Origin: Paraprevotella clara YIT 11840
GTDB lineage: Bacteria > Bacteroidota > Bacteroidia > Bacteroidales > Bacteroidaceae
Assembly (NCBI RefSeq): GCF_000233955.1
Contig: NZ_JH376599.1
Span: 2,277-66,276 of the forward strand
Direction of reading: 5' to 3'
Length of the DNA: 64,000 nt
The notes under the pieces are model-generated. The model had not been told where the DNA came from, did no database searches, and saw nothing but the letters and a program-made list of their open reading frames with translations. Every line of letters begins with the position of its first letter. The stretch's first letter is position 1. The translations under genes were made by a program, and so were the position numbers. Shown here piece after piece: positions 1-64,000 of this stretch.

Positions 1-28
1 CGGCCGTAATCCTAAGAGATTACGGCCG
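1..28 (-). terminator. Rho-independent terminator of ribH
   Basis: A perfect 10-bp GC-rich stem (CGGCCGTAAT pairing with ATTACGGCCG) encloses an 8-nt loop. It lies 21 nt beyond the ribH stop in the direction of transcription. The U-tract would fall outside the window, so only the hairpin is seen. Confidence 0.7.
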
Positions 29-49
29 CCGTTCATATAAGTTATGGCT

Positions 50-544
50 TTAGCCCTTGATGCGTCTTTTGTAGTCCACCATTTTAATGGCCGTTACGGC
101 ACATTCGTCGCCTTTGTTTCCCAAAATGCCTCCAGCACGGTCTTGTGCCTGTTGCAAATTGTTGCAAGTGAGCAGACCGTAGATGACAGGCACGTCGCCA
201 GTCGTGTTCAGTTCAGCTAATCCTTGGGTTGCTCCCTCACAGATGTAATCGAAGTGAGGGGTGTCGCCGCGAATCACGCAACCGATGGCTATCACGGCAT
301 CTACTTTACCGCTTTTTGCCATTTGAGCAGCACCGAATACCAATTCAAAACTGCCCGGCACGGTCATGACCAGAATATCTTCTTCGCTGACTCCATGTTT
401 GAGCAAGGTGGTTTGCGCACCTTCCAACAACGGACCGGTGATGTGGTGATTCCATTCGCTGACCACAATGCCGAAACGCATGCCTTTGGCGGAGGGGACG
501 GACTTGGGGTCGTATTCTGACAAGTTATGTAAATTCGTTGCCAT
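50..544 (-). CDS. ribH: 6,7-dimethyl-8-ribityllumazine synthase
   Basis: This is the penultimate enzyme of riboflavin synthesis. It condenses 5-amino-6-ribitylamino-uracil with 3,4-dihydroxy-2-butanone 4-phosphate to give lumazine in the cytoplasm. The 164-aa length is normal for the family. Visible hallmarks are the VSEWNHHI segment near residue 28, the PGSFEL motif near residue 63 and the [11 protein letters not shown] segment carrying the catalytic His. The gene ends in a hairpin and lies 22 nt downstream of a TPR protein gene on the same strand, so the two are probably cotranscribed. The ATG start fits the family N-terminus. Confidence 0.96.
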
Positions 545-566
545 TTTCGCTTTGTGCTTTAGGACT

Positions 567-1244
567 TTATTCGCTTACGCGTTCGATATATTTGTCGATT
601 TCGGCATACTGCATAGAGTTCACATACTTGGTTTTGATCTCTTTGTAGCATTCCAAAGCCTTGTCTTTCTTTCCTTGCGATTCGAAAATCTCACCGGCCT
701 GAATCAGATAGAGCGGGCTGAGGCTGTTATTGTCTGCCTTTTTGGCTGCTTCCAATAAAGTGGAAGTCGCTTTGTCTAATTGGTCCAATTCTGCATAGCA
801 GTTGCCCAATGCACCGATGGCAGCAGGAGACACCATGGCATCGCCGCAATTCTTGAAATCTTCCAGACGGGTAACAGCTTCCTGATATTTACCCAATTTG
901 GCATAACTTAATCCGGCATAGAGCTGTGCCAGATTGCCGGCTTTCGTGCTTCCGTAGTCGTTTGCGATTTTCAAGAAACCGGGAAAGCCTTGTCCGTCAC
1001 CGTTCAACGCCTTTTCGTAGTTGTCCGAAGCAAAATATTGCTGTCCTTTGAACATCAGTTCATTGGCTTTGGCCTCGCGCGGTTCGCTTACGAAACTCCG
1101 ATAAAGGAAGTATCCGCCTACCAATACGACGATGGCGATGAAAACGTACATAATAGGCTTCTTGTATTTGTCGATGAAAGCCTCGGAAGAAATCAAAGTC
1201 TGTTCCACGTTGAGTGAATCATGCTGTGTCTTTTTGTTCGTCAT
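567..1244 (-). CDS. Membrane-anchored TPR protein (YfgM-like)
   Basis: A 225-aa protein with one transmembrane segment near residues 30-49 after a short polar cytoplasmic N-terminus, then tetratricopeptide-like helical repeats (for example the segments around [17 protein letters not shown] and [18 protein letters not shown]). The topology matches YfgM-type proteins that work beside the Sec translocon or BamB, but that role is inferred only from architecture. It is the first gene of a two-gene unit with ribH and has a good promoter upstream at 1315-1322. Confidence 0.8.
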
Positions 1245-1314
1245 TTTATTTGATGGTTTTATTATTATTTCCTGTTTTTCGTCCCGTAGTGCATGGTACG
1301 GGAATAAAGCGGAG

Positions 1315-1322
1315 CAAAAGTA
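1315..1322 (-). promoter_or_regulatory. Promoter -7 element (TACTTTTG) for the TPR-ribH unit
   Basis: The minus strand reads TACTTTTG, an exact match to the Bacteroidetes -7 consensus TAnnTTTG, about 70 nt upstream of the TPR gene start. The -33 partner is weak (TTTC near 1343-1346). Confidence 0.6.
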
Positions 1323-1385
1323 GCGAATTTCTCCCGTTTGATGAAATTTATAGGCTATTATTTTTAGGATTCGGGGGATAAACCT

Positions 1386-1393
1386 TAATTTTG
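1386..1393 (+). promoter_or_regulatory. Promoter -7 element (TAATTTTG) for recF
   Basis: TAATTTTG matches TAnnTTTG and ends 28 nt before the recF ATG. The expected -33 region is T-rich but has no exact TTTG. With the element at 1315-1322 it makes a divergent promoter region. Confidence 0.6.
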
Positions 1394-1421
1394 CAGGGTG
1401 ATTTAACGGGAAAACCTACGG

Positions 1422-2519
1422 ATGATACTGAAAAAAATTTCTGTCTTGAATTATAAGAACATAGCGCAGGCCGAGTTGGCCTTCTCTCCGAAGATGAATT
1501 GTTTCATCGGGCATAACGGTGAAGGAAAAACCAATTTGCTGGACGCTGTGTATTTTCTTTCCTTTTGTAAGAGTGCGACCAATTCCGTGGATTCCCAGAA
1601 TATCCGGCACGGTGAAGACTTCTTCATGTTGCAGGGGGAGTACGAACATGAGTCGGGAGAGCCGGAAGAGGTATATTGCGGATTGAAACGTAAACAGAAA
1701 AAGCGTTTTAAGCGTAATAAGAAAGAGTATAAAAGATTGTCGGAGCATATCGGGTTGGTGCCGGTAGTGCTTGTTTCTCCGGCCGATGCCGATTTGATTT
1801 CGGGGGGAAGTGAGGAGCGCCGCCGTTTTATGGACATGGTGATCGTGCAATATGACCATGAATATCTCGACGCGTTAGTGCGTTACAACAAGGCTTTGCA
1901 ACAGAGGAACGTATTGTTGAAACAGGAGGAAGAACCCGACGAAGCCTTGATGGGGCTATGGGAAGAAATGATGGCTCAGGAAGGGGAGAAGATATACGAG
2001 AAGCGAAAGGCTTACGTGGAGGAATTCATTCCGGTGTTTCAGGATTTCTATGCGCGGATTTCCCGTGGAAAAGAGCATGTGGGACTGCGTTATATTTCGC
2101 ATGGCCAGCGTGGGGAACTGTTGGACGTCATTCGTCGCGACCGTGCCAAGGACCGGATTATGGGATATTCCCTGCATGGTGTCCATAAGGATGATTTGGA
2201 GATGACCTTGGGAGAGTTCCCGATAAAACGGGAGGGTTCTCAGGGGCAGAACAAAACCTATTTGATTGCTTTGAAGTTGGCGCAGTTTGATTTCTTGCGC
2301 CGTACGGGAAGCCGTACCACTCCTTTATTGTTGCTGGACGATATTTTCGACAAGTTGGATGCCGACCGCGTGGAGCAGATTGTCAAATTGGTTTCCGGCG
2401 AACAGTTCGGGCAAATCTTCGTGACGGATACCAATCGTGAACATCTGGACCGTATTTTGGAGAAGACGGACGAAGACTACAAGCTCTTTTATGTGGAAAA
2501 CGGGGAAATCAAAGCATGA
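1422..2519 (+). CDS. recF: DNA replication and repair protein RecF
   Basis: A 365-aa SMC-like ATPase that binds gapped DNA and, with RecO and RecR, loads RecA onto single strands. The Walker A loop GHNGEGKTN is at residues 30-38, the ABC signature SQGQNKT near 273-279, and the Walker B segment LLLLDDIFDKLD near 302-313. Length and domain order match full-length RecF. The stop overlaps the start of the next gene by 4 nt (ATGA), so the two are translationally coupled. RecF next to a DciA-like gene is a common bacterial arrangement. Confidence 0.96.
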   Translation: MILKKISVLNYKNIAQAELAFSPKMNCFIGHNGEGKTNLLDAVYFLSFCKSATNSVDSQNIRHGEDFFMLQGEYEHESGEPEEVYCGLKRKQKKRFKRNKKEYKRLSEHIGLVPVVLVSPADADLISGGSEERRRFMDMVIVQYDHEYLDALVRYNKALQQRNVLLKQEEEPDEALMGLWEEMMAQEGEKIYEKRKAYVEEFIPVFQDFYARISRGKEHVGLRYISHGQRGELLDVIRRDRAKDRIMGYSLHGVHKDDLEMTLGEFPIKREGSQGQNKTYLIALKLAQFDFLRRTGSRTTPLLLLDDIFDKLDADRVEQIVKLVSGEQFGQIFVTDTNREHLDRILEKTDEDYKLFYVENGEIKA

Positions 2520-2806
2520 GACGGAACAAGGCGGAATGCATAGGCGACATCATCCGGCAATATCTTCGGCAGGAAGGGTTGGAGACACCGTTGAATGAGA
2601 CCCGGATGGCGGCGGCTTGGTCCGAAGTGATGGGGCAGGCTATTGCCCGGTACACTGGGGATGTTTTCGTGAAAAATCAGGTGTTATACGTTCATTTAAA
2701 GTCGCCTGCTCTCAGAGCCAATCTGATGATGGGACGGGAAGCATTGGTGCGCAAACTGAATGAATACGTGGGAGCACAAGTCATTCAGAGTATTGTGTTC
2801 CGTTGA
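2516..2806 (+). CDS. DUF721 protein, DciA-like
   Basis: A 96-aa protein of the DUF721 family, whose characterised members (DciA) help load the replicative helicase. The recognisable parts are an N-terminal helix, the W-x-E-VMGQAIARYT segment and the C-terminal LRANLMMGREALVRKLNEY region. It overlaps recF by 4 nt and is convergent with the cyclo-ligase gene, leaving 7 nt between the stops. Helicase loading is inferred from family membership. Confidence 0.85.
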   Translation: MRRNKAECIGDIIRQYLRQEGLETPLNETRMAAAWSEVMGQAIARYTGDVFVKNQVLYVHLKSPALRANLMMGREALVRKLNEYVGAQVIQSIVFR

Positions 2807-2813
2807 CAAAGAC

Positions 2814-3344
2814 TCAAAGAATCTCGTCCATAGGGATGTCATGAGGCTCGGTAGGAACATGCTCTACCCGCTGGAAATCGAAGCAAACTCCTATTTTATA
2901 TATATTGTAATGTTGCAACCGCGTCAGTAAGCGGTCGTAAAAACCTTGTCCGCGTCCCAAGCGATTCCCCTCTGTATCGAAGGCCACTCCCGGGATGACG
3001 GCTAAATCAATGGAAGCGTAATCAGTGAAAACCTCTCCCGTAGATTCCTGAATGCCGAAAGCCCCCGTTTCGAGGTGGTCCTCGGCAGCATAACGGTGCA
3101 ATTCTATATCTTTTCCTTTTACGGTTGGGAGTAATATACATTTGCGCAAACTCCAGTAGTGTACGAAATCTTGCGTATCCACTTCATCCGGCAATGAGTG
3201 GTATAGCAATACGGTACGTGCCGCGATAAAGCGCGGATGAACCGCCAAACGTCTCAAAATAGGACCTGAAAGATCGAGTATGGCAGCCCGTGAGGTCTCT
3301 TTCTTATTCTGGGCGATAAGCGTCCTTAGTTCTTTTTTATCCAT
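2814..3344 (-). CDS. fau: 5-formyltetrahydrofolate cyclo-ligase
   Basis: This ATP-dependent enzyme converts 5-formyl-THF to 5,10-methenyl-THF in the one-carbon pool. The GNRLGRGQGFYDRLL segment is the family signature (substrate and Mg-ATP binding), and the VAVIPGVAFD-like strand precedes it. I chose the ATG at 3344 (MDKKELR, 176 aa). Another ATG lies at 3350, and a TTG at 3356 is less likely. The start lies only 16 nt beyond a strong terminator hairpin at 3361-3400, so its promoter is unclear. Confidence 0.9.
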   Translation of the reverse strand: MDKKELRTLIAQNKKETSRAAILDLSGPILRRLAVHPRFIAARTVLLYHSLPDEVDTQDFVHYWSLRKCILLPTVKGKDIELHRYAAEDHLETGAFGIQESTGEVFTDYASIDLAVIPGVAFDTEGNRLGRGQGFYDRLLTRLQHYNIYKIGVCFDFQRVEHVPTEPHDIPMDEIL

Positions 3345-3360
3345 AAGCATAGTCAAAACT

Positions 3361-3400
3361 CGGGAAAGCTATGGTATCGCAGGATGCCATAGCTTTCCCG
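3361..3400 (-). terminator. Terminator downstream of the S41 protease gene
   Basis: A perfect 14-bp stem (CGGGAAAGCTATGG and its complement) with a 12-nt loop, followed on the minus strand by AGTTTTG. It starts 8 nt after the protease stop codon and closes the long leftward gene run that begins near 12.6 kb. Confidence 0.75.
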
Positions 3401-3408
3401 ATAATTTT

Positions 3409-5058
3409 TTATTTTTTATTTTCTGAGGGTGCCTTTTGAGGAGCTTCCGGGAAAGCTTTTCCTTCCTCCAGAACCTTAATTGCACGTTCTACTACAGCGT
3501 CATCGCTGTTGATGAATTCGTAGAATTGTTCTGTTTCCTTTACGTTATTGATGATAGAGGCGTAGAGGCTTTTTCTGAAAAGTTTACGTGACTTGTAGAG
3601 CATCAGGTTGCGCCGGCGTAATCCTCTGTGTTGGGCGAAGTCGGCAAATTTGCCGACTATATTTTGCCGGTCCAGATAACGGACGAGCTCTTCGTTCGTT
3701 TCCAGTTCGTTCAATTCCTGGCGATGGCTGTCGGCGAAGTTGAACGCATACTGGTATATCAATCCGCTTATTAATGCTTCTTTGTAGTATGAAGTCACGT
3801 CGGAAGTGTCTTCGGGTACGAAGATGTCCGGCATGATGCCTCCGCTACCGTATACCGTGCGTCCCAAGCGTGTCTTGAATTGAGGGCCGCTCTGCTTGAT
3901 GCTGTCCTGCGAGAAGAACTCTCCACGTTCGTAACGTTCTATCAGGTCGTTTTCATATTCCTCTCCGTGTCCTTTTTCGTAAGGCTTTTGGATGCACCGT
4001 CCCGAAGGTGTGTAATACCGCGCGATAGTCAGGCGAATCATGCTGCCGTCACGGAATTCTATGGGTTGCTGTACCAATCCTTTCCCATACGTACGGCGGC
4101 CTATGATCGTCCCCCTGTCATTGTCTTGTATGGCACCGGCGAAGATTTCGCTGGCCGATGCCGACCCCTCGTTGACCAATACCGTCAGGGGCAGATTGGG
4201 GAAGGCCCCGCGTCCGTCGCTTTTGTATTCTTCACGAGGAAATTTGCGTCCCTCCGTGTAGAGAATCAAACGGTTCTTGGGTAAGAAGATGTTGGCCATT
4301 TGTATGGCGGTCTGCATGATTCCCCCTGTGTTATCACGCAGGTCTATGACCAGGTTTTTAAAGCCTTTTTGATTCAGTTCGGCCAAAGCGACCAATAACT
4401 CGGGGTAGGTCGTTTCGCTGAAACTTTTGATTTTGACATATCCGGTTTCGGGGGTAAGCATGTAAGTAGCTTCTATGCTGTGTACCGGAATGTCACCTCG
4501 TGTGATGGTGTAGTAGAGGGGCTTCTTCTCTCCCATGCGCTGGATGCCTAATTTTACTTTGGTTCCTTTTTTGCCCTTCATGAGTTTCATGCAGTCTTCG
4601 GCCGTGATTTCTTTGGCCGTGATGTCTTTTCCGTCCACATTGACAATACGGTCTCCTGCCAGCAATCCTACCTTTTCAGAAGGCCCGCCTTTAATGACAC
4701 TGATGATACGTGCCGTATCGTTTTGTTTGGTGAATGATACCCCGATACCGGAGAAACTTCCTTTCAGGCTTTCCACCGAGGCTTCCGCGTCTTTGGCTCG
4801 GATATAGCCCGAGTGCGGATCCAATTCCGCCAATATGCGGGGCATGGCTTGCTCCACGAGTTCGGTCATATTGACCGTGTCTACATATTGGTCGTCGATG
4901 ATACGCAACAAGTCGTTCACCTTGTTACTGTTCGTATTGATGATGTTCAGCCGGTTTCCCGAGAAATGGTTGGCATAGAACGTTCCTATCAATATTCCTG
5001 CCACAAGGCATAATGCCAATAGGATAGGCGTAAATCGCGATGAACTATTCTGATTCAT
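3409..5058 (-). CDS. C-terminal processing protease (S41 family, CtpA-like)
   Basis: A 549-aa periplasmic serine protease. A signal anchor (FTPILLALCLVAGILIGTFYA) covers about residues 9-29, followed by a PDZ domain (about 85-170) and the S41 catalytic domain. The GSASASE motif puts the nucleophile at about Ser301, and Lys326 in TYGKG lies 25 residues later, the spacing of the Tsp/CtpA Ser-Lys dyad. The frame is open for 97 codons further upstream, but that stretch overlaps the dCMP deaminase gene. The ATG at 5058, 14 nt after that gene's stop, gives the correct N-terminus. A C-terminal extension of about 170 residues follows the catalytic core. Confidence 0.93.
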   Translation of the reverse strand: MNQNSSSRFTPILLALCLVAGILIGTFYANHFSGNRLNIINTNSNKVNDLLRIIDDQYVDTVNMTELVEQAMPRILAELDPHSGYIRAKDAEASVESLKGSFSGIGVSFTKQNDTARIISVIKGGPSEKVGLLAGDRIVNVDGKDITAKEITAEDCMKLMKGKKGTKVKLGIQRMGEKKPLYYTITRGDIPVHSIEATYMLTPETGYVKIKSFSETTYPELLVALAELNQKGFKNLVIDLRDNTGGIMQTAIQMANIFLPKNRLILYTEGRKFPREEYKSDGRGAFPNLPLTVLVNEGSASASEIFAGAIQDNDRGTIIGRRTYGKGLVQQPIEFRDGSMIRLTIARYYTPSGRCIQKPYEKGHGEEYENDLIERYERGEFFSQDSIKQSGPQFKTRLGRTVYGSGGIMPDIFVPEDTSDVTSYYKEALISGLIYQYAFNFADSHRQELNELETNEELVRYLDRQNIVGKFADFAQHRGLRRRNLMLYKSRKLFRKSLYASIINNVKETEQFYEFINSDDAVVERAIKVLEEGKAFPEAPQKAPSENKK

Positions 5059-5072
5059 AAATACATGTTTTT

Positions 5073-5522
5073 TTAAAGTTCTTCTGTCGGAGTGTCCAAT
5101 GGTAGGTAATGTACTTCTATACCGGCTCTTTGGAGCAGGTCGATACCGTCTGTTAGCCGGTATTGTCGGGCATAAAAAACCCTCTTGATGCCGGACTGTA
5201 TGATAAGCTTGGAGCATTCGATACAAGGAGCGTCTGTGACGTACAAGGTGGCTCCTTCGCTGTTGTTTCCAGACCGTGCGATCTTGGTGATGGCATTGGC
5301 TTCGGCATGTAGTACGTAGGGTTTGGTCAGATGGTTTTCGTCTTCGCACACGTTTTCGAATCCTGCCGGTGTGCCGTTGTAGCCATCGGAAATAATCATT
5401 TTGTCTTTCACGATGAGGGCTCCTACTTTGCGTCGTTCACAGTAACTGTTTTCCGCCCATATCCGGGCCATACGCAAATAGCGCAGGTCCAATTCATGCT
5501 TTTTTTCTTCCGGAGTTTTCAT
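5073..5522 (-). CDS. Deoxycytidylate (dCMP) deaminase, ComEB-like
   Basis: A zinc-dependent deaminase that converts dCMP to dUMP for thymidylate synthesis. The zinc site is visible as H72-A-E74 and P99-C100-x-x-C103. The 149-aa length is typical for bacterial dCMP deaminase or ComEB. Upstream is the M3 peptidase stop-to-start junction of 7 nt and downstream the S41 protease, so it sits inside a polycistronic run with no functional link that I can see. Confidence 0.92.
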   Translation of the reverse strand: MKTPEEKKHELDLRYLRMARIWAENSYCERRKVGALIVKDKMIISDGYNGTPAGFENVCEDENHLTKPYVLHAEANAITKIARSGNNSEGATLYVTDAPCIECSKLIIQSGIKRVFYARQYRLTDGIDLLQRAGIEVHYLPLDTPTEEL

Positions 5523-5529
5523 GTTTCTC

Positions 5530-7608
5530 TCAAGCTTTGTTTATGGGTTTGAAACCGTTTCGTTGTAGCAGGGCGTCTATGGTGGGGGCTTGTCCGCGGA
5601 ACCGTTTATATAATGTCATAGGAGGTTCCGTGCCTCCCTTCGACAGGATATTGTCGCGGAAACTTTGTGCTACCTCCCGGTTGAATATACCTTTTTCCTT
5701 GAACAGGGAGAAGGCGTCCGCATCCAGGACTTCCGCCCATTTGTAACTGTAATATCCGGCTGCATAGCCTCCGGACATGATATGTCCGAACTGTACGCTC
5801 ATACAGGTCTCTTCCGGTTGCGGCAACAACTGTGCCGCTTCCCACGCGCGTTTTTCAAACGAAAGCACGTCTTCCTCGAAAGGTTTGTCCTGTGTATAAT
5901 AAGCCATGTCCAACAGACCGAAACTGACCTGGCGGATACAAGCATAAGCCGCGTTGAAATTGCGACTCTTGATAATCCGGTCGATAAACTCTTCCGGAAG
6001 CGGTTCACCCGTCTGGTAGTGTTGGGCAAAGGTATTTAAAAAATCGCGTTCTACGGCAAAATTTTCCATAATTTGTGACGGAAGTTCCACAAAATCCCAA
6101 TAGACACTCGTACCGCTGAGACTTTCGAAGCGCGTATTGGCGAATATGCCGTGTAAGGCATGTCCAAATTCGTGTAGGAATGTTTCTACCTCTCCTAAAG
6201 TGAGTAAGGCCGGTTTGCTCTCTGTCGGCTTGGTCAGATTCATGGTGACGGACACATGAGGACGATGATTGATGCCTTCCTCGTCTATCCACTGGTCTTT
6301 GTAGGAAGTCATCCAGGCACCGCTTTGTTTGCCTTTCCGGGGATGGAAATCCGTGTACAATACGGCTAAGAAAGTTCCGTCTTTGTCAAACACTTCGTAT
6401 GCCGTCACGTCCGGATGGTATACCGGAATGTCGGTATTCTCCTTGAAGGTGATACCGTACAGGCGGGAAGCCAGTCCGAAGACGCCTTGTTTGACGCGTG
6501 ACAGTTCGAAATACGGGCGTAGCATTTCGGCATCCAGATTGTACTTCTCCAGTTGTAATTTATGGGCATAATAACCGAAATCCCAAGGTTGCAGGACGAA
6601 ATCCTCTCCTTCTTTTTCACGGGCCTTTCTCTCCACTTCTTTCACTTCTTCCCGTGCCGTGGGCAGGTAAGCTTCCAACAAGTCGTTCAACAGTTGGTAA
6701 ACATTCCGGCTGTTTTCTGCCATACGTTTTTTCAATACGAAGTCGGCGTAGGTGGGGTAGCCCAACAGTTGTGCCCGTTCGCGTCGCAGGTTGACGATAC
6801 GCTTGACGATTTCAAGGTTGTTGTATTCGTTGTCGTGCGTGCAGATGGTATTCCGTGCCATATACATTTTCCGGCGGAGTTCCCGATTGTCGGCGTAGGT
6901 CATGAACGGATTGTAGCTCGGGGCGTGCAGGGTGAAGACCCATCCCTCCAAATCCTTTTCCTTGGCAGCCAATGCGGCAGCTTCGACAGCAGATTCCGGA
7001 AGGCCGGCCAAATCCTTTTCGTCTGTCAGGTGGAGTTGGAAATTGTTGGTTTCTTTCAGATTATTCTGTGAGAATTGCAAAGTCAACTGGCTCAGTTCCT
7101 TGCTGAGTGCGCGGAACTTTTCTTTGTCCTCGGCCGGAAGGTTAGCTCCGTTGCGTATGAAGCCGTCGTAACTCTTGTCTAAAAGCATTTGTTCTTCAGG
7201 CGTCAATTCACGGTGGTTTTCGTACACGGCCTTTATCCGGGCGAACAGTTTCTCGTTCAGCAGGATGTTGTTGGCATGTTCCGTCAATATCGGTGACATT
7301 TTCTGTGCCAACTCGTCCATCTCGTCGTTGGTTTCTGCACTCAGCAGGTTGAAGAACACATTGCTCACCCGGCTCAGCAGGTTGTCGGGGACGCTGAATG
7401 ATATGGTGTTGTCGAACGTGGGCGGTTCCGGATTTTGGATGATGGTGTCCGTCAGTTCGTCATCTTGCCGTATGCCTTCCATGAAAGCCGGTTCGTAATC
7501 TTCGAGGTGTATCCGGTCGAAAGGTGCCGTGTCGTGAGGCGTTCCGTAGGAAGAGCTGAAAAACGGATTTTTTCTTTCTTCGGTTTTGTTTTCTTGTATG
7601 ATGTCCAT
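5530..7608 (-). CDS. M3 family metallopeptidase (Dcp / oligopeptidase A-like)
   Basis: A 692-aa zinc peptidase of the thimet/Dcp family that degrades oligopeptides or dipeptides. The zinc motif HEFGH is at residues 479-483, followed by the downstream Glu in the FESLSGTSVYWDFVELPSQ region, where the E in VELPSQ is the expected third ligand. No signal peptide is seen, which suggests a cytoplasmic enzyme. The N-terminal NPFFSSSYGTPHDTAPFDRI segment is typical of Bacteroides Dcp homologues. It lies 17 nt downstream of the Crp/Fnr gene. Confidence 0.93.
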   Translation of the reverse strand: MDIIQENKTEERKNPFFSSSYGTPHDTAPFDRIHLEDYEPAFMEGIRQDDELTDTIIQNPEPPTFDNTISFSVPDNLLSRVSNVFFNLLSAETNDEMDELAQKMSPILTEHANNILLNEKLFARIKAVYENHRELTPEEQMLLDKSYDGFIRNGANLPAEDKEKFRALSKELSQLTLQFSQNNLKETNNFQLHLTDEKDLAGLPESAVEAAALAAKEKDLEGWVFTLHAPSYNPFMTYADNRELRRKMYMARNTICTHDNEYNNLEIVKRIVNLRRERAQLLGYPTYADFVLKKRMAENSRNVYQLLNDLLEAYLPTAREEVKEVERKAREKEGEDFVLQPWDFGYYAHKLQLEKYNLDAEMLRPYFELSRVKQGVFGLASRLYGITFKENTDIPVYHPDVTAYEVFDKDGTFLAVLYTDFHPRKGKQSGAWMTSYKDQWIDEEGINHRPHVSVTMNLTKPTESKPALLTLGEVETFLHEFGHALHGIFANTRFESLSGTSVYWDFVELPSQIMENFAVERDFLNTFAQHYQTGEPLPEEFIDRIIKSRNFNAAYACIRQVSFGLLDMAYYTQDKPFEEDVLSFEKRAWEAAQLLPQPEETCMSVQFGHIMSGGYAAGYYSYKWAEVLDADAFSLFKEKGIFNREVAQSFRDNILSKGGTEPPMTLYKRFRGQAPTIDALLQRNGFKPINKA

Positions 7609-7625
7609 GTCGATATTTGTATTTT

Positions 7626-8300
7626 TTAGGAGGCCTGAATCAATTTCTCCAAGGCCGGTATGATAATTTTCCTTCTTTTTAATAAGACTAAGTTTTCTTT
7701 TTGTAAACGGTTCAGAGCGCGTGACACGTTCATGCGTGGTTCATTGATTTGCAATCCAAGGTCTTCCATGCTGATTTCCAAAATCTTTTCTCCGGCGGGG
7801 TATACGCTGCGGGAGTGAATGAAATTGACGATACGTTTCTCCGTATTCCCTGAAAGGTTATGCCATAGCCATCTTCCCTGACGGTAGATATAGGTAGACA
7901 AGAGGTTGATCATGTTAAGCCGGAATACCTCGAAACGGCTGAACAACAAGGTTACCCCGTCTTTGGGAATGATCAGGGCGCGTATGTCTGTCTGTGCCGT
8001 ATAAGTATGCGTGTAGCGTGGAGTAATGCCGTACAGAGCTTCCGGTTGTAGAGCTACCGGCGACTGTAGCCGTTCGTAGAATGCGAAACGGTTGTTGTCC
8101 GACCGGGTACGCATCCCGATGGTACCGCGGAAAGCCAGTATCAACTGTCGGCAGGGGTGGTCCTGTTCTGCCAGGTTCTCTCCTTCGGCATATTGGACGA
8201 TCCGGTGAGGGACAGACGTGGAAAATTGTGTCAATTCACTTTTTCCGATGCCTTGAAACAAGGGGAGGGCGGTCAAAGTGTCCAATGTAAAGTTTTCCAT
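7626..8300 (-). CDS. Crp/Fnr family transcriptional regulator
   Basis: A 224-aa protein with an N-terminal cyclic-nucleotide-binding-like beta-roll (about residues 10-120), a long dimerisation helix (about 125-145) and a C-terminal winged helix, including the ISMEDLGLQINEPRMNVSRALNRLQKENLV segment. There is no Fnr-type cysteine cluster at the N-terminus, so its ligand cannot be predicted. It lies 11 nt downstream of apbE and may regulate its own operon, which is inference. Confidence 0.88.
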   Translation of the reverse strand: MENFTLDTLTALPLFQGIGKSELTQFSTSVPHRIVQYAEGENLAEQDHPCRQLILAFRGTIGMRTRSDNNRFAFYERLQSPVALQPEALYGITPRYTHTYTAQTDIRALIIPKDGVTLLFSRFEVFRLNMINLLSTYIYRQGRWLWHNLSGNTEKRIVNFIHSRSVYPAGEKILEISMEDLGLQINEPRMNVSRALNRLQKENLVLLKRRKIIIPALEKLIQAS

Positions 8301-8311
8301 ATCTGTCTGTT

Positions 8312-9337
8312 TTATCGGTCCATCATCGTTTGGAGGGCCGGGGTTGTGTACACTTGGTTCTTCCCTTTCTCGTCCGCATAGATAAGGTAAGCTTGTATGT
8401 CGGGAGTGGACTGCAATATCTTTTTAGCCTGTTCCAATCCCAAAACCATGAATGCCGTAGCGTATGCGTCGGCGGTAGCGCAGTCTTTGGCCAGTACGGT
8501 GGACGACAGAATGGAATGCTGTACAGGATAACCTGTGTGCGGGTCTATGGTATGTGCATACTTTTTTCCATCTTTGTAGTAGAAGTTACGGTAATTTCCG
8601 GAAGTGGCAATACCGAGGTCCGTGACGTTCAATATGGTTTGGATTTCATTGTTGACATTCAATGAGTCGTCTATGGGCTTATTGATGCCCACTTTCCATT
8701 TTTGTTCTTTTGGACTGAGACCTTTCACCACGATTTCCCCTCCGATTTCAATCATGTAGTTCCGGATGCCTTTACGGTCGAACAGGCGGGCTACCGCATC
8801 ACTGCCGTATCCTTTGGCAATGGCACTGCAATCCAATATTACCCGAGGATCCTGTTTCACAATCTTTCCGTTTTCCAAAGCCACCTTTTCAAATCCTACG
8901 AACGAAAGAATGCTGTCGATTTGTGCAGGAGTAAGGTCCTGCCCGTTTTTGAAGCCGAACCCCCAGGCATTGACCAACGGTGCGACGGTTATGTCGAATG
9001 CGCCGTAGGTATGTTCGCTGATGGTTTTGGCCAGTTGGAATACGTGGACGAACATGCTGTCCGGGGTAACTTCCTCATTCCGGTTGATTCGGCTAATGAC
9101 CGATTCTTTATTGAAGGGGGAGAGAGAGACATCCACTTTTCGTAATTCGGCTTCGATTTCCTTTTGCAGACTCGAATCGCATTGGTAGGTTACGTGGTAA
9201 AACGTGCCGAAAATGGCTCCTTCTTCCCGTTGGAAAGGAATGTTGGAATGTGGGCTGCGTATGGCATATATCGTGCCGATAACCAGCAGGATGAGAAAAG
9301 GCAGTTGCCAGCGTAGTTTTTTTCTTTTATCGTTCAT
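8312..9337 (-). CDS. apbE: FAD:protein FMN transferase (ApbE)
   Basis: Transfers FMN covalently to Thr or Ser of target proteins such as Rnf/Nqr subunits outside the cytoplasmic membrane. An N-terminal membrane segment lies near residues 10-28. The ApbE signatures are present: FNKESVISRIN, DCSAIAKGYGSDAV, GGEIVVKG, HTIDPHTGYPV and the Mg-binding DCATADAYATAFMVLG. I chose the ATG at 9337 because it forms a 4-nt ATGA overlap with the mntP stop; an ATG two codons upstream (9343) is possible. The protein is 341 aa. Confidence 0.94.
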   Translation of the reverse strand: MNDKRKKLRWQLPFLILLVIGTIYAIRSPHSNIPFQREEGAIFGTFYHVTYQCDSSLQKEIEAELRKVDVSLSPFNKESVISRINRNEEVTPDSMFVHVFQLAKTISEHTYGAFDITVAPLVNAWGFGFKNGQDLTPAQIDSILSFVGFEKVALENGKIVKQDPRVILDCSAIAKGYGSDAVARLFDRKGIRNYMIEIGGEIVVKGLSPKEQKWKVGINKPIDDSLNVNNEIQTILNVTDLGIATSGNYRNFYYKDGKKYAHTIDPHTGYPVQHSILSSTVLAKDCATADAYATAFMVLGLEQAKKILQSTPDIQAYLIYADEKGKNQVYTTPALQTMMDR

Positions 9338-9912
9338 GAGCATAAACCTAAATGTTCTATAATGATTTTAATACCGATACCTATCAGGATAAGACCTCCG
9401 ACGGGGGCTATGGAGCATGGGATCTTGCGTCCGATGAATATGCCTGTTCCCAATCCGGCTATGGTAAGGGCAGACGAGATGGCGGCAATGAGGACGGTCG
9501 GAATAGCGATGGTGTCCCAACTGCTGCCTATTTGCATAAAAGCCATGGAAACCCCTACGGCCATGGCATCTATGCTTGTGGCTACGGCCAGTGTCAGGAT
9601 GACTTTATAACTTAGCGGGTCGAATTTGGTTTCTTCTTTTTTTCCGAAGCCTTCCCGAATCATCTGGATGCCGATGGCAGAGAGCAATCCGAAAGCAATC
9701 CAATGGTCTATGGGAGCCAGAATACGGCTGAAGAGCGTGCTGACATACCATCCGGCCAAGACCATTGCTCCCTGAAAGAGGCCGAACGAAAGAATCATGG
9801 TCAGCATGGGGCGCAAGACGATGTGCTTGACGATTGCACCCGAGGTGATGCTTACGGCAAAGCAATCCATGGCGAGTGCCAGTCCTAACAATATAGCCTC
9901 TGTGATGTACAT
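9334..9912 (-). CDS. mntP: Manganese efflux pump MntP
   Basis: A 192-aa inner-membrane exporter of Mn2+ with six predicted transmembrane helices in two homologous halves. The acidic motifs LALAMDCFAVS near the N-terminus and ATSIDAMAVGVS in the second half are the ion-site signatures. The frame is open upstream to 10005, but the ATG at 9912 (MYITEAILLGLALAMD) is the family N-terminus and leaves 22 nt after the preceding gene. It is translationally coupled to apbE. No manganese riboswitch was recognised upstream. Confidence 0.94.
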   Translation of the reverse strand: MYITEAILLGLALAMDCFAVSITSGAIVKHIVLRPMLTMILSFGLFQGAMVLAGWYVSTLFSRILAPIDHWIAFGLLSAIGIQMIREGFGKKEETKFDPLSYKVILTLAVATSIDAMAVGVSMAFMQIGSSWDTIAIPTVLIAAISSALTIAGLGTGIFIGRKIPCSIAPVGGLILIGIGIKIIIEHLGLCS

Positions 9913-9934
9913 GTTTGCATGTTTTTGCCTGGGT

Positions 9935-10636
9935 TTAAATGTCGAATATGATGTTGAAAGTACCGCCGATACATGAATTGCCGTATTTACCGAAACCGGG
10001 CACATACCACGGAGAACCTTGCAGAGCCTCGCTGTGGCTCATACGGATTTTATAGCGTACATTCCATCCTAAGTGGAAAATTTTCCATATTCGTGTTTCT
10101 ATGCCGAAGACGATTTCTCCCCAATGGGAATTGGCCGAAAGCCCGTTGAATACGAACGGGACTTCGTTTCCCCACACCGGATCGGCGAATCCCGGAGAAC
10201 TTATATCGTATTTGAAAGACGTGAAAGCATAACGTATGCCTAAATACAACCGATTGCCCGTGTACCACTTTTTAGTAAAGTTGTAGTCCATACCGATGCG
10301 GAAATAAGGTGCCTTGGTTTTGTAGGTATTGCCAGTTTCCTCACCCTCACAGTTGCTTTCCCCATATCCCAATTCAAAAACCGGAAAATATTTCTCCTTG
10401 AAATTCAAATGTGCGGCCACTTCCATTTGCGAGTAATCCGAATTGAGGGATTTCATAACAACGCCTACGAGGTCGCCCGACAGAGCCACACCTCCGAATA
10501 CGGGAGCTTCTTTCTTCGTCAGGTCTTCTACGGTTTGCTGGGCCTTCTCGCTTTCGGTCTGTTGGGCGTACGATGCGAAAGGAAGAAGCAAGCTAATTAC
10601 CGCTACGGAAATATATTTTGAAATTTTCGGATACAT
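9935..10636 (-). CDS. Outer-membrane beta-barrel protein (DUF6048-like)
   Basis: A 233-aa protein with a Sec signal peptide ending at about FASYA-QQ. The rest alternates amphipathic strands ending in NIIFDI, which fits a small outer-membrane beta-barrel. I associate it with the Bacteroides DUF6048 family from memory, where it sits next to a DUF6452 lipoprotein exactly as here. Function is unknown. Its start lies within the 3' end of the upstream lipoprotein gene (44-nt overlap), so the two are probably translated together. Confidence 0.75.
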   Translation of the reverse strand: MYPKISKYISVAVISLLLPFASYAQQTESEKAQQTVEDLTKKEAPVFGGVALSGDLVGVVMKSLNSDYSQMEVAAHLNFKEKYFPVFELGYGESNCEGEETGNTYKTKAPYFRIGMDYNFTKKWYTGNRLYLGIRYAFTSFKYDISSPGFADPVWGNEVPFVFNGLSANSHWGEIVFGIETRIWKIFHLGWNVRYKIRMSHSEALQGSPWYVPGFGKYGNSCIGGTFNIIFDI

Positions 10637-11093
10637 TATAATTGATGTTCGGATTTACAATCGAAACGGAGTCTACAAGCAGTCGGGTCCAGCGAACGGC
10701 GGTCACATGGTGGAACATCGAAGCCGGACAAGTAGGGGATTCGTAATGCGGAATATTTTCTTTGTCAATCCAAATGGTGTCTCTCCGTGTACGGCTCGTC
10801 GTATCAGTAAAGTGAAAGATGAGCGTGTCGGTTGCTGCACTGTAACTTACCGGAAGTTCCACCTCACTTCCTCGTACCAGACGATTGATCAAAATGGAAT
10901 CCGTTCCGGCTGCTGTGACCGTCAGTGTGTCCAACACTTGGATTTTGCTTTCCCCTTCATCCGTGGCGGCATAGAATCCATACGTACTGTAAACGATATT
11001 GTTTATCGGACAGTCGGTAGATTCGCAGGCCGCGACAGCAATGAAAACACCGATGCAAACCAGTGTGCGGGTTATACCTTTTAGTTTCTTCAT
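10593..11093 (-). CDS. Lipoprotein of unknown function (DUF6452-like)
   Basis: A 166-aa protein with a lipoprotein signal peptide: KK near the start, a hydrophobic core, then AVAAC with Cys as the predicted lipidation site near residue 22. The mature part is beta-rich and has CP pairs (DCPINN, TCPASM) that might form a disulfide. The codon at 11099 is TTG, so the ATG at 11093 (MKKLKG) is the better start. It overlaps the following outer-membrane protein gene by 44 nt and lies 18 nt after the glycosyltransferase gene. Confidence 0.7.
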   Translation of the reverse strand: MKKLKGITRTLVCIGVFIAVAACESTDCPINNIVYSTYGFYAATDEGESKIQVLDTLTVTAAGTDSILINRLVRGSEVELPVSYSAATDTLIFHFTDTTSRTRRDTIWIDKENIPHYESPTCPASMFHHVTAVRWTRLLVDSVSIVNPNINYNVSENFKIYFRSGN

Positions 11094-11111
11094 CTTCAAA
11101 AGATGTAATCT

Positions 11112-12065
11112 TTATATTTCTTTTTCAATCAAGTAGTTGTTACGTTCCGGCGAATTGCGGCTGATGAGTTCTCCCAAGAAGCCGGTCAGGAAGAGTTGCG
11201 TGCCCAGTATCATTGTGGTCAGGGCGATATAAAAGTATGGTGAGTCGGTAATCAGACGGTAGGAGTTTCCGCAATACATATCGTACAGTTTGTTGACCCC
11301 GATGACGCCGGCTGCGATAAAACCTAAAATGAACATGATGGAACCTAAAAAGCCGAAGATGTGCATCGGTTTAACCCCGAATTTAGACAGGAACCAAAGG
11401 GAAATCAGATCCAGATAACCGTTGAAGAAGCGGTTCAGGCCGCCGAATTTGGTCTTGCCGTACTTGCGTGCCTGATGGTGTACCACCTTTTCCCCTATTT
11501 TATCGAAGCCGGCGTTCTTGGCCAGATAAGGAATATAACGGTGCATTTCCCCATAGACTTCAATGCTTTTCACGACTTCCTTGCGGTAAGCTTTCAATCC
11601 GCAGTTGAAATCGTGCAGGTTTTTGATACCACTGACCTTGCGTGCGGTGGCGTTGAACAGTTTGGTAGGGAGCGTTTTAGACAACGGGTCATATCGTTTT
11701 TGCTTGTATCCCGACACCAAATCGAATCCGTCTGTCACAATCATACGGTAAAGTTCCGGTATCTCGTCGGGGGAGTCTTGAAGGTCGGCGTCCATGGTAA
11801 TGACCACGTCGCCCTCCGCTTTCTTGAAGCCGCAATATAAGGCGGGGCTTTTTCCATAGTTACGGCGGAATTTGATGCCTTTCACGCAACTATGCTTTTC
11901 CTGCAAGTCTTCAATCAGTAGCCAAGAACGGTCGGTGCTGCCGTCATTGACGAAAATGACTTCGTATGTGAAGCCGTGTGCATTCATTACGCGTTCAATC
12001 CATGAATATAATTCCGGAATGGATTCTTCTTCATTGAAGAGAGGAATTACGACTGAAATATCCAT
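11112..12065 (-). CDS. Family 2 glycosyltransferase, membrane-anchored
   Basis: A 317-aa GT2 enzyme of the DPM1/ArnC-like type that transfers a sugar from a nucleotide donor, probably to a polyprenyl phosphate. The fold begins at VVIPLFNEEESIP. VNDGSTD lies near residues 39-45 and the metal-binding D92-A-D94 in TMDADLQD. Two transmembrane helices occupy about residues 230-258 and 267-300. The frame is open to 12119, but the ATG at 12065, 2 nt after the DUF4199 stop, gives the family N-terminus. The acceptor cannot be told from sequence. Confidence 0.9.
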   Translation of the reverse strand: MDISVVIPLFNEEESIPELYSWIERVMNAHGFTYEVIFVNDGSTDRSWLLIEDLQEKHSCVKGIKFRRNYGKSPALYCGFKKAEGDVVITMDADLQDSPDEIPELYRMIVTDGFDLVSGYKQKRYDPLSKTLPTKLFNATARKVSGIKNLHDFNCGLKAYRKEVVKSIEVYGEMHRYIPYLAKNAGFDKIGEKVVHHQARKYGKTKFGGLNRFFNGYLDLISLWFLSKFGVKPMHIFGFLGSIMFILGFIAAGVIGVNKLYDMYCGNSYRLITDSPYFYIALTTMILGTQLFLTGFLGELISRNSPERNNYLIEKEI

Positions 12066-12067
12066 AT

Positions 12068-12628
12068 TTATCGGTTTTGACTGTGAGTCGTACGGCTCTT
12101 TCCGCTCAATCCGATCCACGCGGTGGGGATGGCCAGCAGGAAGCCGAACATGAGATTATATACTAAGAATTCGAAAGTCAGTTGTATGGGAGAGATACTT
12201 TTAAGTAGGTCTATGACTTGGCGGCTGACTTCGGCCGCGTCCTCTCCTGGCATCATGCTTTGCATCATGGCTACAGCTTCGGGCTGTTGCATGATGGTGG
12301 AATAAGTTTGGAGGAGCAATCCGTTGTCGATGTAGCGGAAATAAACAAACTGGGCAACTGCCATGAGCAAGGAGGCATACATGAAAATCAGCGTCGCCAT
12401 CCACCACGACTGGCCGAAACGAAGGGGAAACACTTCACCTCTGAACTTCCGTATCAGGAAACCGGCTGTCACCACGGACAACAATCCGATGATGAGCCCC
12501 ACGTTGCCTACGAGCGGACGGGTCAGCCCGATAATATAAAAAGCAAAACTGACAATCCACATCAGACCCACCACGGCACCGTATTGGGCGGCAAAAGCAC
12601 GGAGTTGCTTGTAGCTTATTGCATTCAT
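12068..12628 (-). CDS. DUF4199 membrane protein
   Basis: A 186-aa integral membrane protein with four hydrophobic helices: about residues 16-36, 42-60, 75-98 and 150-172. The FGQSWWMATLIFMYASLL segment is typical of DUF4199, a Bacteroidetes family often found directly upstream of a GT2 enzyme as here. Function is unknown. It is the first gene of the leftward run and has a TATTTTTG promoter element 27 nt upstream of its ATG. Confidence 0.85.
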   Translation of the reverse strand: MNAISYKQLRAFAAQYGAVVGLMWIVSFAFYIIGLTRPLVGNVGLIIGLLSVVTAGFLIRKFRGEVFPLRFGQSWWMATLIFMYASLLMAVAQFVYFRYIDNGLLLQTYSTIMQQPEAVAMMQSMMPGEDAAEVSRQVIDLLKSISPIQLTFEFLVYNLMFGFLLAIPTAWIGLSGKSRTTHSQNR

Positions 12629-12654
12629 TATGATATATATTACATATTAGCGTG

Positions 12655-12662
12655 CAAAAATA
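12655..12662 (-). promoter_or_regulatory. Promoter -7 element (TATTTTTG) for the DUF4199 gene run
   Basis: The minus strand reads TATTTTTG, an exact TAnnTTTG match placed 27 nt upstream of the DUF4199 ATG. No clear TTTG lies 19-21 nt further upstream. Confidence 0.55.
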
Positions 12663-12770
12663 CGAAAAATTAGCGGAATACAGTGAACTAAACTTCTTTA
12701 TTTTTGTAAAATCTAAGCGGTTGAAAATGAGTTTTATTTCAGGAGTGCATTAAAAAAGTATATACTAATG

Positions 12771-12802
12771 TTTGGAACGGAAAGAAAAAGTTCCTACCTT
12801 TG
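12771..12802 (+). promoter_or_regulatory. Complete promoter for the SRP RNA/tRNA-Thr transcript
   Basis: TTTG at 12771-12774, a 20-nt spacer, then TACCTTTG at 12795-12802. Both halves match the Bacteroidetes -33/-7 consensus exactly with the preferred spacing. Transcription should start near 12809, at the 5' end of the SRP RNA. Confidence 0.85.
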
Positions 12803-12812
12803 CAACCGCAAA

Positions 12813-12909
12813 CGGGAAAGTCCTGTACGGCCAGCTCCCTTCGAATCCCCCAGGGCTTGATCGCAGCAAGGGTAGTTGGTTGTAGCGGCGCGATGCAGTA
12901 AGCTTTCCC
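12813..12909 (+). ncRNA. ffs: Small signal recognition particle RNA (4.5S-type)
   Basis: A roughly 97-nt RNA whose ends pair through GGGAAAG (12814-12820) and CTTTCCC (12903-12909). The inner part keeps the symmetric-loop bases of SRP helix 8, CAGG (12851-12854) and AGCA (12865-12868), flanked by CCCC and AGGG pairing. The apical loop between them is GC-TTGATC-GC, not a plain GNRA tetraloop. The RNA binds Ffh and directs membrane proteins to the translocon. It has a perfect promoter just upstream and is followed 4 nt later by tRNA-Thr. The assignment is from structure and motifs, not a covariance search. Confidence 0.85.
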
Positions 12910-12913
12910 ACCC

Positions 12914-12987
12914 GCCTCTTTAGCTCAGTTGGCCAGAGCACGTGATTTGTAATCTCGGGGTCGTTGGTTCGAATCCGACAAGAGGCT
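12914..12987 (+). tRNA. tRNA-Thr (TGT anticodon)
   Basis: A 74-nt cloverleaf with acceptor GCCTCTT/AAGAGGC, D-loop AGCTCAGTTGG, anticodon loop TTTGTAA with anticodon TGT, and T-loop GGTTCGAATCC. CCA is not encoded. The anticodon stem contains a T-T mismatch. Only 4 nt separate it from the SRP RNA, so both are probably cut from one transcript that ends at the terminator at 12998-13034. Confidence 0.95.
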
Positions 12988-12997
12988 CAAAAAGCAC

Positions 12998-13034
12998 AAA
13001 GGCGAAACCGGAAAAGTTTCGCCTTTTTATTTTA
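12998..13034 (+). terminator. Terminator of the SRP RNA/tRNA-Thr unit
   Basis: The stem AGGCGAAAC/GTTTCGCCT (13000-13008 with 13016-13024) has a 7-nt loop and is followed by TTTTTATTTT. Confidence 0.9.
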
Positions 13035-13042
13035 TCGGGCTT

Positions 13043-13762
13043 ATGGCGTATGGAAAATATTATAATCCATTGATTTTAGCACGTCTTGAATCCTATTTCG
13101 AGGCGGGCGACTGGGACGGATTGGCTGTGTATCTGGACAGCTTGTCCCATCGAGAGTTCCGTATGGCCGGTGAAATCATCAGCGTACAAATTATGCCTCG
13201 TGTGCCGGATACGGTGTTTTGGGAGGCGTTTCGTTTCCTTTTGGTGTACCATTCCAAAGCTTTTTTGGTGACTTTGCTCAAGTCTGTTCCTCTTCGGAAG
13301 CAAAAATCCGGTTTTACATTGCGGCAAGATGGCTATGTGCCGGTAGCGAAGTTCCTGAACGATGCCGGGACGGAATTGGACCGTGCCAAATTTATCCGGT
13401 TTATGGTGGAAATATTCGGGGAAGATACGGAGGAATTGTCTTATTTATTCGGAAGCCTTCATGTAGATATGCCGCGCGAACGTGTGCAATATTTGTTGCA
13501 GGGCCGAGGAATGGCCTGTTATTATTTATTGTTCCAGTGTATGCGTCAGTTGGAGCATGAACGTGATTTCTTAGTGCGTTGTTGCCAGTTCCTGATGAAA
13601 AAAGGTGATGCCTTGTCGTTCAATCTGGCCAGCGTGGCCAAGCTATATTTCGACCTGACATCGGTGAAGGGTACCTTCTCCTTGCATCTCGCTCCTTATC
13701 AGTTAGGATGCCTCGATGCTTCGTTCGAGAGTTTCTGTAGGGTCATGAAGAGCATATCGTGA
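13043..13762 (+). CDS. Hypothetical protein, unrecognised
   Basis: A 239-aa protein with no signal peptide or membrane segment and no domain I recognise. It looks mainly helical, with many aromatic and basic residues and alternating hydrophobic stretches such as FWEAFRFLLVYHSKAFLVTLL and VQYLLQGRGMACYYLLFQCM. This might suggest helical repeats and a cytoplasmic role. Its start lies only 9 nt after the U-tract of the tRNA terminator and no TAnnTTTG element is visible in between. It may be expressed by read-through or begin at a downstream start. A bidirectional terminator follows. Codon use resembles the neighbours, which supports a real gene. Confidence 0.7.
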   Translation: MAYGKYYNPLILARLESYFEAGDWDGLAVYLDSLSHREFRMAGEIISVQIMPRVPDTVFWEAFRFLLVYHSKAFLVTLLKSVPLRKQKSGFTLRQDGYVPVAKFLNDAGTELDRAKFIRFMVEIFGEDTEELSYLFGSLHVDMPRERVQYLLQGRGMACYYLLFQCMRQLEHERDFLVRCCQFLMKKGDALSFNLASVAKLYFDLTSVKGTFSLHLAPYQLGCLDASFESFCRVMKSIS

Positions 13763-13764
13763 AA

Positions 13765-13800
13765 AAATAAAGACATCCGCCCAAGGGATGTCTTTTATTA
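13765..13800. terminator. Bidirectional terminator between the 239-aa gene and the fimbrial operon
   Basis: The stem AGACATCC/GGATGTCT (13771-13778 with 13786-13793) is flanked by A-rich and T-rich tracts on both sides. It can end both the rightward hypothetical gene and the leftward fimbrial operon. Confidence 0.85.
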
Positions 13801-13853
13801 TGTAATTTATGAATGATAACCTCACAGATATTCTTTTGTGCTAAAAACAATTG

Positions 13854-15923
13854 TTAGAATGTGTAGCTCGTGCCGAGACTGACCTTGGCCACTACGTCAT
13901 TGAACGGTGACAACACTTCACCGCCGATGAAACCGTTTTTCAAGTAATAATGGACTTCCGGTTCGAGTAGCAGGCTCCATTGGTCGTTGATACGGTATTG
14001 CGCCACGGCACCGAGCAACAATGCAGGTGCTCCGCCAGGGTTCGCGGCGGACAGGGGACGGGGGGAGGAACCCACTTCGAGTTCGCCGCTGTATATCCGG
14101 GCATTGTCCGACATGCACTTGCTGTACAAGGCACCGCCTTCCACGAAGAGGTTGAACTTCCGGTTTAAGTCATATTTCTGGTAGACGTTGGATAAATTAA
14201 GCATATAGGCCAGTTTGATGTTCAGCAGGTTGTAGCGGTATTGCCATAGTGCGGTGAATTGTTTTTCCACGCCCATGAAATCCACCACATAACTCCCATA
14301 CTTGTTTTCGTTGAGGGTTTCATACTCTATGGCAGCCTTGAGCGAGACGTAAGGCCCGAGGTGGTAGCCTACGTAAAACTGTCCCGAGTAGTTCAGGGCG
14401 AAGTCACCCACGGTGTTCACCGAACGCATGTGTTTTAACCCTCCTACTTGCACGCCGGAGAACAGGCGTGGCTCGAAGATATAAGGGGGCCACGAGGCGC
14501 GTTCTTTCCGGTTGGCTGCACAGACGCGCACGCCGAGCGATATGGAGGCCGAAGTTTCGGTGAAGGACGCTTCGCGAGCCACATTCACGTATGGTTCACG
14601 GAAATTGGCCACAACCACACGGGGCTCCACGAAAAAAGAAGTCTCTTTGTCCATGCTGTACAGGAAAGTGGCGGCACCCGTGAAACCGGCGTAGTTGCAT
14701 TTCAGGCCGTTGTCCGTTCCCGGGATGTATTTGGTCAGCCAACCGTATTCGCCTCCCACGGCGATATTCATCTCAAACGGATGGCGTACTTGCCGCCAAT
14801 AGGGGAAGAAGTTGAGAGGATTGACCAATCCTTCGAGCCGTCCGGCAAACATGCTGCCTTTGTAACGTGTCTCGTAGGAGGGGCGGGCTTCGGTGGCCGC
14901 TGTGGTGTTGTAGCTCCAATAATATTCGGAAGCCGTGGCCGAGAGGCGGAGTCCCACGATGGGGTCGAACCACCGGCCCACGGAAATCTTGTAGCCCGTA
15001 CCGGTCGTTTTGAAGAAGCCCAAGTCATCGCTGTCATAAAAAGTCACACCCTGTGCCAGTTCGTAGAAAAATCCGCGTGTATAGACCACGTCGCTGTTAT
15101 AAAAGTCATTGGTATTGTCCATATTGACTGTCAGACCGGCTTTCACGCCATATTGTATGTCATACTTTGACACGTTCGTATGGCCGGAATGGTCGGCTTG
15201 GTCGGTCAGTGCGGAAAAGAATGGTTCTATGAAGAATTTGGCATTGCGTCCGAGACCTATACCGACGTTTATGCCTGCCTGTCCTTTAAAAATGGAAGCG
15301 CGCTCTCCTTGGAAAACGGAATGTATATAGCCCACGCCGAGAGTAGGAGAGATGCGGAATATGCGTCGTTTGTCGTAGCCATAAAGGTAATCGGACAGAT
15401 GGAATACATAGTCTATATCGGTTTCCCATTGTTTCACGGTGCCATCGCCGTCCTTCATGTCATAGTTCGTGTGCAATAGTGTGGCGCGTAGGCCGTGTAG
15501 CCGGTTGAAGTCATATCCGGCCACACCGCCGAAAGGTATTCCGTTCTTCATGGCCCGTCGGCCTTTCGGGGCGACTTGCGAGAAGCCTGTCGTGAATCCT
15601 ACGTACAGATGGTCAAGGAAACGGTTGCGGAAAGTATCGCCTTTTTCCACATAACGGTCTGGGTACAGGTAGTCCAAGGGGTTGAAGTCCACGGTGTGGT
15701 CCAGTTTGGGTTTGGAGGAGGTGGATACCGCCGTGGAAACCGGAGTTTCCTTGACGGGCTGTACCGCTGTGGTGTCGGCTGCTTCCGGTGTGGAGGATGT
15801 CGCCGTGCTGTCCGGTGCTTCCACAACAGGCCGTACCGCTGTCACCATCGTGTGCGCCTGTCCCGGTGACATGTACCACAGGCACAGGCATGTGCATATT
15901 ATTTTATATTTTCCGTACATCAT
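13854..15923 (-). CDS. Large outer-membrane protein with three beta-barrel-like modules
   Basis: A 689-aa protein with a signal peptide ending near residue 23 (GQAHT) and a Ser/Thr/Pro-rich linker (about residues 30-70). Three consecutive beta-strand-rich modules follow, at about 100-275, 285-465 and 475-689. Each ends in a comparable pattern: FFIEPFFSALTD, FFVEPRVVVANF and LLLEPEVHYYLK, then 30 residues later a strand such as VKAGLTV, ISLGVRV or KVSLGTSYTF. The C-terminal Phe fits BAM-dependent insertion. It is the last gene of the fimbrial operon and may act in fimbrial surface assembly or anchoring, which is inference from context. The alternative is one larger barrel. Confidence 0.75.
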   Translation of the reverse strand: MMYGKYKIICTCLCLWYMSPGQAHTMVTAVRPVVEAPDSTATSSTPEAADTTAVQPVKETPVSTAVSTSSKPKLDHTVDFNPLDYLYPDRYVEKGDTFRNRFLDHLYVGFTTGFSQVAPKGRRAMKNGIPFGGVAGYDFNRLHGLRATLLHTNYDMKDGDGTVKQWETDIDYVFHLSDYLYGYDKRRIFRISPTLGVGYIHSVFQGERASIFKGQAGINVGIGLGRNAKFFIEPFFSALTDQADHSGHTNVSKYDIQYGVKAGLTVNMDNTNDFYNSDVVYTRGFFYELAQGVTFYDSDDLGFFKTTGTGYKISVGRWFDPIVGLRLSATASEYYWSYNTTAATEARPSYETRYKGSMFAGRLEGLVNPLNFFPYWRQVRHPFEMNIAVGGEYGWLTKYIPGTDNGLKCNYAGFTGAATFLYSMDKETSFFVEPRVVVANFREPYVNVAREASFTETSASISLGVRVCAANRKERASWPPYIFEPRLFSGVQVGGLKHMRSVNTVGDFALNYSGQFYVGYHLGPYVSLKAAIEYETLNENKYGSYVVDFMGVEKQFTALWQYRYNLLNIKLAYMLNLSNVYQKYDLNRKFNLFVEGGALYSKCMSDNARIYSGELEVGSSPRPLSAANPGGAPALLLGAVAQYRINDQWSLLLEPEVHYYLKNGFIGGEVLSPFNDVVAKVSLGTSYTF

Positions 15924-15984
15924 CTTGTCTTGTATTCGTTATATTGTGTCGCCCTGGTTCTATAATGCCTTTTTCATATTCATT

Positions 15985-18642
15985 TCATTCCTCCATGGGT
16001 GTTGCGGCGGGTTGTTGTACCGGCACGGGTGTCGGCACGACTGGCGGACTGGCCGTGGCAGCACTGTCGGTCGGGCTTTCCGTTCCGGATGCCGGACCGG
16101 CAGATGGGGTGGTGGCGGGTGCGCCGGCATCTCCGGATGCTGCGGGCTGCACTGCTTGCTGAGGGGCTGCGGACTTCTCCAAATCAGCCAATATCTTGCG
16201 GCATTGTTCCGGGTCGGCTTTGAGTTTTTTCCAGTATTTTTTGAACGCTTTGCGGTAGTCCTTGTTGAATGTGCCGTCGTTGAGCATGTGTTTCAGGTTG
16301 CGCTCATCCTTCAGGCAGCATTGCACCATCGGTAACCCCCAGTCCATACGTTTATCACCGAGCCTGTTCACCGTGGGGTCATCGTCCGATGGTTCGAAGA
16401 ACTCATCGAACATGAAATTGTCGTCCATGTATCCCGTCGTGGTACGTTTAGGTGCATCCAAGTTAAAGCGTAGTTGTGCCTTGAGGTAAAGCGCCCTTGG
16501 GTCGGCGGGGTCTACTTGTGTGGCATCGTCCAGCATGTAGAGCGCAGTGCCCCAGCATCCGGGGTCTTCCTGCGCCGCCAATATGACGATTTTGTTCCAA
16601 TATGAGGAGTTTGATACGGTATCCATGACCTCCGGGTCGTTCCATTCGCAGTTCAGGCAGCGAAGGAACATTTTCAGTCTGCGATATTCCGGTTTGCCGT
16701 CAGGCAGGAGCATTTCCGCTACGCGATAGGCCGAGGCGAAGGCACCGGCGTTGGCCAGCATCTTGATGTGGGATGTGACGATGGCTTCGTCGTTGTACCA
16801 TCCCTGCCAGCTTGCGTTGCCGAAGTCGTCCATTTTTTGTTTGTGGTATTCCAAATTCAGTTGCACGTCGATGTAAGGTTTGAGCAGGTTGGTGTCCGCC
16901 ACGCCGCGTTGGGCATAACACCGGGCCAGTTCGTAGGCGGCCAACGGCCATTGGCGCAGGCCGTCCTCGTCTTTGACCGATGTGTAGGCGGCCCGGGCTA
17001 TGGTCTCCTTTTCCTTCGGGTCTTTAATCATGTCGAGCAGTTCGTAGAACTCGTAAGGTACTTGTTTTTGCCCGGCGCGGTATCCGGGATCGGTCTGGTA
17101 GAGTTCCCATATCTCTTCGCGTGTTTTCACGCGGTTGGTGTAGTATTGGTATTCGATGTCCACGATGCGCAATTGCGGCAGGATCTGCTGTTCGATGATG
17201 CTCCAGCACGGCAGTTTACGGATGGCGGCCTCCTGCCGCCCCATGTCTTTCGTCGTGGAGAGTACGGCCCGCACACTGGCAGCCTCTTCTTTTAGCGAGT
17301 CGGCTTCCAAGAGGTTCGCCACATCAGTCCATGTGGCCACCTTGTGGGTGGTTTTGATTTCGCCCGTACGGCGGGCATCCTGCAAGGCAGGGAAACGGCT
17401 CAATTCGCCGCGCAGGTATTCCGCACGTTCGCGGCAGAGCCGGGCATTGATGGCTTGTCCTCCTTCGGGCGAGGCCGACCCGTGGATGACCGCACTGGTG
17501 ATGCCCGCATCGGCACCCATATAGCGCGACATGTTGTCTTTGAGTTGGTTCATTTGTTTGAAGTTCAACGTGTCTGTCGGGTCGAGGCGTGCTTCTCCTA
17601 CCACGAATTTCAAATCGAGCTTTTCGTGGTCTTTACTGAATTCCGCCCGTCCTCTTCGTGCATAACGCTCGCGGTTGATGGGAAGCTCGATGAGGCTGTA
17701 ATCCAAGAAGCGCATAGGGTCTTTTACGTAACCCTCGCTCAGGCAGACGCTGTCCTGCCGGTAGGGGGTGTTGGAATTCATGCCGTAGGCCTGAAGGGCA
17801 TCCACCCGGTAACGCGTATTGCGGTCTACGGGTTCCAGAACGAAGTGGATGAGCAGGGAATCTTCCACATGGGAACGCATGAACGTCCCTTCGCGGTATT
17901 TGAACAAGGGGTCGCGGGTTTCGTCGAAGCCCATGCGGCGCAGGTTGCCTCTCTGGAAATCTTCGCCGTCTTTCACGAAGGGAACCAGATGACCCACTAT
18001 CTCGCCGTTGCCTTCTTCCTCATTCTCGTCCAGGTTCACCTCTTCGCTGATGGGAATCGCCTTGACCACGGGGCTGACGATGATGCGTGATTTGTCGTCC
18101 GTGTCGTCGGTCGACAGATAATAGTAGAAAGGACCGACCACCATGCGGTTGCCGCACATGTTGGGGATTTGCGGCTCATTCTTCCGTTTGCGTTTGGCGG
18201 TTTTGGTCACCGTGCCCATCTGCTTGGCGGCCAGGCAGGTCACTTTGATGTCCATCATGCCGCGCAATTCCCGTTTCACGAGGGTGGCCCCCTCCGGTTT
18301 CACGACGATATAGCCCGTCAATGGAAGCTGCATCAGGCAGTAGCCGTCCTGGTCGGTCTCGCCCAAAGCGTCGTACTCCGATTCTGACTGTGGAACATAG
18401 GTCGAGCCGTTGGCTTCCGCCTCCTGGCTTTTCTTCACGAAGGCGTTGGCCTTGCTCGCGTTGAAAAAGCCATATACGATGACATTCGGCCAAGGGGCTA
18501 CATCCTTGCTGTTCAGGTCTTCCGCTTTGCGGACCGTGATATTGATGTTCTTCACCTGGGCTTCTGCGGGGATATGGACCGCTACGATGAACAGCAGGAA
18601 TAGCAGGCGGCGTATAATCATATAGAAATTCGTTTTATACAT
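15985..18642 (-). CDS. OmpA-domain and TPR-like fimbrial locus protein
   Basis: An 885-aa secreted protein with signal peptide (IIRRLLFLLFIVAVHIPAEA). An N-terminal domain (about residues 30-330) is followed by an OmpA-like peptidoglycan-binding domain (about 340-430, with VIHGSASPEGGQAINARLCRERAEYLR). Next come helical repeats resembling TPRs (about 540-820) and a low-complexity Pro/Ala/Thr tail. Proteins of this design accompany Bacteroidales fimbrillin loci and probably tie the surface structure to the cell wall. The codon at 18654 is TTG, so the ATG at 18642 is preferred; an ATG seven codons later is also possible. Confidence 0.8.
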   Translation of the reverse strand: MYKTNFYMIIRRLLFLLFIVAVHIPAEAQVKNINITVRKAEDLNSKDVAPWPNVIVYGFFNASKANAFVKKSQEAEANGSTYVPQSESEYDALGETDQDGYCLMQLPLTGYIVVKPEGATLVKRELRGMMDIKVTCLAAKQMGTVTKTAKRKRKNEPQIPNMCGNRMVVGPFYYYLSTDDTDDKSRIIVSPVVKAIPISEEVNLDENEEEGNGEIVGHLVPFVKDGEDFQRGNLRRMGFDETRDPLFKYREGTFMRSHVEDSLLIHFVLEPVDRNTRYRVDALQAYGMNSNTPYRQDSVCLSEGYVKDPMRFLDYSLIELPINRERYARRGRAEFSKDHEKLDLKFVVGEARLDPTDTLNFKQMNQLKDNMSRYMGADAGITSAVIHGSASPEGGQAINARLCRERAEYLRGELSRFPALQDARRTGEIKTTHKVATWTDVANLLEADSLKEEAASVRAVLSTTKDMGRQEAAIRKLPCWSIIEQQILPQLRIVDIEYQYYTNRVKTREEIWELYQTDPGYRAGQKQVPYEFYELLDMIKDPKEKETIARAAYTSVKDEDGLRQWPLAAYELARCYAQRGVADTNLLKPYIDVQLNLEYHKQKMDDFGNASWQGWYNDEAIVTSHIKMLANAGAFASAYRVAEMLLPDGKPEYRRLKMFLRCLNCEWNDPEVMDTVSNSSYWNKIVILAAQEDPGCWGTALYMLDDATQVDPADPRALYLKAQLRFNLDAPKRTTTGYMDDNFMFDEFFEPSDDDPTVNRLGDKRMDWGLPMVQCCLKDERNLKHMLNDGTFNKDYRKAFKKYWKKLKADPEQCRKILADLEKSAAPQQAVQPAASGDAGAPATTPSAGPASGTESPTDSAATASPPVVPTPVPVQQPAATPMEE

Positions 18643-18663
18643 GGTGATATGCAAGTTGTGGGT

Positions 18664-19197
18664 TTACTTGATGATATAGGCGAAGGAAACGCCGAGTTTG
18701 AACGGGATGAAGGCGTAGCCGTGCGCTGTGCGGCGGTTTTCGGAATAATGGTCGTCGCGGTAGTAATGTTTGTGATCGTAGTAGACGGCACCCACACTCC
18801 CGTAACATTCTATGTTCCAATGGGGCGAGAGGAAGAAAGCGTAGCCGAAAGTCAGTCCGCCGCCCCAGGCGTCGCCCTTATAGGTCTCGCTGCCCCACGT
18901 GATGTCGTAAGACGTGCCAAGGGCTGCCACTCCGATGAATTCGCGCATCATGGGGCGTCCGCCGAACCAATAGCGGAATTCGGGGATGGCACCCACCATT
19001 TTCATGTCCATACCCCACGGTTTGTAGTTGCCGAACACGGACAAGCCGAAGCTGGTCTTGTTGCCCGTAACGATTTCCATGCCTAAGTTAGGGGTCATCA
19101 GTCCATCCCACAGTGCGTCGGTCTTCAGGGCCAATAGCTGCGCTTTCAGTCCGGCTGTTACAGCTACGGTTATGATTGTTGATAAAAGGCGTTTCAT
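18664..19197 (-). CDS. DUF3575 outer-membrane beta-barrel protein
   Basis: A 177-aa protein with signal peptide (KRLLSTIITVAVTAGLKA). The DUF3575 signature follows: LALKTDALWDGLMTPNLGMEI, then GLSVFGNYKPWG and PEFRYWFGGRPM. It probably forms an eight-stranded outer-membrane barrel. Members are frequent in fimbrillin operons. The frame is open to 19251, but the ATG at 19197 starts the signal peptide. It is the second DUF3575 protein in the operon; the other has a long charged tail. Confidence 0.85.
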   Translation of the reverse strand: MKRLLSTIITVAVTAGLKAQLLALKTDALWDGLMTPNLGMEIVTGNKTSFGLSVFGNYKPWGMDMKMVGAIPEFRYWFGGRPMMREFIGVAALGTSYDITWGSETYKGDAWGGGLTFGYAFFLSPHWNIECYGSVGAVYYDHKHYYRDDHYSENRRTAHGYAFIPFKLGVSFAYIIK

Positions 19198-19314
19198 TCG
19201 TTCTTTTCGATTGGTTTGTTCTTTTTTGAAAAAACATCCTCCGGCGCACACGGTTGCGAGGTATGCGGCCGGAAGATGTGCCGTCGGGCTTTTATGCCAG
19301 AAGGGAGGGGCATG

Positions 19315-20532
19315 TCATAGCTCGACGGAGGGGCCGTTGACGGAATCCTGCCAATCGGTGAGGCTGGCATTTGCTTTCACTTCTTCTATGTCGTTCACCG
19401 TGATGGTCACCATGTAAGAGATTCCTTGGCGGAACAGGTTGGTGTCGCTTTCGGAAGCACCGTAAGGAGGCCCTACGGTGAGCCATTCTTCCGTAGTGAT
19501 GTCGAAACCGTCTTCCGGGGCTTCTCCATCTTTGTGTAGCGTGATTTCAAGACGGTATTTCTTTTCCGGGTACAGCATCAGGCTGCCGCCCACTCTCGTG
19601 GCCTGGTCCAAGGTCGTACCGATGGCTACAGGCTGCAAGTCTCCGTCTTGCGCATCCTTGAGCGTGAAATCTGCCCTTGTTTCGTCGGCCGATGGTTGGA
19701 TTCTTTCAGCCAACGTGAGTCTCTTGCTCGGATCCTCGCCCCATTGTTCGCGCTTTTCCAAGTCGGCCACGATGAGGTCTACTTTGGAATGCGCATCGAG
19801 GATCTTGATGGACTTCACGGAAATCTTGCCTGCATCCTCGAATACGGAACCTTTGTTTAGCGGATCCTCTCCGGGTTTCACTTGGAACTGTAAACGTGTC
19901 AGCATGTGCTGCAAGCCGATTAAGGGCATGGCTGCGTCCTTGTTCTCCCGGAAGTAGCGTGCGCTGTAAGCATACTTGTCCAGGAGTGTGGCTCTTCCCC
20001 AGATGATGTCCTGTGTGCCGTCTATCGTATAATGCACTGTGGCGCGATGACGCGGGCCGCCGGAGCCGTCTCCGTCTGCCGACGCTTCATACGTGATATG
20101 GGCATCCTCTGCATACGGATAGTAGCCGTAGAACTCATACATGTAGAATTGGCTGATGGGGTAGAAGTAGTGTTCCTCCCACGTCACGTTGCTGCCTTCC
20201 TTCTTCGCTTTCACGTTTTTCATCAGGCAGGAAGCGTAGTTGTCTTCAGGGTCGAACCACGAAATATCGGGTGCGCCATCGTTTTTCTCCTGTTTCCCAC
20301 GTGCGAGACAGAACACCCCCATTTCGTCCAGATTGCCGTCTTCGTCCACTGTGGCCCGCTTGTCCACGGAAGTGGACACCTCATCCGAATGGGCGGCGAA
20401 GCGGATTTCCACTTCGCTGTTTCCGGGGATGAATACGGGGGCGGACGCATGATCCGACAGGTCTTCGTTGGAACAGCCGGGCAGCAGCATGCAAGCTGCC
20501 GCCACGGCCCAAAGATAATGATGTAACTTCAT
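19315..20532 (-). CDS. Fimbrillin family lipoprotein (minor/tip candidate)
   Basis: A 405-aa precursor with lipobox LLPGC (Cys20). A first beta-strand (SEVEIRFAAHS) ends in Lys-Arg at residues 58-59, followed by the mature domain. The FYGYYPYAED and GTQDIIWGRA segments and the LQHMLTRLQFQVKPG strand are fimbrillin features. In type V pili, lipoprotein precursors are cut after Arg by a surface protease and polymerise by strand exchange. The same Lys-Arg position occurs in all three fimbrillins here. It lies 18 nt after the preceding fimbrillin gene. Stalk or tip position cannot be told from sequence. Confidence 0.85.
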   Translation of the reverse strand: MKLHHYLWAVAAACMLLPGCSNEDLSDHASAPVFIPGNSEVEIRFAAHSDEVSTSVDKRATVDEDGNLDEMGVFCLARGKQEKNDGAPDISWFDPEDNYASCLMKNVKAKKEGSNVTWEEHYFYPISQFYMYEFYGYYPYAEDAHITYEASADGDGSGGPRHRATVHYTIDGTQDIIWGRATLLDKYAYSARYFRENKDAAMPLIGLQHMLTRLQFQVKPGEDPLNKGSVFEDAGKISVKSIKILDAHSKVDLIVADLEKREQWGEDPSKRLTLAERIQPSADETRADFTLKDAQDGDLQPVAIGTTLDQATRVGGSLMLYPEKKYRLEITLHKDGEAPEDGFDITTEEWLTVGPPYGASESDTNLFRQGISYMVTITVNDIEEVKANASLTDWQDSVNGPSVEL

Positions 20533-20550
20533 CTGTCTCTGTTTGGTTTA

Positions 20551-21951
20551 TTAGTTGACGTTTGTATCCACTTCGAGGTCACCACCGTCCTTCCAACCGG
20601 TAAGTGTGGCATCGACTTCAACCTTGGCCATGCCATAGACCTTCACATTGACTGCATAAGAAGAACCCGCTTCGGCTATTGCGCCTTCTGCTGTTCCACC
20701 TTTAGTCAAATCGATGGCTTTTTCCAAGGTGACTGAACCTACGGCATCGTGGTCTGGATCATTTTCCTCGAATGTCTGTTCTATGGTAATATACATCGTA
20801 TATTCTGATTCTCCCGGCGCTACCATCAACGCATGGCCTATCGGTTGTTTTTCATACGTCTTGTCTGGACTACCGGTACCCTCTTGGATTGTGACAGCTT
20901 CGAGGGCTGTCACGTCAGTGTTGGCACCAGTACGGCTCTTCAAATCGAGCTTTACAGGTTCTTCTGTGGCTGGTTCACTACCGACAGGAAGCGTCCATTC
21001 CAACATTTTCTCCGGTTTGAATACTCCGTCGGCCAAGTCGTAAGCCACAATCATCTTACCCGTGGTCTTGGATTTTACCGCGATGTTCGTAACTTTGAGT
21101 CCTACGGCTGATTCTGCTGCAGCTTGTACGGTGAAAGTGAAACGGGTGAGCAAGTGTTGCATGTTGATAGCAGGCTTGATACCGGCACGGGCCGTTTGGG
21201 CAGAGAAACCTAAGTTCTTGCCCACTTCATCCTCTTCTCCTTCATTTGTGGCTACGCCTGTCATCAGATCTTGTGAACCGTCAATTTTGAACCATACATA
21301 TTTCATCTTAACTTGTCCTTCCACTAATGAGTCGCGTACCATGAAATCTGTATTTGCACTTACATCCGTTTTATTCGTTTTCCAAGCAGGATTGGTATAA
21401 ATCGTTGCGGCATCGTCGATATTATATGCGAAGAAATCATGTATGCCCTCATCGGGATAATACTTTGGAGACGTCTCTTCCGTCAATGACAGTGCCCCGG
21501 ATGCTACATTGGTAGGAGCTGTGACTTCTACGTTGGGAAAATTGACGATGGTGGCTGTCGGATTCGTATGTTCTGGTGTTGTTCCGTCATATTCAGTGTC
21601 ATCGATGTTCGGGTCGTCTTCACCGGAAGCGGCTGCACTCTGATAAGTCCAAGTGGTGAACCCCCACGGGTTAGTCTGGGCTTGGTCGGACTTGGAGCGT
21701 TGCATCATCAGAAGGTATAACTTTTCTCCCTGCCATTTATTGGCTTCTTCTCCTTCGATGTCGCCGACGGTACCGATTCCACGTTTTTCAACCGTTACGG
21801 AGGGGCCGTTCAGAGCCAGTTCTACCGGCACCAGTCCGTTGCCATTTCCTACACCGGGCGTGCCGTTGGTTACGGCAACGTCGTCGTTGGAACAACTTCC
21901 CAACATACCCATGCCTGCTACTAAAGCAGATGCAAAAAATAATTTTCTCAT
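20551..21951 (-). CDS. Fimbrillin family lipoprotein (major stalk candidate)
   Basis: A 466-aa precursor with lipobox MLGSC (Cys20), a first strand LVPVELALNG, and Lys-Arg at residues 56-57 before GIGTVGDIEGEE. Characteristic segments are the DFFAYNIDD region, DGSQDLMTGVATN, the MQHLLTRFTFTVQ strand and the acidic, Gly/Thr-rich composition. Its central position and canonical fimbrillin layout make it the best stalk candidate, but that is inference. It is preceded by a 57-nt gap from the upstream fimbrillin gene, the largest spacing among the lipoprotein genes except the one after 19315. Confidence 0.85.
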   Translation of the reverse strand: MRKLFFASALVAGMGMLGSCSNDDVAVTNGTPGVGNGNGLVPVELALNGPSVTVEKRGIGTVGDIEGEEANKWQGEKLYLLMMQRSKSDQAQTNPWGFTTWTYQSAAASGEDDPNIDDTEYDGTTPEHTNPTATIVNFPNVEVTAPTNVASGALSLTEETSPKYYPDEGIHDFFAYNIDDAATIYTNPAWKTNKTDVSANTDFMVRDSLVEGQVKMKYVWFKIDGSQDLMTGVATNEGEEDEVGKNLGFSAQTARAGIKPAINMQHLLTRFTFTVQAAAESAVGLKVTNIAVKSKTTGKMIVAYDLADGVFKPEKMLEWTLPVGSEPATEEPVKLDLKSRTGANTDVTALEAVTIQEGTGSPDKTYEKQPIGHALMVAPGESEYTMYITIEQTFEENDPDHDAVGSVTLEKAIDLTKGGTAEGAIAEAGSSYAVNVKVYGMAKVEVDATLTGWKDGGDLEVDTNVN

Positions 21952-22008
21952 AAAATAAAAAATTTAGTAAAACAATATGTTAATTACACGCATTGTGTCA
22001 GCATTGCG

Positions 22009-23316
22009 TCAGTTTGTATCTTCCTCTTCTTCTCCAACGGTGATGTCGCCTCCCGAAATCCATCCCAATCCTTTGCCGTCTACGGTCAGTTCTATTTTGC
22101 GCGGGCCGTAGACTTTCAACAGCACATCATGCGTCTTACCGGATTGGAAGCCGCCTTCAAAACGCAAGTTGCTGTATTTGGCAATGAATATGGAACCCGA
22201 AGGAATCTTGTCTTCCGGGTTAGCCGTGAGAAAACGGTAGTGGATGATTACGCCCAATTGGTCTATGGGAGGAATCAACAGTGGCTTGCCGATTTTGACA
22301 GGTTCTTCTTCCGGGTCGCTCACGCCGGGTTCCGGGTCGAAAGTGGCATTTTCTCTTTTCAGTGTCGCCCCGAATTCGGTAGGTGTGTTTTCGTTGGGTA
22401 CGTAGACCGTGTCGCACGTAGCTTCCCACGAAATGCCCGTCGGGGGAACGTTGGTCTCGTCCGTCCAGTCGTGTGAAACGCCGGCCCAGTCGGCAGCTAC
22501 CGTGAATTGCGCCCTCGTGGGGATGACTAAGGCAACGGACTGTATGCGTATTTCCCGTCCTTGTTGCTTCAGGGTATCGTAAGCCTGCACCAGAAAGTTG
22601 AGCCGTGCCATTTCGTGTTTCACGCGAAGATGCGGTTCGACGTGCAGGCGTGCACTTTTCGTGCTGTATACCAAATCCCCGGCATGATTCATGAGATATT
22701 TGGTTTCATCATTGTCCGGCAGCCTTTCGGCATCTTCCGTGCCGGGACGGGCGTATGCCGAAATCAGGTCTTGTGTGCCGTCAATCCGGAAGAACTTGGT
22801 GATGCTGCCTTGTGTTCGTTGTTCCGGGGCATATTCTTCTGCATCTCCTTTATAATAAAGGAAGAAATTGTATTTATGCTCCGGGTAAACCGCGCTGTAA
22901 TACGGCGGCTCGCCGTCGGCCCATAACAGTTCGCAGGCGGCTGAAATCCGTGCTTTGCGGTCGTTTACCAGGCAAAGGGGTGCACCGCCCCCAGTGGAAG
23001 TTTCGTCGGCTGTGAGGTCAGGAGTTCCGTCGTACACATGGTTGCGCGTCAGGAATGCGTAGACGCCGAATTCCGCTGCCATCCATTTGGCACGTTCCTC
23101 TTCGTCGTCCCAAAAGCCGAAAGACCCTTGGCCCCGTTTACCCGTCACTAAGGCGTAGGCCGGGTCGGTGAGCGACAGGGTGACGGGGATACTGTCTGCC
23201 GTCATTTCCGGATTCGGGTTGTCTGCGTCGTAGACGGGCGCATACAGTCCGGGGTAGGATTCGTTGCAGGCTGCGAGCGCGCAGCACAAACCTATTCCTG
23301 CGATGTATCTTTTCAT
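22009..23316 (-). CDS. Fimbrillin family lipoprotein
   Basis: A 435-aa precursor with lipobox ALAAC (Cys17), first strand IPVTLSLTDP and Lys-Arg at residues 60-61 before GQGSFGFWDDEEE. The IDGTQDLISAYARPG and VKHEMARLNFLVQA segments align in kind with the two other fimbrillins. Further upstream starts exist (ATG at 23343 and a GTG at 23352 overlapping the DUF5119 stop), but the ATG at 23316 starts a proper lipoprotein signal. It may be an accessory or tip subunit. Confidence 0.83.
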   Translation of the reverse strand: MKRYIAGIGLCCALAACNESYPGLYAPVYDADNPNPEMTADSIPVTLSLTDPAYALVTGKRGQGSFGFWDDEEERAKWMAAEFGVYAFLTRNHVYDGTPDLTADETSTGGGAPLCLVNDRKARISAACELLWADGEPPYYSAVYPEHKYNFFLYYKGDAEEYAPEQRTQGSITKFFRIDGTQDLISAYARPGTEDAERLPDNDETKYLMNHAGDLVYSTKSARLHVEPHLRVKHEMARLNFLVQAYDTLKQQGREIRIQSVALVIPTRAQFTVAADWAGVSHDWTDETNVPPTGISWEATCDTVYVPNENTPTEFGATLKRENATFDPEPGVSDPEEEPVKIGKPLLIPPIDQLGVIIHYRFLTANPEDKIPSGSIFIAKYSNLRFEGGFQSGKTHDVLLKVYGPRKIELTVDGKGLGWISGGDITVGEEEEDTN

Positions 23317-23348
23317 TTCAGTATGTTTGCTTTTCCTCTTCATACGTT

Positions 23349-24551
23349 TCACACTTCAATTTCAAACGTTTCGCCGGGTATCCATTGGTCCAGTCCGGTC
23401 GAGGTGCTGCCACCGTTCAGGATACCGTCTTTGTCGATATTCAGTGGTGAGCCGATTTCCACTGTGATGCTTCGGCTGGCTTGCCGGTAGCCGTTCTCCT
23501 CTTCGTCCCATTGCAGCGATTTGCGCTCTTTCAAGGTATGGTAGAGGTTGATGCCTGCATGGAACACTTTGGCTGCTTTCCTTTGCGTTCCTTCCTCTTC
23601 GTAGTCGTAGTGGGTGTAAATGGCGATTTGCAGGATGCCCGGCCCCGTGACCATGTCTTCGGTATGGCTCCGTACGATACCGGGAATGTTGACGGAGGCT
23701 TCACAGCGCAACGCTTCCGCCGAGGCGCTGTCGGCCGCTGAAGGCAGGGCGGCGTATGTCGGCCTGAACAACAGTTTGTAGGTCTTTTGGGCCAGAATCA
23801 GTCCCGTGGTCAGTTCCATGGTGGATGGTATGCCGGAGATTTCGGCCGTAAGGCTGTCCACTACCACGTCTGCCGTCTTTTCGATGTGGAATACGAACGA
23901 CACGTCCTGTGTGAGCGGTTCGGGCGTGAAGTCCACTACCACCTGGCCTGTCCCTTCTTGGGCCAAAGGGACGGACACATGGTCTACCCGGGCATAGAAC
24001 ACGGGGACACCCTCACTGGAGATGAAGTCGGAGTAAGCGTTGTAATCCTTCCATTCACCATACGCCCCCGCCACTTTCGGATCGTCCACGGGGTAGTGGC
24101 GGTAGGTAAGGTAGAGTGGGGTCAGGCCGCTTCCCAATGTGGCCGCGTCGCCTTGCGTGTCCACGATGTCGGTGGCATCTACCAGTTCACCTTCATCCCA
24201 TCCGAATGTGGCGAAGTTATATTCACCACTGCGTACCCATAGGTTGTGCGTTCCGGCCGGAGCTAATGTGTCGGCCGAAGGCTGTCTTTCCGTTTCGGGC
24301 TGCATGAGGATGCCGTTGTTGTGGCTTTCCTCAGCGGTTATCCGGAATTCATACCGCAGGATGTTGACCGGACGCACGGCTATTACTCCCATGCTGTCGG
24401 GACGGTTTCCTTGGTATTCCTCTTTCCAATGGAAACGGAAATCCATGAAGGAACGGTGAGGGTGTTCCGCCTGGCATAAGTCCACTTCTGTACATGAAGC
24501 CATGGCGCAGAGGAGCGGGAGTACGGCAATCAGACTGCTACATGGTTTCAT
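23349..24551 (-). CDS. DUF5119 lipoprotein of the fimbrial locus (anchor candidate)
   Basis: A 400-aa lipoprotein with lipobox AMASC. The conserved segments of DUF5119 are visible: FHWKEEYQGNRPDSMGVIAVRP, LWVRSGEYNFATFGWD and a long beta-rich body. Unlike the three fimbrillins it has no Lys-Arg cleavage site after the first strand. This would fit a subunit that stays lipid-anchored, such as Mfa2-type anchors, though that role is inferred. It overlaps the upstream DUF3575 gene by 4 nt (ATGA). Confidence 0.8.
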   Translation of the reverse strand: MKPCSSLIAVLPLLCAMASCTEVDLCQAEHPHRSFMDFRFHWKEEYQGNRPDSMGVIAVRPVNILRYEFRITAEESHNNGILMQPETERQPSADTLAPAGTHNLWVRSGEYNFATFGWDEGELVDATDIVDTQGDAATLGSGLTPLYLTYRHYPVDDPKVAGAYGEWKDYNAYSDFISSEGVPVFYARVDHVSVPLAQEGTGQVVVDFTPEPLTQDVSFVFHIEKTADVVVDSLTAEISGIPSTMELTTGLILAQKTYKLLFRPTYAALPSAADSASAEALRCEASVNIPGIVRSHTEDMVTGPGILQIAIYTHYDYEEEGTQRKAAKVFHAGINLYHTLKERKSLQWDEEENGYRQASRSITVEIGSPLNIDKDGILNGGSTSTGLDQWIPGETFEIEV

Positions 24552-25918
24552 ACGCGTCCCTCCTTTCTTGTTTCCTCGGGGATACTGTGCCGTAGTCTTC
24601 CTTTGTCGGCCCGATATCCGCCGGATGGTCTGCCTTTTATGTGAAAATAGGTTTCCACGGGGTCTTCTTCTTTGGATTCTTTATTTTTCTTCTTACGTCT
24701 TTTTTCTTTCCGGCTTGCTTTTTTCTTGTCGCCGGTGTCTTCGGGCGTGTCGGCCTTGGCGCTTCCGGATGGTGTTTCGGAGGTGCCGTTGCCCGTTGCG
24801 GCTTGGGGCGTAGCCGTCACTTGTTCTTCCCCTTCCGTTTTCTTTCCTTTCCTCTTACGGCGGGACTTGCCCTTCTCCCCGGCCTCTGCCTTGGCTTTTT
24901 CTTCAGCCTTGGCCTTCTCCTTTGCTACATCTTCTAATGAGTCGTTCAGCTCCAGTGTGCGGCGGAGCGAGTCGCGTGAGAATTTCTCAGCTTCCGCTTC
25001 TTTGCGGCGCACCTTGTACATGGAGTCGCGGATTTCCCAATTGCGTTGCCGTACGCGTGAGCGTTCGTTGCGTTTTTCTTTTTGCCGGGTATCCCATTCA
25101 TCGTAACGTTCGGCACCCCCCTGTACCTTCTTTCCGATAGAGCGGAAGCGAAAGACGAATGAAAGATGTATGTCCTGTACCACCGGAAAAGGTACGATAT
25201 GCCGTCCCTTCGAACCTTGGTAAGTGTAACATCCGTATTCTTCGTCATAGCCGAACTTGTCGTACGCCGTCATTTTGGCACCGACGGCCAAGCCTAAGTC
25301 CAAGTCTACGCTTCGGCCATCCTTGAAAGGATAAAGGGGAACACTCCATCCTCCGGTGAAACCGAAGTTATAACTGTCACCCTGTTTGCCTTTCCGTCCC
25401 AGGCTGATGGTGTATTTCTCATAACCGGCATACACGCCCACGTAGTAGGCACGCCAAACCCGAGGATTCATGAAGGTACGTCCCGAGAGCACGTTGCGCC
25501 TGAAACGCCTGAAGCCCCAGAGCGGCAGGGAGATGGTGGTGTCGCGGTTATCTTTCGTGTAGCGTTCCATGGCTCCTCTGATAGAACCGCCCGTACGCCA
25601 ATACTTCCGGGCTTCCACACTCCCGGCCGCCACGTTGTACACGATGCGCGGCTGTATGGAATGGTGGGTATTCCAATTATATTTGCCGTTCATAAGTATA
25701 GAGAAACGGGTCTTTTCATTGCCAGCCAAGTCAAACTCCACTCCGAGGTTGGGAGTGGCTACTATCCAGTCCACGGCGTTGGTCATGATAGACCAACGTT
25801 TAAGAAAGGGCACGGTGTCATGTCTTACGTCCTTTGTTCCGGATAAGGCTTGCCCGTAAAAAATAGCGGGTGTCAAACAAACCCACATCAAGAGTGTCCT
25901 AATGATCAACTTTTGCAT
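24548..25918 (-). CDS. DUF3575 barrel protein with long charged C-terminal tail
   Basis: A 456-aa protein, first gene of the fimbrial operon. After a signal peptide (to about FYGQA) comes a DUF3575-type beta-barrel (about residues 35-260) with TNAVDWIVATPNLGVEFDLAG and VEARKYWRT. From about residue 270 the protein becomes extremely rich in Lys, Glu and Arg with predicted coiled coil, followed by a disordered Lys-rich stretch. Typical DUF3575 proteins stop after the barrel. The tail would lie in the periplasm if strand topology is standard. It may contact peptidoglycan or assembly partners, which is speculation. Confidence 0.8.
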   Translation of the reverse strand: MQKLIIRTLLMWVCLTPAIFYGQALSGTKDVRHDTVPFLKRWSIMTNAVDWIVATPNLGVEFDLAGNEKTRFSILMNGKYNWNTHHSIQPRIVYNVAAGSVEARKYWRTGGSIRGAMERYTKDNRDTTISLPLWGFRRFRRNVLSGRTFMNPRVWRAYYVGVYAGYEKYTISLGRKGKQGDSYNFGFTGGWSVPLYPFKDGRSVDLDLGLAVGAKMTAYDKFGYDEEYGCYTYQGSKGRHIVPFPVVQDIHLSFVFRFRSIGKKVQGGAERYDEWDTRQKEKRNERSRVRQRNWEIRDSMYKVRRKEAEAEKFSRDSLRRTLELNDSLEDVAKEKAKAEEKAKAEAGEKGKSRRKRKGKKTEGEEQVTATPQAATGNGTSETPSGSAKADTPEDTGDKKKASRKEKRRKKKNKESKEEDPVETYFHIKGRPSGGYRADKGRLRHSIPEETRKEGRV

Positions 25919-25969
25919 TCAAACAATATCGTACAATTCGGTTATCAACACTTTTTTAGCCTTTTACAA

Positions 25970-25993
25970 GGTCTATCTCTTACTAAGAGAGCG
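25970..25993 (+). repeat. Left inverted repeat of a candidate invertible promoter
   Basis: A 24-bp arm that matches the arm at 26148-26171 in inverse orientation at 23 of 24 positions, with 20 contiguous identical bases. The arm contains the near-palindrome CTCTTACTAAGAG, as expected for a recombinase core site. It lies 51 nt upstream of the first fimbrial gene. Confidence 0.85.
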
Positions 25994-26147
25994 TACAACT
26001 ACGTAACTCCTTATGTTACAGTTATTATAATTGGAAAATGTTTTGTAAAAGGTTTGCGTATTTTGTTATTCATTTTAGGAAAGGGTCATTTTTAACAAAA
26101 GAAACTTGTTCATTTGCTTCCTTTTACCTATTTTAGCGGTCGAAAAT
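25994..26147. promoter_or_regulatory. Candidate invertible promoter segment of the fimbrial operon
   Basis: A 154-bp AT-rich segment enclosed by the inverted repeats, directly upstream of the operon. The best promoter-like match I found inside is CTTG (26105-26108), 20 nt, TATTTTAG (26129-26136) on the plus strand. It deviates from consensus at one base in each half. It points away from the operon in the orientation shown, so this sequence may represent the OFF state. No equally good match points leftward. The next gene to the right is on the opposite strand, so only the fimbrial operon would benefit from inversion. Confidence 0.7.
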
Positions 26148-26171
26148 CGCTCTCTTAGTAAGAGATAAACC
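26148..26171 (-). repeat. Right inverted repeat of a candidate invertible promoter
   Basis: The inverse copy of the arm at 25970-25993, with one mismatch, containing CTCTTAGTAAGAG. The 150 bp to its right, up to 26321, hold no gene or motif I recognise. Confidence 0.85.
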
Positions 26172-26321
26172 GGATACATATATTTTTAACCGGTGTTGTC
26201 ACGATAACTTGTGGAAGGGGAATATCAGGCTTCTGTTGTCGGCAAAGTTGTATCGGAATTACGTTAATTTAAATCAAACGTTTTTTGCAGTGTTTTGATA
26301 GGGGCGTAAAAACTTTGTGGG

Positions 26322-26662
26322 AACATCCCCTACACAGGGATTTTACAAAAATATCCTTCATCTTTCAGGCTGTATGGTAATTCTCTCATAATATTGATGT
26401 TACAAGCTGAAGGATGTTTCAGGTATCTTTCAGTCACGTTTCATTCCGTTCGCCAGAGATTGGGAAATCATTCGCCTGAGATTTGAAAATCGTTCGGCTG
26501 AGACTGAAAAATCGTTTGGCGCAGAACTTTTTATGGGTCTCTACAATGAAAGGAAACTGAAAGATGAGTTTCCTATCTTTCATTCCATAATATATTATGT
26601 GAGAGGTAGTTGGCCTATGGCCTGAAGGATGAAAGGGCTTTTCTGAAAAACTCCGGGGAGGG
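26322..26662 (+). repeat. Dispersed intergenic repeat, copy A
   Basis: A 341-bp non-coding element homologous to 62962-63283. The best-conserved core is 26390-26451, about 62 nt with only a handful of differences. It contains several CTGAAAGAT/ATCTTTCAG-like words in both orientations, three degenerate copies of a roughly 22-nt unit (ATCGTTTGGCTGAGA-like, 26462-26528) and imperfect terminal inverted repeats at 26346 and 26645. No coding sequence fits. Confidence 0.8.
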
Positions 26663-26673
26663 GAAACGTGTAA

Positions 26674-26714
26674 TTAAAAAATGGGAGGAAAGCTTGTCTT
26701 GCGTTCCTCCCATT
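26674..26714 (-). terminator. Terminator of the M16 peptidase gene
   Basis: The stem AATGGGAGGAA/TTCCTCCCATT (26680-26690 with 26704-26714) starts just after the stop and is followed on the minus strand by a T-run. Confidence 0.85.
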
Positions 26715-26719
26715 CTTGT

Positions 26720-29539
26720 TTATTTCTGTTGCGGTGAGAATATCAGGTCGATGACATCCGCATCCTTGAAGAATTTCTTGGCGAATTTCTGCACGTCCTT
26801 CGGTTGGATGGAAGCCACAAGGGTTTCCATGTTTTTCGGGTCGTTCAGGTTCACTCCGGTCTTATAATATGTAACTAAGGTGGTCAGCCAATAAGCATTG
26901 TGCTGTTTGCTTTGTTCTGCCTCTTTCAGCGTGTTCTTGACCACTTTGCTGAGCTCTTCTTCCGTAACCCCCTCACGGATGATATTGTCCACTTCCTTAT
27001 AAAGCAAGGGTTTCAGTTCATTCGCCTTTTCAGGGTCACATTCGAAGGTCATATACATATTATAATTGTTGTATGGTTCGCGTGAGGCTGAGCCGCTTAC
27101 CCCTACGCCGTAGGTTCCGCCTTGTTCTTCGCGGATGGTCTTGGTGTAGCGGTTGGTGAGGATATTACCCAGTATGTTGATGGTATAAGCCTCTTTCAAG
27201 GTGTACTTCATTTCCCTGTTGAACAGGACTATGACTGTGGACTTCGGAACCTCCAACGGTATTTCTATGTTCTTTTCCACCTTGCCTTTCGGTGCCCTGA
27301 CCTGACGGTCCACCCACTTCTCATTCCGGTAGAGGGAGGGGAGAGAACCGATGTATTTCTGAGCCATGACCCGCGCCGTGTCTTTGTCCACGTTTCCGAC
27401 GATGAAGAAAGTAAAATCGCTGGCATCGCAGATACGGTCACGGTAAGCCTTTTCGATACGGTCGAGCGTCAACCGGTCTACGTATGCGTCGTTGAACAAT
27501 TGTACGCGCGGACTGTAGTTGGCGGAAATCAATGAGAGAGAATCGCGCATGATGGTCTGCGGTTGCCCGGCAATCTGCTTGGCATAGATATGGTTGCGTT
27601 CGATGATGACTTTATGTGCCAGTGTATCGAAGCGAGGTTCCATAAAACGGAGGTACATCAGTTGCATCATCGTTTCGAAGTCTTTGGGCGTAGAACTTCC
27701 GTTGACGTTCTCATACAATCCGCTGATAGAAACCTCACATCCGGCCTTTTTACCTGTCAGCAGCTTGCCCAATGCGATTTCGTCGTAGGTACCCAAACCG
27801 TAGTTCGAAGCAAATTGTCCGGCATTGGATGCCGCAGGAAGGAAATTGACATCCGTATATAAAGAAGAACCGCCGGGACTGTAAGCGGCCAGTGCCACTT
27901 CGTCTTTTTCATAATCGGCCTTGCGGTAGATTACTTTTGCCCCGTTGCTTAAAGTCCATTCTTCGGCTTGGAATTGCGGCAGTTCCTTCACTTTTGTGAT
28001 CGTTCCGGCTGTGGGCTCTTTTTCGATGAGATTGCCTTTTACGCTATTGTCTTCGTATGCAGAGACTTCCTTTCCTTCCATTTCGGCAAGGATGTCCCGG
28101 GCCTCTTGTTCCGTCAGGTGTGTGACGCCTTCGCTTGGGCCGCTGATGACGATGGTACGGTTGTCTGTCTTCCACCATCTTTTGGCTTGTTCGGAAACTT
28201 CTTCTGCCGTGATGGTCGGAAGGATTTCCTTGACTGCCTCGGCATAATCCTCTATGTTGATGATGGCTTCATTGCCTAAGAAATGGGATTGCATTTCTTC
28301 AGCATAGGTGTCATTGGATGTTTTGTCCTTGTCTTTCACCATGGATTCGAGGCTGGTCAGCATATTGGCTTTCGCACGGTTCAGTTCATCTTCGGTGAAC
28401 CCATGCTGGAATATACGTTCGTGCTCCTCTAAGGCTCCGATAAGCGCTTCTCTTTCCTGATTCGGCTTGGCTGTAGCACTGATGGAATAAGCATAGTATC
28501 CTTTTACCATACCGAAAAAGCCGACCGAAGCTTTTACGTAAGGGGCTTGTCCGCGTTGAATAATCTCTCCGATACGTTCACCCACCATACTGTTGTAGAA
28601 GCCGATCATCAGACCGTTTTTCACGTCCTGGTACGTGGCATATCCCTTGCCGTCGTATTCTTTGTCGCGGAAGATACGGATAACCTGTACGTTGGACGAA
28701 GTGGCTTCCTTGTCGGTGGCCAGACAGAAATAAGTTTCGTCATGGGAAGGAATTTCAAAAAACGGACGTGGTTCCGGATTAGGGATAACGGGAATGGATG
28801 AAAAGACTTTCTTTATCTTTTCTTCCATATTCTTGATATCGAAGTCTCCTACGATAGCAATGGCTTCCAAGTCCGTGCGGTACCATTTGTGGTAAAAGTC
28901 GCGCAAGGTTTCGGGCTTGAACGTCCGGATGACATCCATGTCGCCGATGACATCGCGCTCGGCATATTTCGAGCCTTTGTAGAGTACAGGTCTTTTCTGG
29001 TTATAGATACGGGTTGCGCTGTTGTTGCGCGTACGCCACTCCTCGGTGATGACCCCACGTTCCTCGTCGATGTCTTTCGGGTCGAGGGTCAGGTAATAAG
29101 ACCAGTCGTGCAGAATAAGCAGGCACGTGTCCGTCAGGCTTTCGTCTGCCATCGGCACATCGCTGATATTGTAAACCGTTTCGTTCTGTGTGGTGTAGGC
29201 ATTCAGGTTCCCACCGAAAGAGATTCCATGACGTTCGAGTGTGGAAATCATGCTGTTGCCCGGGAAGTTCTTACTGCCGTTAAAGGCCATGTGTTCCAAG
29301 AAGTGGGCCAAGCCGTCCTGATCGTCATTCTCAAGCAATGCGCCTGCGTTGCGGATGATGAAGAAACTGGCCCGGTCTTTAGGTTCTTCGTTATGCCGGA
29401 GGTAATAAGTGATACCGTTCGGTAGCTTGCCGATCAGGACATTCGGGTCTGCCGGAAGTTTCTTGTTCCAGTCGATGGGTTGTGCATACCCTATCAGGCT
29501 GAGAAACAGGAATGACAGCAATAGAATTTTTTGTTTCAT
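26720..29539 (-). CDS. M16 family zinc peptidase (insulinase/PqqL-like)
   Basis: A 939-aa secreted metallopeptidase with signal peptide (KQKILLLSFLFLSLIGYAQ). The inverted zinc motif H79-F-L-E-H83 is present, with the third ligand Glu near residue 159-160 in DEERGVITEEWR. An inactive C-terminal M16 half follows (about 510-939), the usual two-lobed clam shell in one chain. It probably cleaves peptides in the periplasm. The gene lies 41 nt downstream of the acyl-CoA synthetase gene and ends at a clear terminator. Confidence 0.93.
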   Translation of the reverse strand: MKQKILLLSFLFLSLIGYAQPIDWNKKLPADPNVLIGKLPNGITYYLRHNEEPKDRASFFIIRNAGALLENDDQDGLAHFLEHMAFNGSKNFPGNSMISTLERHGISFGGNLNAYTTQNETVYNISDVPMADESLTDTCLLILHDWSYYLTLDPKDIDEERGVITEEWRTRNNSATRIYNQKRPVLYKGSKYAERDVIGDMDVIRTFKPETLRDFYHKWYRTDLEAIAIVGDFDIKNMEEKIKKVFSSIPVIPNPEPRPFFEIPSHDETYFCLATDKEATSSNVQVIRIFRDKEYDGKGYATYQDVKNGLMIGFYNSMVGERIGEIIQRGQAPYVKASVGFFGMVKGYYAYSISATAKPNQEREALIGALEEHERIFQHGFTEDELNRAKANMLTSLESMVKDKDKTSNDTYAEEMQSHFLGNEAIINIEDYAEAVKEILPTITAEEVSEQAKRWWKTDNRTIVISGPSEGVTHLTEQEARDILAEMEGKEVSAYEDNSVKGNLIEKEPTAGTITKVKELPQFQAEEWTLSNGAKVIYRKADYEKDEVALAAYSPGGSSLYTDVNFLPAASNAGQFASNYGLGTYDEIALGKLLTGKKAGCEVSISGLYENVNGSSTPKDFETMMQLMYLRFMEPRFDTLAHKVIIERNHIYAKQIAGQPQTIMRDSLSLISANYSPRVQLFNDAYVDRLTLDRIEKAYRDRICDASDFTFFIVGNVDKDTARVMAQKYIGSLPSLYRNEKWVDRQVRAPKGKVEKNIEIPLEVPKSTVIVLFNREMKYTLKEAYTINILGNILTNRYTKTIREEQGGTYGVGVSGSASREPYNNYNMYMTFECDPEKANELKPLLYKEVDNIIREGVTEEELSKVVKNTLKEAEQSKQHNAYWLTTLVTYYKTGVNLNDPKNMETLVASIQPKDVQKFAKKFFKDADVIDLIFSPQQK

Positions 29540-29580
29540 AATTTAAAAGTATAAAATCAGACTGTATGAGCAGCCTGTGA

Positions 29581-31242
29581 TTAAGATTTCTGATTGTCTT
29601 TGTTGCGGATTTCCACCCTTCGGATTTTGCCACTGATGGTTTTGGGCAGTTCGTCTGCAAACTCGATGACTCTCGGGTATTTATAAGGTGCAGTGACTTG
29701 TTTGACGTGGTTTTGCAGGGTCTTGACCAAATGCTCTTTGTCTACATCCTTATAGTCTTTTGCCAATACGATGGTAGCTTTTACGATTTGTCCGCGAATC
29801 TCGTCGGGTACGCCTGTGATGGCGCATTCCACTACGGCAGGATGCGTCATCAATGCGCTCTCCACCTCGAAGGGGCCGATGCGGTAGCCGGAACTTTTGA
29901 TGACATCGTCTACCCGTCCTACAAACCAGAAATAACCGTCTTCGTCTTTCCAGGCTACGTCTCCTGTATAATATATGCCGTCATGCCATACTTCACGGGT
30001 GAGATCCGGGTTACGGTAGTATTCCTTGAACAATCCCAATGGTTTGCCTTGGGAGGTACGGATGACTATCTGACCCTGCTCGCCCGGTGCGGCCGACGTA
30101 CCGTCTGTCTTGAGCAAGTCTACCACGTATTCCGGATTGGGCACTCCCATGGAACCCGGTTTGGGTTCCATCCAGGGGAAAGTGGCGATGGTCAGGGTCG
30201 TTTCCGTCTGTCCGAAGCCTTCCATCAGTTTGATGCCTGTCAACTTGCGGAAGGTTTCGTATACGGCCGGGTTCAGTGCCTCGCCTGCAATCGTGCAGTA
30301 TTGCAGGGAAGAAAGGTCGTAATGCGTCAGATCCTCCCGAATAAGGAAGCGGAAGACGGTGGGAGGAGCGCAGAGCGATGTGATATGATAATTTTGTATC
30401 ATTTGCAGGATGTCGGCCGGATGGAACTTTTCATGGTCGTATACGAAAACCGTAGCTCCGGCAATCCATTGGCCGTACAGTTTTCCCCACACGGCCTTTC
30501 CCCATCCCGTGTCGGCTACGGTCAGATGCAGGCTGTCTTCGTGCAGGTTATGCCAATAACATCCGGTCGCGATATGTCCGAGCGGATAGGTGAAATCATG
30601 AGCCACCATCTTCGGTTCACCGGTAGTTCCCGAAGTGAAATACATCAGGGATATGTCGTCGTTCCGGTTGGGATGTTCCGGTTTGACAAACGGTGCGGCT
30701 CCTAAAACGCCTTTCTGAAAGTCTTCAAAACCATGGGGCACGATCGGTCCGGCCGAGACGAGGTGTTTGACGGAGGGTGAATAGGGGAGAGCGTCTTTGA
30801 CGTGGTTCAGGATAACTTCCTCACCAGCACAGACAATCATTTTGATGTCAGCGGCATTGTTACGGTAGATAATGTCTTTTCCGGTCAGCAAATGGGTGGC
30901 CGGGATAGCCACAGCTCCAATCTTGTGCAGGGCGATGATGGAGAACCAAAATTCGTACCGCCGTTTCAATATAAGCATGACCATGTCTCCGTGTCCGATG
31001 CCTAACGATTGGAAATAAGAAGCCGTGCGGTCGGTGTAGTCTTTCAGCTCGGAAAAAGTGAAATCGTGGTGTACGCCGTGGTCGTTCGTCCAACATAAGG
31101 CTATCTTGTCCGGGGCTTCTGCGGCCCATGCATCTACTACATCGTATCCGAAATTGAAGTTCTCCGGTACTTTTACATGGAAATTTTGGATGAAGTCGTC
31201 TTGCGACGTGAACGTCGTTTGACTTAAAAATCTCTCCAGCAT
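29581..31242 (-). CDS. AMP-forming acyl-CoA synthetase
   Basis: A 553-aa adenylate-forming enzyme that activates a carboxylic acid with ATP and CoA. The P-loop-like YFTSGTTGEPKM (near residues 201-212), the GFGQTE motif, the YTGD motif and the C-terminal KTISGKIRR lysine loop are intact. Overall it resembles medium-chain acyl-CoA synthetases more than acetyl-CoA synthetase, but the substrate cannot be fixed from sequence. It has its own -7 element at 31292-31299 and probably cotranscribes the M16 peptidase gene. Confidence 0.92.
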   Translation of the reverse strand: MLERFLSQTTFTSQDDFIQNFHVKVPENFNFGYDVVDAWAAEAPDKIALCWTNDHGVHHDFTFSELKDYTDRTASYFQSLGIGHGDMVMLILKRRYEFWFSIIALHKIGAVAIPATHLLTGKDIIYRNNAADIKMIVCAGEEVILNHVKDALPYSPSVKHLVSAGPIVPHGFEDFQKGVLGAAPFVKPEHPNRNDDISLMYFTSGTTGEPKMVAHDFTYPLGHIATGCYWHNLHEDSLHLTVADTGWGKAVWGKLYGQWIAGATVFVYDHEKFHPADILQMIQNYHITSLCAPPTVFRFLIREDLTHYDLSSLQYCTIAGEALNPAVYETFRKLTGIKLMEGFGQTETTLTIATFPWMEPKPGSMGVPNPEYVVDLLKTDGTSAAPGEQGQIVIRTSQGKPLGLFKEYYRNPDLTREVWHDGIYYTGDVAWKDEDGYFWFVGRVDDVIKSSGYRIGPFEVESALMTHPAVVECAITGVPDEIRGQIVKATIVLAKDYKDVDKEHLVKTLQNHVKQVTAPYKYPRVIEFADELPKTISGKIRRVEIRNKDNQKS

Positions 31243-31291
31243 AATCTTTTTCTTAAAGTCTAAAAAGTCGCAATATGTACTTAATTGGGTA

Positions 31292-31299
31292 CAAAGGTA
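31292..31299 (-). promoter_or_regulatory. Promoter -7 element (TACCTTTG) for the acyl-CoA synthetase gene
   Basis: An exact TAnnTTTG match on the minus strand, 50 nt upstream of the ATG. No clear -33 element. Confidence 0.6.
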
Positions 31300-31383
31300 A
31301 TAAATAATGGTCTATTTAGTCCTTGTCCCGTTGGAAAAATAACATGTAAATTCGGTTTACAGTGCATATTTGCCGGTCTGAAG

Positions 31384-33951
31384 TCAGGCCAAATCCACTA
31401 CGGTGATGCCTGCCCCTCCGAACTGCACGTGTTCGTCCTTGAAATCTTTTACGCCGGGCACCGTGTGCAGATACTGGCGAATCAGCGTGCGTAAGATGCC
31501 CGAACCTGTTCCGTGCAGGATGCGTACCCTGGATATTCCCAATAATATGGCATCGTCGATGAAATAAGTGACGGCATGGATGGCTTCGTCCCCCCTCATG
31601 CCCCGTACGTCGATATCCTGCTTGAAATTCAGTTTTTTCTCGTACACGCTGTCTTGTGTCTGTTTGCTGACGAAGGTGGCGGCCTGGTTCCGTGCCGGGG
31701 GATCGGGGGCGGCGGCACGTTCCAGCCGTTCCGGTTTCACGTTGGTGCGCATCATGCCGAAAGTGACGATGGCGTTCTTTCCGTCTATTTCCTCTATCGT
31801 GCCTACGGTGGTCTGCCCTTTGATGCGTACGGTCTCGCCGGGTTGCAGGGGACGGTTGCGTTCTTCCGCTTCCCGTGCGGCTTGCAGCAAGGCATCGGGC
31901 TGTGCTTTCCGCATGGCGGCTTCGGATGCTTTTTTCTCTTTCCGTTCGGCCTGTCTTTTTTTCCGTTCCTGCAGTTGTTGCATTTTACGGGTTATCTTGT
32001 CCGCTTCGTGTTGCTTTTCGATGTCGTCCAAAGTCTTTTTAAAATCATCCAATTCCTGGCGTACGTTGCGGGTCTTTTCTTTTTCAGCCTGTGCCTCCCT
32101 GATGGTTTTAATGGTGTTCTCTATCTTGGCATTCGATTCCCGGAGCAGTTGTTCGGCATCTTCTTTGGCTTTGCGCAAGATTTCTTTCCGGCTGCGTTGC
32201 AACTCTGCGATTTCCGTTTCGTAACGGGCTATGGTTTTCTCCATTTCCTTTTCCCGGAGGTGGATGTTCTGCCGTTTGTTTTCCCAATACCGCTTGTCTC
32301 TTACGATGTCTTGCAGGTACTTGTCCGCGTTGATGTACTCTTTGCCCACCAGCTCGGAAGCATCGGCTATTACTTCCTCCGGAATACCTATCTTGCGGGC
32401 GATTTCCACGGCGAAAGAACTGCCCGGATTGCCGATTTGCAGTTGGAACAGGGCCTGCATGTGTTGGCGGTCGTAGAGCATGGCCCCGTTCACTACGCCC
32501 TCATGGTCCTCGGCGAAGTGTTTCAGGTTTTGGTAATGTGTCGTGATGATGCCGAAGGTCTTTTTTTGGTTGAAACGTTTCAGGACGGCTTCGGCTATGG
32601 CGCCGCCGATTTGCGGTTCCGTGCCGCCTCCGAATTCGTCGATGAGCAGAAGGCTGGTGCCACAGCAAGCTTTCATCATGTTTTTCATGTTGAGCAAATG
32701 GCTGGAATAGGTGCTCAAGTCGTCCTCTATGCTCTGCTCGTCCCCGATGTCGATGAAGATGCTGCCGAAAATGCCGGTGCGTGAGTTTTCCCCGATAGGA
32801 ACGGGAAGTCCGCATTGCAACATGTATTGGATGAGGCCTACGGTCTTCAGGCATACGGATTTTCCGCCCGCGTTGGGACCGGAAATGATGAGAATACGCT
32901 GATGCCCGTTCAGTTCGATGTCGAGCGGCACGATTTTTTTCCCGTGACGGGTCAGGGACAGGTATAGCAAGGGATGACGGGCCAGCGTCCAGTCTATCAG
33001 CGGTGCCCCTTTGATGTCCGGTGTCGTGGCATTGAATTGGCGGGCCAGTCCGGCTTTGGCATGGATGAAGTCTATTTCGGCCAGAAATTCGTAGGATTGC
33101 AGGATTTCCTGATAATGAGGCCGGACCTCAGCCGTGAATTCCTGCAATATGCGTATGATTTCCCGTCGTTCTTCCCCCTCCAGTTCACGGATGCGGTTGT
33201 TGGCTTCCACTACTTCGGCCGGTTCGATGAAGACCGTACGCCCCGTGGCGGATTCGTCGTGGACGATTCCCTTAATTTTCCGCTTTAAAGCCGGAGCCAC
33301 AGGAATGACCAAGCGTCCGTCGCGCATGGTGGGAGTGACATCCTTGTCCACCACGCCGTCTTGTTGCGCGTTCCGCAAGATGGCGTGCAGTGTGCGCGAG
33401 ATTCCGCTTTCGGCAGCGACAAGTTCGCGGCGGATACGTAATAGTTCGGCGGATGCCGAGTCTTTGATTTTGCCGTATTTGTCGAGTATGCTCTCAATGC
33501 GGCGCACCAGTTGAGGGTAGACGGAGACCCCTTGCGTCAGACGGCGTAAGGCCGGATAGGGGACGGAGGCATCATCGCCGGGGCGGTTTTCCTCCGTGCC
33601 GTTATCTTCTTCGGTATCCTTGTTGAGAAACCGTACGATGTTGATAATCGTGCAAAGCGAGCGTTTCAGATCGAACAGTTCCGTTTCGTCGAGATAAGTA
33701 CCTTCTATTCTGATGCGTTTGATGGCCGGGCGTACATCATAGAAATCCTGCTCCGGAAAGTCCTCTTCTTCTTCCTGAATGCGCAGGAATTCCCGTGTCT
33801 GCTCTTGCAATTCGCGCAATAGATGCAAATCCGTCTGGAATTTCATCTGTCCGACGCGCTCTATGCCAAGTGTACTCAGGCAATGTCCCGTCAATAAAGT
33901 ACGTATCTCGTCAAATCCTATTTTCTGTTCAAAATTCTGTGGATAAATCAT
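31384..33951 (-). CDS. mutS2: MutS2 family ATPase/endonuclease
   Basis: An 855-aa protein related to mismatch-repair MutS but lacking the mismatch-recognition domain. The MutS core with Walker A GPNAGGKSV lies near residues 357-365. Walker B (LLLIDEFGGGTEP) follows, then a long coiled coil (about 530-650) and a KOW-like segment. A C-terminal Smr nuclease domain (about 775-855) contains DVRGMRGDEA and RILHGTGSGILR. Family members suppress recombination or rescue collided ribosomes. A -7 element lies at 33974-33981, divergent from the AraC gene. Confidence 0.95.
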   Translation of the reverse strand: MIYPQNFEQKIGFDEIRTLLTGHCLSTLGIERVGQMKFQTDLHLLRELQEQTREFLRIQEEEEDFPEQDFYDVRPAIKRIRIEGTYLDETELFDLKRSLCTIINIVRFLNKDTEEDNGTEENRPGDDASVPYPALRRLTQGVSVYPQLVRRIESILDKYGKIKDSASAELLRIRRELVAAESGISRTLHAILRNAQQDGVVDKDVTPTMRDGRLVIPVAPALKRKIKGIVHDESATGRTVFIEPAEVVEANNRIRELEGEERREIIRILQEFTAEVRPHYQEILQSYEFLAEIDFIHAKAGLARQFNATTPDIKGAPLIDWTLARHPLLYLSLTRHGKKIVPLDIELNGHQRILIISGPNAGGKSVCLKTVGLIQYMLQCGLPVPIGENSRTGIFGSIFIDIGDEQSIEDDLSTYSSHLLNMKNMMKACCGTSLLLIDEFGGGTEPQIGGAIAEAVLKRFNQKKTFGIITTHYQNLKHFAEDHEGVVNGAMLYDRQHMQALFQLQIGNPGSSFAVEIARKIGIPEEVIADASELVGKEYINADKYLQDIVRDKRYWENKRQNIHLREKEMEKTIARYETEIAELQRSRKEILRKAKEDAEQLLRESNAKIENTIKTIREAQAEKEKTRNVRQELDDFKKTLDDIEKQHEADKITRKMQQLQERKKRQAERKEKKASEAAMRKAQPDALLQAAREAEERNRPLQPGETVRIKGQTTVGTIEEIDGKNAIVTFGMMRTNVKPERLERAAAPDPPARNQAATFVSKQTQDSVYEKKLNFKQDIDVRGMRGDEAIHAVTYFIDDAILLGISRVRILHGTGSGILRTLIRQYLHTVPGVKDFKDEHVQFGGAGITVVDLA

Positions 33952-33973
33952 ATTTCATTTGGATTAGCGGGTG

Positions 33974-33981
33974 CAAAGTTA
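33974..33981 (-). promoter_or_regulatory. Promoter -7 element (TAACTTTG) for mutS2
   Basis: An exact TAnnTTTG match on the minus strand, 23 nt upstream of the mutS2 ATG. Confidence 0.6.
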
Positions 33982-34170
33982 AGAAAAAGCGGCATAAAAG
34001 TTTCTTTGTCCGGGGCTTTTCTGTCTTTCTCCGTTGCAAGTGTCAGTGGAGAGTATTATAAGTCTGTTATAGGATAGTTTTAATGTTATTCAGAACACTC
34101 TTTGTGAATAATCAGGTCAGTTTATAAGAATGAAGATATTTATTTTGCAATCGGAAAATAACAGTAGAAA

Positions 34171-35046
34171 ATGGAAAGTGACGTATTGTTAGTTAGTGAT
34201 GATTTTATGATAGTACGTGAGAAGGATGCTCTCATGTATGGCTTGGAGGCTGGGAGGAATCTGTCTCGGATGACATCAGATACGATAAAAGTAGAATGGG
34301 TGATTGTTTCTATTGTCGTTTCGGGAGAAGCCGAATGTACCATCAATGGAAAGAATTATAACGTCAAGGCACATGATATAATCATGTCCTTGCCCAATTA
34401 TGTATTGGAACGGCAGAAAAAGACGGATGATTTGTCTGTAAACAGTCTTTGTATCTCTCGTTCTTTATTTCAAAAAGCCATTTCATTTTCTTCATATAAT
34501 TGGGATGTGGTTTCATTTCTGATAGCTCATCCGATACTGTCGCTCACGGATATGGAATATACTTGTTTATCATTGTATTATTCTTTGATATCTGTCAAGA
34601 TTGGGGATAAGAACAAGTTGGGATATAGGGAATCCATGCAGTGTCTGTTGAAATCGTTTATGTGTGAATTGTATGGCGTGATAGGACGTTATATTTCGGT
34701 CGGTGCGGTCAATTACTCTCAAGGACATAATCTGTTCAAAGGATTTTTGGATTTGCTTACATCGGTCTATCCTAAACCTCGTTCCGTATCTTTTTATGCG
34801 GAGACATTGAATGTAACGTCTAAGTATTTGTCTTCTGTCTGTAAAGCGACTTGTGGCGAGACGGCTTCGATGCTGATTCATAAAGCGGTGACGAAAGACA
34901 TCGCGGATTTGTTGTCTTATTCAAACAAAAGCATTAAGGAAATTATGGTGGAGTTGGATTTTCCTTCTCTTTCTTTCTTCGGTAAATATGTGAAAAAGCA
35001 TTTTGGTGTCGGGCCTAAAGAATATCGCTCCAAACGTTTATCCTAA
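34171..35046 (+). CDS. AraC family transcriptional regulator
   Basis: A 291-aa regulator with an N-terminal cupin-like sensor (about residues 1-150) and a C-terminal double helix-turn-helix (about 190-290). The last motif, FPSLSFFGKYVKKHFGVGPKEYR, is diagnostic. A TTATTTTG sequence about 25 nt upstream of the ATG may be its -7 element. The gene is visibly more AT-rich than its neighbours, as is the AraC gene at 47174, which is common for Bacteroides regulators. Its 3' end overlaps the convergent ZIP gene by 9 nt. The target is unknown. Confidence 0.9.
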   Translation: MESDVLLVSDDFMIVREKDALMYGLEAGRNLSRMTSDTIKVEWVIVSIVVSGEAECTINGKNYNVKAHDIIMSLPNYVLERQKKTDDLSVNSLCISRSLFQKAISFSSYNWDVVSFLIAHPILSLTDMEYTCLSLYYSLISVKIGDKNKLGYRESMQCLLKSFMCELYGVIGRYISVGAVNYSQGHNLFKGFLDLLTSVYPKPRSVSFYAETLNVTSKYLSSVCKATCGETASMLIHKAVTKDIADLLSYSNKSIKEIMVELDFPSLSFFGKYVKKHFGVGPKEYRSKRLS

Positions 35047-35817
35047 TACGACGTCCAGAATCATCATTAATACGAAGCCCAGTGCAAAGCCTACCGTTCC
35101 TACGTTGGAATGTTTTCCTTGAGAAGCCTCCGGAATCAACTCCTCTACGACCACATAAATCATAGCGCCAGCGGCAAACGACAGTAAATATGGCAATATG
35201 GGGGTGATGTAGGCTGCCAACAGAATCGTCAGGATAGCTCCGATAGGTTCTACGACACCGCTCAATGTACCGATGCCGAAAGCGCGCAATCTGCTGTTTC
35301 CCTCACTACGCAGAGGCATGGAGACAATGGCGCCTTCCGGGAAATTCTGTATGGCGATTCCCAAAGATAAAGCCAATGCACCGGCCATGGGAAGATAAGT
35401 GCTGTGTTCCATGGCGGCGGCTAATGCTACTCCTACAGCCATTCCCTCCGGAATATTGTGCAAGGTGACGGCCAATACCAACATGCTTGTCCGTGACAAT
35501 TTGCTGTGCGGTCCTTCGGGTGAAGGGCTGCCTAAATGGAGGTGCGGAGTGATCCGGTCCATCAGCAAGAGAAATGCAATACCCGCTATGAAGCCGCTTA
35601 CGGCCGGGATAACCCGGGTAGCATTTTCCGTACCGCTCATTTCTATAGAAGGTATCAGCAGCGACCATACGGAAGCCGCTACCATGACACCGGAAGCGAA
35701 TCCCAATAAGGTTTTCTGCACTAAGTCCGGCATTTGTTTTTTCATCAGAAAAACGCAGGCGGCACCTAAAGTAGTACCGGCAAAAGGTAATAATAATCCT
35801 ATGATTAGTCCGTCCAT
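35038..35817 (-). CDS. ZIP family metal transporter
   Basis: A 259-aa inner-membrane protein with about eight helices that probably imports Zn2+ or other divalent ions. The metal-binding motifs HNIPEGMAVGVALAA and NFPEGAIVSMPL in transmembrane segments 4 and 5 are intact. The His-containing loop between segments 3 and 4 (RITPHLHLGSPSPEGPHSK) is typical. It resembles ZupT/GufA. The stop codon lies inside the convergent AraC gene. It is 26 nt downstream of the asparaginase gene and probably cotranscribed with it. Confidence 0.92.
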   Translation of the reverse strand: MDGLIIGLLLPFAGTTLGAACVFLMKKQMPDLVQKTLLGFASGVMVAASVWSLLIPSIEMSGTENATRVIPAVSGFIAGIAFLLLMDRITPHLHLGSPSPEGPHSKLSRTSMLVLAVTLHNIPEGMAVGVALAAAMEHSTYLPMAGALALSLGIAIQNFPEGAIVSMPLRSEGNSRLRAFGIGTLSGVVEPIGAILTILLAAYITPILPYLLSFAAGAMIYVVVEELIPEASQGKHSNVGTVGFALGFVLMMILDVVLG

Positions 35818-35843
35818 AATTTTATATTTGTCGTTTGTGGGTA

Positions 35844-36884
35844 TTATTCCAACGTGATTTCACCGGCCAGGTTGGTATTCATGAGACGCCTGACCTCTTC
35901 GGGGGGCAGGTCATGGCCCAAAAGAAACATCAATTTGGTCAATGCACACTCCGGAGTGCTGTCATATCCGCTGATCACTCCGGCTTCCAGTAACTGACGG
36001 CCTGTTTCATAACGTTCCATTTCTACACTTCCCGACTGGCATTGGGTGATGTTGATAATAATGATGTTGCGTTCTGCAGCTTCTTTGATGAGTTTGATAA
36101 ACCAGGGTTTCTGTGGGGCGTTGCCCGAACCGAAGGTTTTCATAACTACGGCTTTCAATCCTTTAATGTTGAAGACAGAAGTAATAATGCTTTCCTGTAT
36201 CCCCGGAAAAAGCGTGAGAACCACTACATTGGTATCGAACAGGTAGTGTGCCTTCAGGGGGCGTGACGCGTCAGGCCGGCGTATGCGTTCCGGTTTGATT
36301 TTAATGTCGATGGCACTATGCCCCAGACACGGATAATTATACGACTTGAAAGCATTAAATTTCTCTGCATTGATTTTCGTGGTACGGTTGCCCCTCATCA
36401 AGTCTCTTTCGAAGTAGATACAGACTTCCGGCACCATGGCCGTACCGTCCGGATGTTTGGCCGCAGCAATCTCTATGGCGGTAATCAGGTTTTCTTTGCC
36501 GTCTGTCCGCAACATACCCATCGGGAGTTGTGAACCGGTCAATACAACCGGTTTAGACAGGTTTTCCAACATAAAACTCAATGCAGAAGCCGTATAAGCC
36601 ATGGTGTCAGTTCCATGTAGAATGACAAAACCATCGTATTGTTCGTAATTCCGTTCTACAATTCGTGCCAATCTTGCCCAATGGTAAGGTTCCATATCGG
36701 AAGAATCAATGGGGGGATCGAAAGAATAGGTGTTGATATGATAATTAAAACGTTTCAACTCCGGAACGAAGTTCAGCAAGTGGTCGAAGTTGAAGCTTTC
36801 CAATGCTCCTGTTTCCGGGTTTTCTATCATTCCGATAGTTCCACCTGTATAAATCAGCAATACGGAGGGGGCAAAGTCTGTCAT
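35844..36884 (-). CDS. ansA: L-asparaginase, type I (cytoplasmic)
   Basis: A 346-aa enzyme that hydrolyses asparagine to aspartate and ammonia. TGGTIG at residues 13-18 carries the nucleophilic Thr (about Thr16), and HGTDTMAYTASALSFML contains the second active-site segment. No signal peptide follows the chosen start, so type I is preferred. The frame is open 109 codons further upstream but that stretch has no family similarity and overlaps the promoter. The ATG at 36884 is preceded at 27 nt by TATATTTG. Confidence 0.93.
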   Translation of the reverse strand: MTDFAPSVLLIYTGGTIGMIENPETGALESFNFDHLLNFVPELKRFNYHINTYSFDPPIDSSDMEPYHWARLARIVERNYEQYDGFVILHGTDTMAYTASALSFMLENLSKPVVLTGSQLPMGMLRTDGKENLITAIEIAAAKHPDGTAMVPEVCIYFERDLMRGNRTTKINAEKFNAFKSYNYPCLGHSAIDIKIKPERIRRPDASRPLKAHYLFDTNVVVLTLFPGIQESIITSVFNIKGLKAVVMKTFGSGNAPQKPWFIKLIKEAAERNIIIINITQCQSGSVEMERYETGRQLLEAGVISGYDSTPECALTKLMFLLGHDLPPEEVRRLMNTNLAGEITLE

Positions 36885-36910
36885 ATATCCATGGTTTTGC
36901 GGTTCATTTG

Positions 36911-36918
36911 CAAATATA
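36911..36918 (-). promoter_or_regulatory. Promoter -7 element (TATATTTG) for the asparaginase gene
   Basis: An exact TAnnTTTG match on the minus strand, 26 nt upstream of the chosen ATG, which supports that start. Confidence 0.65.
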
Positions 36919-37089
36919 ACGATAAATTCTGGATTTTGAGGTGGAGTGAATTGCTTTTGTTTGTGTTTTCTAAAAAATCTTAAACTTGGAAAGTTTTCCG
37001 TTGGAAATTTGTTTCGCTGTAAATTAAAGGCGTTCTTTGCAAAAGTTTCTATTGGAAAATAATGATAATATAAAATAAGAAGGAAGAAT

Positions 37090-39552
37090 ATGAAGTATGT
37101 AATTGTGGGAGGAGTGGCTGGTGGTGCGACTGCGGCAGCCCGGATTCGTAGAAATACGGAAAAAGCGGAAATAATTTTGTTTGAAAAGGGAGAATATATA
37201 TCGTATGCCAATTGCGGTTTACCTTATTATATAGGTGGAGTGATTCGTGATAGAGAACGGCTTTTCGTGCAAACTCCGGAGGCTTTTGCACGTCGTTTCC
37301 GTGTGGATGTCCGTACTGCATCCGAGGTGACGGCAATAGATGTACGCCGAAAAGAAGTTACGGTAAGAACATCTGACGGTCGGGAATATGTGGAAACTTA
37401 CGACAAACTCTTGCTTTCGCCCGGAGCCTCCCCGGTACGTCCTCCTTTGACAAGTATCGACAGTCGTGGAATCTTTACGTTGCGTAATGTACAAGACACC
37501 GACCGTATAAAAGACTACGTACGACAACATCAGGTCAGACGTGCACTTATCGTAGGTGGCGGTTTCATCGGTTTGGAAATGGCTGAAAATTTACAACATA
37601 CAGGGGCAGAAGTGGCTGTGGTGGAAATGGCAGCTCAGGTCATGGGGCCTATAGATTTTTCTATGGCGGCTTTAGTGCATGAACATCTGTTGCAGAAAGG
37701 GGTGAAGCTTTATTTGGAACAGGCGGTGGAATCTTTTGAGGAAACCGCTTCCGGAGTGACGGTAAAGTTCAAGTCCGGTATCACGATAGAGACGGATTTG
37801 GTGATTCTTTCCATTGGGGTACGTGCTGAGACATCGTTAGCCTCCGCTGCAGGATTGGAGTTGGGAGAGATGAAAGGTATCCGTGTGAATGAGTATTTGC
37901 AGACATCGGATGAATCGGTGTATGCGGTCGGTGATGCGATAGAATTTCCTCACCCGCTGACAGGTAAGCCTTGGCTGAATTTCTTGGCAGGTCCTGCCAA
38001 CCGTCAGGCACGTATTGTGGCCGACAATATGGTGTTCGGCAATAAAGTAAAATACGAAGGGGCAGTCGGAACAGCCATTGCCAAGGTGTTCGACCAGACC
38101 GTGGCTTCAACAGGTCTTCCGGCCAAACGTTTAATACAGTTTGGGATACCTTATCTTTCGGCTACGATACATTCAGGTTCTCATGCCGGATATTATCCCG
38201 GTGCCTTGCAGATGGCTATAAAGATTACGTTTTCTCCCGATGGAGGCAAACTTTACGGAGCACAAATCGTCGGTTATGACGGTGTGGATAAGCGGATAGA
38301 TGAATACGCTATGGTCATTAAGCGCGGAGGTACAGTGTACGATTTGATGGAGTTGGAGCACGCTTACGCTCCACCTTTTTCATCAGCCAAGGATCCGGTG
38401 GCGGTATCAGGTTATGTGGCCGGGAACATATTGAACGGGAAAATGAATCCGCTTTATTGGAGGGATTTAAAAACGGCTGATTTGAACCGCGTGACATTGG
38501 TGGACGTGCGTACGCCCGACGAATATGCACTGGGAGGGATAGACGGCGCGGTGAATGTACCGTTGGATGAGTTGCGGGAACGTTTGGCAGAGTTACCTCT
38601 TGATAAACCTGTGTGGGTGTATTGTGGCGTGGGCTTGCGTGGTTATCTGGCCTCTAATATCCTAAAAGAAAATGGATATGACGTGAGGAATCTGATAGGA
38701 GGGCTTAAGACCTATAAAGCGGCTGTAACTCCGGTTTGTATTCCTGGTGCGCCTGAAGACGTTTGTGTTCGGAAATCGAGTAACACGTGTTGTGTAAGTC
38801 AGGAGGAAAAGGTGCCGGTAGCCCGTATTGTCCGAATAGATGCTTGTGGTATTCAATGTCCCGGTCCTATTCTGAAATTGAAGAAGAGTATGGAGCAATT
38901 GCAATCTGGTGAATGTTTGGAGATACGTGCTACGGATGCCGGTTTTCCCCGTGATGCCGAAGCCTGGTGCCGGATGACAGGAAACCGTTTTGTTTCTGCT
39001 CAAACCGAAAATGGTACATACATAGTCAGAGTAGAGAAAGCGACACCTTGTGCGATGGAGGTTTCACATCCGGTCTCGACGGCAAAAGGTAAGACTTTTA
39101 TTCTGTTCAGTGATGATTTGGATAAGGTATTAGCTACTTTTGTTTTGGCTAACGGTGCAGCGGCTACTGGAGAGAAAGTGACCATTTTCTTCACTTTCTG
39201 GGGATTGAATGCCATTAAAAAGACAGAAAAGCCAAAAGTGAAGAAAGATTGGTTTGGAAAGATGTTCGGTGTGATGTTGCCATCCGATTCCATGAAACTG
39301 CAACTTTCAAAAATGAATATGGGAGGCATGGGAGCACGGATGATGCGTCATATTATGAAACGTAAAGGCATTGATTCTTTAGAGTCATTACGCCGGCAGG
39401 CCATTGAAAACGGAGTGGAATTCATAGCCTGTCAAATGTCGATGGATGTGATGGGGGTGAAAAAGGAAGAGTTGTTGGACCATGTGACGATCGGCGGAGT
39501 AGCTACGTATATGGGACGTGCCGAAGAGGCTAATGTAAACTTGTTTATTTAG
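37090..39552 (+). CDS. CoA-disulfide reductase / rhodanese / TusA / DsrE fusion protein
   Basis: An 820-aa four-domain sulfur-trafficking protein. Residues 1-450 form an FAD/NAD(P)H oxidoreductase of the CoA-disulfide reductase type, with GGVAGGATAAA nucleotide binding and the redox Cys42 in YANCGLPYY. Residues 455-550 are a rhodanese domain with catalytic Cys512 in VYCGVGLRGY. Residues 580-650 are a TusA-like domain with Cys590 in QCPGP. Residues 670-820 are a DsrE-like domain. This order suggests passing of persulfide sulfur between domains, with CoA persulfide or polysulfide as possible substrate. A MarR gene follows after 7 nt and a sulfite-exporter-like gene lies opposite. Confidence 0.92.
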   Translation: MKYVIVGGVAGGATAAARIRRNTEKAEIILFEKGEYISYANCGLPYYIGGVIRDRERLFVQTPEAFARRFRVDVRTASEVTAIDVRRKEVTVRTSDGREYVETYDKLLLSPGASPVRPPLTSIDSRGIFTLRNVQDTDRIKDYVRQHQVRRALIVGGGFIGLEMAENLQHTGAEVAVVEMAAQVMGPIDFSMAALVHEHLLQKGVKLYLEQAVESFEETASGVTVKFKSGITIETDLVILSIGVRAETSLASAAGLELGEMKGIRVNEYLQTSDESVYAVGDAIEFPHPLTGKPWLNFLAGPANRQARIVADNMVFGNKVKYEGAVGTAIAKVFDQTVASTGLPAKRLIQFGIPYLSATIHSGSHAGYYPGALQMAIKITFSPDGGKLYGAQIVGYDGVDKRIDEYAMVIKRGGTVYDLMELEHAYAPPFSSAKDPVAVSGYVAGNILNGKMNPLYWRDLKTADLNRVTLVDVRTPDEYALGGIDGAVNVPLDELRERLAELPLDKPVWVYCGVGLRGYLASNILKENGYDVRNLIGGLKTYKAAVTPVCIPGAPEDVCVRKSSNTCCVSQEEKVPVARIVRIDACGIQCPGPILKLKKSMEQLQSGECLEIRATDAGFPRDAEAWCRMTGNRFVSAQTENGTYIVRVEKATPCAMEVSHPVSTAKGKTFILFSDDLDKVLATFVLANGAAATGEKVTIFFTFWGLNAIKKTEKPKVKKDWFGKMFGVMLPSDSMKLQLSKMNMGGMGARMMRHIMKRKGIDSLESLRRQAIENGVEFIACQMSMDVMGVKKEELLDHVTIGGVATYMGRAEEANVNLFI

Positions 39553-39559
39553 CGCTGCC

Positions 39560-39916
39560 ATGGAGAAAATCAAATGTATTTGTGTCATGAGGGACCTTTA
39601 TCGTTCTCTTGCTTTGTTGGAAACCCGTCTGTCGGAAACATACGGTTTATCATTGAATGAAGCGATGGTCCTGTGTAGCATTGGGGAAGAAACCGTGATG
39701 GCAGGCGTGGTTGTGGAACGTACGGGACTGACGGCCTCACATGCTTCCAAAATGATACGTTCGGTAGAAGAAAAAGGCTTGTTGGTTCGGACTTTGGGGG
39801 AGAAAGACAAGCGCCAGATGTATTTTGCCCTGACTGATAAGGCCAAGGAGAAGTTGGAAGACATCCGAAAGCATGGAATAGAGATTCCCGATTTGCTGCT
39901 TCCTTTCTTCCAGTAA
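39560..39916 (+). CDS. MarR family transcriptional regulator
   Basis: A 118-aa winged-helix protein of the MarR type. The recognition region SHASKMIRSVEEKGLLVRTLGEKDKRQMYFALTDKAKE includes the wing DKR motif. Cys residues at positions 6 and 8 (KCIC) and one more near 34 could sense oxidants or sulfur species, which is speculative. It follows the sulfurtransferase fusion gene after 7 nt and probably controls it. A strong bidirectional terminator follows. Confidence 0.88.
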   Translation: MEKIKCICVMRDLYRSLALLETRLSETYGLSLNEAMVLCSIGEETVMAGVVVERTGLTASHASKMIRSVEEKGLLVRTLGEKDKRQMYFALTDKAKEKLEDIRKHGIEIPDLLLPFFQ

Positions 39917-39928
39917 GAGACGGAACAT

Positions 39929-39974
39929 ATCTGAAAATCCCCATGGTCGGTTAGGACCATGGGGATTTTCAGAT
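39929..39974. terminator. Bidirectional terminator between marR and the YeiH-type gene
   Basis: A perfect 20-bp stem (from ATCTGAAAATCC to GGATTTTCAGAT) with a 6-nt loop GGTTAG lies between two convergent genes. Confidence 0.9.
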
Positions 39975-39987
39975 GTCCGAATTCTTT

Positions 39988-41040
39988 TCAGAACAACAAT
40001 TTTACAATGGCATATCCACCGAATACCAGCCAAACATAGAGGATGCCGGCCAGATAGAAAGGTTTGGCTCCGGCTTGTTTGAATTTGTCTATGCTGGTTT
40101 CTGCACCGAGTGCCGTCATGGCCATGGTAAGTAAGAACGTGTCCACGTTATTGATGAACCCTATACCTGCCTGCAAAGTTTCCTGAGGAATGAAAGTGGC
40201 AGATTGTAACAGGGAATTAATACCGATGACGACTAAAAAATAAAAAGCGAACCAAGGTATTGTGATTTTACTCTTTCCGGTTATGCCTTTATTTTTTTGT
40301 TTTCCGGAGAGGCATACACTCATGATGACCAAAACGGGTGCCAACAGCATGACGCGTATCATTTTGGTGATGGTGGCGGCATCTGCCACATTGCCTCCCG
40401 CAGCATCGATGGCGTTACCCGCTCCGACTACATGAGCTACTTCGTGCAGGGTTGAACCTATATATACGGCTATGGCTTGGTCGCTCAAGCCGTCCAACCA
40501 TCCGGCACGGTACATGATGGGATAGAGGAACATGGAAAGTGTTCCGAATATCACCACGGTGGATACGGCGACCGCAGTCTTGTGGGCTTCGCAGCGCACA
40601 ACCGGTTCGGCTCCCAGTACGGCTGCAGCTCCACAGATGGCGCTACCGGTAGAAGTCATTAAAGCTGTCTGGCTGTCCACTTTGAGTAATTTTCCCATTA
40701 ATATTCCTAAGGCCAATGTACCGGCGACGATAATCAAATCAGCCGTAATGGCCGGTAGTCCTATGGCCAGTACCTGTTGAAAAGTCAGCTTGAAGCCGTA
40801 GAGTACTACGCCTGTGCGCAAGATTTGTTTGGAACAAAACTTGATTCCCGGAACCCATGTCTCGGGCAGTTTGTTGCGTAAGCTATTGGCATATAGCATG
40901 CCTAAGATGATACCGACAATCAGCGGGCTGAAGGAAAGTTGTTTGACGAACTCGAATTCTGTAATGTAAAAGGCAGAAAACGAAAATAAAACGATAAGTA
41001 AAATTCCATGCAGGACTTCTCCTTTGTTTTCCTTAAACAT
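39988..41040 (-). CDS. YeiH-type putative sulfate/sulfite exporter family protein
   Basis: A 350-aa integral membrane protein with about ten helices. Family hallmarks are STGSAICGAAAVLGAEPVV, the GSTLHEVAHVVGAGNA segment and the ALGAETSIDKFK loop near the C-terminus. The family (UPF0324/YeiH) is named putative sulfate exporter; transport of sulfite or related anions is not proven for this protein. The neighbouring sulfurtransferase fusion supports a sulfur-related role. A TATCTTTG element lies at 41088-41095. Confidence 0.88.
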   Translation of the reverse strand: MFKENKGEVLHGILLIVLFSFSAFYITEFEFVKQLSFSPLIVGIILGMLYANSLRNKLPETWVPGIKFCSKQILRTGVVLYGFKLTFQQVLAIGLPAITADLIIVAGTLALGILMGKLLKVDSQTALMTSTGSAICGAAAVLGAEPVVRCEAHKTAVAVSTVVIFGTLSMFLYPIMYRAGWLDGLSDQAIAVYIGSTLHEVAHVVGAGNAIDAAGGNVADAATITKMIRVMLLAPVLVIMSVCLSGKQKNKGITGKSKITIPWFAFYFLVVIGINSLLQSATFIPQETLQAGIGFINNVDTFLLTMAMTALGAETSIDKFKQAGAKPFYLAGILYVWLVFGGYAIVKLLF

Positions 41041-41087
41041 AAATCAGTGAAAATGTTAGTTATAAAATAATAAGGGTTATCCGTTTG

Positions 41088-41095
41088 CAAAGATA
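41088..41095 (-). promoter_or_regulatory. Promoter -7 element (TATCTTTG) for the YeiH-type gene
   Basis: An exact TAnnTTTG match on the minus strand, 47 nt upstream of the ATG; no clear -33 element. Confidence 0.6.
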
Positions 41096-41156
41096 CGATA
41101 AAAATATTGCAGCACGTAGATTTATATACATATTTTAGTATTGTCAGGGATTCGAC

Positions 41157-41196
41157 AAAAACGCCGATGCTTGTATTTATGGCATCGGCGTTTTTT
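41157..41196 (-). terminator. Terminator of the winged-helix/RND run
   Basis: The stem ACGCCGATGC/GCATCGGCGT (41161-41170 with 41182-41191) is flanked by A5 on the left and T6 on the right, so it works for the leftward genes that end at 41219. Confidence 0.85.
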
Positions 41197-41218
41197 AGTT
41201 TAAAGGTGGGGCGGGTAT

Positions 41219-41446
41219 TTATCCGAATTTGAACATAATGTCTTCTTCTTCATCCGACACCCAGAATGTAGAGTCCTTTTTTTGAATGAAAATGTTGTTT
41301 TCACGGGCCAGCCAACCAACGGCCAGTGCCGTGTCTTCTACACTGAGTTCTAACTTCCCTGCCAGGTCTTGTAGGGTGATTTCACGCGTTTCTTTCAGGA
41401 TACGCCAGACTTTTCCGGCATTGGTCCCAATTTCTGTTTTGTACAT
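41219..41446 (-). CDS. Winged-helix DUF2582 protein
   Basis: A 75-aa single-domain winged-helix protein (AGKVWRILKETREITLQDLAGKLELSVEDTALAVGWLARENNI) ending in an acidic tail. DUF2582 proteins are small and widespread in Bacteroidetes; DNA binding is likely but targets are unknown. It starts 11 nt after the TolC-family gene stop and probably shares the RND transcript. Confidence 0.85.
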   Translation of the reverse strand: MYKTEIGTNAGKVWRILKETREITLQDLAGKLELSVEDTALAVGWLARENNIFIQKKDSTFWVSDEEEDIMFKFG

Positions 41447-41457
41447 AATTTATTGAA

Positions 41458-42807
41458 TTAGTGTTGGTATAATGTACCCGCTGCTTTCTTATACTTGACG
41501 TAACTCAGGTATAGTTGGTAGTGGGCGTTTACTTGGGTCTCGTATGCTTGTTGCCAAAGGGCTTGTGCCTCCAAATGGTCGGATAGGGATTCCAATCCAA
41601 CGGTATATTGGCTATGGCTTACTTTCCGGTTTTCTTCTGCCTGCTCCAAGGAGCGGTCTGCAATTTGACATTCCATTTTGGCTTCATCCAGGTTGTGTGC
41701 TGCTTGCGTCAGTTCGAGAAGCATTTGTTCGTTCAGATTTTCTTTTTCCAGCCGGGTTTGTTCCAGTTTGGCTTTGGCTGCCCGGACTTTATTGGAACGT
41801 TCACCGAAATGATACAATGGGAGACTCACGTTCAGCAAGACGGAAAAACTGCCGTCTTTGAAGAAGGTTTCGTCGTTTAGTTCAAAGCCGTGCAGGTAGT
41901 TGAATGCGCCTTGCAATCCGACTTTGGGCATTAATTCGCTGCGGTTCAGCTTGATTTGTTGCCGTGCCATGTCTTCCTGTTTGTCGAGTAGTACATATTC
42001 CGGGCGTGCAGAGATGTCGGAGATTTGTATTTCCATTCGTTGCTCAATTTCTGGGAAATCTTCTGAAATACGGATGGGGGTATCTAACGGTTTGCCTATC
42101 AGATGACAGAGATTCATGGTAGCCAGCCGGAGGGCGTTATCGGCTTTGCGGACGGCAAGTTCACTTTCATTGAGTTTGACTTGGACTTTGAGTACGTCGT
42201 TACGCGGCTTTAGGCCGTGACGGTGTGCACTTTCTACATTGTTCAAAAGTTCTGTGAGGACGGTTTGGTATTTTTCTGCCACTTTTTTCATCTCTTGTGC
42301 TTTTATCATCGAGACGTAGGCATCATCTGTTTTCATGATGACTTGGGTGGCCGTCAGTGTTTCATTAATTTGTGCCATTTCGTTTCCCAATACAGACATC
42401 CGGTAGGCTGCTTGAATCTTTCCGCCCATATAGAGTGGTTGTTCCAATTGTATGCCACCCAGAAACATCGGTCCGATTTTATAGTCGAGGTTTATACCCG
42501 GGAAGAAGGCGAATTGTTGGAGTTGTCCCGTGGAAGAGAAGATGGGGAGTTGTCCGCTTCCGGAACTGTATCCACCGTCGGCGGTGCTATACAAGCCGGT
42601 GGCATTGGCAGTTAAATTAGGAAAGAAATTTCCTTTATAACTTTTCATCGTGTAGCGTGCACTCTCCGTCTGTTGGAAAGAAGCTGCCATTTCTTTGTTA
42701 TGAGTCAAAGCCATTTCCCTACATTGTTTCAGGCTTAATGTCTCTTGTGCACGAAGTTGGGGAATGAGACATGTTATATATAGGATAGAAATGATGATCT
42801 TTTTCAT
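41458..42807 (-). CDS. TolC family outer-membrane efflux protein
   Basis: A 449-aa outer-membrane channel protein with signal peptide (KKIIISILYITCLIPQLRAQ) and two long helical-hairpin repeats (about residues 25-240 and 250-449). Sequence such as SLKQCREMALTHNKEMAAS at the N-terminus and LESLSDHLEAQALWQQAYE near the C-terminus is typical. It is the last pump component of the operon and overlaps the RND permease stop by 4 nt, so the three genes form a complete tripartite system. Confidence 0.93.
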   Translation of the reverse strand: MKKIIISILYITCLIPQLRAQETLSLKQCREMALTHNKEMAASFQQTESARYTMKSYKGNFFPNLTANATGLYSTADGGYSSGSGQLPIFSSTGQLQQFAFFPGINLDYKIGPMFLGGIQLEQPLYMGGKIQAAYRMSVLGNEMAQINETLTATQVIMKTDDAYVSMIKAQEMKKVAEKYQTVLTELLNNVESAHRHGLKPRNDVLKVQVKLNESELAVRKADNALRLATMNLCHLIGKPLDTPIRISEDFPEIEQRMEIQISDISARPEYVLLDKQEDMARQQIKLNRSELMPKVGLQGAFNYLHGFELNDETFFKDGSFSVLLNVSLPLYHFGERSNKVRAAKAKLEQTRLEKENLNEQMLLELTQAAHNLDEAKMECQIADRSLEQAEENRKVSHSQYTVGLESLSDHLEAQALWQQAYETQVNAHYQLYLSYVKYKKAAGTLYQH

Positions 42808-45800
42808 GCGTCAGTCTGTTTGATGTGGAAGAATAAAGCATAAAGTATAGGAATAAATAAGAGGGTAATGAGTGTGCCGAACAACAGGCCGCCCATAATG
42901 GAAGCTGCCAATGAGCCGAACATGGAATCCGTCAACAGGGGAATCATACCCAGAATCGTGGTAAGCGAAGCCATCATGACCGGTCGCAACCGGCTTTGTG
43001 CACTGTCGATGAGTGCTGTGGTAGGTTCTGTCCCTCGATTGAGCTGCAATGTGATTTCGTCCATCAGTACAATTCCGTTTTTAATAAGCATACCGATAAG
43101 TCCCAAGGTACCTACGATGGCAACAAAGTTGAAGGTCTTTCCGGTTATGAGCATGACCGCTACGACACCGACTAATATGAAAGGCAGACAGCAGAAGATG
43201 ATAAGCGGTTTCCGATAGTCTTTGAATAACATAATCAGGATGGTAATCATGAGGATGATGGCGAAAGGGAAGTTGCGGAACAAGTACTCCATAGACTGGT
43301 TGTTGGCCGCTTTTTCTCCTTGCCATTCCAAACTATAACCTTCTGGAAGAACGATCTGTTCTATTAAAGGGGCGATGCTTTGCCAAGCCTTTTCCGTTTC
43401 TATTCCCGGAGCCGGAGAACATTGTACGCTTTGGCTACGTTGTCCGTTATAACGTGGAATGACCGGATCTTCCCAACGTATATCTACTTTTTTGCTGATT
43501 TGCTTTAATGGCGTACTGCCCATCAGGCTTTCCACGAGTTCTTCTTTTGACAAGGTTCCGGATTTCAGTTTCACCATGGTTTCCTCGTTGAGGAGCCCGT
43601 TCAGCGAAGGTAAGGAAGAAAACACTTGGGCGTTGTTCAGGTCTTCTATAGGTTTCCCTTTTTCGTTTAGGCAACGTAGGTAAATGTTGTCCCGATGAAT
43701 ACCTTGATAAAATGAACCGATGGGAATGCCGCTGGTTGCTGTAAGTAATGACATGCTGACATCATTTCGGCTTAATCCTAATGTACGTGCAGCCGGTTGG
43801 TCGTATTCGATTGTGAGTACCGGTATTTGCGGATCCCAGTTGGTGGTGATAAGTCTTACCTCCGGACTTTTTTCCATGATGACCCGTGCACTGTCGGCCA
43901 GCCTGTGAAGTACGGCTGGATCCGGACCCAAGAATTGTGCTTCGATAGGATATTTCTTGAACATCAGATTGTAGCGTTTCATCTTGACATAAGCGTCAGG
44001 ATAGTGGGCTGTCAGGTAGTCTTGAATCTCGTCCATGTGATTTTCCAACTCTTCCGGTGAGGTGAAATCGATAATCAATTCTCCGTACGATAATGAGGGG
44101 TTGGCAATGCTGCGCACCAAATTATAACGGCCGGGAGTTCCTCCTACTGAACGGGTTACGTGCGTGATTTCTTTGCGGCTTTTCAGGTAGGTTTCTATCT
44201 CTTCCAGGTCATGTGCCACACGGGATGAGTTGGTACCTTCCGGTAATTTGTATTCCATATACATTTGGTTATACACCATGTCGGGGAAGAAACCTTGCCG
44301 CATGTAACGGTAGCCCCAGGCTGACAATCCTAACAAAGCAATCATGGACAGCACAAAGCTCCAGCGGTGGTGCAGGCCGAAAGAGAGTGACTTACGCAAA
44401 AGGGCATACGGCCAACCTTTGTAAACCCGTTTGCCGGAGACGTTTTGCTCTACTTCTGGATGAAGACGGCGTTCGGCCATTAAGGGTACATGCACCAGGG
44501 CCAGCACCCAACTTAATAGTAAGGATACGGCCAGAACGATAAATAAGTCTCGCGTGTAGACGCCAGCCGTGTCAGGAGACATGAAGATGGGGAGGAAAGC
44601 GATAATGGCTATCAGTGTAGCTCCCAATAGAGGCATTGATGTTTGCCGTCCGATGGCCGTCATGGCTTCCATTCTGTTTTTCCCGGCTTTCAGGTCTACC
44701 AGGATGCCGTCTACGATGACGATGGCATTGTCTACAAGCATCCCCATCGCCAATACGAATGCAGCTAATGACACACGTTGCATGGTGCCATCCATGGTTT
44801 CCAGAAATAAGAAGGAACCGAATACTGTGACGATTAAGCTGATTCCGATAATCAATCCGCTTTTGAATCCCATGGTCAGCATGAGGATGAACACTACGAT
44901 AATGACAGATTCGACCAGATTGACGACGAAAGTTCCTAAAGAATCTCCGACACGTTCCGGTTGATAGAATACTTTATGATAGTCAACTCCTGCCGGCAAA
45001 CGTTTGTCCTTCAGTTGGGATAGTTCCTTTTCAACGGCACTTCCCACTTTGACGATATCCGATCCTGTGGAAGCTGCTATCAGGATACCGATGGAACGTT
45101 CGCCGTCGTAGAACATCTCATTCCGTGTGGGCGATTCGTAATTTTTTTCGATGCGGGCAATGTCTCGTAGGCGAAGTTGGTCGTCGTCATGTCCTTGTAT
45201 GAGCATGTTGCCGATGTCTTCCACTGTTTGGAACTTATTGTTTACCGTAACACGGATACGGTTGTCTCCATTTTCGTAATATCCGGTGTAAGTGGTTTGG
45301 TTCTGTCCATTTAGAGTTGCCAACACTTCAGCCGGTTTTACACCGAGGTTGGCCATACGGTCTTGTAGTAGAGATATGTTGATACATTCCGGTCGCTTGC
45401 CATACAGTTCTACGCGGTCAATTCCTTTCAGTACAGTGAGTTCTCGTTTGATGAGTTCTGCATAGTCAGACAGTTCACGATCGCTCAGACCGTCTCCGGT
45501 GAGGGCATAAAACATGCCGTATACATTTCCGAAATCATCTTTTACTATCGGTGCGGAGACTCCGGCGGGCAACGTATTCCGTACGTCTTCTACTTTGCGT
45601 CTGAGAAGATCCCAGTATTGTTCCACTTCGTCGTCCTTGACGGTGGTCAGCAGTTCCACTTGAATGAGTGAGAGGTCGTTATAAGAATAACTTTCTATGT
45701 TGTCAATGCCTCCCATGTTACGGATATTTTTTTCCAAAACATCGGTCACTTCTAGTTCTACCTGGTGGGCGGAAGCACCGGGATAAGTGGTGACAATCAT

Positions 45801-45938
45801 GGCCGTTTTGACTTTGATTTCGGGATCTTCCAATTTACTCATTTCGTAGCATGACCATGCTCCGCCGACCAAAAGAACCGCAATAAAGAAATAGACCAGA
45901 TTACGGTTTTTAAAAGCCCATTTGCTGATGTCTGTCAT
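42804..45938 (-). CDS. RND family efflux permease (AcrB-like)
   Basis: A 1044-aa proton-driven inner-membrane pump with 12 transmembrane segments and two periplasmic porter loops. In TM4 the usual Asp-Asp pair reads Asp403-Asn404 (GMLVDNAIVIVD), so one acidic residue of the proton relay is replaced. Family repeats such as YPGASAHQVELEVTDVLE and IAIIAFLPIF are clear. It overlaps both the adaptor gene and the TolC gene by 4 nt. Substrates cannot be told from sequence. Confidence 0.94.
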   Translation of the reverse strand: MTDISKWAFKNRNLVYFFIAVLLVGGAWSCYEMSKLEDPEIKVKTAMIVTTYPGASAHQVELEVTDVLEKNIRNMGGIDNIESYSYNDLSLIQVELLTTVKDDEVEQYWDLLRRKVEDVRNTLPAGVSAPIVKDDFGNVYGMFYALTGDGLSDRELSDYAELIKRELTVLKGIDRVELYGKRPECINISLLQDRMANLGVKPAEVLATLNGQNQTTYTGYYENGDNRIRVTVNNKFQTVEDIGNMLIQGHDDDQLRLRDIARIEKNYESPTRNEMFYDGERSIGILIAASTGSDIVKVGSAVEKELSQLKDKRLPAGVDYHKVFYQPERVGDSLGTFVVNLVESVIIVVFILMLTMGFKSGLIIGISLIVTVFGSFLFLETMDGTMQRVSLAAFVLAMGMLVDNAIVIVDGILVDLKAGKNRMEAMTAIGRQTSMPLLGATLIAIIAFLPIFMSPDTAGVYTRDLFIVLAVSLLLSWVLALVHVPLMAERRLHPEVEQNVSGKRVYKGWPYALLRKSLSFGLHHRWSFVLSMIALLGLSAWGYRYMRQGFFPDMVYNQMYMEYKLPEGTNSSRVAHDLEEIETYLKSRKEITHVTRSVGGTPGRYNLVRSIANPSLSYGELIIDFTSPEELENHMDEIQDYLTAHYPDAYVKMKRYNLMFKKYPIEAQFLGPDPAVLHRLADSARVIMEKSPEVRLITTNWDPQIPVLTIEYDQPAARTLGLSRNDVSMSLLTATSGIPIGSFYQGIHRDNIYLRCLNEKGKPIEDLNNAQVFSSLPSLNGLLNEETMVKLKSGTLSKEELVESLMGSTPLKQISKKVDIRWEDPVIPRYNGQRSQSVQCSPAPGIETEKAWQSIAPLIEQIVLPEGYSLEWQGEKAANNQSMEYLFRNFPFAIILMITILIMLFKDYRKPLIIFCCLPFILVGVVAVMLITGKTFNFVAIVGTLGLIGMLIKNGIVLMDEITLQLNRGTEPTTALIDSAQSRLRPVMMASLTTILGMIPLLTDSMFGSLAASIMGGLLFGTLITLLFIPILYALFFHIKQTDA

Positions 45939-47002
45939 AACAATCCTCCGATATTGGTTTTACTGACGGCCGGTAGGGGCATTACGCTTTCTCCGTCTTG
46001 AATGTGATGGATGCCCGAAGAGACGATGAGGTCTCCCGGTTTGATTTGTGCCGAAATGATAGTCGCTCTGCCGTCGGTTTGTAGCCCGATGAGGGTTACG
46101 TTACGTTTATAAACTTTCTTTTGTGCGGCATCGTAAAGGAAAACATTTGTTTTGCCGTCTTCGTACAATATGGCGCTTCCCGGGATTGACATCGGGGCAT
46201 TTTCTGCTGTATCGCAGAGGATGGTCACCATGGTGTTCATGCCGGGAGACGGTTGAGGCTGGTCGGTATCTTCCTGTCTTAGGCGCATGGTATACAATTG
46301 GTTGGCGTTAGCTTTCGGAATGATATAGAGTGGTTGAAGACTATAATGCTTGTCCGGATAGATATCGAATGTACAATAGTATTGTTTGAATTGCCCGCGG
46401 CGTATATATTCGGCAGCAGGCAGATTGATTTCCACTTCCGTCCGTCCGTCGCCGATCATGGTAATGACCGGCATGCCTGCACCTACTGTTTCGTAGGGTT
46501 CGAATAGATGTTTGTCTATATAGCCGTCAAAAGGTGCACACAATCGCGTGTAGGACAATTGGTCTTTATGGTGATTGTATTTGGCTGTGATTTGTTTTAG
46601 TCCATATTCTGCCTTGTCGTTTGCTGCCGGTGTGGTACCTCCGTCTTTGTAGAGAGCCATGACTCGTTCTGCCTCACTCTTCACTTGTAGGTATTCTGCC
46701 TCCGTGGCATCCAGTTGTATTTGGTAATCCGTAGGGTCGAGGTCTGCCAGGAGTTGCCCCTTTCGTACCCGTGCTCCGTCTTTTACGTATATTCTACGGA
46801 TGGTTCCGCTGACTCTGAATGACAGGCTGGCGTCTTCCGCTGCCTTTACTTTACCCGGATATTGAAGGATACTCTGTTCGGCGGCGGAAATCACGGTGTC
46901 TGTTTTTACGGTTTGTAAACGACTACTTTCCTGTCGCGTGTGTGAGCAAGCTGTGAATAAAAAAAGGATAAATCCTCCTATGATAACATTAAACTTCTTC
47001 AT
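45935..47002 (-). CDS. RND periplasmic adaptor (membrane fusion) lipoprotein
   Basis: A 355-aa lipoprotein adaptor with lipobox LFTAC near residue 19. A barrel-sandwich lipoyl half lies at about 60-90 (LSFRVSGTIRRIYVKDGARVRKGQ), followed by a short helical hairpin, the second lipoyl half (LCAPFDGYID) and a beta-barrel domain. It links the pump to the outer-membrane channel. First gene of the operon, with a TATATTTG element 25 nt upstream. The AraC regulator divergent from it is the natural candidate for control. Confidence 0.93.
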   Translation of the reverse strand: MKKFNVIIGGFILFLFTACSHTRQESSRLQTVKTDTVISAAEQSILQYPGKVKAAEDASLSFRVSGTIRRIYVKDGARVRKGQLLADLDPTDYQIQLDATEAEYLQVKSEAERVMALYKDGGTTPAANDKAEYGLKQITAKYNHHKDQLSYTRLCAPFDGYIDKHLFEPYETVGAGMPVITMIGDGRTEVEINLPAAEYIRRGQFKQYYCTFDIYPDKHYSLQPLYIIPKANANQLYTMRLRQEDTDQPQPSPGMNTMVTILCDTAENAPMSIPGSAILYEDGKTNVFLYDAAQKKVYKRNVTLIGLQTDGRATIISAQIKPGDLIVSSGIHHIQDGESVMPLPAVSKTNIGGLL

Positions 47003-47027
47003 AAAAATAGTTCTCTGGTTCTACATG

Positions 47028-47058
47028 CAAATATATCGGGTTTGTCGGATATTTGAAA
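47028..47058 (-). promoter_or_regulatory. Promoter of the first RND operon
   Basis: The minus strand reads TTTC (47055-47058), 19 nt, then TATATTTG (47028-47035). The -7 half is exact and the -33 half is one base off. It lies within the divergent region shared with the AraC gene. Confidence 0.65.
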
Positions 47059-47173
47059 GTTCTAAAGGGCTTATTTTTTGTCTGATTTGTATGTTTTTAA
47101 CTACCGATGTGACTAAAGTTTTTCAGAATTATATTTATTTTGTTCCAATGAATAGTTTTATTAATAATTAAGG

Positions 47174-48067
47174 ATGGAGCAAGCTATGATTCCTATACGG
47201 GTAAGCCGTTTGTCCGATTGGAAAATATATGGTTCTCAGTGGGGACATTTGCGTTCCACGCTTGATCGATGCGGTGTGTTCTTTTGTCGTGCGGGAGAAG
47301 TGGAATTGGAAATAGACAATACACCTTATATAATAAAGCCGGGAGATATTTGTTTTTATGTGGCTTCGGCTTTGGTACGCGTATTGCGTGTCGGTGGAGA
47401 AATAGACGGTGTCGTGGTAGAGGTGGATGTGGATTATATTTTGCCTATCAGTAATAAAGTGTTGAATGTACAGGATATTTTGTTCATGCGCGACCATCCT
47501 TGTATTACGCTGACAGATGCGCAGTGTCGGTATGTGGATAAACTTTTGGAACTTTATATGCGTAGGATAAAAGAAGGAGATGGGCAAGTGGGCAGTTCAA
47601 AATGCCGTTCCTTGAAAGTCGAGTTGATCAAAGCCGGCGGGCAAGCATTATTTTATGAATTGCTGATGATATACTATACCAACCGGCCGATGCATCCTGT
47701 ACAACGGACACAGAAAGATATTATTTTTCAACGTTTCATTGTTGATTTGTTCAATCATTACCGGGCAGAGCGCGAAGTTCTTTTCTATGCGGAAAGACAG
47801 AACCTCTCGGCACGTTACTTTTCTTCGGTTGTGAAAGAAAAGTCCGGGCGTAGTGTTTTGCAATGGATCATACAGATGGTGATTTCAGAAGCCAAACAGC
47901 TATTGGAGTGTTCGGAGTTGAGCATTAAGGAAATTGCAGTCAGGTTGAATTTCTGTACGCAATCGTTTTTCGGAAAGTATTTCAAGCAATATGTAGGTAT
48001 GTCTCCGAAAGAATATCGTGAACGTTCTTTTTATCCTCGGAAAGAGGTTGTTTTTGACAATCAGTAA
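47174..48067 (+). CDS. AraC family transcriptional regulator
   Basis: A 297-aa protein with an N-terminal cupin-like sensor (KPGDICFYVASALVRVL, about residues 40-80) and a C-terminal AraC DNA-binding domain ending in LNFCTQSFFGKYFKQYVGMSPKEYRER. It is divergent from an RND efflux operon and lies upstream of the flavodoxin/Tat operon, so either may be its target. A TTATTTTG sequence about 25 nt upstream of the ATG resembles the one before the other AraC gene at 34171. It is AT-rich relative to neighbours. Confidence 0.9.
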   Translation: MEQAMIPIRVSRLSDWKIYGSQWGHLRSTLDRCGVFFCRAGEVELEIDNTPYIIKPGDICFYVASALVRVLRVGGEIDGVVVEVDVDYILPISNKVLNVQDILFMRDHPCITLTDAQCRYVDKLLELYMRRIKEGDGQVGSSKCRSLKVELIKAGGQALFYELLMIYYTNRPMHPVQRTQKDIIFQRFIVDLFNHYRAEREVLFYAERQNLSARYFSSVVKEKSGRSVLQWIIQMVISEAKQLLECSELSIKEIAVRLNFCTQSFFGKYFKQYVGMSPKEYRERSFYPRKEVVFDNQ

Positions 48068-48119
48068 AAAGGGTAAGGATATCCGTAATCCGTATATCGG
48101 AGCGTTGGGGATTATGTTC

Positions 48120-48127
48120 TATTTTTG
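48120..48127 (+). promoter_or_regulatory. Promoter -7 element (TATTTTTG) for the flavodoxin/Tat operon
   Basis: An exact TAnnTTTG match, 43 nt upstream of the chosen flavodoxin ATG and 52 nt after the AraC stop. No clear -33 element, which would fit a regulator-dependent promoter. Confidence 0.6.
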
Positions 48128-48170
48128 CAGGTGTAAAGAAATGAATCGACGAACGAAAAAAGTATTGGGT

Positions 48171-48731
48171 ATGAAAACAAAATTCTTAGGAGTATTTCTC
48201 ATGATGTGGGCGATGATAGGCTTGGAAGCCGGTGCACAGCATACGGCAAATGCGAAGAAAGTGTTGGTTGCGTATTTTTCATGGTCGGGGAATACACGTA
48301 ATTTGGCTCATCAGATTCAAGAACTGACGGGTGGAGACCTTTTCGAGATAGAGACTGTAAAAGCGTATCCGGAAAAATATCGGTCGTGTACGGAGTATGC
48401 TAAGAAGGAAAAGGAGGCTGATGCGCGTCCGGCTTTGAAAAGCAAAGTCAAAGATATGGATGCCTATGACGTGGTTTATGTGGGTTTTCCGAACTGGTGG
48501 GGAACGGCACCAATGGCTATTTGGAGTTTCTTGGAGGGGTATGACCTGACTGGAAAAACGGTGATACCTTTCTGTACGCATGGCGGCGGTGGGGAGCAAA
48601 AATGCTTTAGTGATTTTGCCCGGCATGCGGGTAAGGCTGATTTGAAGAAAGGCTTTATTTGCCATGGTGGGACGGTGGGGGATGCTCGCCCGAAGGTGGA
48701 ACGATGGTTGGAAGAAATCGGTATGAAATAG
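48171..48731 (+). CDS. Exported flavodoxin-like protein
   Basis: A 186-aa protein with a Sec signal peptide (KTKFLGVFLMMWAMIGLEAGA) followed by a flavodoxin fold. The FMN phosphate loop is YFSWSGNTRNLA and the isoalloxazine loops are GFPNWWGTAP and the CTHGGGGEQKC segment. Most flavodoxins are cytoplasmic, so the signal peptide is notable, although similar exported forms occur in Bacteroides. Two Cys residues flank the third loop. The start could instead be the ATG at 48141. It is the first gene of a seven-gene iron-sulfur/Tat operon. Confidence 0.88.
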   Translation: MKTKFLGVFLMMWAMIGLEAGAQHTANAKKVLVAYFSWSGNTRNLAHQIQELTGGDLFEIETVKAYPEKYRSCTEYAKKEKEADARPALKSKVKDMDAYDVVYVGFPNWWGTAPMAIWSFLEGYDLTGKTVIPFCTHGGGGEQKCFSDFARHAGKADLKKGFICHGGTVGDARPKVERWLEEIGMK

Positions 48732-48751
48732 AAAGGGTTAAAAAAGTGGTT

Positions 48752-50257
48752 ATGAGATTGAAAAGAATCAGGCAAGTTGCGGCATGTATCTGTTTTGTCC
48801 TTGTCACACTGTTATTTCTTGACTTTACGGGAGTCGTGCAGGGATGGTTCGGATGGTTGGCCAAGATACAATTCATTCCGGCATTGTTGGCTTTGAATCT
48901 CGGAGTGGTTGTAGCTTTGGTGCTGCTCACTTGCGTCTTCGGACGGGTGTATTGTTCCGTGATTTGCCCGCTCGGGGTGTTTCAGGACGTGGTTTCCCGT
49001 ATGGGAGGCAAGTACAAAAAGAACCGTTTCCGCTATTCTCCGGCTCTGTCATGGTTGAGATACGGGGTGTTGGCTTTGTTTGTAGCCGTTTGTGGTGCCG
49101 GACTTTGGGCCGGTGCAACTGGACTTATGGGGTGGGCAGGCCTGTTGGAGCCGTATAGTGCTTACGGACGTATGGCTTCCAATCTGCTGGCTCCTTTTTA
49201 TCGTTGGGGAAACAATTTGTTAGCCTATATGGCCGAGCGTATGGACAGTTATGCTTTTTATGAAGCGGAGGTCTGGATGAAAGGGCTTTCCGTATTAGGC
49301 GTGGCTTTGCTGACTTTCGTTGTGCTGTCCGTGTTGGCTTGGCGGAACGGGCGTACTTATTGTAACACGATTTGCCCGGTTGGCACGCTATTAGGTTTCC
49401 TGTCCCGTTATGCCTGGTTAAAACCGGTGATAGACACTTCAAAGTGTGTGAATTGCAATTTGTGTGAACGTAATTGCAAGGCGTCGTGCATCCATATTAA
49501 GGAACATAAGATAGATTACAGCCGTTGCGTGGCTTGTATGAACTGCATAGACAAATGCCCTAAGAAAGCTATACATTATGTCCGTCCGTCGGCTGTAGCC
49601 CAAGTGGCTCCGGAAAAGGGGGGACCGGATAATGGCCGCCGCAGTTTTCTGGCCGTAGCTTCATGGTTTGCGGCCGGTTCCTGGATAAGGGCGCAGGAAA
49701 AGAAAGTAGACGGTGGGTTGGCCGTGATAGAGGAGAAAAAGATTCCGGAGCGTAAGGTGCACTTAAAACCGGCAGGAGCGCAAGGAGTACACAATTTTGC
49801 TTCGCATTGTACGGCCTGTCAGTTGTGTGTATCGGCTTGTCCCAATGATGTCTTGCGTCCTTCTTCTTCGATAGAAACGTGGATGCAGCCTGAAATGTCT
49901 TACGAACGCGGGTATTGCCGTCCGGAATGTGTAAGATGTACCGAGGTTTGTCCGAACGGTGCCATACGCTCCCTGACGGTGGCTGAAAAATCGTCCGTAC
50001 AGATTGGTCATGCCGTGTTCGTATATGAGAATTGTGTGGTGAATACAGACGGTGTGGAATGCGGAAACTGTGCCCGTCATTGTCCGTCGGGAGCCATCCA
50101 AATGGTGCCGTCCGTGTCCGGAATCCCTGATTCTCCCCGACTCCCGGTCGTGAATGAAGAGCGTTGCATCGGTTGCGGATCCTGTGAAAATCTTTGTCCG
50201 GCACGCCCGTTCAGTGCCATTTATGTAGAGGGACATGAGACCCATCGTTTCATTTAA
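48752..50257 (+). CDS. NapH-like membrane polyferredoxin fusion
   Basis: A 501-aa electron-transfer protein. Residues 1-215 form an NapH/RdxA-type domain with about four transmembrane helices and two YCSVICPLG/YCNTICPVG motifs. Two 4Fe-4S motifs follow (CVNCNLCERNC and CVACMNCIDKCP, about 230-270). At residues 294-310 a twin-arginine-like stretch GRRSFLAVASWFAAG appears, and then about four more ferredoxin motifs (CTACQLCVSACP, CVRCTEVCP, CGNCARHCP, CIGCGSCENLCP). It looks like NapH fused to a NapG-like exported polyferredoxin. The frame is open 31 codons upstream into the flavodoxin gene; the ATG at 48752 is preferred. Confidence 0.88.
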   Translation: MRLKRIRQVAACICFVLVTLLFLDFTGVVQGWFGWLAKIQFIPALLALNLGVVVALVLLTCVFGRVYCSVICPLGVFQDVVSRMGGKYKKNRFRYSPALSWLRYGVLALFVAVCGAGLWAGATGLMGWAGLLEPYSAYGRMASNLLAPFYRWGNNLLAYMAERMDSYAFYEAEVWMKGLSVLGVALLTFVVLSVLAWRNGRTYCNTICPVGTLLGFLSRYAWLKPVIDTSKCVNCNLCERNCKASCIHIKEHKIDYSRCVACMNCIDKCPKKAIHYVRPSAVAQVAPEKGGPDNGRRSFLAVASWFAAGSWIRAQEKKVDGGLAVIEEKKIPERKVHLKPAGAQGVHNFASHCTACQLCVSACPNDVLRPSSSIETWMQPEMSYERGYCRPECVRCTEVCPNGAIRSLTVAEKSSVQIGHAVFVYENCVVNTDGVECGNCARHCPSGAIQMVPSVSGIPDSPRLPVVNEERCIGCGSCENLCPARPFSAIYVEGHETHRFI

Positions 50258-50272
50258 TCAAAGTGCTGCAAC

Positions 50273-51673
50273 ATGGAAAAGACTAAAAAAGATATGGACC
50301 GACGTAAGTTTCTGAAGCTTTTGGGAGTCGGTGCGGCAGTCACGTCGGCTGCGTTTTACGGTTGCCGTCCGGAGCGGAAAACGGCTTCCGGCAGCCTGTC
50401 GGGAGAAATACCTACGGACAAAATGACTTATCGTACGAATCCTTCTACCGGAGACAAAGTTTCGATATTGGGCTACGGGTGCATGCGCCTCCCGACGATT
50501 GAAAAGGAAGGAGAAGAGGGCGGAGACGAGATAGACCAGGAAATGGTGAACCGCCAGGTGGACTATGCGTTGGCTCACGGGTTGAATTACTTCGATACCT
50601 CCCCCGCTTATTGCAAAGGGCGTTCGGAGCGTGCCATGGGAATTGCTTTGAGTCGCCATCCGCGCAAGAGTTATTTCATTGCCACGAAACTTTCCAATTT
50701 CGCTCCGGCCACGTGGAGTCGTGAAGCTTCGTTGGCCATGTACCGTAACTCGATGAAAGAATTGCAAGTGGATTATATAGACTACATGCTGTTGCACGGT
50801 GTAGGGATGGGAGACGGTATGAAGGAGTTCAATGCCCGTTACATGGACAACGGGCTTCTGGATTTCCTGCTCGAAGAACGGAAAGCCGGGCGTATCCGTA
50901 ATCTGGGATTCTCCTATCATGGCGACATCAAGGTGTTCGATTATTTGCTTTCACGGCACGACGAGTATCAATGGGATTTTGTGCAAATACAGTTAAACTA
51001 TTTGGACTGGCGGCATGCCAAGGAAATCAACGAGCGGAATACGAATGCAGAATATTTGTATGACGAATTGGCTAAGCGCAAGATCCCGGCTGTAATCATG
51101 GAGCCGCTCTTAGGAGGCCGTTTGTCAAAGGTGCACGACCATGTCGTGGCTCGTCTCAAGCAACGTGAGCCGGAGCGCAGTGTAGCTTCGTGGGCTTTCC
51201 GCTTTGCCGGGACTTTTCCCGATGTACTTACGGTGTTGAGTGGCATGACCTATATGGAACATTTGGAGGATAATTTGCATACGTACTGCCCGTTGCAACC
51301 TTTGACAGACGAGGAAATGACATTCTTATTCGACACGGCAGACCTGATGATGCAGTATCCCACTGTGCCCTGCAATGATTGCAAATATTGTATGCCTTGT
51401 CCTTACGGCATTGATATTCCGTCTATTTTGGTACATTATAACAAGTGCGTCAATCAGGGCAACGTGCCGGAAAGTGCGCAAGAAGAGAACTACCGGAAGG
51501 CGCGCCGTGCTTTTTTGGTAGGGTATGACCGGAGTGTGCCGCGTTTGCGGCAGGCCGACCATTGTATCGGATGCCGTCAGTGCGTGCCTCATTGTCCGCA
51601 AAGTATCGACATTCCGGCTGAGTTGCATCGTATAGACCGTTTTGTGGAACAACTGAAACAGGGGACTTTATGA
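50273..51673 (+). CDS. Tat-exported aldo/keto reductase with 4Fe-4S domain
   Basis: A 466-aa protein that starts with a twin-arginine signal, DRRKFLKLLGVG (Arg10-Arg11), ending near Cys31 with a possible lipobox. The aldo/keto reductase barrel (about 60-360) keeps the tetrad Asp108, Tyr113, Lys139 and His175. A C-terminal ferredoxin-like region has CNDCKYCMPCPYG and CIGCRQCVPHCPQ. It may reduce a carbonyl substrate with electrons from the neighbouring polyferredoxin, since NADPH is not expected outside the cytoplasm. That is inference. It lies 15 nt after the previous gene and overlaps the next by 4 nt. Confidence 0.9.
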   Translation: MEKTKKDMDRRKFLKLLGVGAAVTSAAFYGCRPERKTASGSLSGEIPTDKMTYRTNPSTGDKVSILGYGCMRLPTIEKEGEEGGDEIDQEMVNRQVDYALAHGLNYFDTSPAYCKGRSERAMGIALSRHPRKSYFIATKLSNFAPATWSREASLAMYRNSMKELQVDYIDYMLLHGVGMGDGMKEFNARYMDNGLLDFLLEERKAGRIRNLGFSYHGDIKVFDYLLSRHDEYQWDFVQIQLNYLDWRHAKEINERNTNAEYLYDELAKRKIPAVIMEPLLGGRLSKVHDHVVARLKQREPERSVASWAFRFAGTFPDVLTVLSGMTYMEHLEDNLHTYCPLQPLTDEEMTFLFDTADLMMQYPTVPCNDCKYCMPCPYGIDIPSILVHYNKCVNQGNVPESAQEENYRKARRAFLVGYDRSVPRLRQADHCIGCRQCVPHCPQSIDIPAELHRIDRFVEQLKQGTL

Positions 51674-52092
51674 AAGAAGAGTTGCAAGATTTGATAGACT
51701 TGTTGCATGAGCGGAAGTGTTCTTGTGTGCTTCGTAACGGGGAAATCTACACCTTTGAGCGGCGGGGAGTGGAAGACCTGTATGCCCTGTTGCGGGAACA
51801 GTCCGGCCTGCTTCTCGGTGCCGATGTGGCCGATAAGGTCGTAGGGAAGGGAGCTGCTGCACTCATGGTATTGGGACGGGTAAGGCGAGTATATGCCGAC
51901 GTGCTTAGCGAGCCGGCTTACGGACTGTTGTTTCAAACGGGAATCTCAGTGTCTTACGGACGGTTGGTTTCCGCTATACGGAATCGTGCGGGAAACGGTT
52001 GGTGCCCGGTGGAAACGCTTTGCCGCGATAAGGAGACGGCAGAAGAATGCCTGCCTCTGATAGCCGGTTTTGTGGAACGTCTGCGGATATGA
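51670..52092 (+). CDS. DUF1893 protein
   Basis: A 140-aa protein of DUF1893, recognisable by CSCVLRNGEIYTFERRGVEDLYALLRE and the GADVADKVVGKGAAALMVLGRV core. No signal peptide, so probably cytoplasmic. Function unknown. It is translationally coupled to the reductase gene by an ATGA overlap, and Cys residues near 17, 19, 112 and 118 might bind a metal or cofactor. Confidence 0.85.
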   Translation: MKEELQDLIDLLHERKCSCVLRNGEIYTFERRGVEDLYALLREQSGLLLGADVADKVVGKGAAALMVLGRVRRVYADVLSEPAYGLLFQTGISVSYGRLVSAIRNRAGNGWCPVETLCRDKETAEECLPLIAGFVERLRI

Positions 52093-52130
52093 AATACAAT
52101 AATATAATAACATAAAGAAGGAATAAGAAT

Positions 52131-52640
52131 ATGGAAAATACTGTAAGACTTTACGCTCCGGGCTATACCGAGAAGCGGACTTATTGGCTGGCCGTGTTGT
52201 TCGCTGTCGGCAATATCGTATTGCCGCAACTGTTTCATTTGGTTCCGCAAGGAGGCGTGACTTGGTTGCCTATTTATTTTTTCACGTTGGTTGGGGCTTA
52301 TAAATACGGTTGGCGCGTGGGATTGCTGACAGCGGTTCTCTCGCCGTGCGTCAACTCGTGGTGGTTCGGTATGCCCGCAGCAGCGGTATTACCGGCTATT
52401 CTGTTGAAGTCGGTGCTGTTGGCTTTGGCGGCAGGTTATGCGGCTTCCCGTTTCCGCCGGGTCAGTGTCCTGCTTTTGGCATCGGTAGTGTTGTTCTATC
52501 AAGTGCTTGGTACCTTGGGAGAATGGGCTATGACAGGAGATTTCGGCTTGGCCGTACAGGATTTTCGTATCGGCTTGCCCGGAATGGCTTTACAGATAGC
52601 GGGTGGTTATTGGATGGTGAAATATGTAATTTATAAATAA
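52131..52640 (+). CDS. ECF transporter S component-like membrane protein
   Basis: A 169-aa integral membrane protein with five to six helices. The size, the [41 protein letters not shown] stretch and the helix pattern resemble substrate-binding S components of ECF transporters. No ATPase or T component is encoded nearby, so it would need shared modules or act alone. Substrate unknown; a flavin or other cofactor for this operon would be a reasonable guess. Confidence 0.7.
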
Positions 52641-52645
52641 AGGTT

Positions 52646-52864
52646 ATGTTTGGAATCGGTACGCAAGAAATTCTCTTTATCCTGTTGATTGTCTTGCTGT
52701 TTTTCGGAGGTAAGAAAATTCCCGAATTGATGAAAGGTTTGGGAAAGGGTGTGAAGAGCTTTAAAGACGGGATGAACGGGGTGGAAACTCCGCAGGACAA
52801 GAGTGACAAGGTCGAAGAGGTCGAGAGTGAAAAAACGGAAGAACGGAAAGCAAAAGATGAATAA
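52646..52864 (+). CDS. tatA: Sec-independent translocase protein TatA
   Basis: A 72-aa protein with one N-terminal transmembrane helix ([15 protein letters not shown], about residues 8-22), the [24 protein letters not shown] amphipathic helix and a charged tail. Together with TatC it forms the twin-arginine translocon for folded proteins. The gene overlaps tatC by 8 nt and directly follows the iron-sulfur genes whose products carry twin-arginine motifs. Confidence 0.96.
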
Positions 52865-53657
52865 TCCGGACGAAGGGGCTACCGGGACATTTTGGGAACA
52901 TCTCGATGCTTTGCGCGACTGTCTGCTCAAGGCATTGGCTGTGACGGTGGTTTGTGCGCTTGTGGCGTTCTTCTTCAAGGAAAGTCTCTTTCGGGTCGTG
53001 TTGGCACCGAAAGAGGCCGGTTTCGTTACCTATCGGTTGATGGGCGACAGAGGCCAGTTTTTGGGGGTGGAAGGGATGATACCCGATGATTTTTCGGTAA
53101 AACTGATTAATACGGGATTGGCGAACCAGTTTGTCGTCCACATGCGGACGGCATTGTATGCCGGAGTATTTTGTGCTTCGCCTTACTTGCTTTATTTGTT
53201 GTTCCGTTTCGTCTCCCCTGCTTTGTACACCCACGAGAGACGGTATGCCGTACGCACGGTAGGGGCGGGGTATCTGATGTTTCTTTCGGGTGCGGCTTTG
53301 AATTATTTTCTCATCTTTCCGCTCACGTTTCGTTTTCTCGGCACTTATCAAGTGAGTGCGGAAGTAGAAAATACCATTACGTTGGAGTCGTATATGGATA
53401 CGTTGCTGATGATGACGCTTACGATGGGTATCGTGTTCGAGATACCTATTCTCTGTTGGCTTTTGGCACGTCTTGGATTCCTTACGGCTTCATTTATGCG
53501 TAGGTACCGTCGACATGCCATCGTATTGATTTTGGTGGCGGCCGCTGTAATCACTCCAACCTCCGATGTGTTTACGCTATTATTGGTAGGCATGCCTATG
53601 TGGATGCTTTACGAGGCCGGTATCTATTTGGTGGCTTTAACGGAAAAGAGGCGTTGA
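52857..53657 (+). CDS. tatC: Sec-independent translocase protein TatC
   Basis: A 266-aa inner-membrane receptor of the Tat translocon with six transmembrane helices. The N-terminal [16 protein letters not shown] segment corresponds to the conserved HLxELRxRL signal-recognition region. A Pro-containing [12 protein letters not shown] and the C-terminal [17 protein letters not shown] are family hallmarks. The frame is open 18 codons upstream inside tatA; the ATG at 52857 is the family start. It is the last gene of the operon, and the terminator hairpin includes its stop codon. Confidence 0.95.
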
Positions 53658-53671
53658 ATCACGCCTCTTTT
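53644..53671. terminator. Bidirectional terminator between tatC and cysQ
   Basis: The stem AAAAGAGGCGT/ACGCCTCTTTT (53644-53654 with 53661-53671) has a 6-nt loop that contains the tatC stop codon. A-rich and T-rich ends let it serve both convergent genes. Confidence 0.9.
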
Positions 53672-53672
53672 C

Positions 53673-54482
53673 TTATTTCACGATGAACCACGGGTTCAAT
53701 AAGTTTTCCTTGTTGTAATGTAACGGTGTTCTTTCATCCGTCAAGTATATATTTTTTCCGGAAGCCCGTACAATGGCATGTCCGGCTGCCGTATCCCATT
53801 CCATCGTGGGGGCGAAACGCGGATAGATGTCTGCCGAGCCTTCTGCCACCCGGCATATTTTGAGTGAACTTCCGCAAGAGATGAGGTTTACGTGTCCGTA
53901 TTCGCTTTCCAGCTTACGGATGTATTCCTCCGTCTCGGGAGAAAGATGGGAGCGGGAGGCTACGATCACAAAGCCTTTCGTGTCGGCCTGTTCCAGAGGC
54001 AACCGGTCTGCCTTTTCCATCAGATCGTCGGGAGAAAGGCCGGCGGAACGGGCATCAATCCCTTCTATCCTGTAAGCTCCGATACTGTCTTCCGAGAAAT
54101 AGAGCGTACGGCTGACCGGTACATAAATTACCCCCAATACGGGGATGCCGTTTTCTACCAGTGCAATATTGACCGTGAATTCTCCGTTCCGTTTGATAAA
54201 CTCTTTTGTGCCGTCCAAAGGGTCTACCACCCATAAGGTTTTCCATCCTTTTCGTATATTATAGTCTGTCAACCGGCCTTCTTCGCTCAATACGGGAATG
54301 GAGGTGGCATCCAGTTCGTCCATGATACGGGCATGGGAACGTTTGTCGGCTATGGTCAGTGGGGAGTTGTCTGCTTTGCGTTCGATGGCAAAATCTGCCT
54401 TGGGGTCATTGTAAATGTTCAGAATGTCCTTTCCGGCAAGTAGGGCAGCCCTGATAGCACAAGATAATAATTCGTTTTGCAT
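53673..54482 (-). CDS. cysQ: 3'(2'),5'-bisphosphate nucleotidase CysQ
   Basis: A 269-aa Mg-dependent phosphatase of the inositol monophosphatase fold that removes the 3'-phosphate of PAP from sulfate assimilation or acyl-carrier recycling. The metal-binding motifs are SEEG near residues 66-69, D87-PLD90-GTKEF, and WDTAAGHAIV near 230. It has an excellent promoter at 54547-54578. It is convergent with the Tat operon and not part of it. Confidence 0.95.
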   Translation of the reverse strand: MQNELLSCAIRAALLAGKDILNIYNDPKADFAIERKADNSPLTIADKRSHARIMDELDATSIPVLSEEGRLTDYNIRKGWKTLWVVDPLDGTKEFIKRNGEFTVNIALVENGIPVLGVIYVPVSRTLYFSEDSIGAYRIEGIDARSAGLSPDDLMEKADRLPLEQADTKGFVIVASRSHLSPETEEYIRKLESEYGHVNLISCGSSLKICRVAEGSADIYPRFAPTMEWDTAAGHAIVRASGKNIYLTDERTPLHYNKENLLNPWFIVK

Positions 54483-54546
54483 GATGTTTCTGTTGTAAAT
54501 GTTTTAGTAAAGACGGCAAAAGGTAAGCGCACGATCTCCATACTTA

Positions 54547-54578
54547 CAAAGATAGTGAAAGGCGAGTGCAGAGACAAA
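54547..54578 (-). promoter_or_regulatory. Complete promoter of cysQ
   Basis: The minus strand reads TTTG (54575-54578), 20 nt, TATCTTTG (54547-54554), an exact match at both halves. A second TATCTTTG lies at 54635-54642. A small hairpin GAAAAC-GAA-GTTTTC lies between them at 54580-54594. Apart from these, the 260-nt gap 54483-54742 holds nothing I can assign. Confidence 0.85.
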
Positions 54579-54742
54579 TGAAAACGAAGTTTTCTGATTT
54601 GGCTATGCCGAGCCGCATTCTATCTTCGTGTGAACAAAGATAATGAAAATCGGTGTAAAACTCGGACTTGAAATACAAAATCTGTATTCAAAACGTTTAT
54701 GGATACCTTCTGAATGGGTTCGGAATGAAAAAAACGAAAATA

Positions 54743-56257
54743 CTACCACTCTTTCCAGAAAACCGGACTAAACAGAATCAGCACACTGAACAGTTCCAGA
54801 CGACCGATAAGCATAAGGAAAGACATGATCCATTGACACACGTCGGGCATGCTGCTCATGGTGTAAGCCGGACCATAATAGCCGAAGCCTAAACCGGTAT
54901 TGCCCATGGCAGAGAGAGAAGAGGTCAGGGCTTCCAGAAAGTCAATTCCGAAAAATGTAAGCAGGAAACATCCTGCAAAGCCACATAACAGATAAAAAAG
55001 CGTGAAAGTCGTGACGGTATTCAATAAGGGCAGGGGCACAACATGTTTGTTGATTCGTACCGGCAGAATGGCATTGGGGTGAATAAGCCTTTTGAATTGG
55101 TTCTTAATGGCGTGAAACAGAATCATGATACGCATGTTCTTGATACCGCCGGCTGTGGAACCTGTACATCCTCCGGCCAGTATGGCAAAAATCAGGAGCA
55201 GCCAGGTGAATTGAGGCCATAAAGTATAGTCGTCGGTCACGAGACCGCAAGAGGTATGGATGGTAGAGACTTGGAAGAGTGCCTTGCGGAAAGCTTCTTC
55301 GAGTGGGTATTGTCGTTGGAAGAACAGGCTGACCGTGATGAGGAGTGTGATGACACATACGGAACCCAGGAACCATCGTGTTTCACCGTCTTTGAAGAAT
55401 TTGCCGAATTTGCCTTGCAGGCATAAAACCAGCAGGGAGAAATTCAGACTGGCGATGACCATAAAGGCTGAGGTGACGTATTCAATGAAAGGAGAGTCCC
55501 AGTAGGCTATGCTGTCTTGTTTGGTAGAGTAGCCTCCGGTTCCCATAATGCTGAACGAATGGCACACCCCGTCGAACAGGTTCATGCCTCCGAGGCAAAG
55601 TAAACCGATACACAAACCGGTCAGGATGATGTACACGGTCCAGATGAGTTTAGTGGTCATGCTGATTTTGGGGTGCAGTTTGTCGTGTGTCACGCCCGTG
55701 GCTTCTGCACTGAAAAGCTGTAGGTTGCCTCCGCCGAATATGGGCAGCAAGGCTATGGTGAAGCATACGATACCCAAACCGCCCACCCATTGAGTCAGGG
55801 CACGCCAGAAAAGCATACCTTTGGGCATGGAGTCGATATGGTCGAGCACGGTGAAGCCGGTAGTTGTAAAACCAGACATCGTTTCAAAGAAGGCACCCGC
55901 TACGGACGGAATTTCACCGCTCATCAGGAACGGAAGCATGCCCAGAATGGTGAACATCAACCAAGTGAGGGTTACGATACAATAGCCGTCGCGGCGTGTC
56001 ATCCAGGTTTTGGCACCTTTGCCGTAAGCCGTCAGTCCTCCTCCGGTAATCAAGTTGATACCCGCAGCGTACAAAAAATATTTGTAGCTGTCTTCGCGGT
56101 ACAGCAAGGAGACACCCATGCAGACGAGGAGCATGCCGCCCTCCACCCAAAGCAGGATGCCGATTACGTAGGCGATGAGTTTGGCGTTGATGATATTGTT
56201 GAGGGGCGCATGGCCGTTGTTTTCCTTGGATTGAAAGTCGTAAGTCGTTTGGCTCAT
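54743..56257 (-). CDS. trkH: TrkH family potassium transporter
   Basis: A 504-aa inner-membrane K+ uptake protein with four M1-P-M2-type repeats. Each selectivity-filter loop is visible: GFTTTGFTVLD, MGTGGYSTK, GGCTGSTAGGIKN and MGNTGLGFG. TrkH normally works with the cytosolic TrkA regulator, which is not in this window. It lies 49 nt downstream of the GNAT gene on the same strand and is probably cotranscribed. Confidence 0.94.
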   Translation of the reverse strand: MSQTTYDFQSKENNGHAPLNNIINAKLIAYVIGILLWVEGGMLLVCMGVSLLYREDSYKYFLYAAGINLITGGGLTAYGKGAKTWMTRRDGYCIVTLTWLMFTILGMLPFLMSGEIPSVAGAFFETMSGFTTTGFTVLDHIDSMPKGMLFWRALTQWVGGLGIVCFTIALLPIFGGGNLQLFSAEATGVTHDKLHPKISMTTKLIWTVYIILTGLCIGLLCLGGMNLFDGVCHSFSIMGTGGYSTKQDSIAYWDSPFIEYVTSAFMVIASLNFSLLVLCLQGKFGKFFKDGETRWFLGSVCVITLLITVSLFFQRQYPLEEAFRKALFQVSTIHTSCGLVTDDYTLWPQFTWLLLIFAILAGGCTGSTAGGIKNMRIMILFHAIKNQFKRLIHPNAILPVRINKHVVPLPLLNTVTTFTLFYLLCGFAGCFLLTFFGIDFLEALTSSLSAMGNTGLGFGYYGPAYTMSSMPDVCQWIMSFLMLIGRLELFSVLILFSPVFWKEW

Positions 56258-56306
56258 ATAAGGTGAATGGATATGGAATATGAAATAGAAGTATTGGGTA
56301 ACAGGC

Positions 56307-56795
56307 TCACGGGCGTAGTATCAACTCCCAGTCTGTGACATCCAAACGTTTTCCGAATTTGGTACCTACTTTTTCGAAAAAGGCTACTTGTTTAAATCCG
56401 AGTTTGCGGTGCAGGGCATAGCTGGATTCATTTCCGTGGGTGATACAGGCAATGAGCACATGGCAGTCTGATTTCCGGCATTCCTCAATCAGCCGTGACA
56501 TCAATAGTCGTCCTATGCCTTGGCGGGCGGACGAGGAAGAGACGTAGACGGTCGTTTCCCACGTATGGCAATAAGCGGCCCTTTCCTGCCACAAATGGGC
56601 GTAGGCATATCCGACGACCTGTCCGTCCTTTTCGAATACCAAATAAGGAAACTGGGAAGAGATGTCGGCAATGCGTCGGCGCATCTCGTCTTCAGAAACG
56701 GCTTCAGTTTCAAAGGTAGCCACGCTATGTAGGATATATTCATTATAGATGTCTGCGATGGCTTTAGCGTCGCTAAGCTTTGCATATCTGATCAT
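56307..56795 (-). CDS. GNAT family N-acetyltransferase (PAT/bar-like)
   Basis: A 162-aa acetyl-CoA-dependent acetyltransferase. The acetyl-CoA loop SARQGIGRLLM lies near residue 94-104, and the YNEYILHSVATFETEAVSEDE N-terminus is typical of the phosphinothricin acetyltransferase-like subgroup. Acceptor unknown. A TATTTTTG element lies 21 nt upstream of the ATG. Confidence 0.9.
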   Translation of the reverse strand: MIRYAKLSDAKAIADIYNEYILHSVATFETEAVSEDEMRRRIADISSQFPYLVFEKDGQVVGYAYAHLWQERAAYCHTWETTVYVSSSSARQGIGRLLMSRLIEECRKSDCHVLIACITHGNESSYALHRKLGFKQVAFFEKVGTKFGKRLDVTDWELILRP

Positions 56796-56816
56796 GACTG
56801 ATTTTTATTTGATATG

Positions 56817-56824
56817 CAAAAATA
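56817..56824 (-). promoter_or_regulatory. Promoter -7 element (TATTTTTG) for the GNAT-trkH unit
   Basis: An exact TAnnTTTG match on the minus strand, 21 nt upstream of the GNAT ATG. Confidence 0.6.
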
Positions 56825-56880
56825 CGAAAAACGCCTGTCATTACAGCCTTTCGGGAGGAATTATTCGCCAAGAGGATACA

Positions 56881-56912
56881 AAAAACTCTGAAGTAACTGT
56901 ACTTCAGAGTTT
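56881..56912 (-). terminator. Terminator of tRNA-Asp (first copy)
   Basis: A perfect 14-bp stem (AAAACTCTGAAGTA and complement) with a 4-nt loop starts 4 nt after the tRNA 3' end and is followed on the minus strand by a T-run. Confidence 0.9.
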
Positions 56913-56915
56913 TAA

Positions 56916-56989
56916 GCGGTGCGTACGGGACTCGAACCCGTGACCCCATGCGTGACAGGCATGTATTCTAACCAACTGAACTAACGCAC
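56916..56989 (-). tRNA. tRNA-Asp (GTC anticodon), first copy
   Basis: A 74-nt cloverleaf with acceptor GGTGCGT/ACGCACC and discriminator G, anticodon loop with GTC, and T-loop GGTTCGAGTCC. CCA is not encoded. It has a perfect promoter at 57029-57060 and its own terminator, so it is monocistronic. Its sequence is identical to the second copy at 63472. Confidence 0.96.
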
Positions 56990-57028
56990 CTTTAAAAGAG
57001 GAATCAGGCGATTTCCTGATTGCGAGTG

Positions 57029-57060
57029 CAAAGGTAGATAAAACGAATGGATGAACCAAA
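57029..57060 (-). promoter_or_regulatory. Complete promoter of tRNA-Asp (first copy)
   Basis: The minus strand reads TTTG (57057-57060), 20 nt, TACCTTTG (57029-57036), an exact match in both halves, about 40 nt upstream of the tRNA. Confidence 0.85.
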
Positions 57061-57157
57061 CTTTTTGGCGTTTTTTTCTTCGCTTCGTTTGTCTTTTCTG
57101 TCGTTTTTCCTCCGCAAACTTAGATTTTACGCTGTCCTCTTTTCGTTTTTGCTGTCT

Positions 57158-58498
57158 TTATTCATTTAAATAAGTCAGAACCTTTCCGCTGAGTTGGAGC
57201 AAAGAGATTTCGCACATTTTGGTATCGTATTCCGAAACCAGAAGTCGTTCTTCCGCATCCAAAAGGCTTTGTTGGGCTTCTCGCATTTCAAATCCGGAAA
57301 GATCTCCTTTCATGTAGCGCAGATTGGCATATTCATAATTTTCCTGGGCGGCCACAAGGTTTTGGCGTTCCATCAGCATCACCTGCCAGTTGTTGCGATA
57401 GGCCTGCCACAAGTCGCTCAAATCCGATTTCAAAGACAGTTTCAGGTCTTCCCGTTCCAGTTCGGCATATTCAATGGCCAGTTGCGCATTTCTTTTTTGC
57501 ATTTTCCGTTTGCCGTCGAACAGGTTGAAACCGATGGTGATACCTGCATTCAGCCCCCAGTTGTCCCGTTTCTTCGTAGAGGACAGTTCATAGCGGTTTA
57601 AAGTGTATCCGTATCCTGCATTCAGACGTACGTAAGGATAGTCGCGGGACATGATTTTTTTATAGTCGGCCCGTACGACCTCAGTATTTTTGTCTGCCAT
57701 CAACAAGGAGGCGTTGGTGGCCAATGTGGCTTGCCATAATTCATCGTATTGCAGATCCGGATTGACATCTATCGCCGTATCTCGTATACCGATGAGTGCC
57801 GTTACGTCGTGATTGGCCATCAGTTCGTTCAATTTTATTCGGGATGAGTTCAGTACTTCCCGTTGCTTCATGTATTGGGCACTATCTGCGTTGAAATCGA
57901 CCTTGGCCTGCAAGTAATCCAGACGTGAGAAATTACCGATGTGGTATCTGACTTCCACGATACGCATGCGTTCCCGAGATAGGGACATGGCGTAGCGGAA
58001 GTTTTTTAAACGGATTTTTTCCTGTATGTAATTGTAATATTCGGCTGTGAGCGATGCCACATAGTCTTCTATCGTAATGCGGGTTTGCAGTTCTCCCTGT
58101 TCTTTCAGGAGTTGCAGTTGCTTGTAGTTGGTCCACACGCTGAAGCCGTCGAAAATAGTCCAGTTCAGGTCGATGCCGGCATCTACAGTCCCGTCATACG
58201 CTCCACGTTCGGTAGTGGTGACTCCAGTGGAGCGGGGGGTAGTACGGGTCGAACCTAGATCGCCGCTGTAGGAAGCACTGAGGTCCACGGTGGGCAACAT
58301 TCCCGCATTGGCCCGGGTGGCATTGTTTGCAGCCGTCTCTTGTTGGTTTTTTACCATTCGGATGGAGAAATTGCTCTCCAGTCCGCGTGATAAACATTCC
58401 TGCAAAGTGACGGAACCTTCCGCCTCCGTCATGTCTTGTTGGGCCTGTACAGGCAATGTGCACAAAAATAAAACAGGCCACAGTATCTTATTTTTCAT
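57158..58498 (-). CDS. TolC family outer-membrane efflux protein
   Basis: A 446-aa channel protein with signal peptide (KNKILWPVLFLCTLPVQAQ) and two helical-hairpin repeats. Segments such as SVTLQECLSRGLESNFSIRMVKNQ and the C-terminal LLDAEERLLVSEYDTKMCEISLLQLSG fit TolC/OprM relatives. It overlaps the RND permease gene by 11 nt and completes the second tripartite pump. The T-rich stretch downstream has no clear terminator. Confidence 0.93.
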   Translation of the reverse strand: MKNKILWPVLFLCTLPVQAQQDMTEAEGSVTLQECLSRGLESNFSIRMVKNQQETAANNATRANAGMLPTVDLSASYSGDLGSTRTTPRSTGVTTTERGAYDGTVDAGIDLNWTIFDGFSVWTNYKQLQLLKEQGELQTRITIEDYVASLTAEYYNYIQEKIRLKNFRYAMSLSRERMRIVEVRYHIGNFSRLDYLQAKVDFNADSAQYMKQREVLNSSRIKLNELMANHDVTALIGIRDTAIDVNPDLQYDELWQATLATNASLLMADKNTEVVRADYKKIMSRDYPYVRLNAGYGYTLNRYELSSTKKRDNWGLNAGITIGFNLFDGKRKMQKRNAQLAIEYAELEREDLKLSLKSDLSDLWQAYRNNWQVMLMERQNLVAAQENYEYANLRYMKGDLSGFEMREAQQSLLDAEERLLVSEYDTKMCEISLLQLSGKVLTYLNE

Positions 58499-61400
58499 TT
58501 TTCTCCTTTTTATTGATTCGATTGGTTGAAATGTAACTATACACAGCCGGAACTATATACATGGTAAGGAAAGTGGATACCACCATACCGCCTACTACGG
58601 CAATACCCATGGCAATACGCTGGTTACAGCCTTCTCCTGTGGCAAAGGCCAAGGGTATCAATCCTAAAACGGTAGAAGCACTGGTCATTAAAATCGGCCG
58701 CAAGCGTTGCAGGGCGGCATCGTGTACAGCCGTTACCTTGTCTTCTCCGTTTTCTTGTTTCAAATTCGCAAATTCTACGATAAGGATACCGTTTTTAGCT
58801 ACCAACCCGATTAACATGATGATACCGATTTGGCTGAACACATTCATGGTGATGTCGTTGAAGTACATGAATATCAATGCACCGGCAATCGCAAGCGGTA
58901 CGGTAAGCATGATGATGAAGGGGTCTTTGAAGCTTTCAAACTGGGCGGCCAAAATCAAATAAATGAGTACTAACGCCAAAATAAAGGCGAACATCAGGCT
59001 GGAGGAACTTTCGCGGAATTCTTTTGAGTCACCGGACAACGAGGTGCGGAACGTATCGTCCAATACCTCTTTGGCAATCTTGTCCATTTCGTCCAATCCT
59101 TGCCCTATGGTCTTTCCCTCGGCCAAACCTGCGGAAATCGTGGCAGAGACAAAGCGGTTGTAACGGTAAAGTTTCGGAGGGGCGATGCTGCTTTCCAATT
59201 CGATGAGATTATCCATTTGAATCATCTTACCGTCGCTGCTTCTCAGATAAATGGCTCGTAAATCGGCTGGTTTGTTACGTTGCTGCCGGTTTATTTCGCC
59301 CAGAATTTCGTATTGTTTTCCATTCATATAAAAATATCCCATACGCTGTCCACTCAGTCCGTATTGCAGGGTTTCAGACAAATCACGGGTGTTGACTCCC
59401 ATGATGTTGGCTTTGTCGCGGTTGATGTGGATTCGAATTTCCGGCTTGCTGAATTTCAGGTCGACATCTGCCATTTGGAATACAGGGTTCTCGTAGACTT
59501 TTTCCATAAACACCGGCAGGACTTTTTCCAACTTCTCGATGTTAGTCGCTTGCAAAACATATTGTATAGGCATGCTCGAGCGACGCCCGCCAAATGAGGA
59601 TTGTTGCTGTACGAATGCACGTGCTTTGGTCTTCTTTTTGACGGCTTGCGACAATTTTTCGGCAGCTTCCATCTGGGTGTAATCCCGATCTCCCATGTCT
59701 TTCAGGCGGATTTGGATATTTCCGCTTCCGCTGGATACACGGGCAGTCACAGCGTCTGCGTCGGGAATCACGGAGTCTACGATGCTGTTTATATCTTCCG
59801 TATAATCTCGGATGTATTCATACGTCACGCCTTCTGCTCCACGTGTGTTGATGGTAATCATGGAGCGGTCTTCCAATGGAGCCATTTCCGAAGGTATGGC
59901 TCCCCACAGATATACGATAGCTCCCAGCATGAGGACAATGACAGGGAGTGTCCATATACGGTGGCGCAAGACAACTTGCAAGGAACGGCTGTACATATTA
60001 TTCATTCCGATGAAGAATGGTTCCGTAATACGGTAAAAGGCGTTTTTCTTTTTCTGTTGTTTAAGGAGCTTGGTAGCCAACATGGGGGTGAATGTCAGTG
60101 CCGCGAACGATGATATGACTACCGCTCCTGAAATGACCATACTGAACTCCCGGAAAAGCCGTCCGGTCGTCCCCTCCATAAATACGATAGGGAAGAACAC
60201 GGCTACCAGGGTGACCGTCGTGGAAATGACTGCAAAAAAGATTTCCTTGGCACCTTCTATTCCGGCCTTCTTCGGATTCATGCCCTGCTCTATACGGATA
60301 TAGATGTTCTCTGTCATCACAATGGCATCGTCCACCACAAGTCCGACGGCCAGTACGACGGCCAACATGGTCAGTACGTTGATGGAGAAGCCAAACAAAT
60401 ACATGATGAAAAACGAACCGACCAGAGAGACCGGAATCACAATACAAGGTACCAATGTGACGCGCCAGTCACGCAAAAACAGGAAGATGATGATAATTAC
60501 TAGAACGAAAGCCTCGTACACCGTTTGTTTCACTTCGTTGATGGAGGCGCGGATGAATTTGGTATTGTCGAATCCGTAGCTGTAATGTACATCGTCCGGC
60601 AGGTCCTTTTTCATTTGCTCCATGCGTTCATATACGGCATCGGCGATATTGATATGATTGGCACCCGGTTGAGGCACGACGACTACGCCGACCATCGGCA
60701 CACCGTTCATCTTCATGTAACTTTTGATGTCGGCTGCTCCAAGTTCGGCCCGACCGATGTCGCTGAAACGGATAATTTGGTTCCCTTCGTGTTTCACAAT
60801 CAAATCGTCGAACATCTTGGCCGTGTTCATCAATCCCATGGTACGGATGTTCAGTTCTATGGTATTTCCTTCTATGCTGCCCGACGGCAATTCGACATTT
60901 TCATTGTCCACTGCATTTTTGACGTCCATAGGCGTGATACCGTAGCCGGCCATTTTGATGGGGTCGAGCCACAAACGCATGGAATATTTTTTCTCTCCCC
61001 AAATGGAAACACTACTTACGTCGGAAATCGTTTGTAACTGCTCCTTGACGGTCAGGTCGGCAATTTCGCTCAATTCGAGCAAAGAACGCTTTTCACTTTG
61101 CAGGGCGACCATAAGAATAGGAGAGGCATCGGCATCGGCCTTGGATACGGTAGGAGGGTCGCAGTCACGTGGCAAGTAGCGTTGGGCGCGGGACACTTTG
61201 TCGCGGACATCGTTGGCCGCAGTTTCCAGGTCGACCGAAAGTTCGAACTCAACCGTGATGCGGCTTTGGCCTTGCTGGCTGACACTCGTCAGAGAGCGGA
61301 TACCCGGAATACCGTTGATGTTCTGTTCCAACGGTTCTGTAATCTGGTTCTCAATGACATCGGCATTCGCTCCTGCATACGAACAAGAAACCGATATAAT

Positions 61401-61529
61401 CGGGTTGTCCACCGATGGATATTCACGTACACCGATATAAAAATAACCAATCATTCCGAACAATAGGATGATTACGGTCATCACGGTAGCCAATACGGGG
61501 CGGCGGATACTTAACTCTGATATATTCAT
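58488..61529 (-). CDS. RND family efflux permease (AcrB/MexF-like)
   Basis: A 1013-aa proton-driven pump with 12 transmembrane segments. TM4 carries the full Asp400-Asp401 pair (GLVVDDAIVMTEN), unlike the other pump in this window. The N-terminal SIRRPVLATVMTVIILLFGMIGYFYIGVREYPSVDNP and the AIVVGGMVVSTFLTMYIVP-like C-terminal region are typical. It lies 16 nt after the adaptor gene. Probably exports lipophilic compounds; substrates unknown. Confidence 0.95.
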   Translation of the reverse strand: MNISELSIRRPVLATVMTVIILLFGMIGYFYIGVREYPSVDNPIISVSCSYAGANADVIENQITEPLEQNINGIPGIRSLTSVSQQGQSRITVEFELSVDLETAANDVRDKVSRAQRYLPRDCDPPTVSKADADASPILMVALQSEKRSLLELSEIADLTVKEQLQTISDVSSVSIWGEKKYSMRLWLDPIKMAGYGITPMDVKNAVDNENVELPSGSIEGNTIELNIRTMGLMNTAKMFDDLIVKHEGNQIIRFSDIGRAELGAADIKSYMKMNGVPMVGVVVVPQPGANHINIADAVYERMEQMKKDLPDDVHYSYGFDNTKFIRASINEVKQTVYEAFVLVIIIIFLFLRDWRVTLVPCIVIPVSLVGSFFIMYLFGFSINVLTMLAVVLAVGLVVDDAIVMTENIYIRIEQGMNPKKAGIEGAKEIFFAVISTTVTLVAVFFPIVFMEGTTGRLFREFSMVISGAVVISSFAALTFTPMLATKLLKQQKKKNAFYRITEPFFIGMNNMYSRSLQVVLRHRIWTLPVIVLMLGAIVYLWGAIPSEMAPLEDRSMITINTRGAEGVTYEYIRDYTEDINSIVDSVIPDADAVTARVSSGSGNIQIRLKDMGDRDYTQMEAAEKLSQAVKKKTKARAFVQQQSSFGGRRSSMPIQYVLQATNIEKLEKVLPVFMEKVYENPVFQMADVDLKFSKPEIRIHINRDKANIMGVNTRDLSETLQYGLSGQRMGYFYMNGKQYEILGEINRQQRNKPADLRAIYLRSSDGKMIQMDNLIELESSIAPPKLYRYNRFVSATISAGLAEGKTIGQGLDEMDKIAKEVLDDTFRTSLSGDSKEFRESSSSLMFAFILALVLIYLILAAQFESFKDPFIIMLTVPLAIAGALIFMYFNDITMNVFSQIGIIMLIGLVAKNGILIVEFANLKQENGEDKVTAVHDAALQRLRPILMTSASTVLGLIPLAFATGEGCNQRIAMGIAVVGGMVVSTFLTMYIVPAVYSYISTNRINKKEKNEK

Positions 61530-61545
61530 ATACGTCCTCCTTCTC

Positions 61546-62628
61546 TTAATCTACGCGGTCGAGTACAACGGGTAAGTCGGTGCGCAACTGCAACGTTCCG
61601 GATGTGATTAGCGTGTCTCCCACCTGCAATCCTTTTAATACTTGCACGCGTTCTTCTGTGCGCAGACCTACGGTCACTTCAACCGGTTGGGCTTTGCCGG
61701 ATTTATATAAGAATACTTTATCTTTACCCATTTCCGGTACGATGGCTTCGGCCGGAATAGCAATGGCATCTTGAATTTCCTGCTTCTTGAGGTTGATGCT
61801 GGCATAACGTCCCGGCGTAAGGCGTCCGTTGGGATTCTCATATAAGGCACGGACTTTCAGCGTGTGCGTGTTTTCGTCAATGGCAGACTCTTTGGCATAT
61901 ACTTTTGCCGGGAAGTTTTGTAAAGAACCGTCTATGGTGAATGTCAGAGCCGTACCCGGATTGACTTCATTCACATAACGTTCCGGGACGGAAAACTCCA
62001 CTTTCAGCGGGATGATACGGGTGAGTTTGCTCACGATGGTGGTAGGAGATGCGTATGCTCCCACGCTGATTTGGCGCAAGCCGATCACTCCGTCGAAAGG
62101 CGCCCGTAATTCCGTTAACTCTATTTGAGCTTTTACGATGTCGATTTCTGCTTTTAAGGTTTCGAGTTCCGTACGTACTTGTTCGTATGCCTCCTGGCTT
62201 ACCGCATCGTGCTGCAATAGGGTGCGTTGACGGTACACCCTGTCATTGGCCAGTTTGAGTTGGGCTTGCAAGCGTTTCAATTCGGCCTGTAATTGCCTGT
62301 CGTTTACCTTGGCAAGTAATTGCCCTTTGGTGACGTGGCTTCCTTCTTTGAACCCAATCTCTACGACTTGTCCGGATGTCTCGAAGGAAAGGTCTACTTC
62401 TTCGTCTGGTAATAGATTGCCGCTTACTGTGAATTCGTCAGTAAGGACACCCGTACGGACTTTTAGTGCGTTCACATTCAAAATATTCTTTTTTGCTTTA
62501 TCTCCGCTTTCTACTTTGTCGGCTTGAGCCAATTCGGAATTTAATTTGGGTAATTGGGAATAAACTCCCCATACCACTAAACCACATGCGATAAAGGCAA
62601 TGAGCCCCCATTTCACTTTCTTGTTCAT
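61546..62628 (-). CDS. RND periplasmic adaptor (membrane fusion protein)
   Basis: A 360-aa adaptor with one N-terminal membrane segment (GLIAFIACGLVVWGVYSQL) and no clear lipobox. The lipoyl half LSFETSGQVVEIGFKEGSHVTKGQ is followed by a helical hairpin (about residues 115-170), the second lipoyl half LRAPFDGVIGLRQISVGAY, and beta-barrel domains. First gene of the second RND operon. The closest promoter-like sequence is TTTATTTG at 62845-62852, one base from consensus and distant from the start. Confidence 0.93.
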   Translation of the reverse strand: MNKKVKWGLIAFIACGLVVWGVYSQLPKLNSELAQADKVESGDKAKKNILNVNALKVRTGVLTDEFTVSGNLLPDEEVDLSFETSGQVVEIGFKEGSHVTKGQLLAKVNDRQLQAELKRLQAQLKLANDRVYRQRTLLQHDAVSQEAYEQVRTELETLKAEIDIVKAQIELTELRAPFDGVIGLRQISVGAYASPTTIVSKLTRIIPLKVEFSVPERYVNEVNPGTALTFTIDGSLQNFPAKVYAKESAIDENTHTLKVRALYENPNGRLTPGRYASINLKKQEIQDAIAIPAEAIVPEMGKDKVFLYKSGKAQPVEVTVGLRTEERVQVLKGLQVGDTLITSGTLQLRTDLPVVLDRVD

Positions 62629-62961
62629 TAATCTCCCTTTTTTATATATGCTGTTTGTTAATTTTAAATTCTCTGCTGACGGAAAAACGTTGTTTTATGA
62701 ATAAACCAAATGACAGTGTATTAGGCTTTTTCATATATAACTTATACCTAAAACCGCAATATTAATCTTTCTTGGAAGCAAATAATCTAAATAAGTATGT
62801 TTCATGTCGTATTTTGTTTCTTTAGTATTATGGGAGTAAAAGTACAAATAAATTTGGTAGGAGATTCTTATTTATACATTTTTTAATGATAAAACAAACA
62901 GTTTCAGAAAAAACGGAACAGTAGATCATTGACGGGCAGAGTGGATTTCCTTGTATGCCGT
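62629..62961. other. Intergenic leader of the second RND operon
   Basis: An AT-rich stretch with no coding potential that I can support. The only signal is the weak -7-like TTTATTTG (minus strand) at 62845-62852, which would leave a leader of about 210 nt. I see no riboswitch or hairpin I can name. Confidence 0.4.
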
Positions 62962-63283
62962 AGGTACCCCTCTATACAGGAAGTTTGCAAAAAGATGTTT
63001 CATCTTTCAGATTTCACGATAAGTTACCCGTAATATTAATGTTACAAGCTGAAGGATGTTTCAGGTATCCTTCAGTCACGCTTCATTTCGTTCTAAGGAG
63101 AACGGAAAATCGTTTGGCTGAGATTGAAAAATCGTTTGGCTGAGAACTTTTTATCGCTTTCCGCAATGAAAGAAAGCTGAAATATACACTTTTTATCTTT
63201 CATCACGTAACATGCTATATGATAGTCTTTTATCATATAACCTGAAAGATGAAACATCTTTTTGAGAAATTCCTGGGGGGACG
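62962..63283 (+). repeat. Dispersed intergenic repeat, copy B
   Basis: A 322-bp non-coding element homologous to copy A at 26322-26662 in the same orientation. It is bounded by a perfect 23-bp terminal inverted repeat at 62988-63010 and 63242-63264, built on CTGAAAGATGAAACATC. The conserved core lies at 63032-63093. Two copies of the ATCGTTTGGCTGAGA unit lie at about 63109-63146, one fewer than in copy A. It sits between the RND operon promoter region and the tRNA cluster. Confidence 0.82.
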
Positions 63284-63415
63284 CAGTTCAGAGGAGTGAA
63301 GGCCAGAGCTTTCTTTCTCTTCAGACTAATAAAAATTTATGCTTAATCAAGGAGTCCCTCAGGTTTTTATGTTGACCCATTATTCCACTGCTTTTGGGTG
63401 TGGTGTTAGACAAAG

Positions 63416-63448
63416 AAAAGTCCTAAAGTATTGTACTTCAGGACTTTT
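63416..63448 (-). terminator. Terminator of the five-tRNA operon
   Basis: A 15-bp stem with one mismatch (63416-63430 with 63434-63448, from AAAAGTCCT to AGGACTTTT) lies 23 nt after the last tRNA. Its TACTTCAG half resembles the terminator of the first tRNA-Asp copy. Confidence 0.85.
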
Positions 63449-63471
63449 CTTTATTTTGCTTCATAAAAAAG

Positions 63472-63545
63472 CGGTGCGTACGGGACTCGAACCCGTGACC
63501 CCATGCGTGACAGGCATGTATTCTAACCAACTGAACTAACGCACC
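63472..63545 (-). tRNA. tRNA-Asp (GTC anticodon), second copy
   Basis: A 74-nt gene identical to the copy at 56916-56989, last of the five-tRNA operon. Similarity outside the gene is limited to a few bases on each side. Confidence 0.96.
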
Positions 63546-63551
63546 TTTAAG

Positions 63552-63624
<73 letters not shown>

Positions 63625-63638
63625 AAGGTTTATGGTTG

Positions 63639-63721
63639 TGGGTGGAGATGGATTCGAACCACCGAAGGCGTAAGCCAGCAGATTTACAGTCTGCCCCATT
63701 TGGCCACTCTGGTATCCACCC
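63639..63721 (-). tRNA. tRNA-Tyr (GTA anticodon)
   Basis: An 83-nt class II tRNA with a long variable arm (TGGCTTACGCCTTCG region), acceptor GGGTGGA/TCCACCC, and anticodon GTA in ACTGTAAAT. CCA is not encoded. Confidence 0.96.
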
Positions 63722-63729
63722 GCTCTTGG

Positions 63730-63803
63730 TGACTCCGACAGGATTCAAACCTGTAACCTTCTGATCCGTAGTCAGATGCTCTATTCAGTTGAGCTACGGA
63801 GCC
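63730..63803 (-). tRNA. tRNA-Arg (ACG anticodon)
   Basis: A 74-nt cloverleaf with acceptor GGCTCCG/CGGAGTC (one G-T pair), anticodon ACG in CTACGGA, and T-loop GGTTTGAATCC. The first anticodon base A is expected to be edited to inosine. Confidence 0.95.
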
Positions 63804-63814
63804 GTAAGAGGTGG

Positions 63815-63889
63815 TGGGCGTTGACGGATTCGAACCGCCGACCCTCTGCTTGTAAGGCAGATGCTCTGAACCAGCTGAGCTAAACGCCC
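63815..63889 (-). tRNA. tRNA-Val (TAC anticodon)
   Basis: A 75-nt cloverleaf with acceptor GGGCGTT/AACGCCC, anticodon TAC in CTTACAA, and T-loop GGTTCGAATCC. First gene of the tRNA operon, directly downstream of a good promoter. Confidence 0.96.
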
Positions 63890-63954
63890 TCTTTTCGCAT
63901 TGAAAAACGTTCAGACTTTTAAGTTTTGCCTGTGTTGTTTCTCGTTTGCGGTTG

Positions 63955-63985
63955 CAAAGGTACGCACTTTTTTTAATTCGGCAAA
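63955..63985 (-). promoter_or_regulatory. Complete promoter of the five-tRNA operon
   Basis: The minus strand reads TTTG (63982-63985), 19 nt, TACCTTTG (63955-63962), exact in both halves, about 65 nt upstream of tRNA-Val. Confidence 0.85.
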
Positions 63986-64000
63986 CATTTGAGGAATTTT

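Follow-up and report, generated by a model that had tools for sequence, protein, structure and literature searches.

A candidate promoter inverton upstream of a fimbrillin-like operon in Paraprevotella, predicted to be switched by a distant tyrosine recombinase

The window, that is, the whole stretch of 64,000 nucleotides analysed here, corresponds to positions 2277-66276 of contig C23 of a 4.2-Mb genome (G000), the host of which belongs to the genus Paraprevotella, not Bacteroides. Its minus strand carries eight consecutive ORFs, running from position 25918 down to 13854, which the first-pass annotation had taken for an eight-gene operon, and this gene arrangement was confirmed. The first gene (24548-25918) encodes a DUF3575 protein (PF12099) and is followed by a gene with no Pfam match (23349-24551), by two genes whose products resemble the fimbrillin-like family Mfa_like_1 (22009-23352, a weak match with an E value of 0.0035, below the cut-off; 20551-21951, E value 8e-5, below the gathering score), and by a gene for a fimbrillin-like Mfa_like_1 protein (19315-20532, E value 6e-11). 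The last of these three resemblances, found among the seven operon proteins searched with Pfam, is the one that scores over the gathering score. Further along lie an ORF call of 195 aa (18664-19251) and two genes with no Pfam match, coding for proteins of 889 aa (15985-18654) and 689 aa (13854-15923), the latter being the last gene of the operon. NCBIfam gave no family for the seven operon proteins searched. The reading frames of the operon are open.

Upstream of the first gene there is an inverted repeat, the 24-nt arms of which (25970-25993 and 26148-26171) are complementary at 23 of 24 positions (96%) and enclose 154 nt. The contiguous 20-mer TATCTCTTACTAAGAGAGCG matched the window at two places, both exactly, with up to three mismatches allowed, and did not occur in 100 dinucleotide shuffles. 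The first operon gene begins with an ATG at 25918 on the minus strand, 51 nt from the left arm. Each arm harbours a near-palindrome close to TCTCTT-NNN-AAGAGA, which is predicted to be a recombination site: on the plus strand, the left one (25976-25990) has the core ACT at 25982-25984, while the right one (26151-26165) has the core AGT at 26157-26159, the inverse complement of the left core. The arms, their distance from the operon and the near-palindromes had all been described beforehand and were recovered without change. Two sites in inverted orientation flank a segment upstream of a gene, and this segment (25994-26147) is predicted to invert, as judged from its sibling loci. To the right of the switch, a 22-nt unit is present in three imperfect tandem copies (26449-26514).

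The window repeat proved to be one of many when other copies of its arm were sought in the genome. The own genome contains the exact pattern TCTCTYNNNRAGAGA 33 times and its reversed control not once; 32 of these occurrences form 16 pairs, 154-211 bp apart. In all 16 pairs the 3-nt core of the left site is the inverse complement of that of the right site; with shuffled partners, a mean of 1.7 and a maximum of 10 of 16 pairs matched (100,000 shuffles). Where the base flanking the core departs from the consensus (C15:3556/3767 and C31:44574/44729), the identical change is present in the partner arm. The common letters are adjoined by RTYTA or RTYGC in 50 of the 64 half-sites, and the interiors of the 16 pairs are dissimilar by eye. 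The idea that every locus has a core of its own was rejected, since only 8 different cores, counted irrespective of reading direction, are spread over the 16 loci; the core is therefore only partly able to keep the loci apart.

The Pfam search covered 19 genes neighbouring the site pairs, several of which were left without a family. The pairs C39a and C39b adjoin genes for NusG-type proteins, read by us as UpxY-like. C15b is flanked by a glycosyltransferase gene on each side, C16 lies between genes for an outer-membrane barrel and a PD40 protein, and C3b between genes for BACON/M6 and leucine-rich-repeat proteins; OmpA is encoded next to C65 and a hybrid two-component regulator next to C23b. 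C3b, C15b, C16 and C21a each have genes starting to the left and to the right, which would allow the switch to select one of two genes. The glycosyltransferase gene beside C28, which runs toward the switch, is no obvious target.

The promoter consensus of Bacteroidales consists of a -33 element TTG and a -7 element TAnnTTTG. An exact TAnnTTTG pointing outward lies no more than 45 nt from a site in 14 of the 16 segments, compared with a mean of 1.04 and a maximum of 6 of 16 in 500 sets of base-shuffled segments, and an inward TAnnTTTG at the mirror position occurs in none of the 16. Segment C65 has no recognisable -7 element. In the window segment, a putative -7 element TATTTTAG with one mismatch to the consensus (26129-26136, plus strand) lies 14 nt from the right site and is preceded, at a distance of 20 nt, by a putative -33 element TTG (26106-26108, plus strand); the -7 element of the P. 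xylaniphila ortholog is also one base off the consensus, as judged by eye. The best internal promoter-like match had been noted to point away from the operon, and so does the one-mismatch -7 element; from its orientation the sequenced state is predicted to be OFF, as had been supposed. Inversion would move the -7 element to the minus strand (26005-26012) and leave 87 nt between it and the ATG. A sigma-70 scan of positions 25850-26800 returned 2 sites, none of them inside the segment, against a shuffle mean of 2.4, and was set aside as uninformative for this phylum.

Genome contigs were also scanned for site pairs of this kind with a spacing of 151-211 bp and with the cores left unconstrained, which led to at least 115 stretches. 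The titles among the matches listed (80) are nearly all of Bacteroidales, with a few others, including one matched pair titled Lachnospiraceae. Cores match in the inverted sense in 113 of 130 pairs among the matches listed. Nine loci account for the 17 unmatched pairs: four with titles from other phyla, L129 with tandem copies, L208 and L210, and L206 and L237, at the last two of which the unmatched pairs are extra combinations beside a matched pair. Under a looser site definition, the central three bases match in 144 of 148 pairs among the matches listed, a set that comprises most loci from L086 to L297 with the viral ones excluded and with seven loci dropped beforehand, these having been picked post hoc for their unmatched cores (L124, L129, L133, L172, L196, L208 and L210; four are titled as other phyla, and L129 represents tandem copies). 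The spacing counts given below are not changed by the removal of the seven loci, because only matched pairs were used for them. Among the matches listed in the looser set, each core position matches its partner in 97-99% of cases, compared with 27-39% for shuffled partners, and the bases outside the common letters do so in 38-82%, compared with 24-42%. Tyrosine recombinases exchange strands within a central overlap, and the confinement of the strict match to the central three bases fits such an exchange, though part of the core matching may stem from a common origin of the two arms. Viral contigs gave a further 8 stretches with site pairs, which were used for recombinase adjacency only.

The distances between paired sites are not evenly distributed. 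The 16 spacings of the own genome cluster in steps with a best period of 11.0 bp. The 109 matched database pairs, among the matches listed, show peaks at about 164, 175, 186, 198 and 209 bp, and the spacing at the window locus, 175, falls on one of them. The best period of the 109 pairs, among the matches listed, is 11.4 bp (bootstrap 5-95%: 11.15-11.75), the error of which is understated because the pairs are partly related by descent and include a few other Paraprevotella, P. xylaniphila too, so that they are not fully independent of the own 16. Jittered spacing sets were never as strong, either for the own 16 (0 of 400) or for the 109 pairs (0 of 400). Both sets together give a period of 11.3 bp, and the 65 pairs left without the largest peak give 11.15 bp. 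The textbook helical repeat is 10.5 bp, and a period of this length fits less well (R of 0.45 versus 0.54). The phasing may indicate that the two sites have to face one another across a short synaptic loop.

No recombinase gene had been recognised in the window and the enzyme had been expected to act in trans. In agreement with this, the window contains no PF00589 match, those of contig C23 being located at 33-515 and 102598-103122, and no PF00589 place adjoins any of the 16 site pairs. The whole genome yielded 25 PF00589 matches and no match to PF00239, by which a serine invertase of the Mpi type, and with it an Mpi regulon, was rejected. Three integrase-like genes are cut off at contig ends (C23:1-34, C8:1-34 and the end of C10), all within the same ~30 bases and a few codons downstream of the presumed catalytic tyrosine, which indicates that their 3' ends share a repeat unpassed by the assembly; the place on C23 lies about 2.2 kb before the window.

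The best candidate for the enzyme appears to be a 401-aa orphan tyrosine recombinase (L054) encoded on the minus strand of contig C8 (G000:C8:2233-3438). A comparison of all 25 own PF00589 proteins with the ORFs in the site-bearing stretches, genomic and viral, gave 39 matching ORFs among the matches listed; the C8 protein was the closest own protein for 31 of them and other proteins for the remaining 8. Some of these 8 ORFs lie far from the sites, and the lead of the C8 protein over the next own protein is often narrow. In 29 of the 29 loci counted among the matches listed, the recombinase gene is followed 13-605 nt downstream by a site pair; the count is based on hits of more than 200 bits to five own Tsr-like proteins and includes L239, L243 and L244, which agree in score and distance and could represent a single element. 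At these three loci, all on viral contigs, a recombinase of the C8-like family is accompanied by a site pair 31 nt downstream; the copies are perhaps prophage-borne or miscalled. Near the C8 gene itself, as well as near the seven of its nine orthologs that were checked, there is no inverted repeat of 13 nt or longer in the sequence examined. On one side of the C8 gene the two neighbouring ORFs recur in P. xylaniphila.

Alignment of the C8 protein with XerC/XerD-like proteins showed K275, R349, H372 and Y381 to be conserved and a serine to be aligned with the first arginine, all of which we take to be catalytic positions of Xer-like recombinases. The CTnDOT integrase departs from the first catalytic arginine in a similar way. 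NCBIfam returned only below-cut-off matches of the C8 recombinase, to Xer-type and integron models, and the search of solved structures a single weak XerC-like chain; relatives were found in 54 phage records, 53 of them under 60% identity.

In a FastTree phylogeny of 25 site-adjacent proteins and a chosen set from Paraprevotella, the ten C8-type proteins group together in a single clade (support 0.996), which is nested among site-linked recombinases. The recombinases compared within the genus comprised 52 PF00589 stretches, mainly weak-scoring Tsr-like ones. The orphan clade is represented in seven of the seven Paraprevotella genomes with at least 10 sites, against three of the 11 others (70, 78 and 82% complete). 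Over the 18 genomes, the association of the clade with site number has a p value of 0.004 at a cut of at least 10 sites and of 0.015 at a cut of at least 7, with two lower orphan-clade members counted as present; a stricter 600-bit cut, set after the scores were known, gave a Fisher p of 2.5e-4. Two of the genomes, G007 and G013 (70% and 78% complete), possess an orphan-clade recombinase yet only 3 and 1 sites, respectively, and G006, which lacks the orphan, has 7 sites, six of which make up three pairs beside its own recombinases. The own recombinases L048, L051 and L052 were also considered as the master and rejected, their relatives tracking site number less well than the C8 orphan (for L048, p is 0.013 at the 10-site cut and 0.13 at 7).

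It is rather unlikely that the class is inverted by another recombinase, such as a relative of L050 or L051, or by several together, with the C8 protein being a contributor or having other targets. Such a role could be sought among any of the 25 tyrosine recombinase matches in the genome, and the inverted repeats adjacent to L050 and L051 hold TCTCTGCGCAAGAGA and TCTCTATGCAAGAGG, which are similar in shape to the window sites. Among the recombinases compared, however, L051 had relatives in G017, G010, G003 and G009 and L050 had no close relative at all, which means that neither tracks site number as the C8 orphan does. The closeness of the C8 protein to most of the matching ORFs at site-bearing loci, together with the lack of a repeat beside its gene and the orthologs checked, likewise argues for the orphan. 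Adjacent inverted repeats with other core or arm sequences are found in the own genome at L048, L050, L051 and L052, making it likely that more local inversion systems exist.

Comparison with P. xylaniphila was possible for the 8 of 16 pairs whose interior has a homologous stretch of at least 60 nt in one of the P. xylaniphila site pairs analysed. In four of them (C3b, C15a, C28 and C39a) the interior is inverted relative to the flanks, and in the other four (C15b, C16, C21b and the window's own locus) it is collinear. The site class inverts. At C3b the two species differ in the core, AGT as opposed to AAT, and within each species both arms agree, which suggests a concerted change of both arms. 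In addition, three site pairs of P. xylaniphila have a 10-N scaffold gap at the arm, with the arm repeated on either side; this would be expected if the assembler had met both orientations, and is only suggestive of the presence of both. A pair with the core CGT and a spacing of 175 bp also occurs in P. xylaniphila.

The window locus is 91.5% identical to its P. xylaniphila ortholog over 3 kb (blastn), and the orientation is the same, so that flipping is not seen there. After P. xylaniphila, the best match of the first operon gene is found in G001 (62% identity), where a site pair occupies the same place, also 175 bp apart, with the different core CGG/CCG. None of the nine remaining stretches matching the first gene, some of them partial or broken, contains such a site; they come from seven genomes (G004, G006, G007, G009, G011, G012 and G016), of which G007 alone has an orphan-clade recombinase among those compared, and its partial first-gene homologs are without a site nearby.

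The identical orientation in both species and the imperfect -7 element would be in keeping with a former inverton fixed OFF at the window by decay of its promoter or sites, the siblings still switching. This seems improbable, however, given that both sites keep the family consensus with matching cores, that their spacing lies on a phasing peak and that the frames of the operon are open. That the palindromes are sites of a DNA-looping regulator at the promoter and not of recombination is hardly credible, for although helical phasing would fit this too, interiors are inverted against their flanks in half of the comparable pairs, the bases most variable between loci are the very ones matched between partners, and recombinase genes adjoin such sites elsewhere.

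The window segment is thus most probably a promoter inverton that would be served by a tyrosine recombinase encoded elsewhere, with the C8 orphan as the best candidate, and that was sequenced in the OFF state; we put the probability of this reading at roughly 0.87, as far as comparison of sequences can tell. The trans-acting promoter inverton of the first-pass annotation has thereby held as the best reading, with 16 core-matched pairs, four of eight comparable pairs inverted and an exact -7 element in 14 of 16 segments, and it is further backed by the tyrosine recombinase genes that adjoin such sites in other genomes. In the mechanism we infer, a C8-type tyrosine recombinase would bind the two 15-bp near-palindromic sites, which would be brought together across a short, helically phased loop, and strands would be exchanged in a central overlap of which the 3-nt core forms part. 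A core of odd length is never palindromic and the cores match only in the inverted sense, so the predicted outcome is inversion. At the window locus this would turn the putative Bacteroidales-type promoter near the right edge of the segment, OFF as sequenced, toward the operon (ON), presumably resulting in phase variation of the fimbriae. Fifteen further pairs in the same genome share the site type.

A wider proposal seems somewhat favoured by the same data, namely that of a Bacteroidales-wide class of switches with shared TCTCTT/AAGAGA letters, a free 3-nt core changing in concert, and length steps of ~11.3 bp that would be set by the in vivo twist of the synaptic loop; in Paraprevotella, a once-local recombinase would have lost its own switch and come to control up to 16 surface loci as the master of the genus. 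For a gut genus, the analysis adds a candidate master invertase and 16 loci predicted to be its targets, the neighbours of which include the fimbrillin-like operon, UpxY-like NusG proteins, glycosyltransferases, outer-membrane proteins and a hybrid two-component regulator. The class comes with testable rules, that is, the site sequence, matched cores, favoured lengths and promoter position, and with the site definition, candidate switches can be recognised in a sequence without further data. The steps in length might also serve as a natural record of DNA twist in living Bacteroidales.

In Escherichia coli, the fimbrial operon promoter fimS is inverted by the tyrosine recombinases FimB and FimE. 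The window locus resembles it in being a predicted invertible promoter of a fimbrial operon with a tyrosine recombinase as the likely enzyme, but the recombinase genes of fimS lie next to the switch and its sites are different, whereas the window locus has no adjacent recombinase gene. Within Bacteroides fragilis, PMC4747536 describes the serine master invertase Mpi with 13 inverted regions, as well as the tyrosine recombinases Tsr0667, acting on three shufflons and nine other regions, and Tsr19 (BF2766), acting on one local and one distant promoter. Like Mpi with its 13 regions, a single trans-acting enzyme would serve many regions here; unlike Mpi, which is a serine recombinase with a different arm motif (ARACGTTCGTN in PMC8375218), it would not belong to PF00239, to which the Paraprevotella genome has no match. 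Tsr0667 and Tsr19, as described in PMC4747536, resemble the predicted system in that one tyrosine recombinase inverts several distant promoters and surface structures are controlled in gut Bacteroidales. The genus is another one and the candidate targets here number 16, the likeness being one of description. By the same account (PMC4747536) BF2766 lies near one of its two invertons, while the C8 candidate has no inverton of its own nearby.

In a gut community, inverton groups have been linked to tyrosine invertase families (PMC11892184), and the switches described here are similar to those groups in being Bacteroidota promoter invertons tied to a tyrosine invertase family. According to that study, the invertases are generally not placed so as to be driven by the inverton promoter, which likewise holds for 29 of 29 loci here, among the matches listed; the likeness to its group 126 is one of description. 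The terms helical, periodic and palindrom are absent from the main text of PMC11892184. The literature searched, which was openly accessible and comprised neither supplements nor the early genome papers on B. fragilis, gave no description of the site TCTCTTnnnAAGAGA, of matched cores or of helical phasing of invertons, and AAGAGA together with inversion occurred in the accessible text of one paper, where the letters belong to primers and the arm motif is different. The window switch joins the known master-invertase promoter switches of Bacteroidales, to which core matching and phasing may be new additions.
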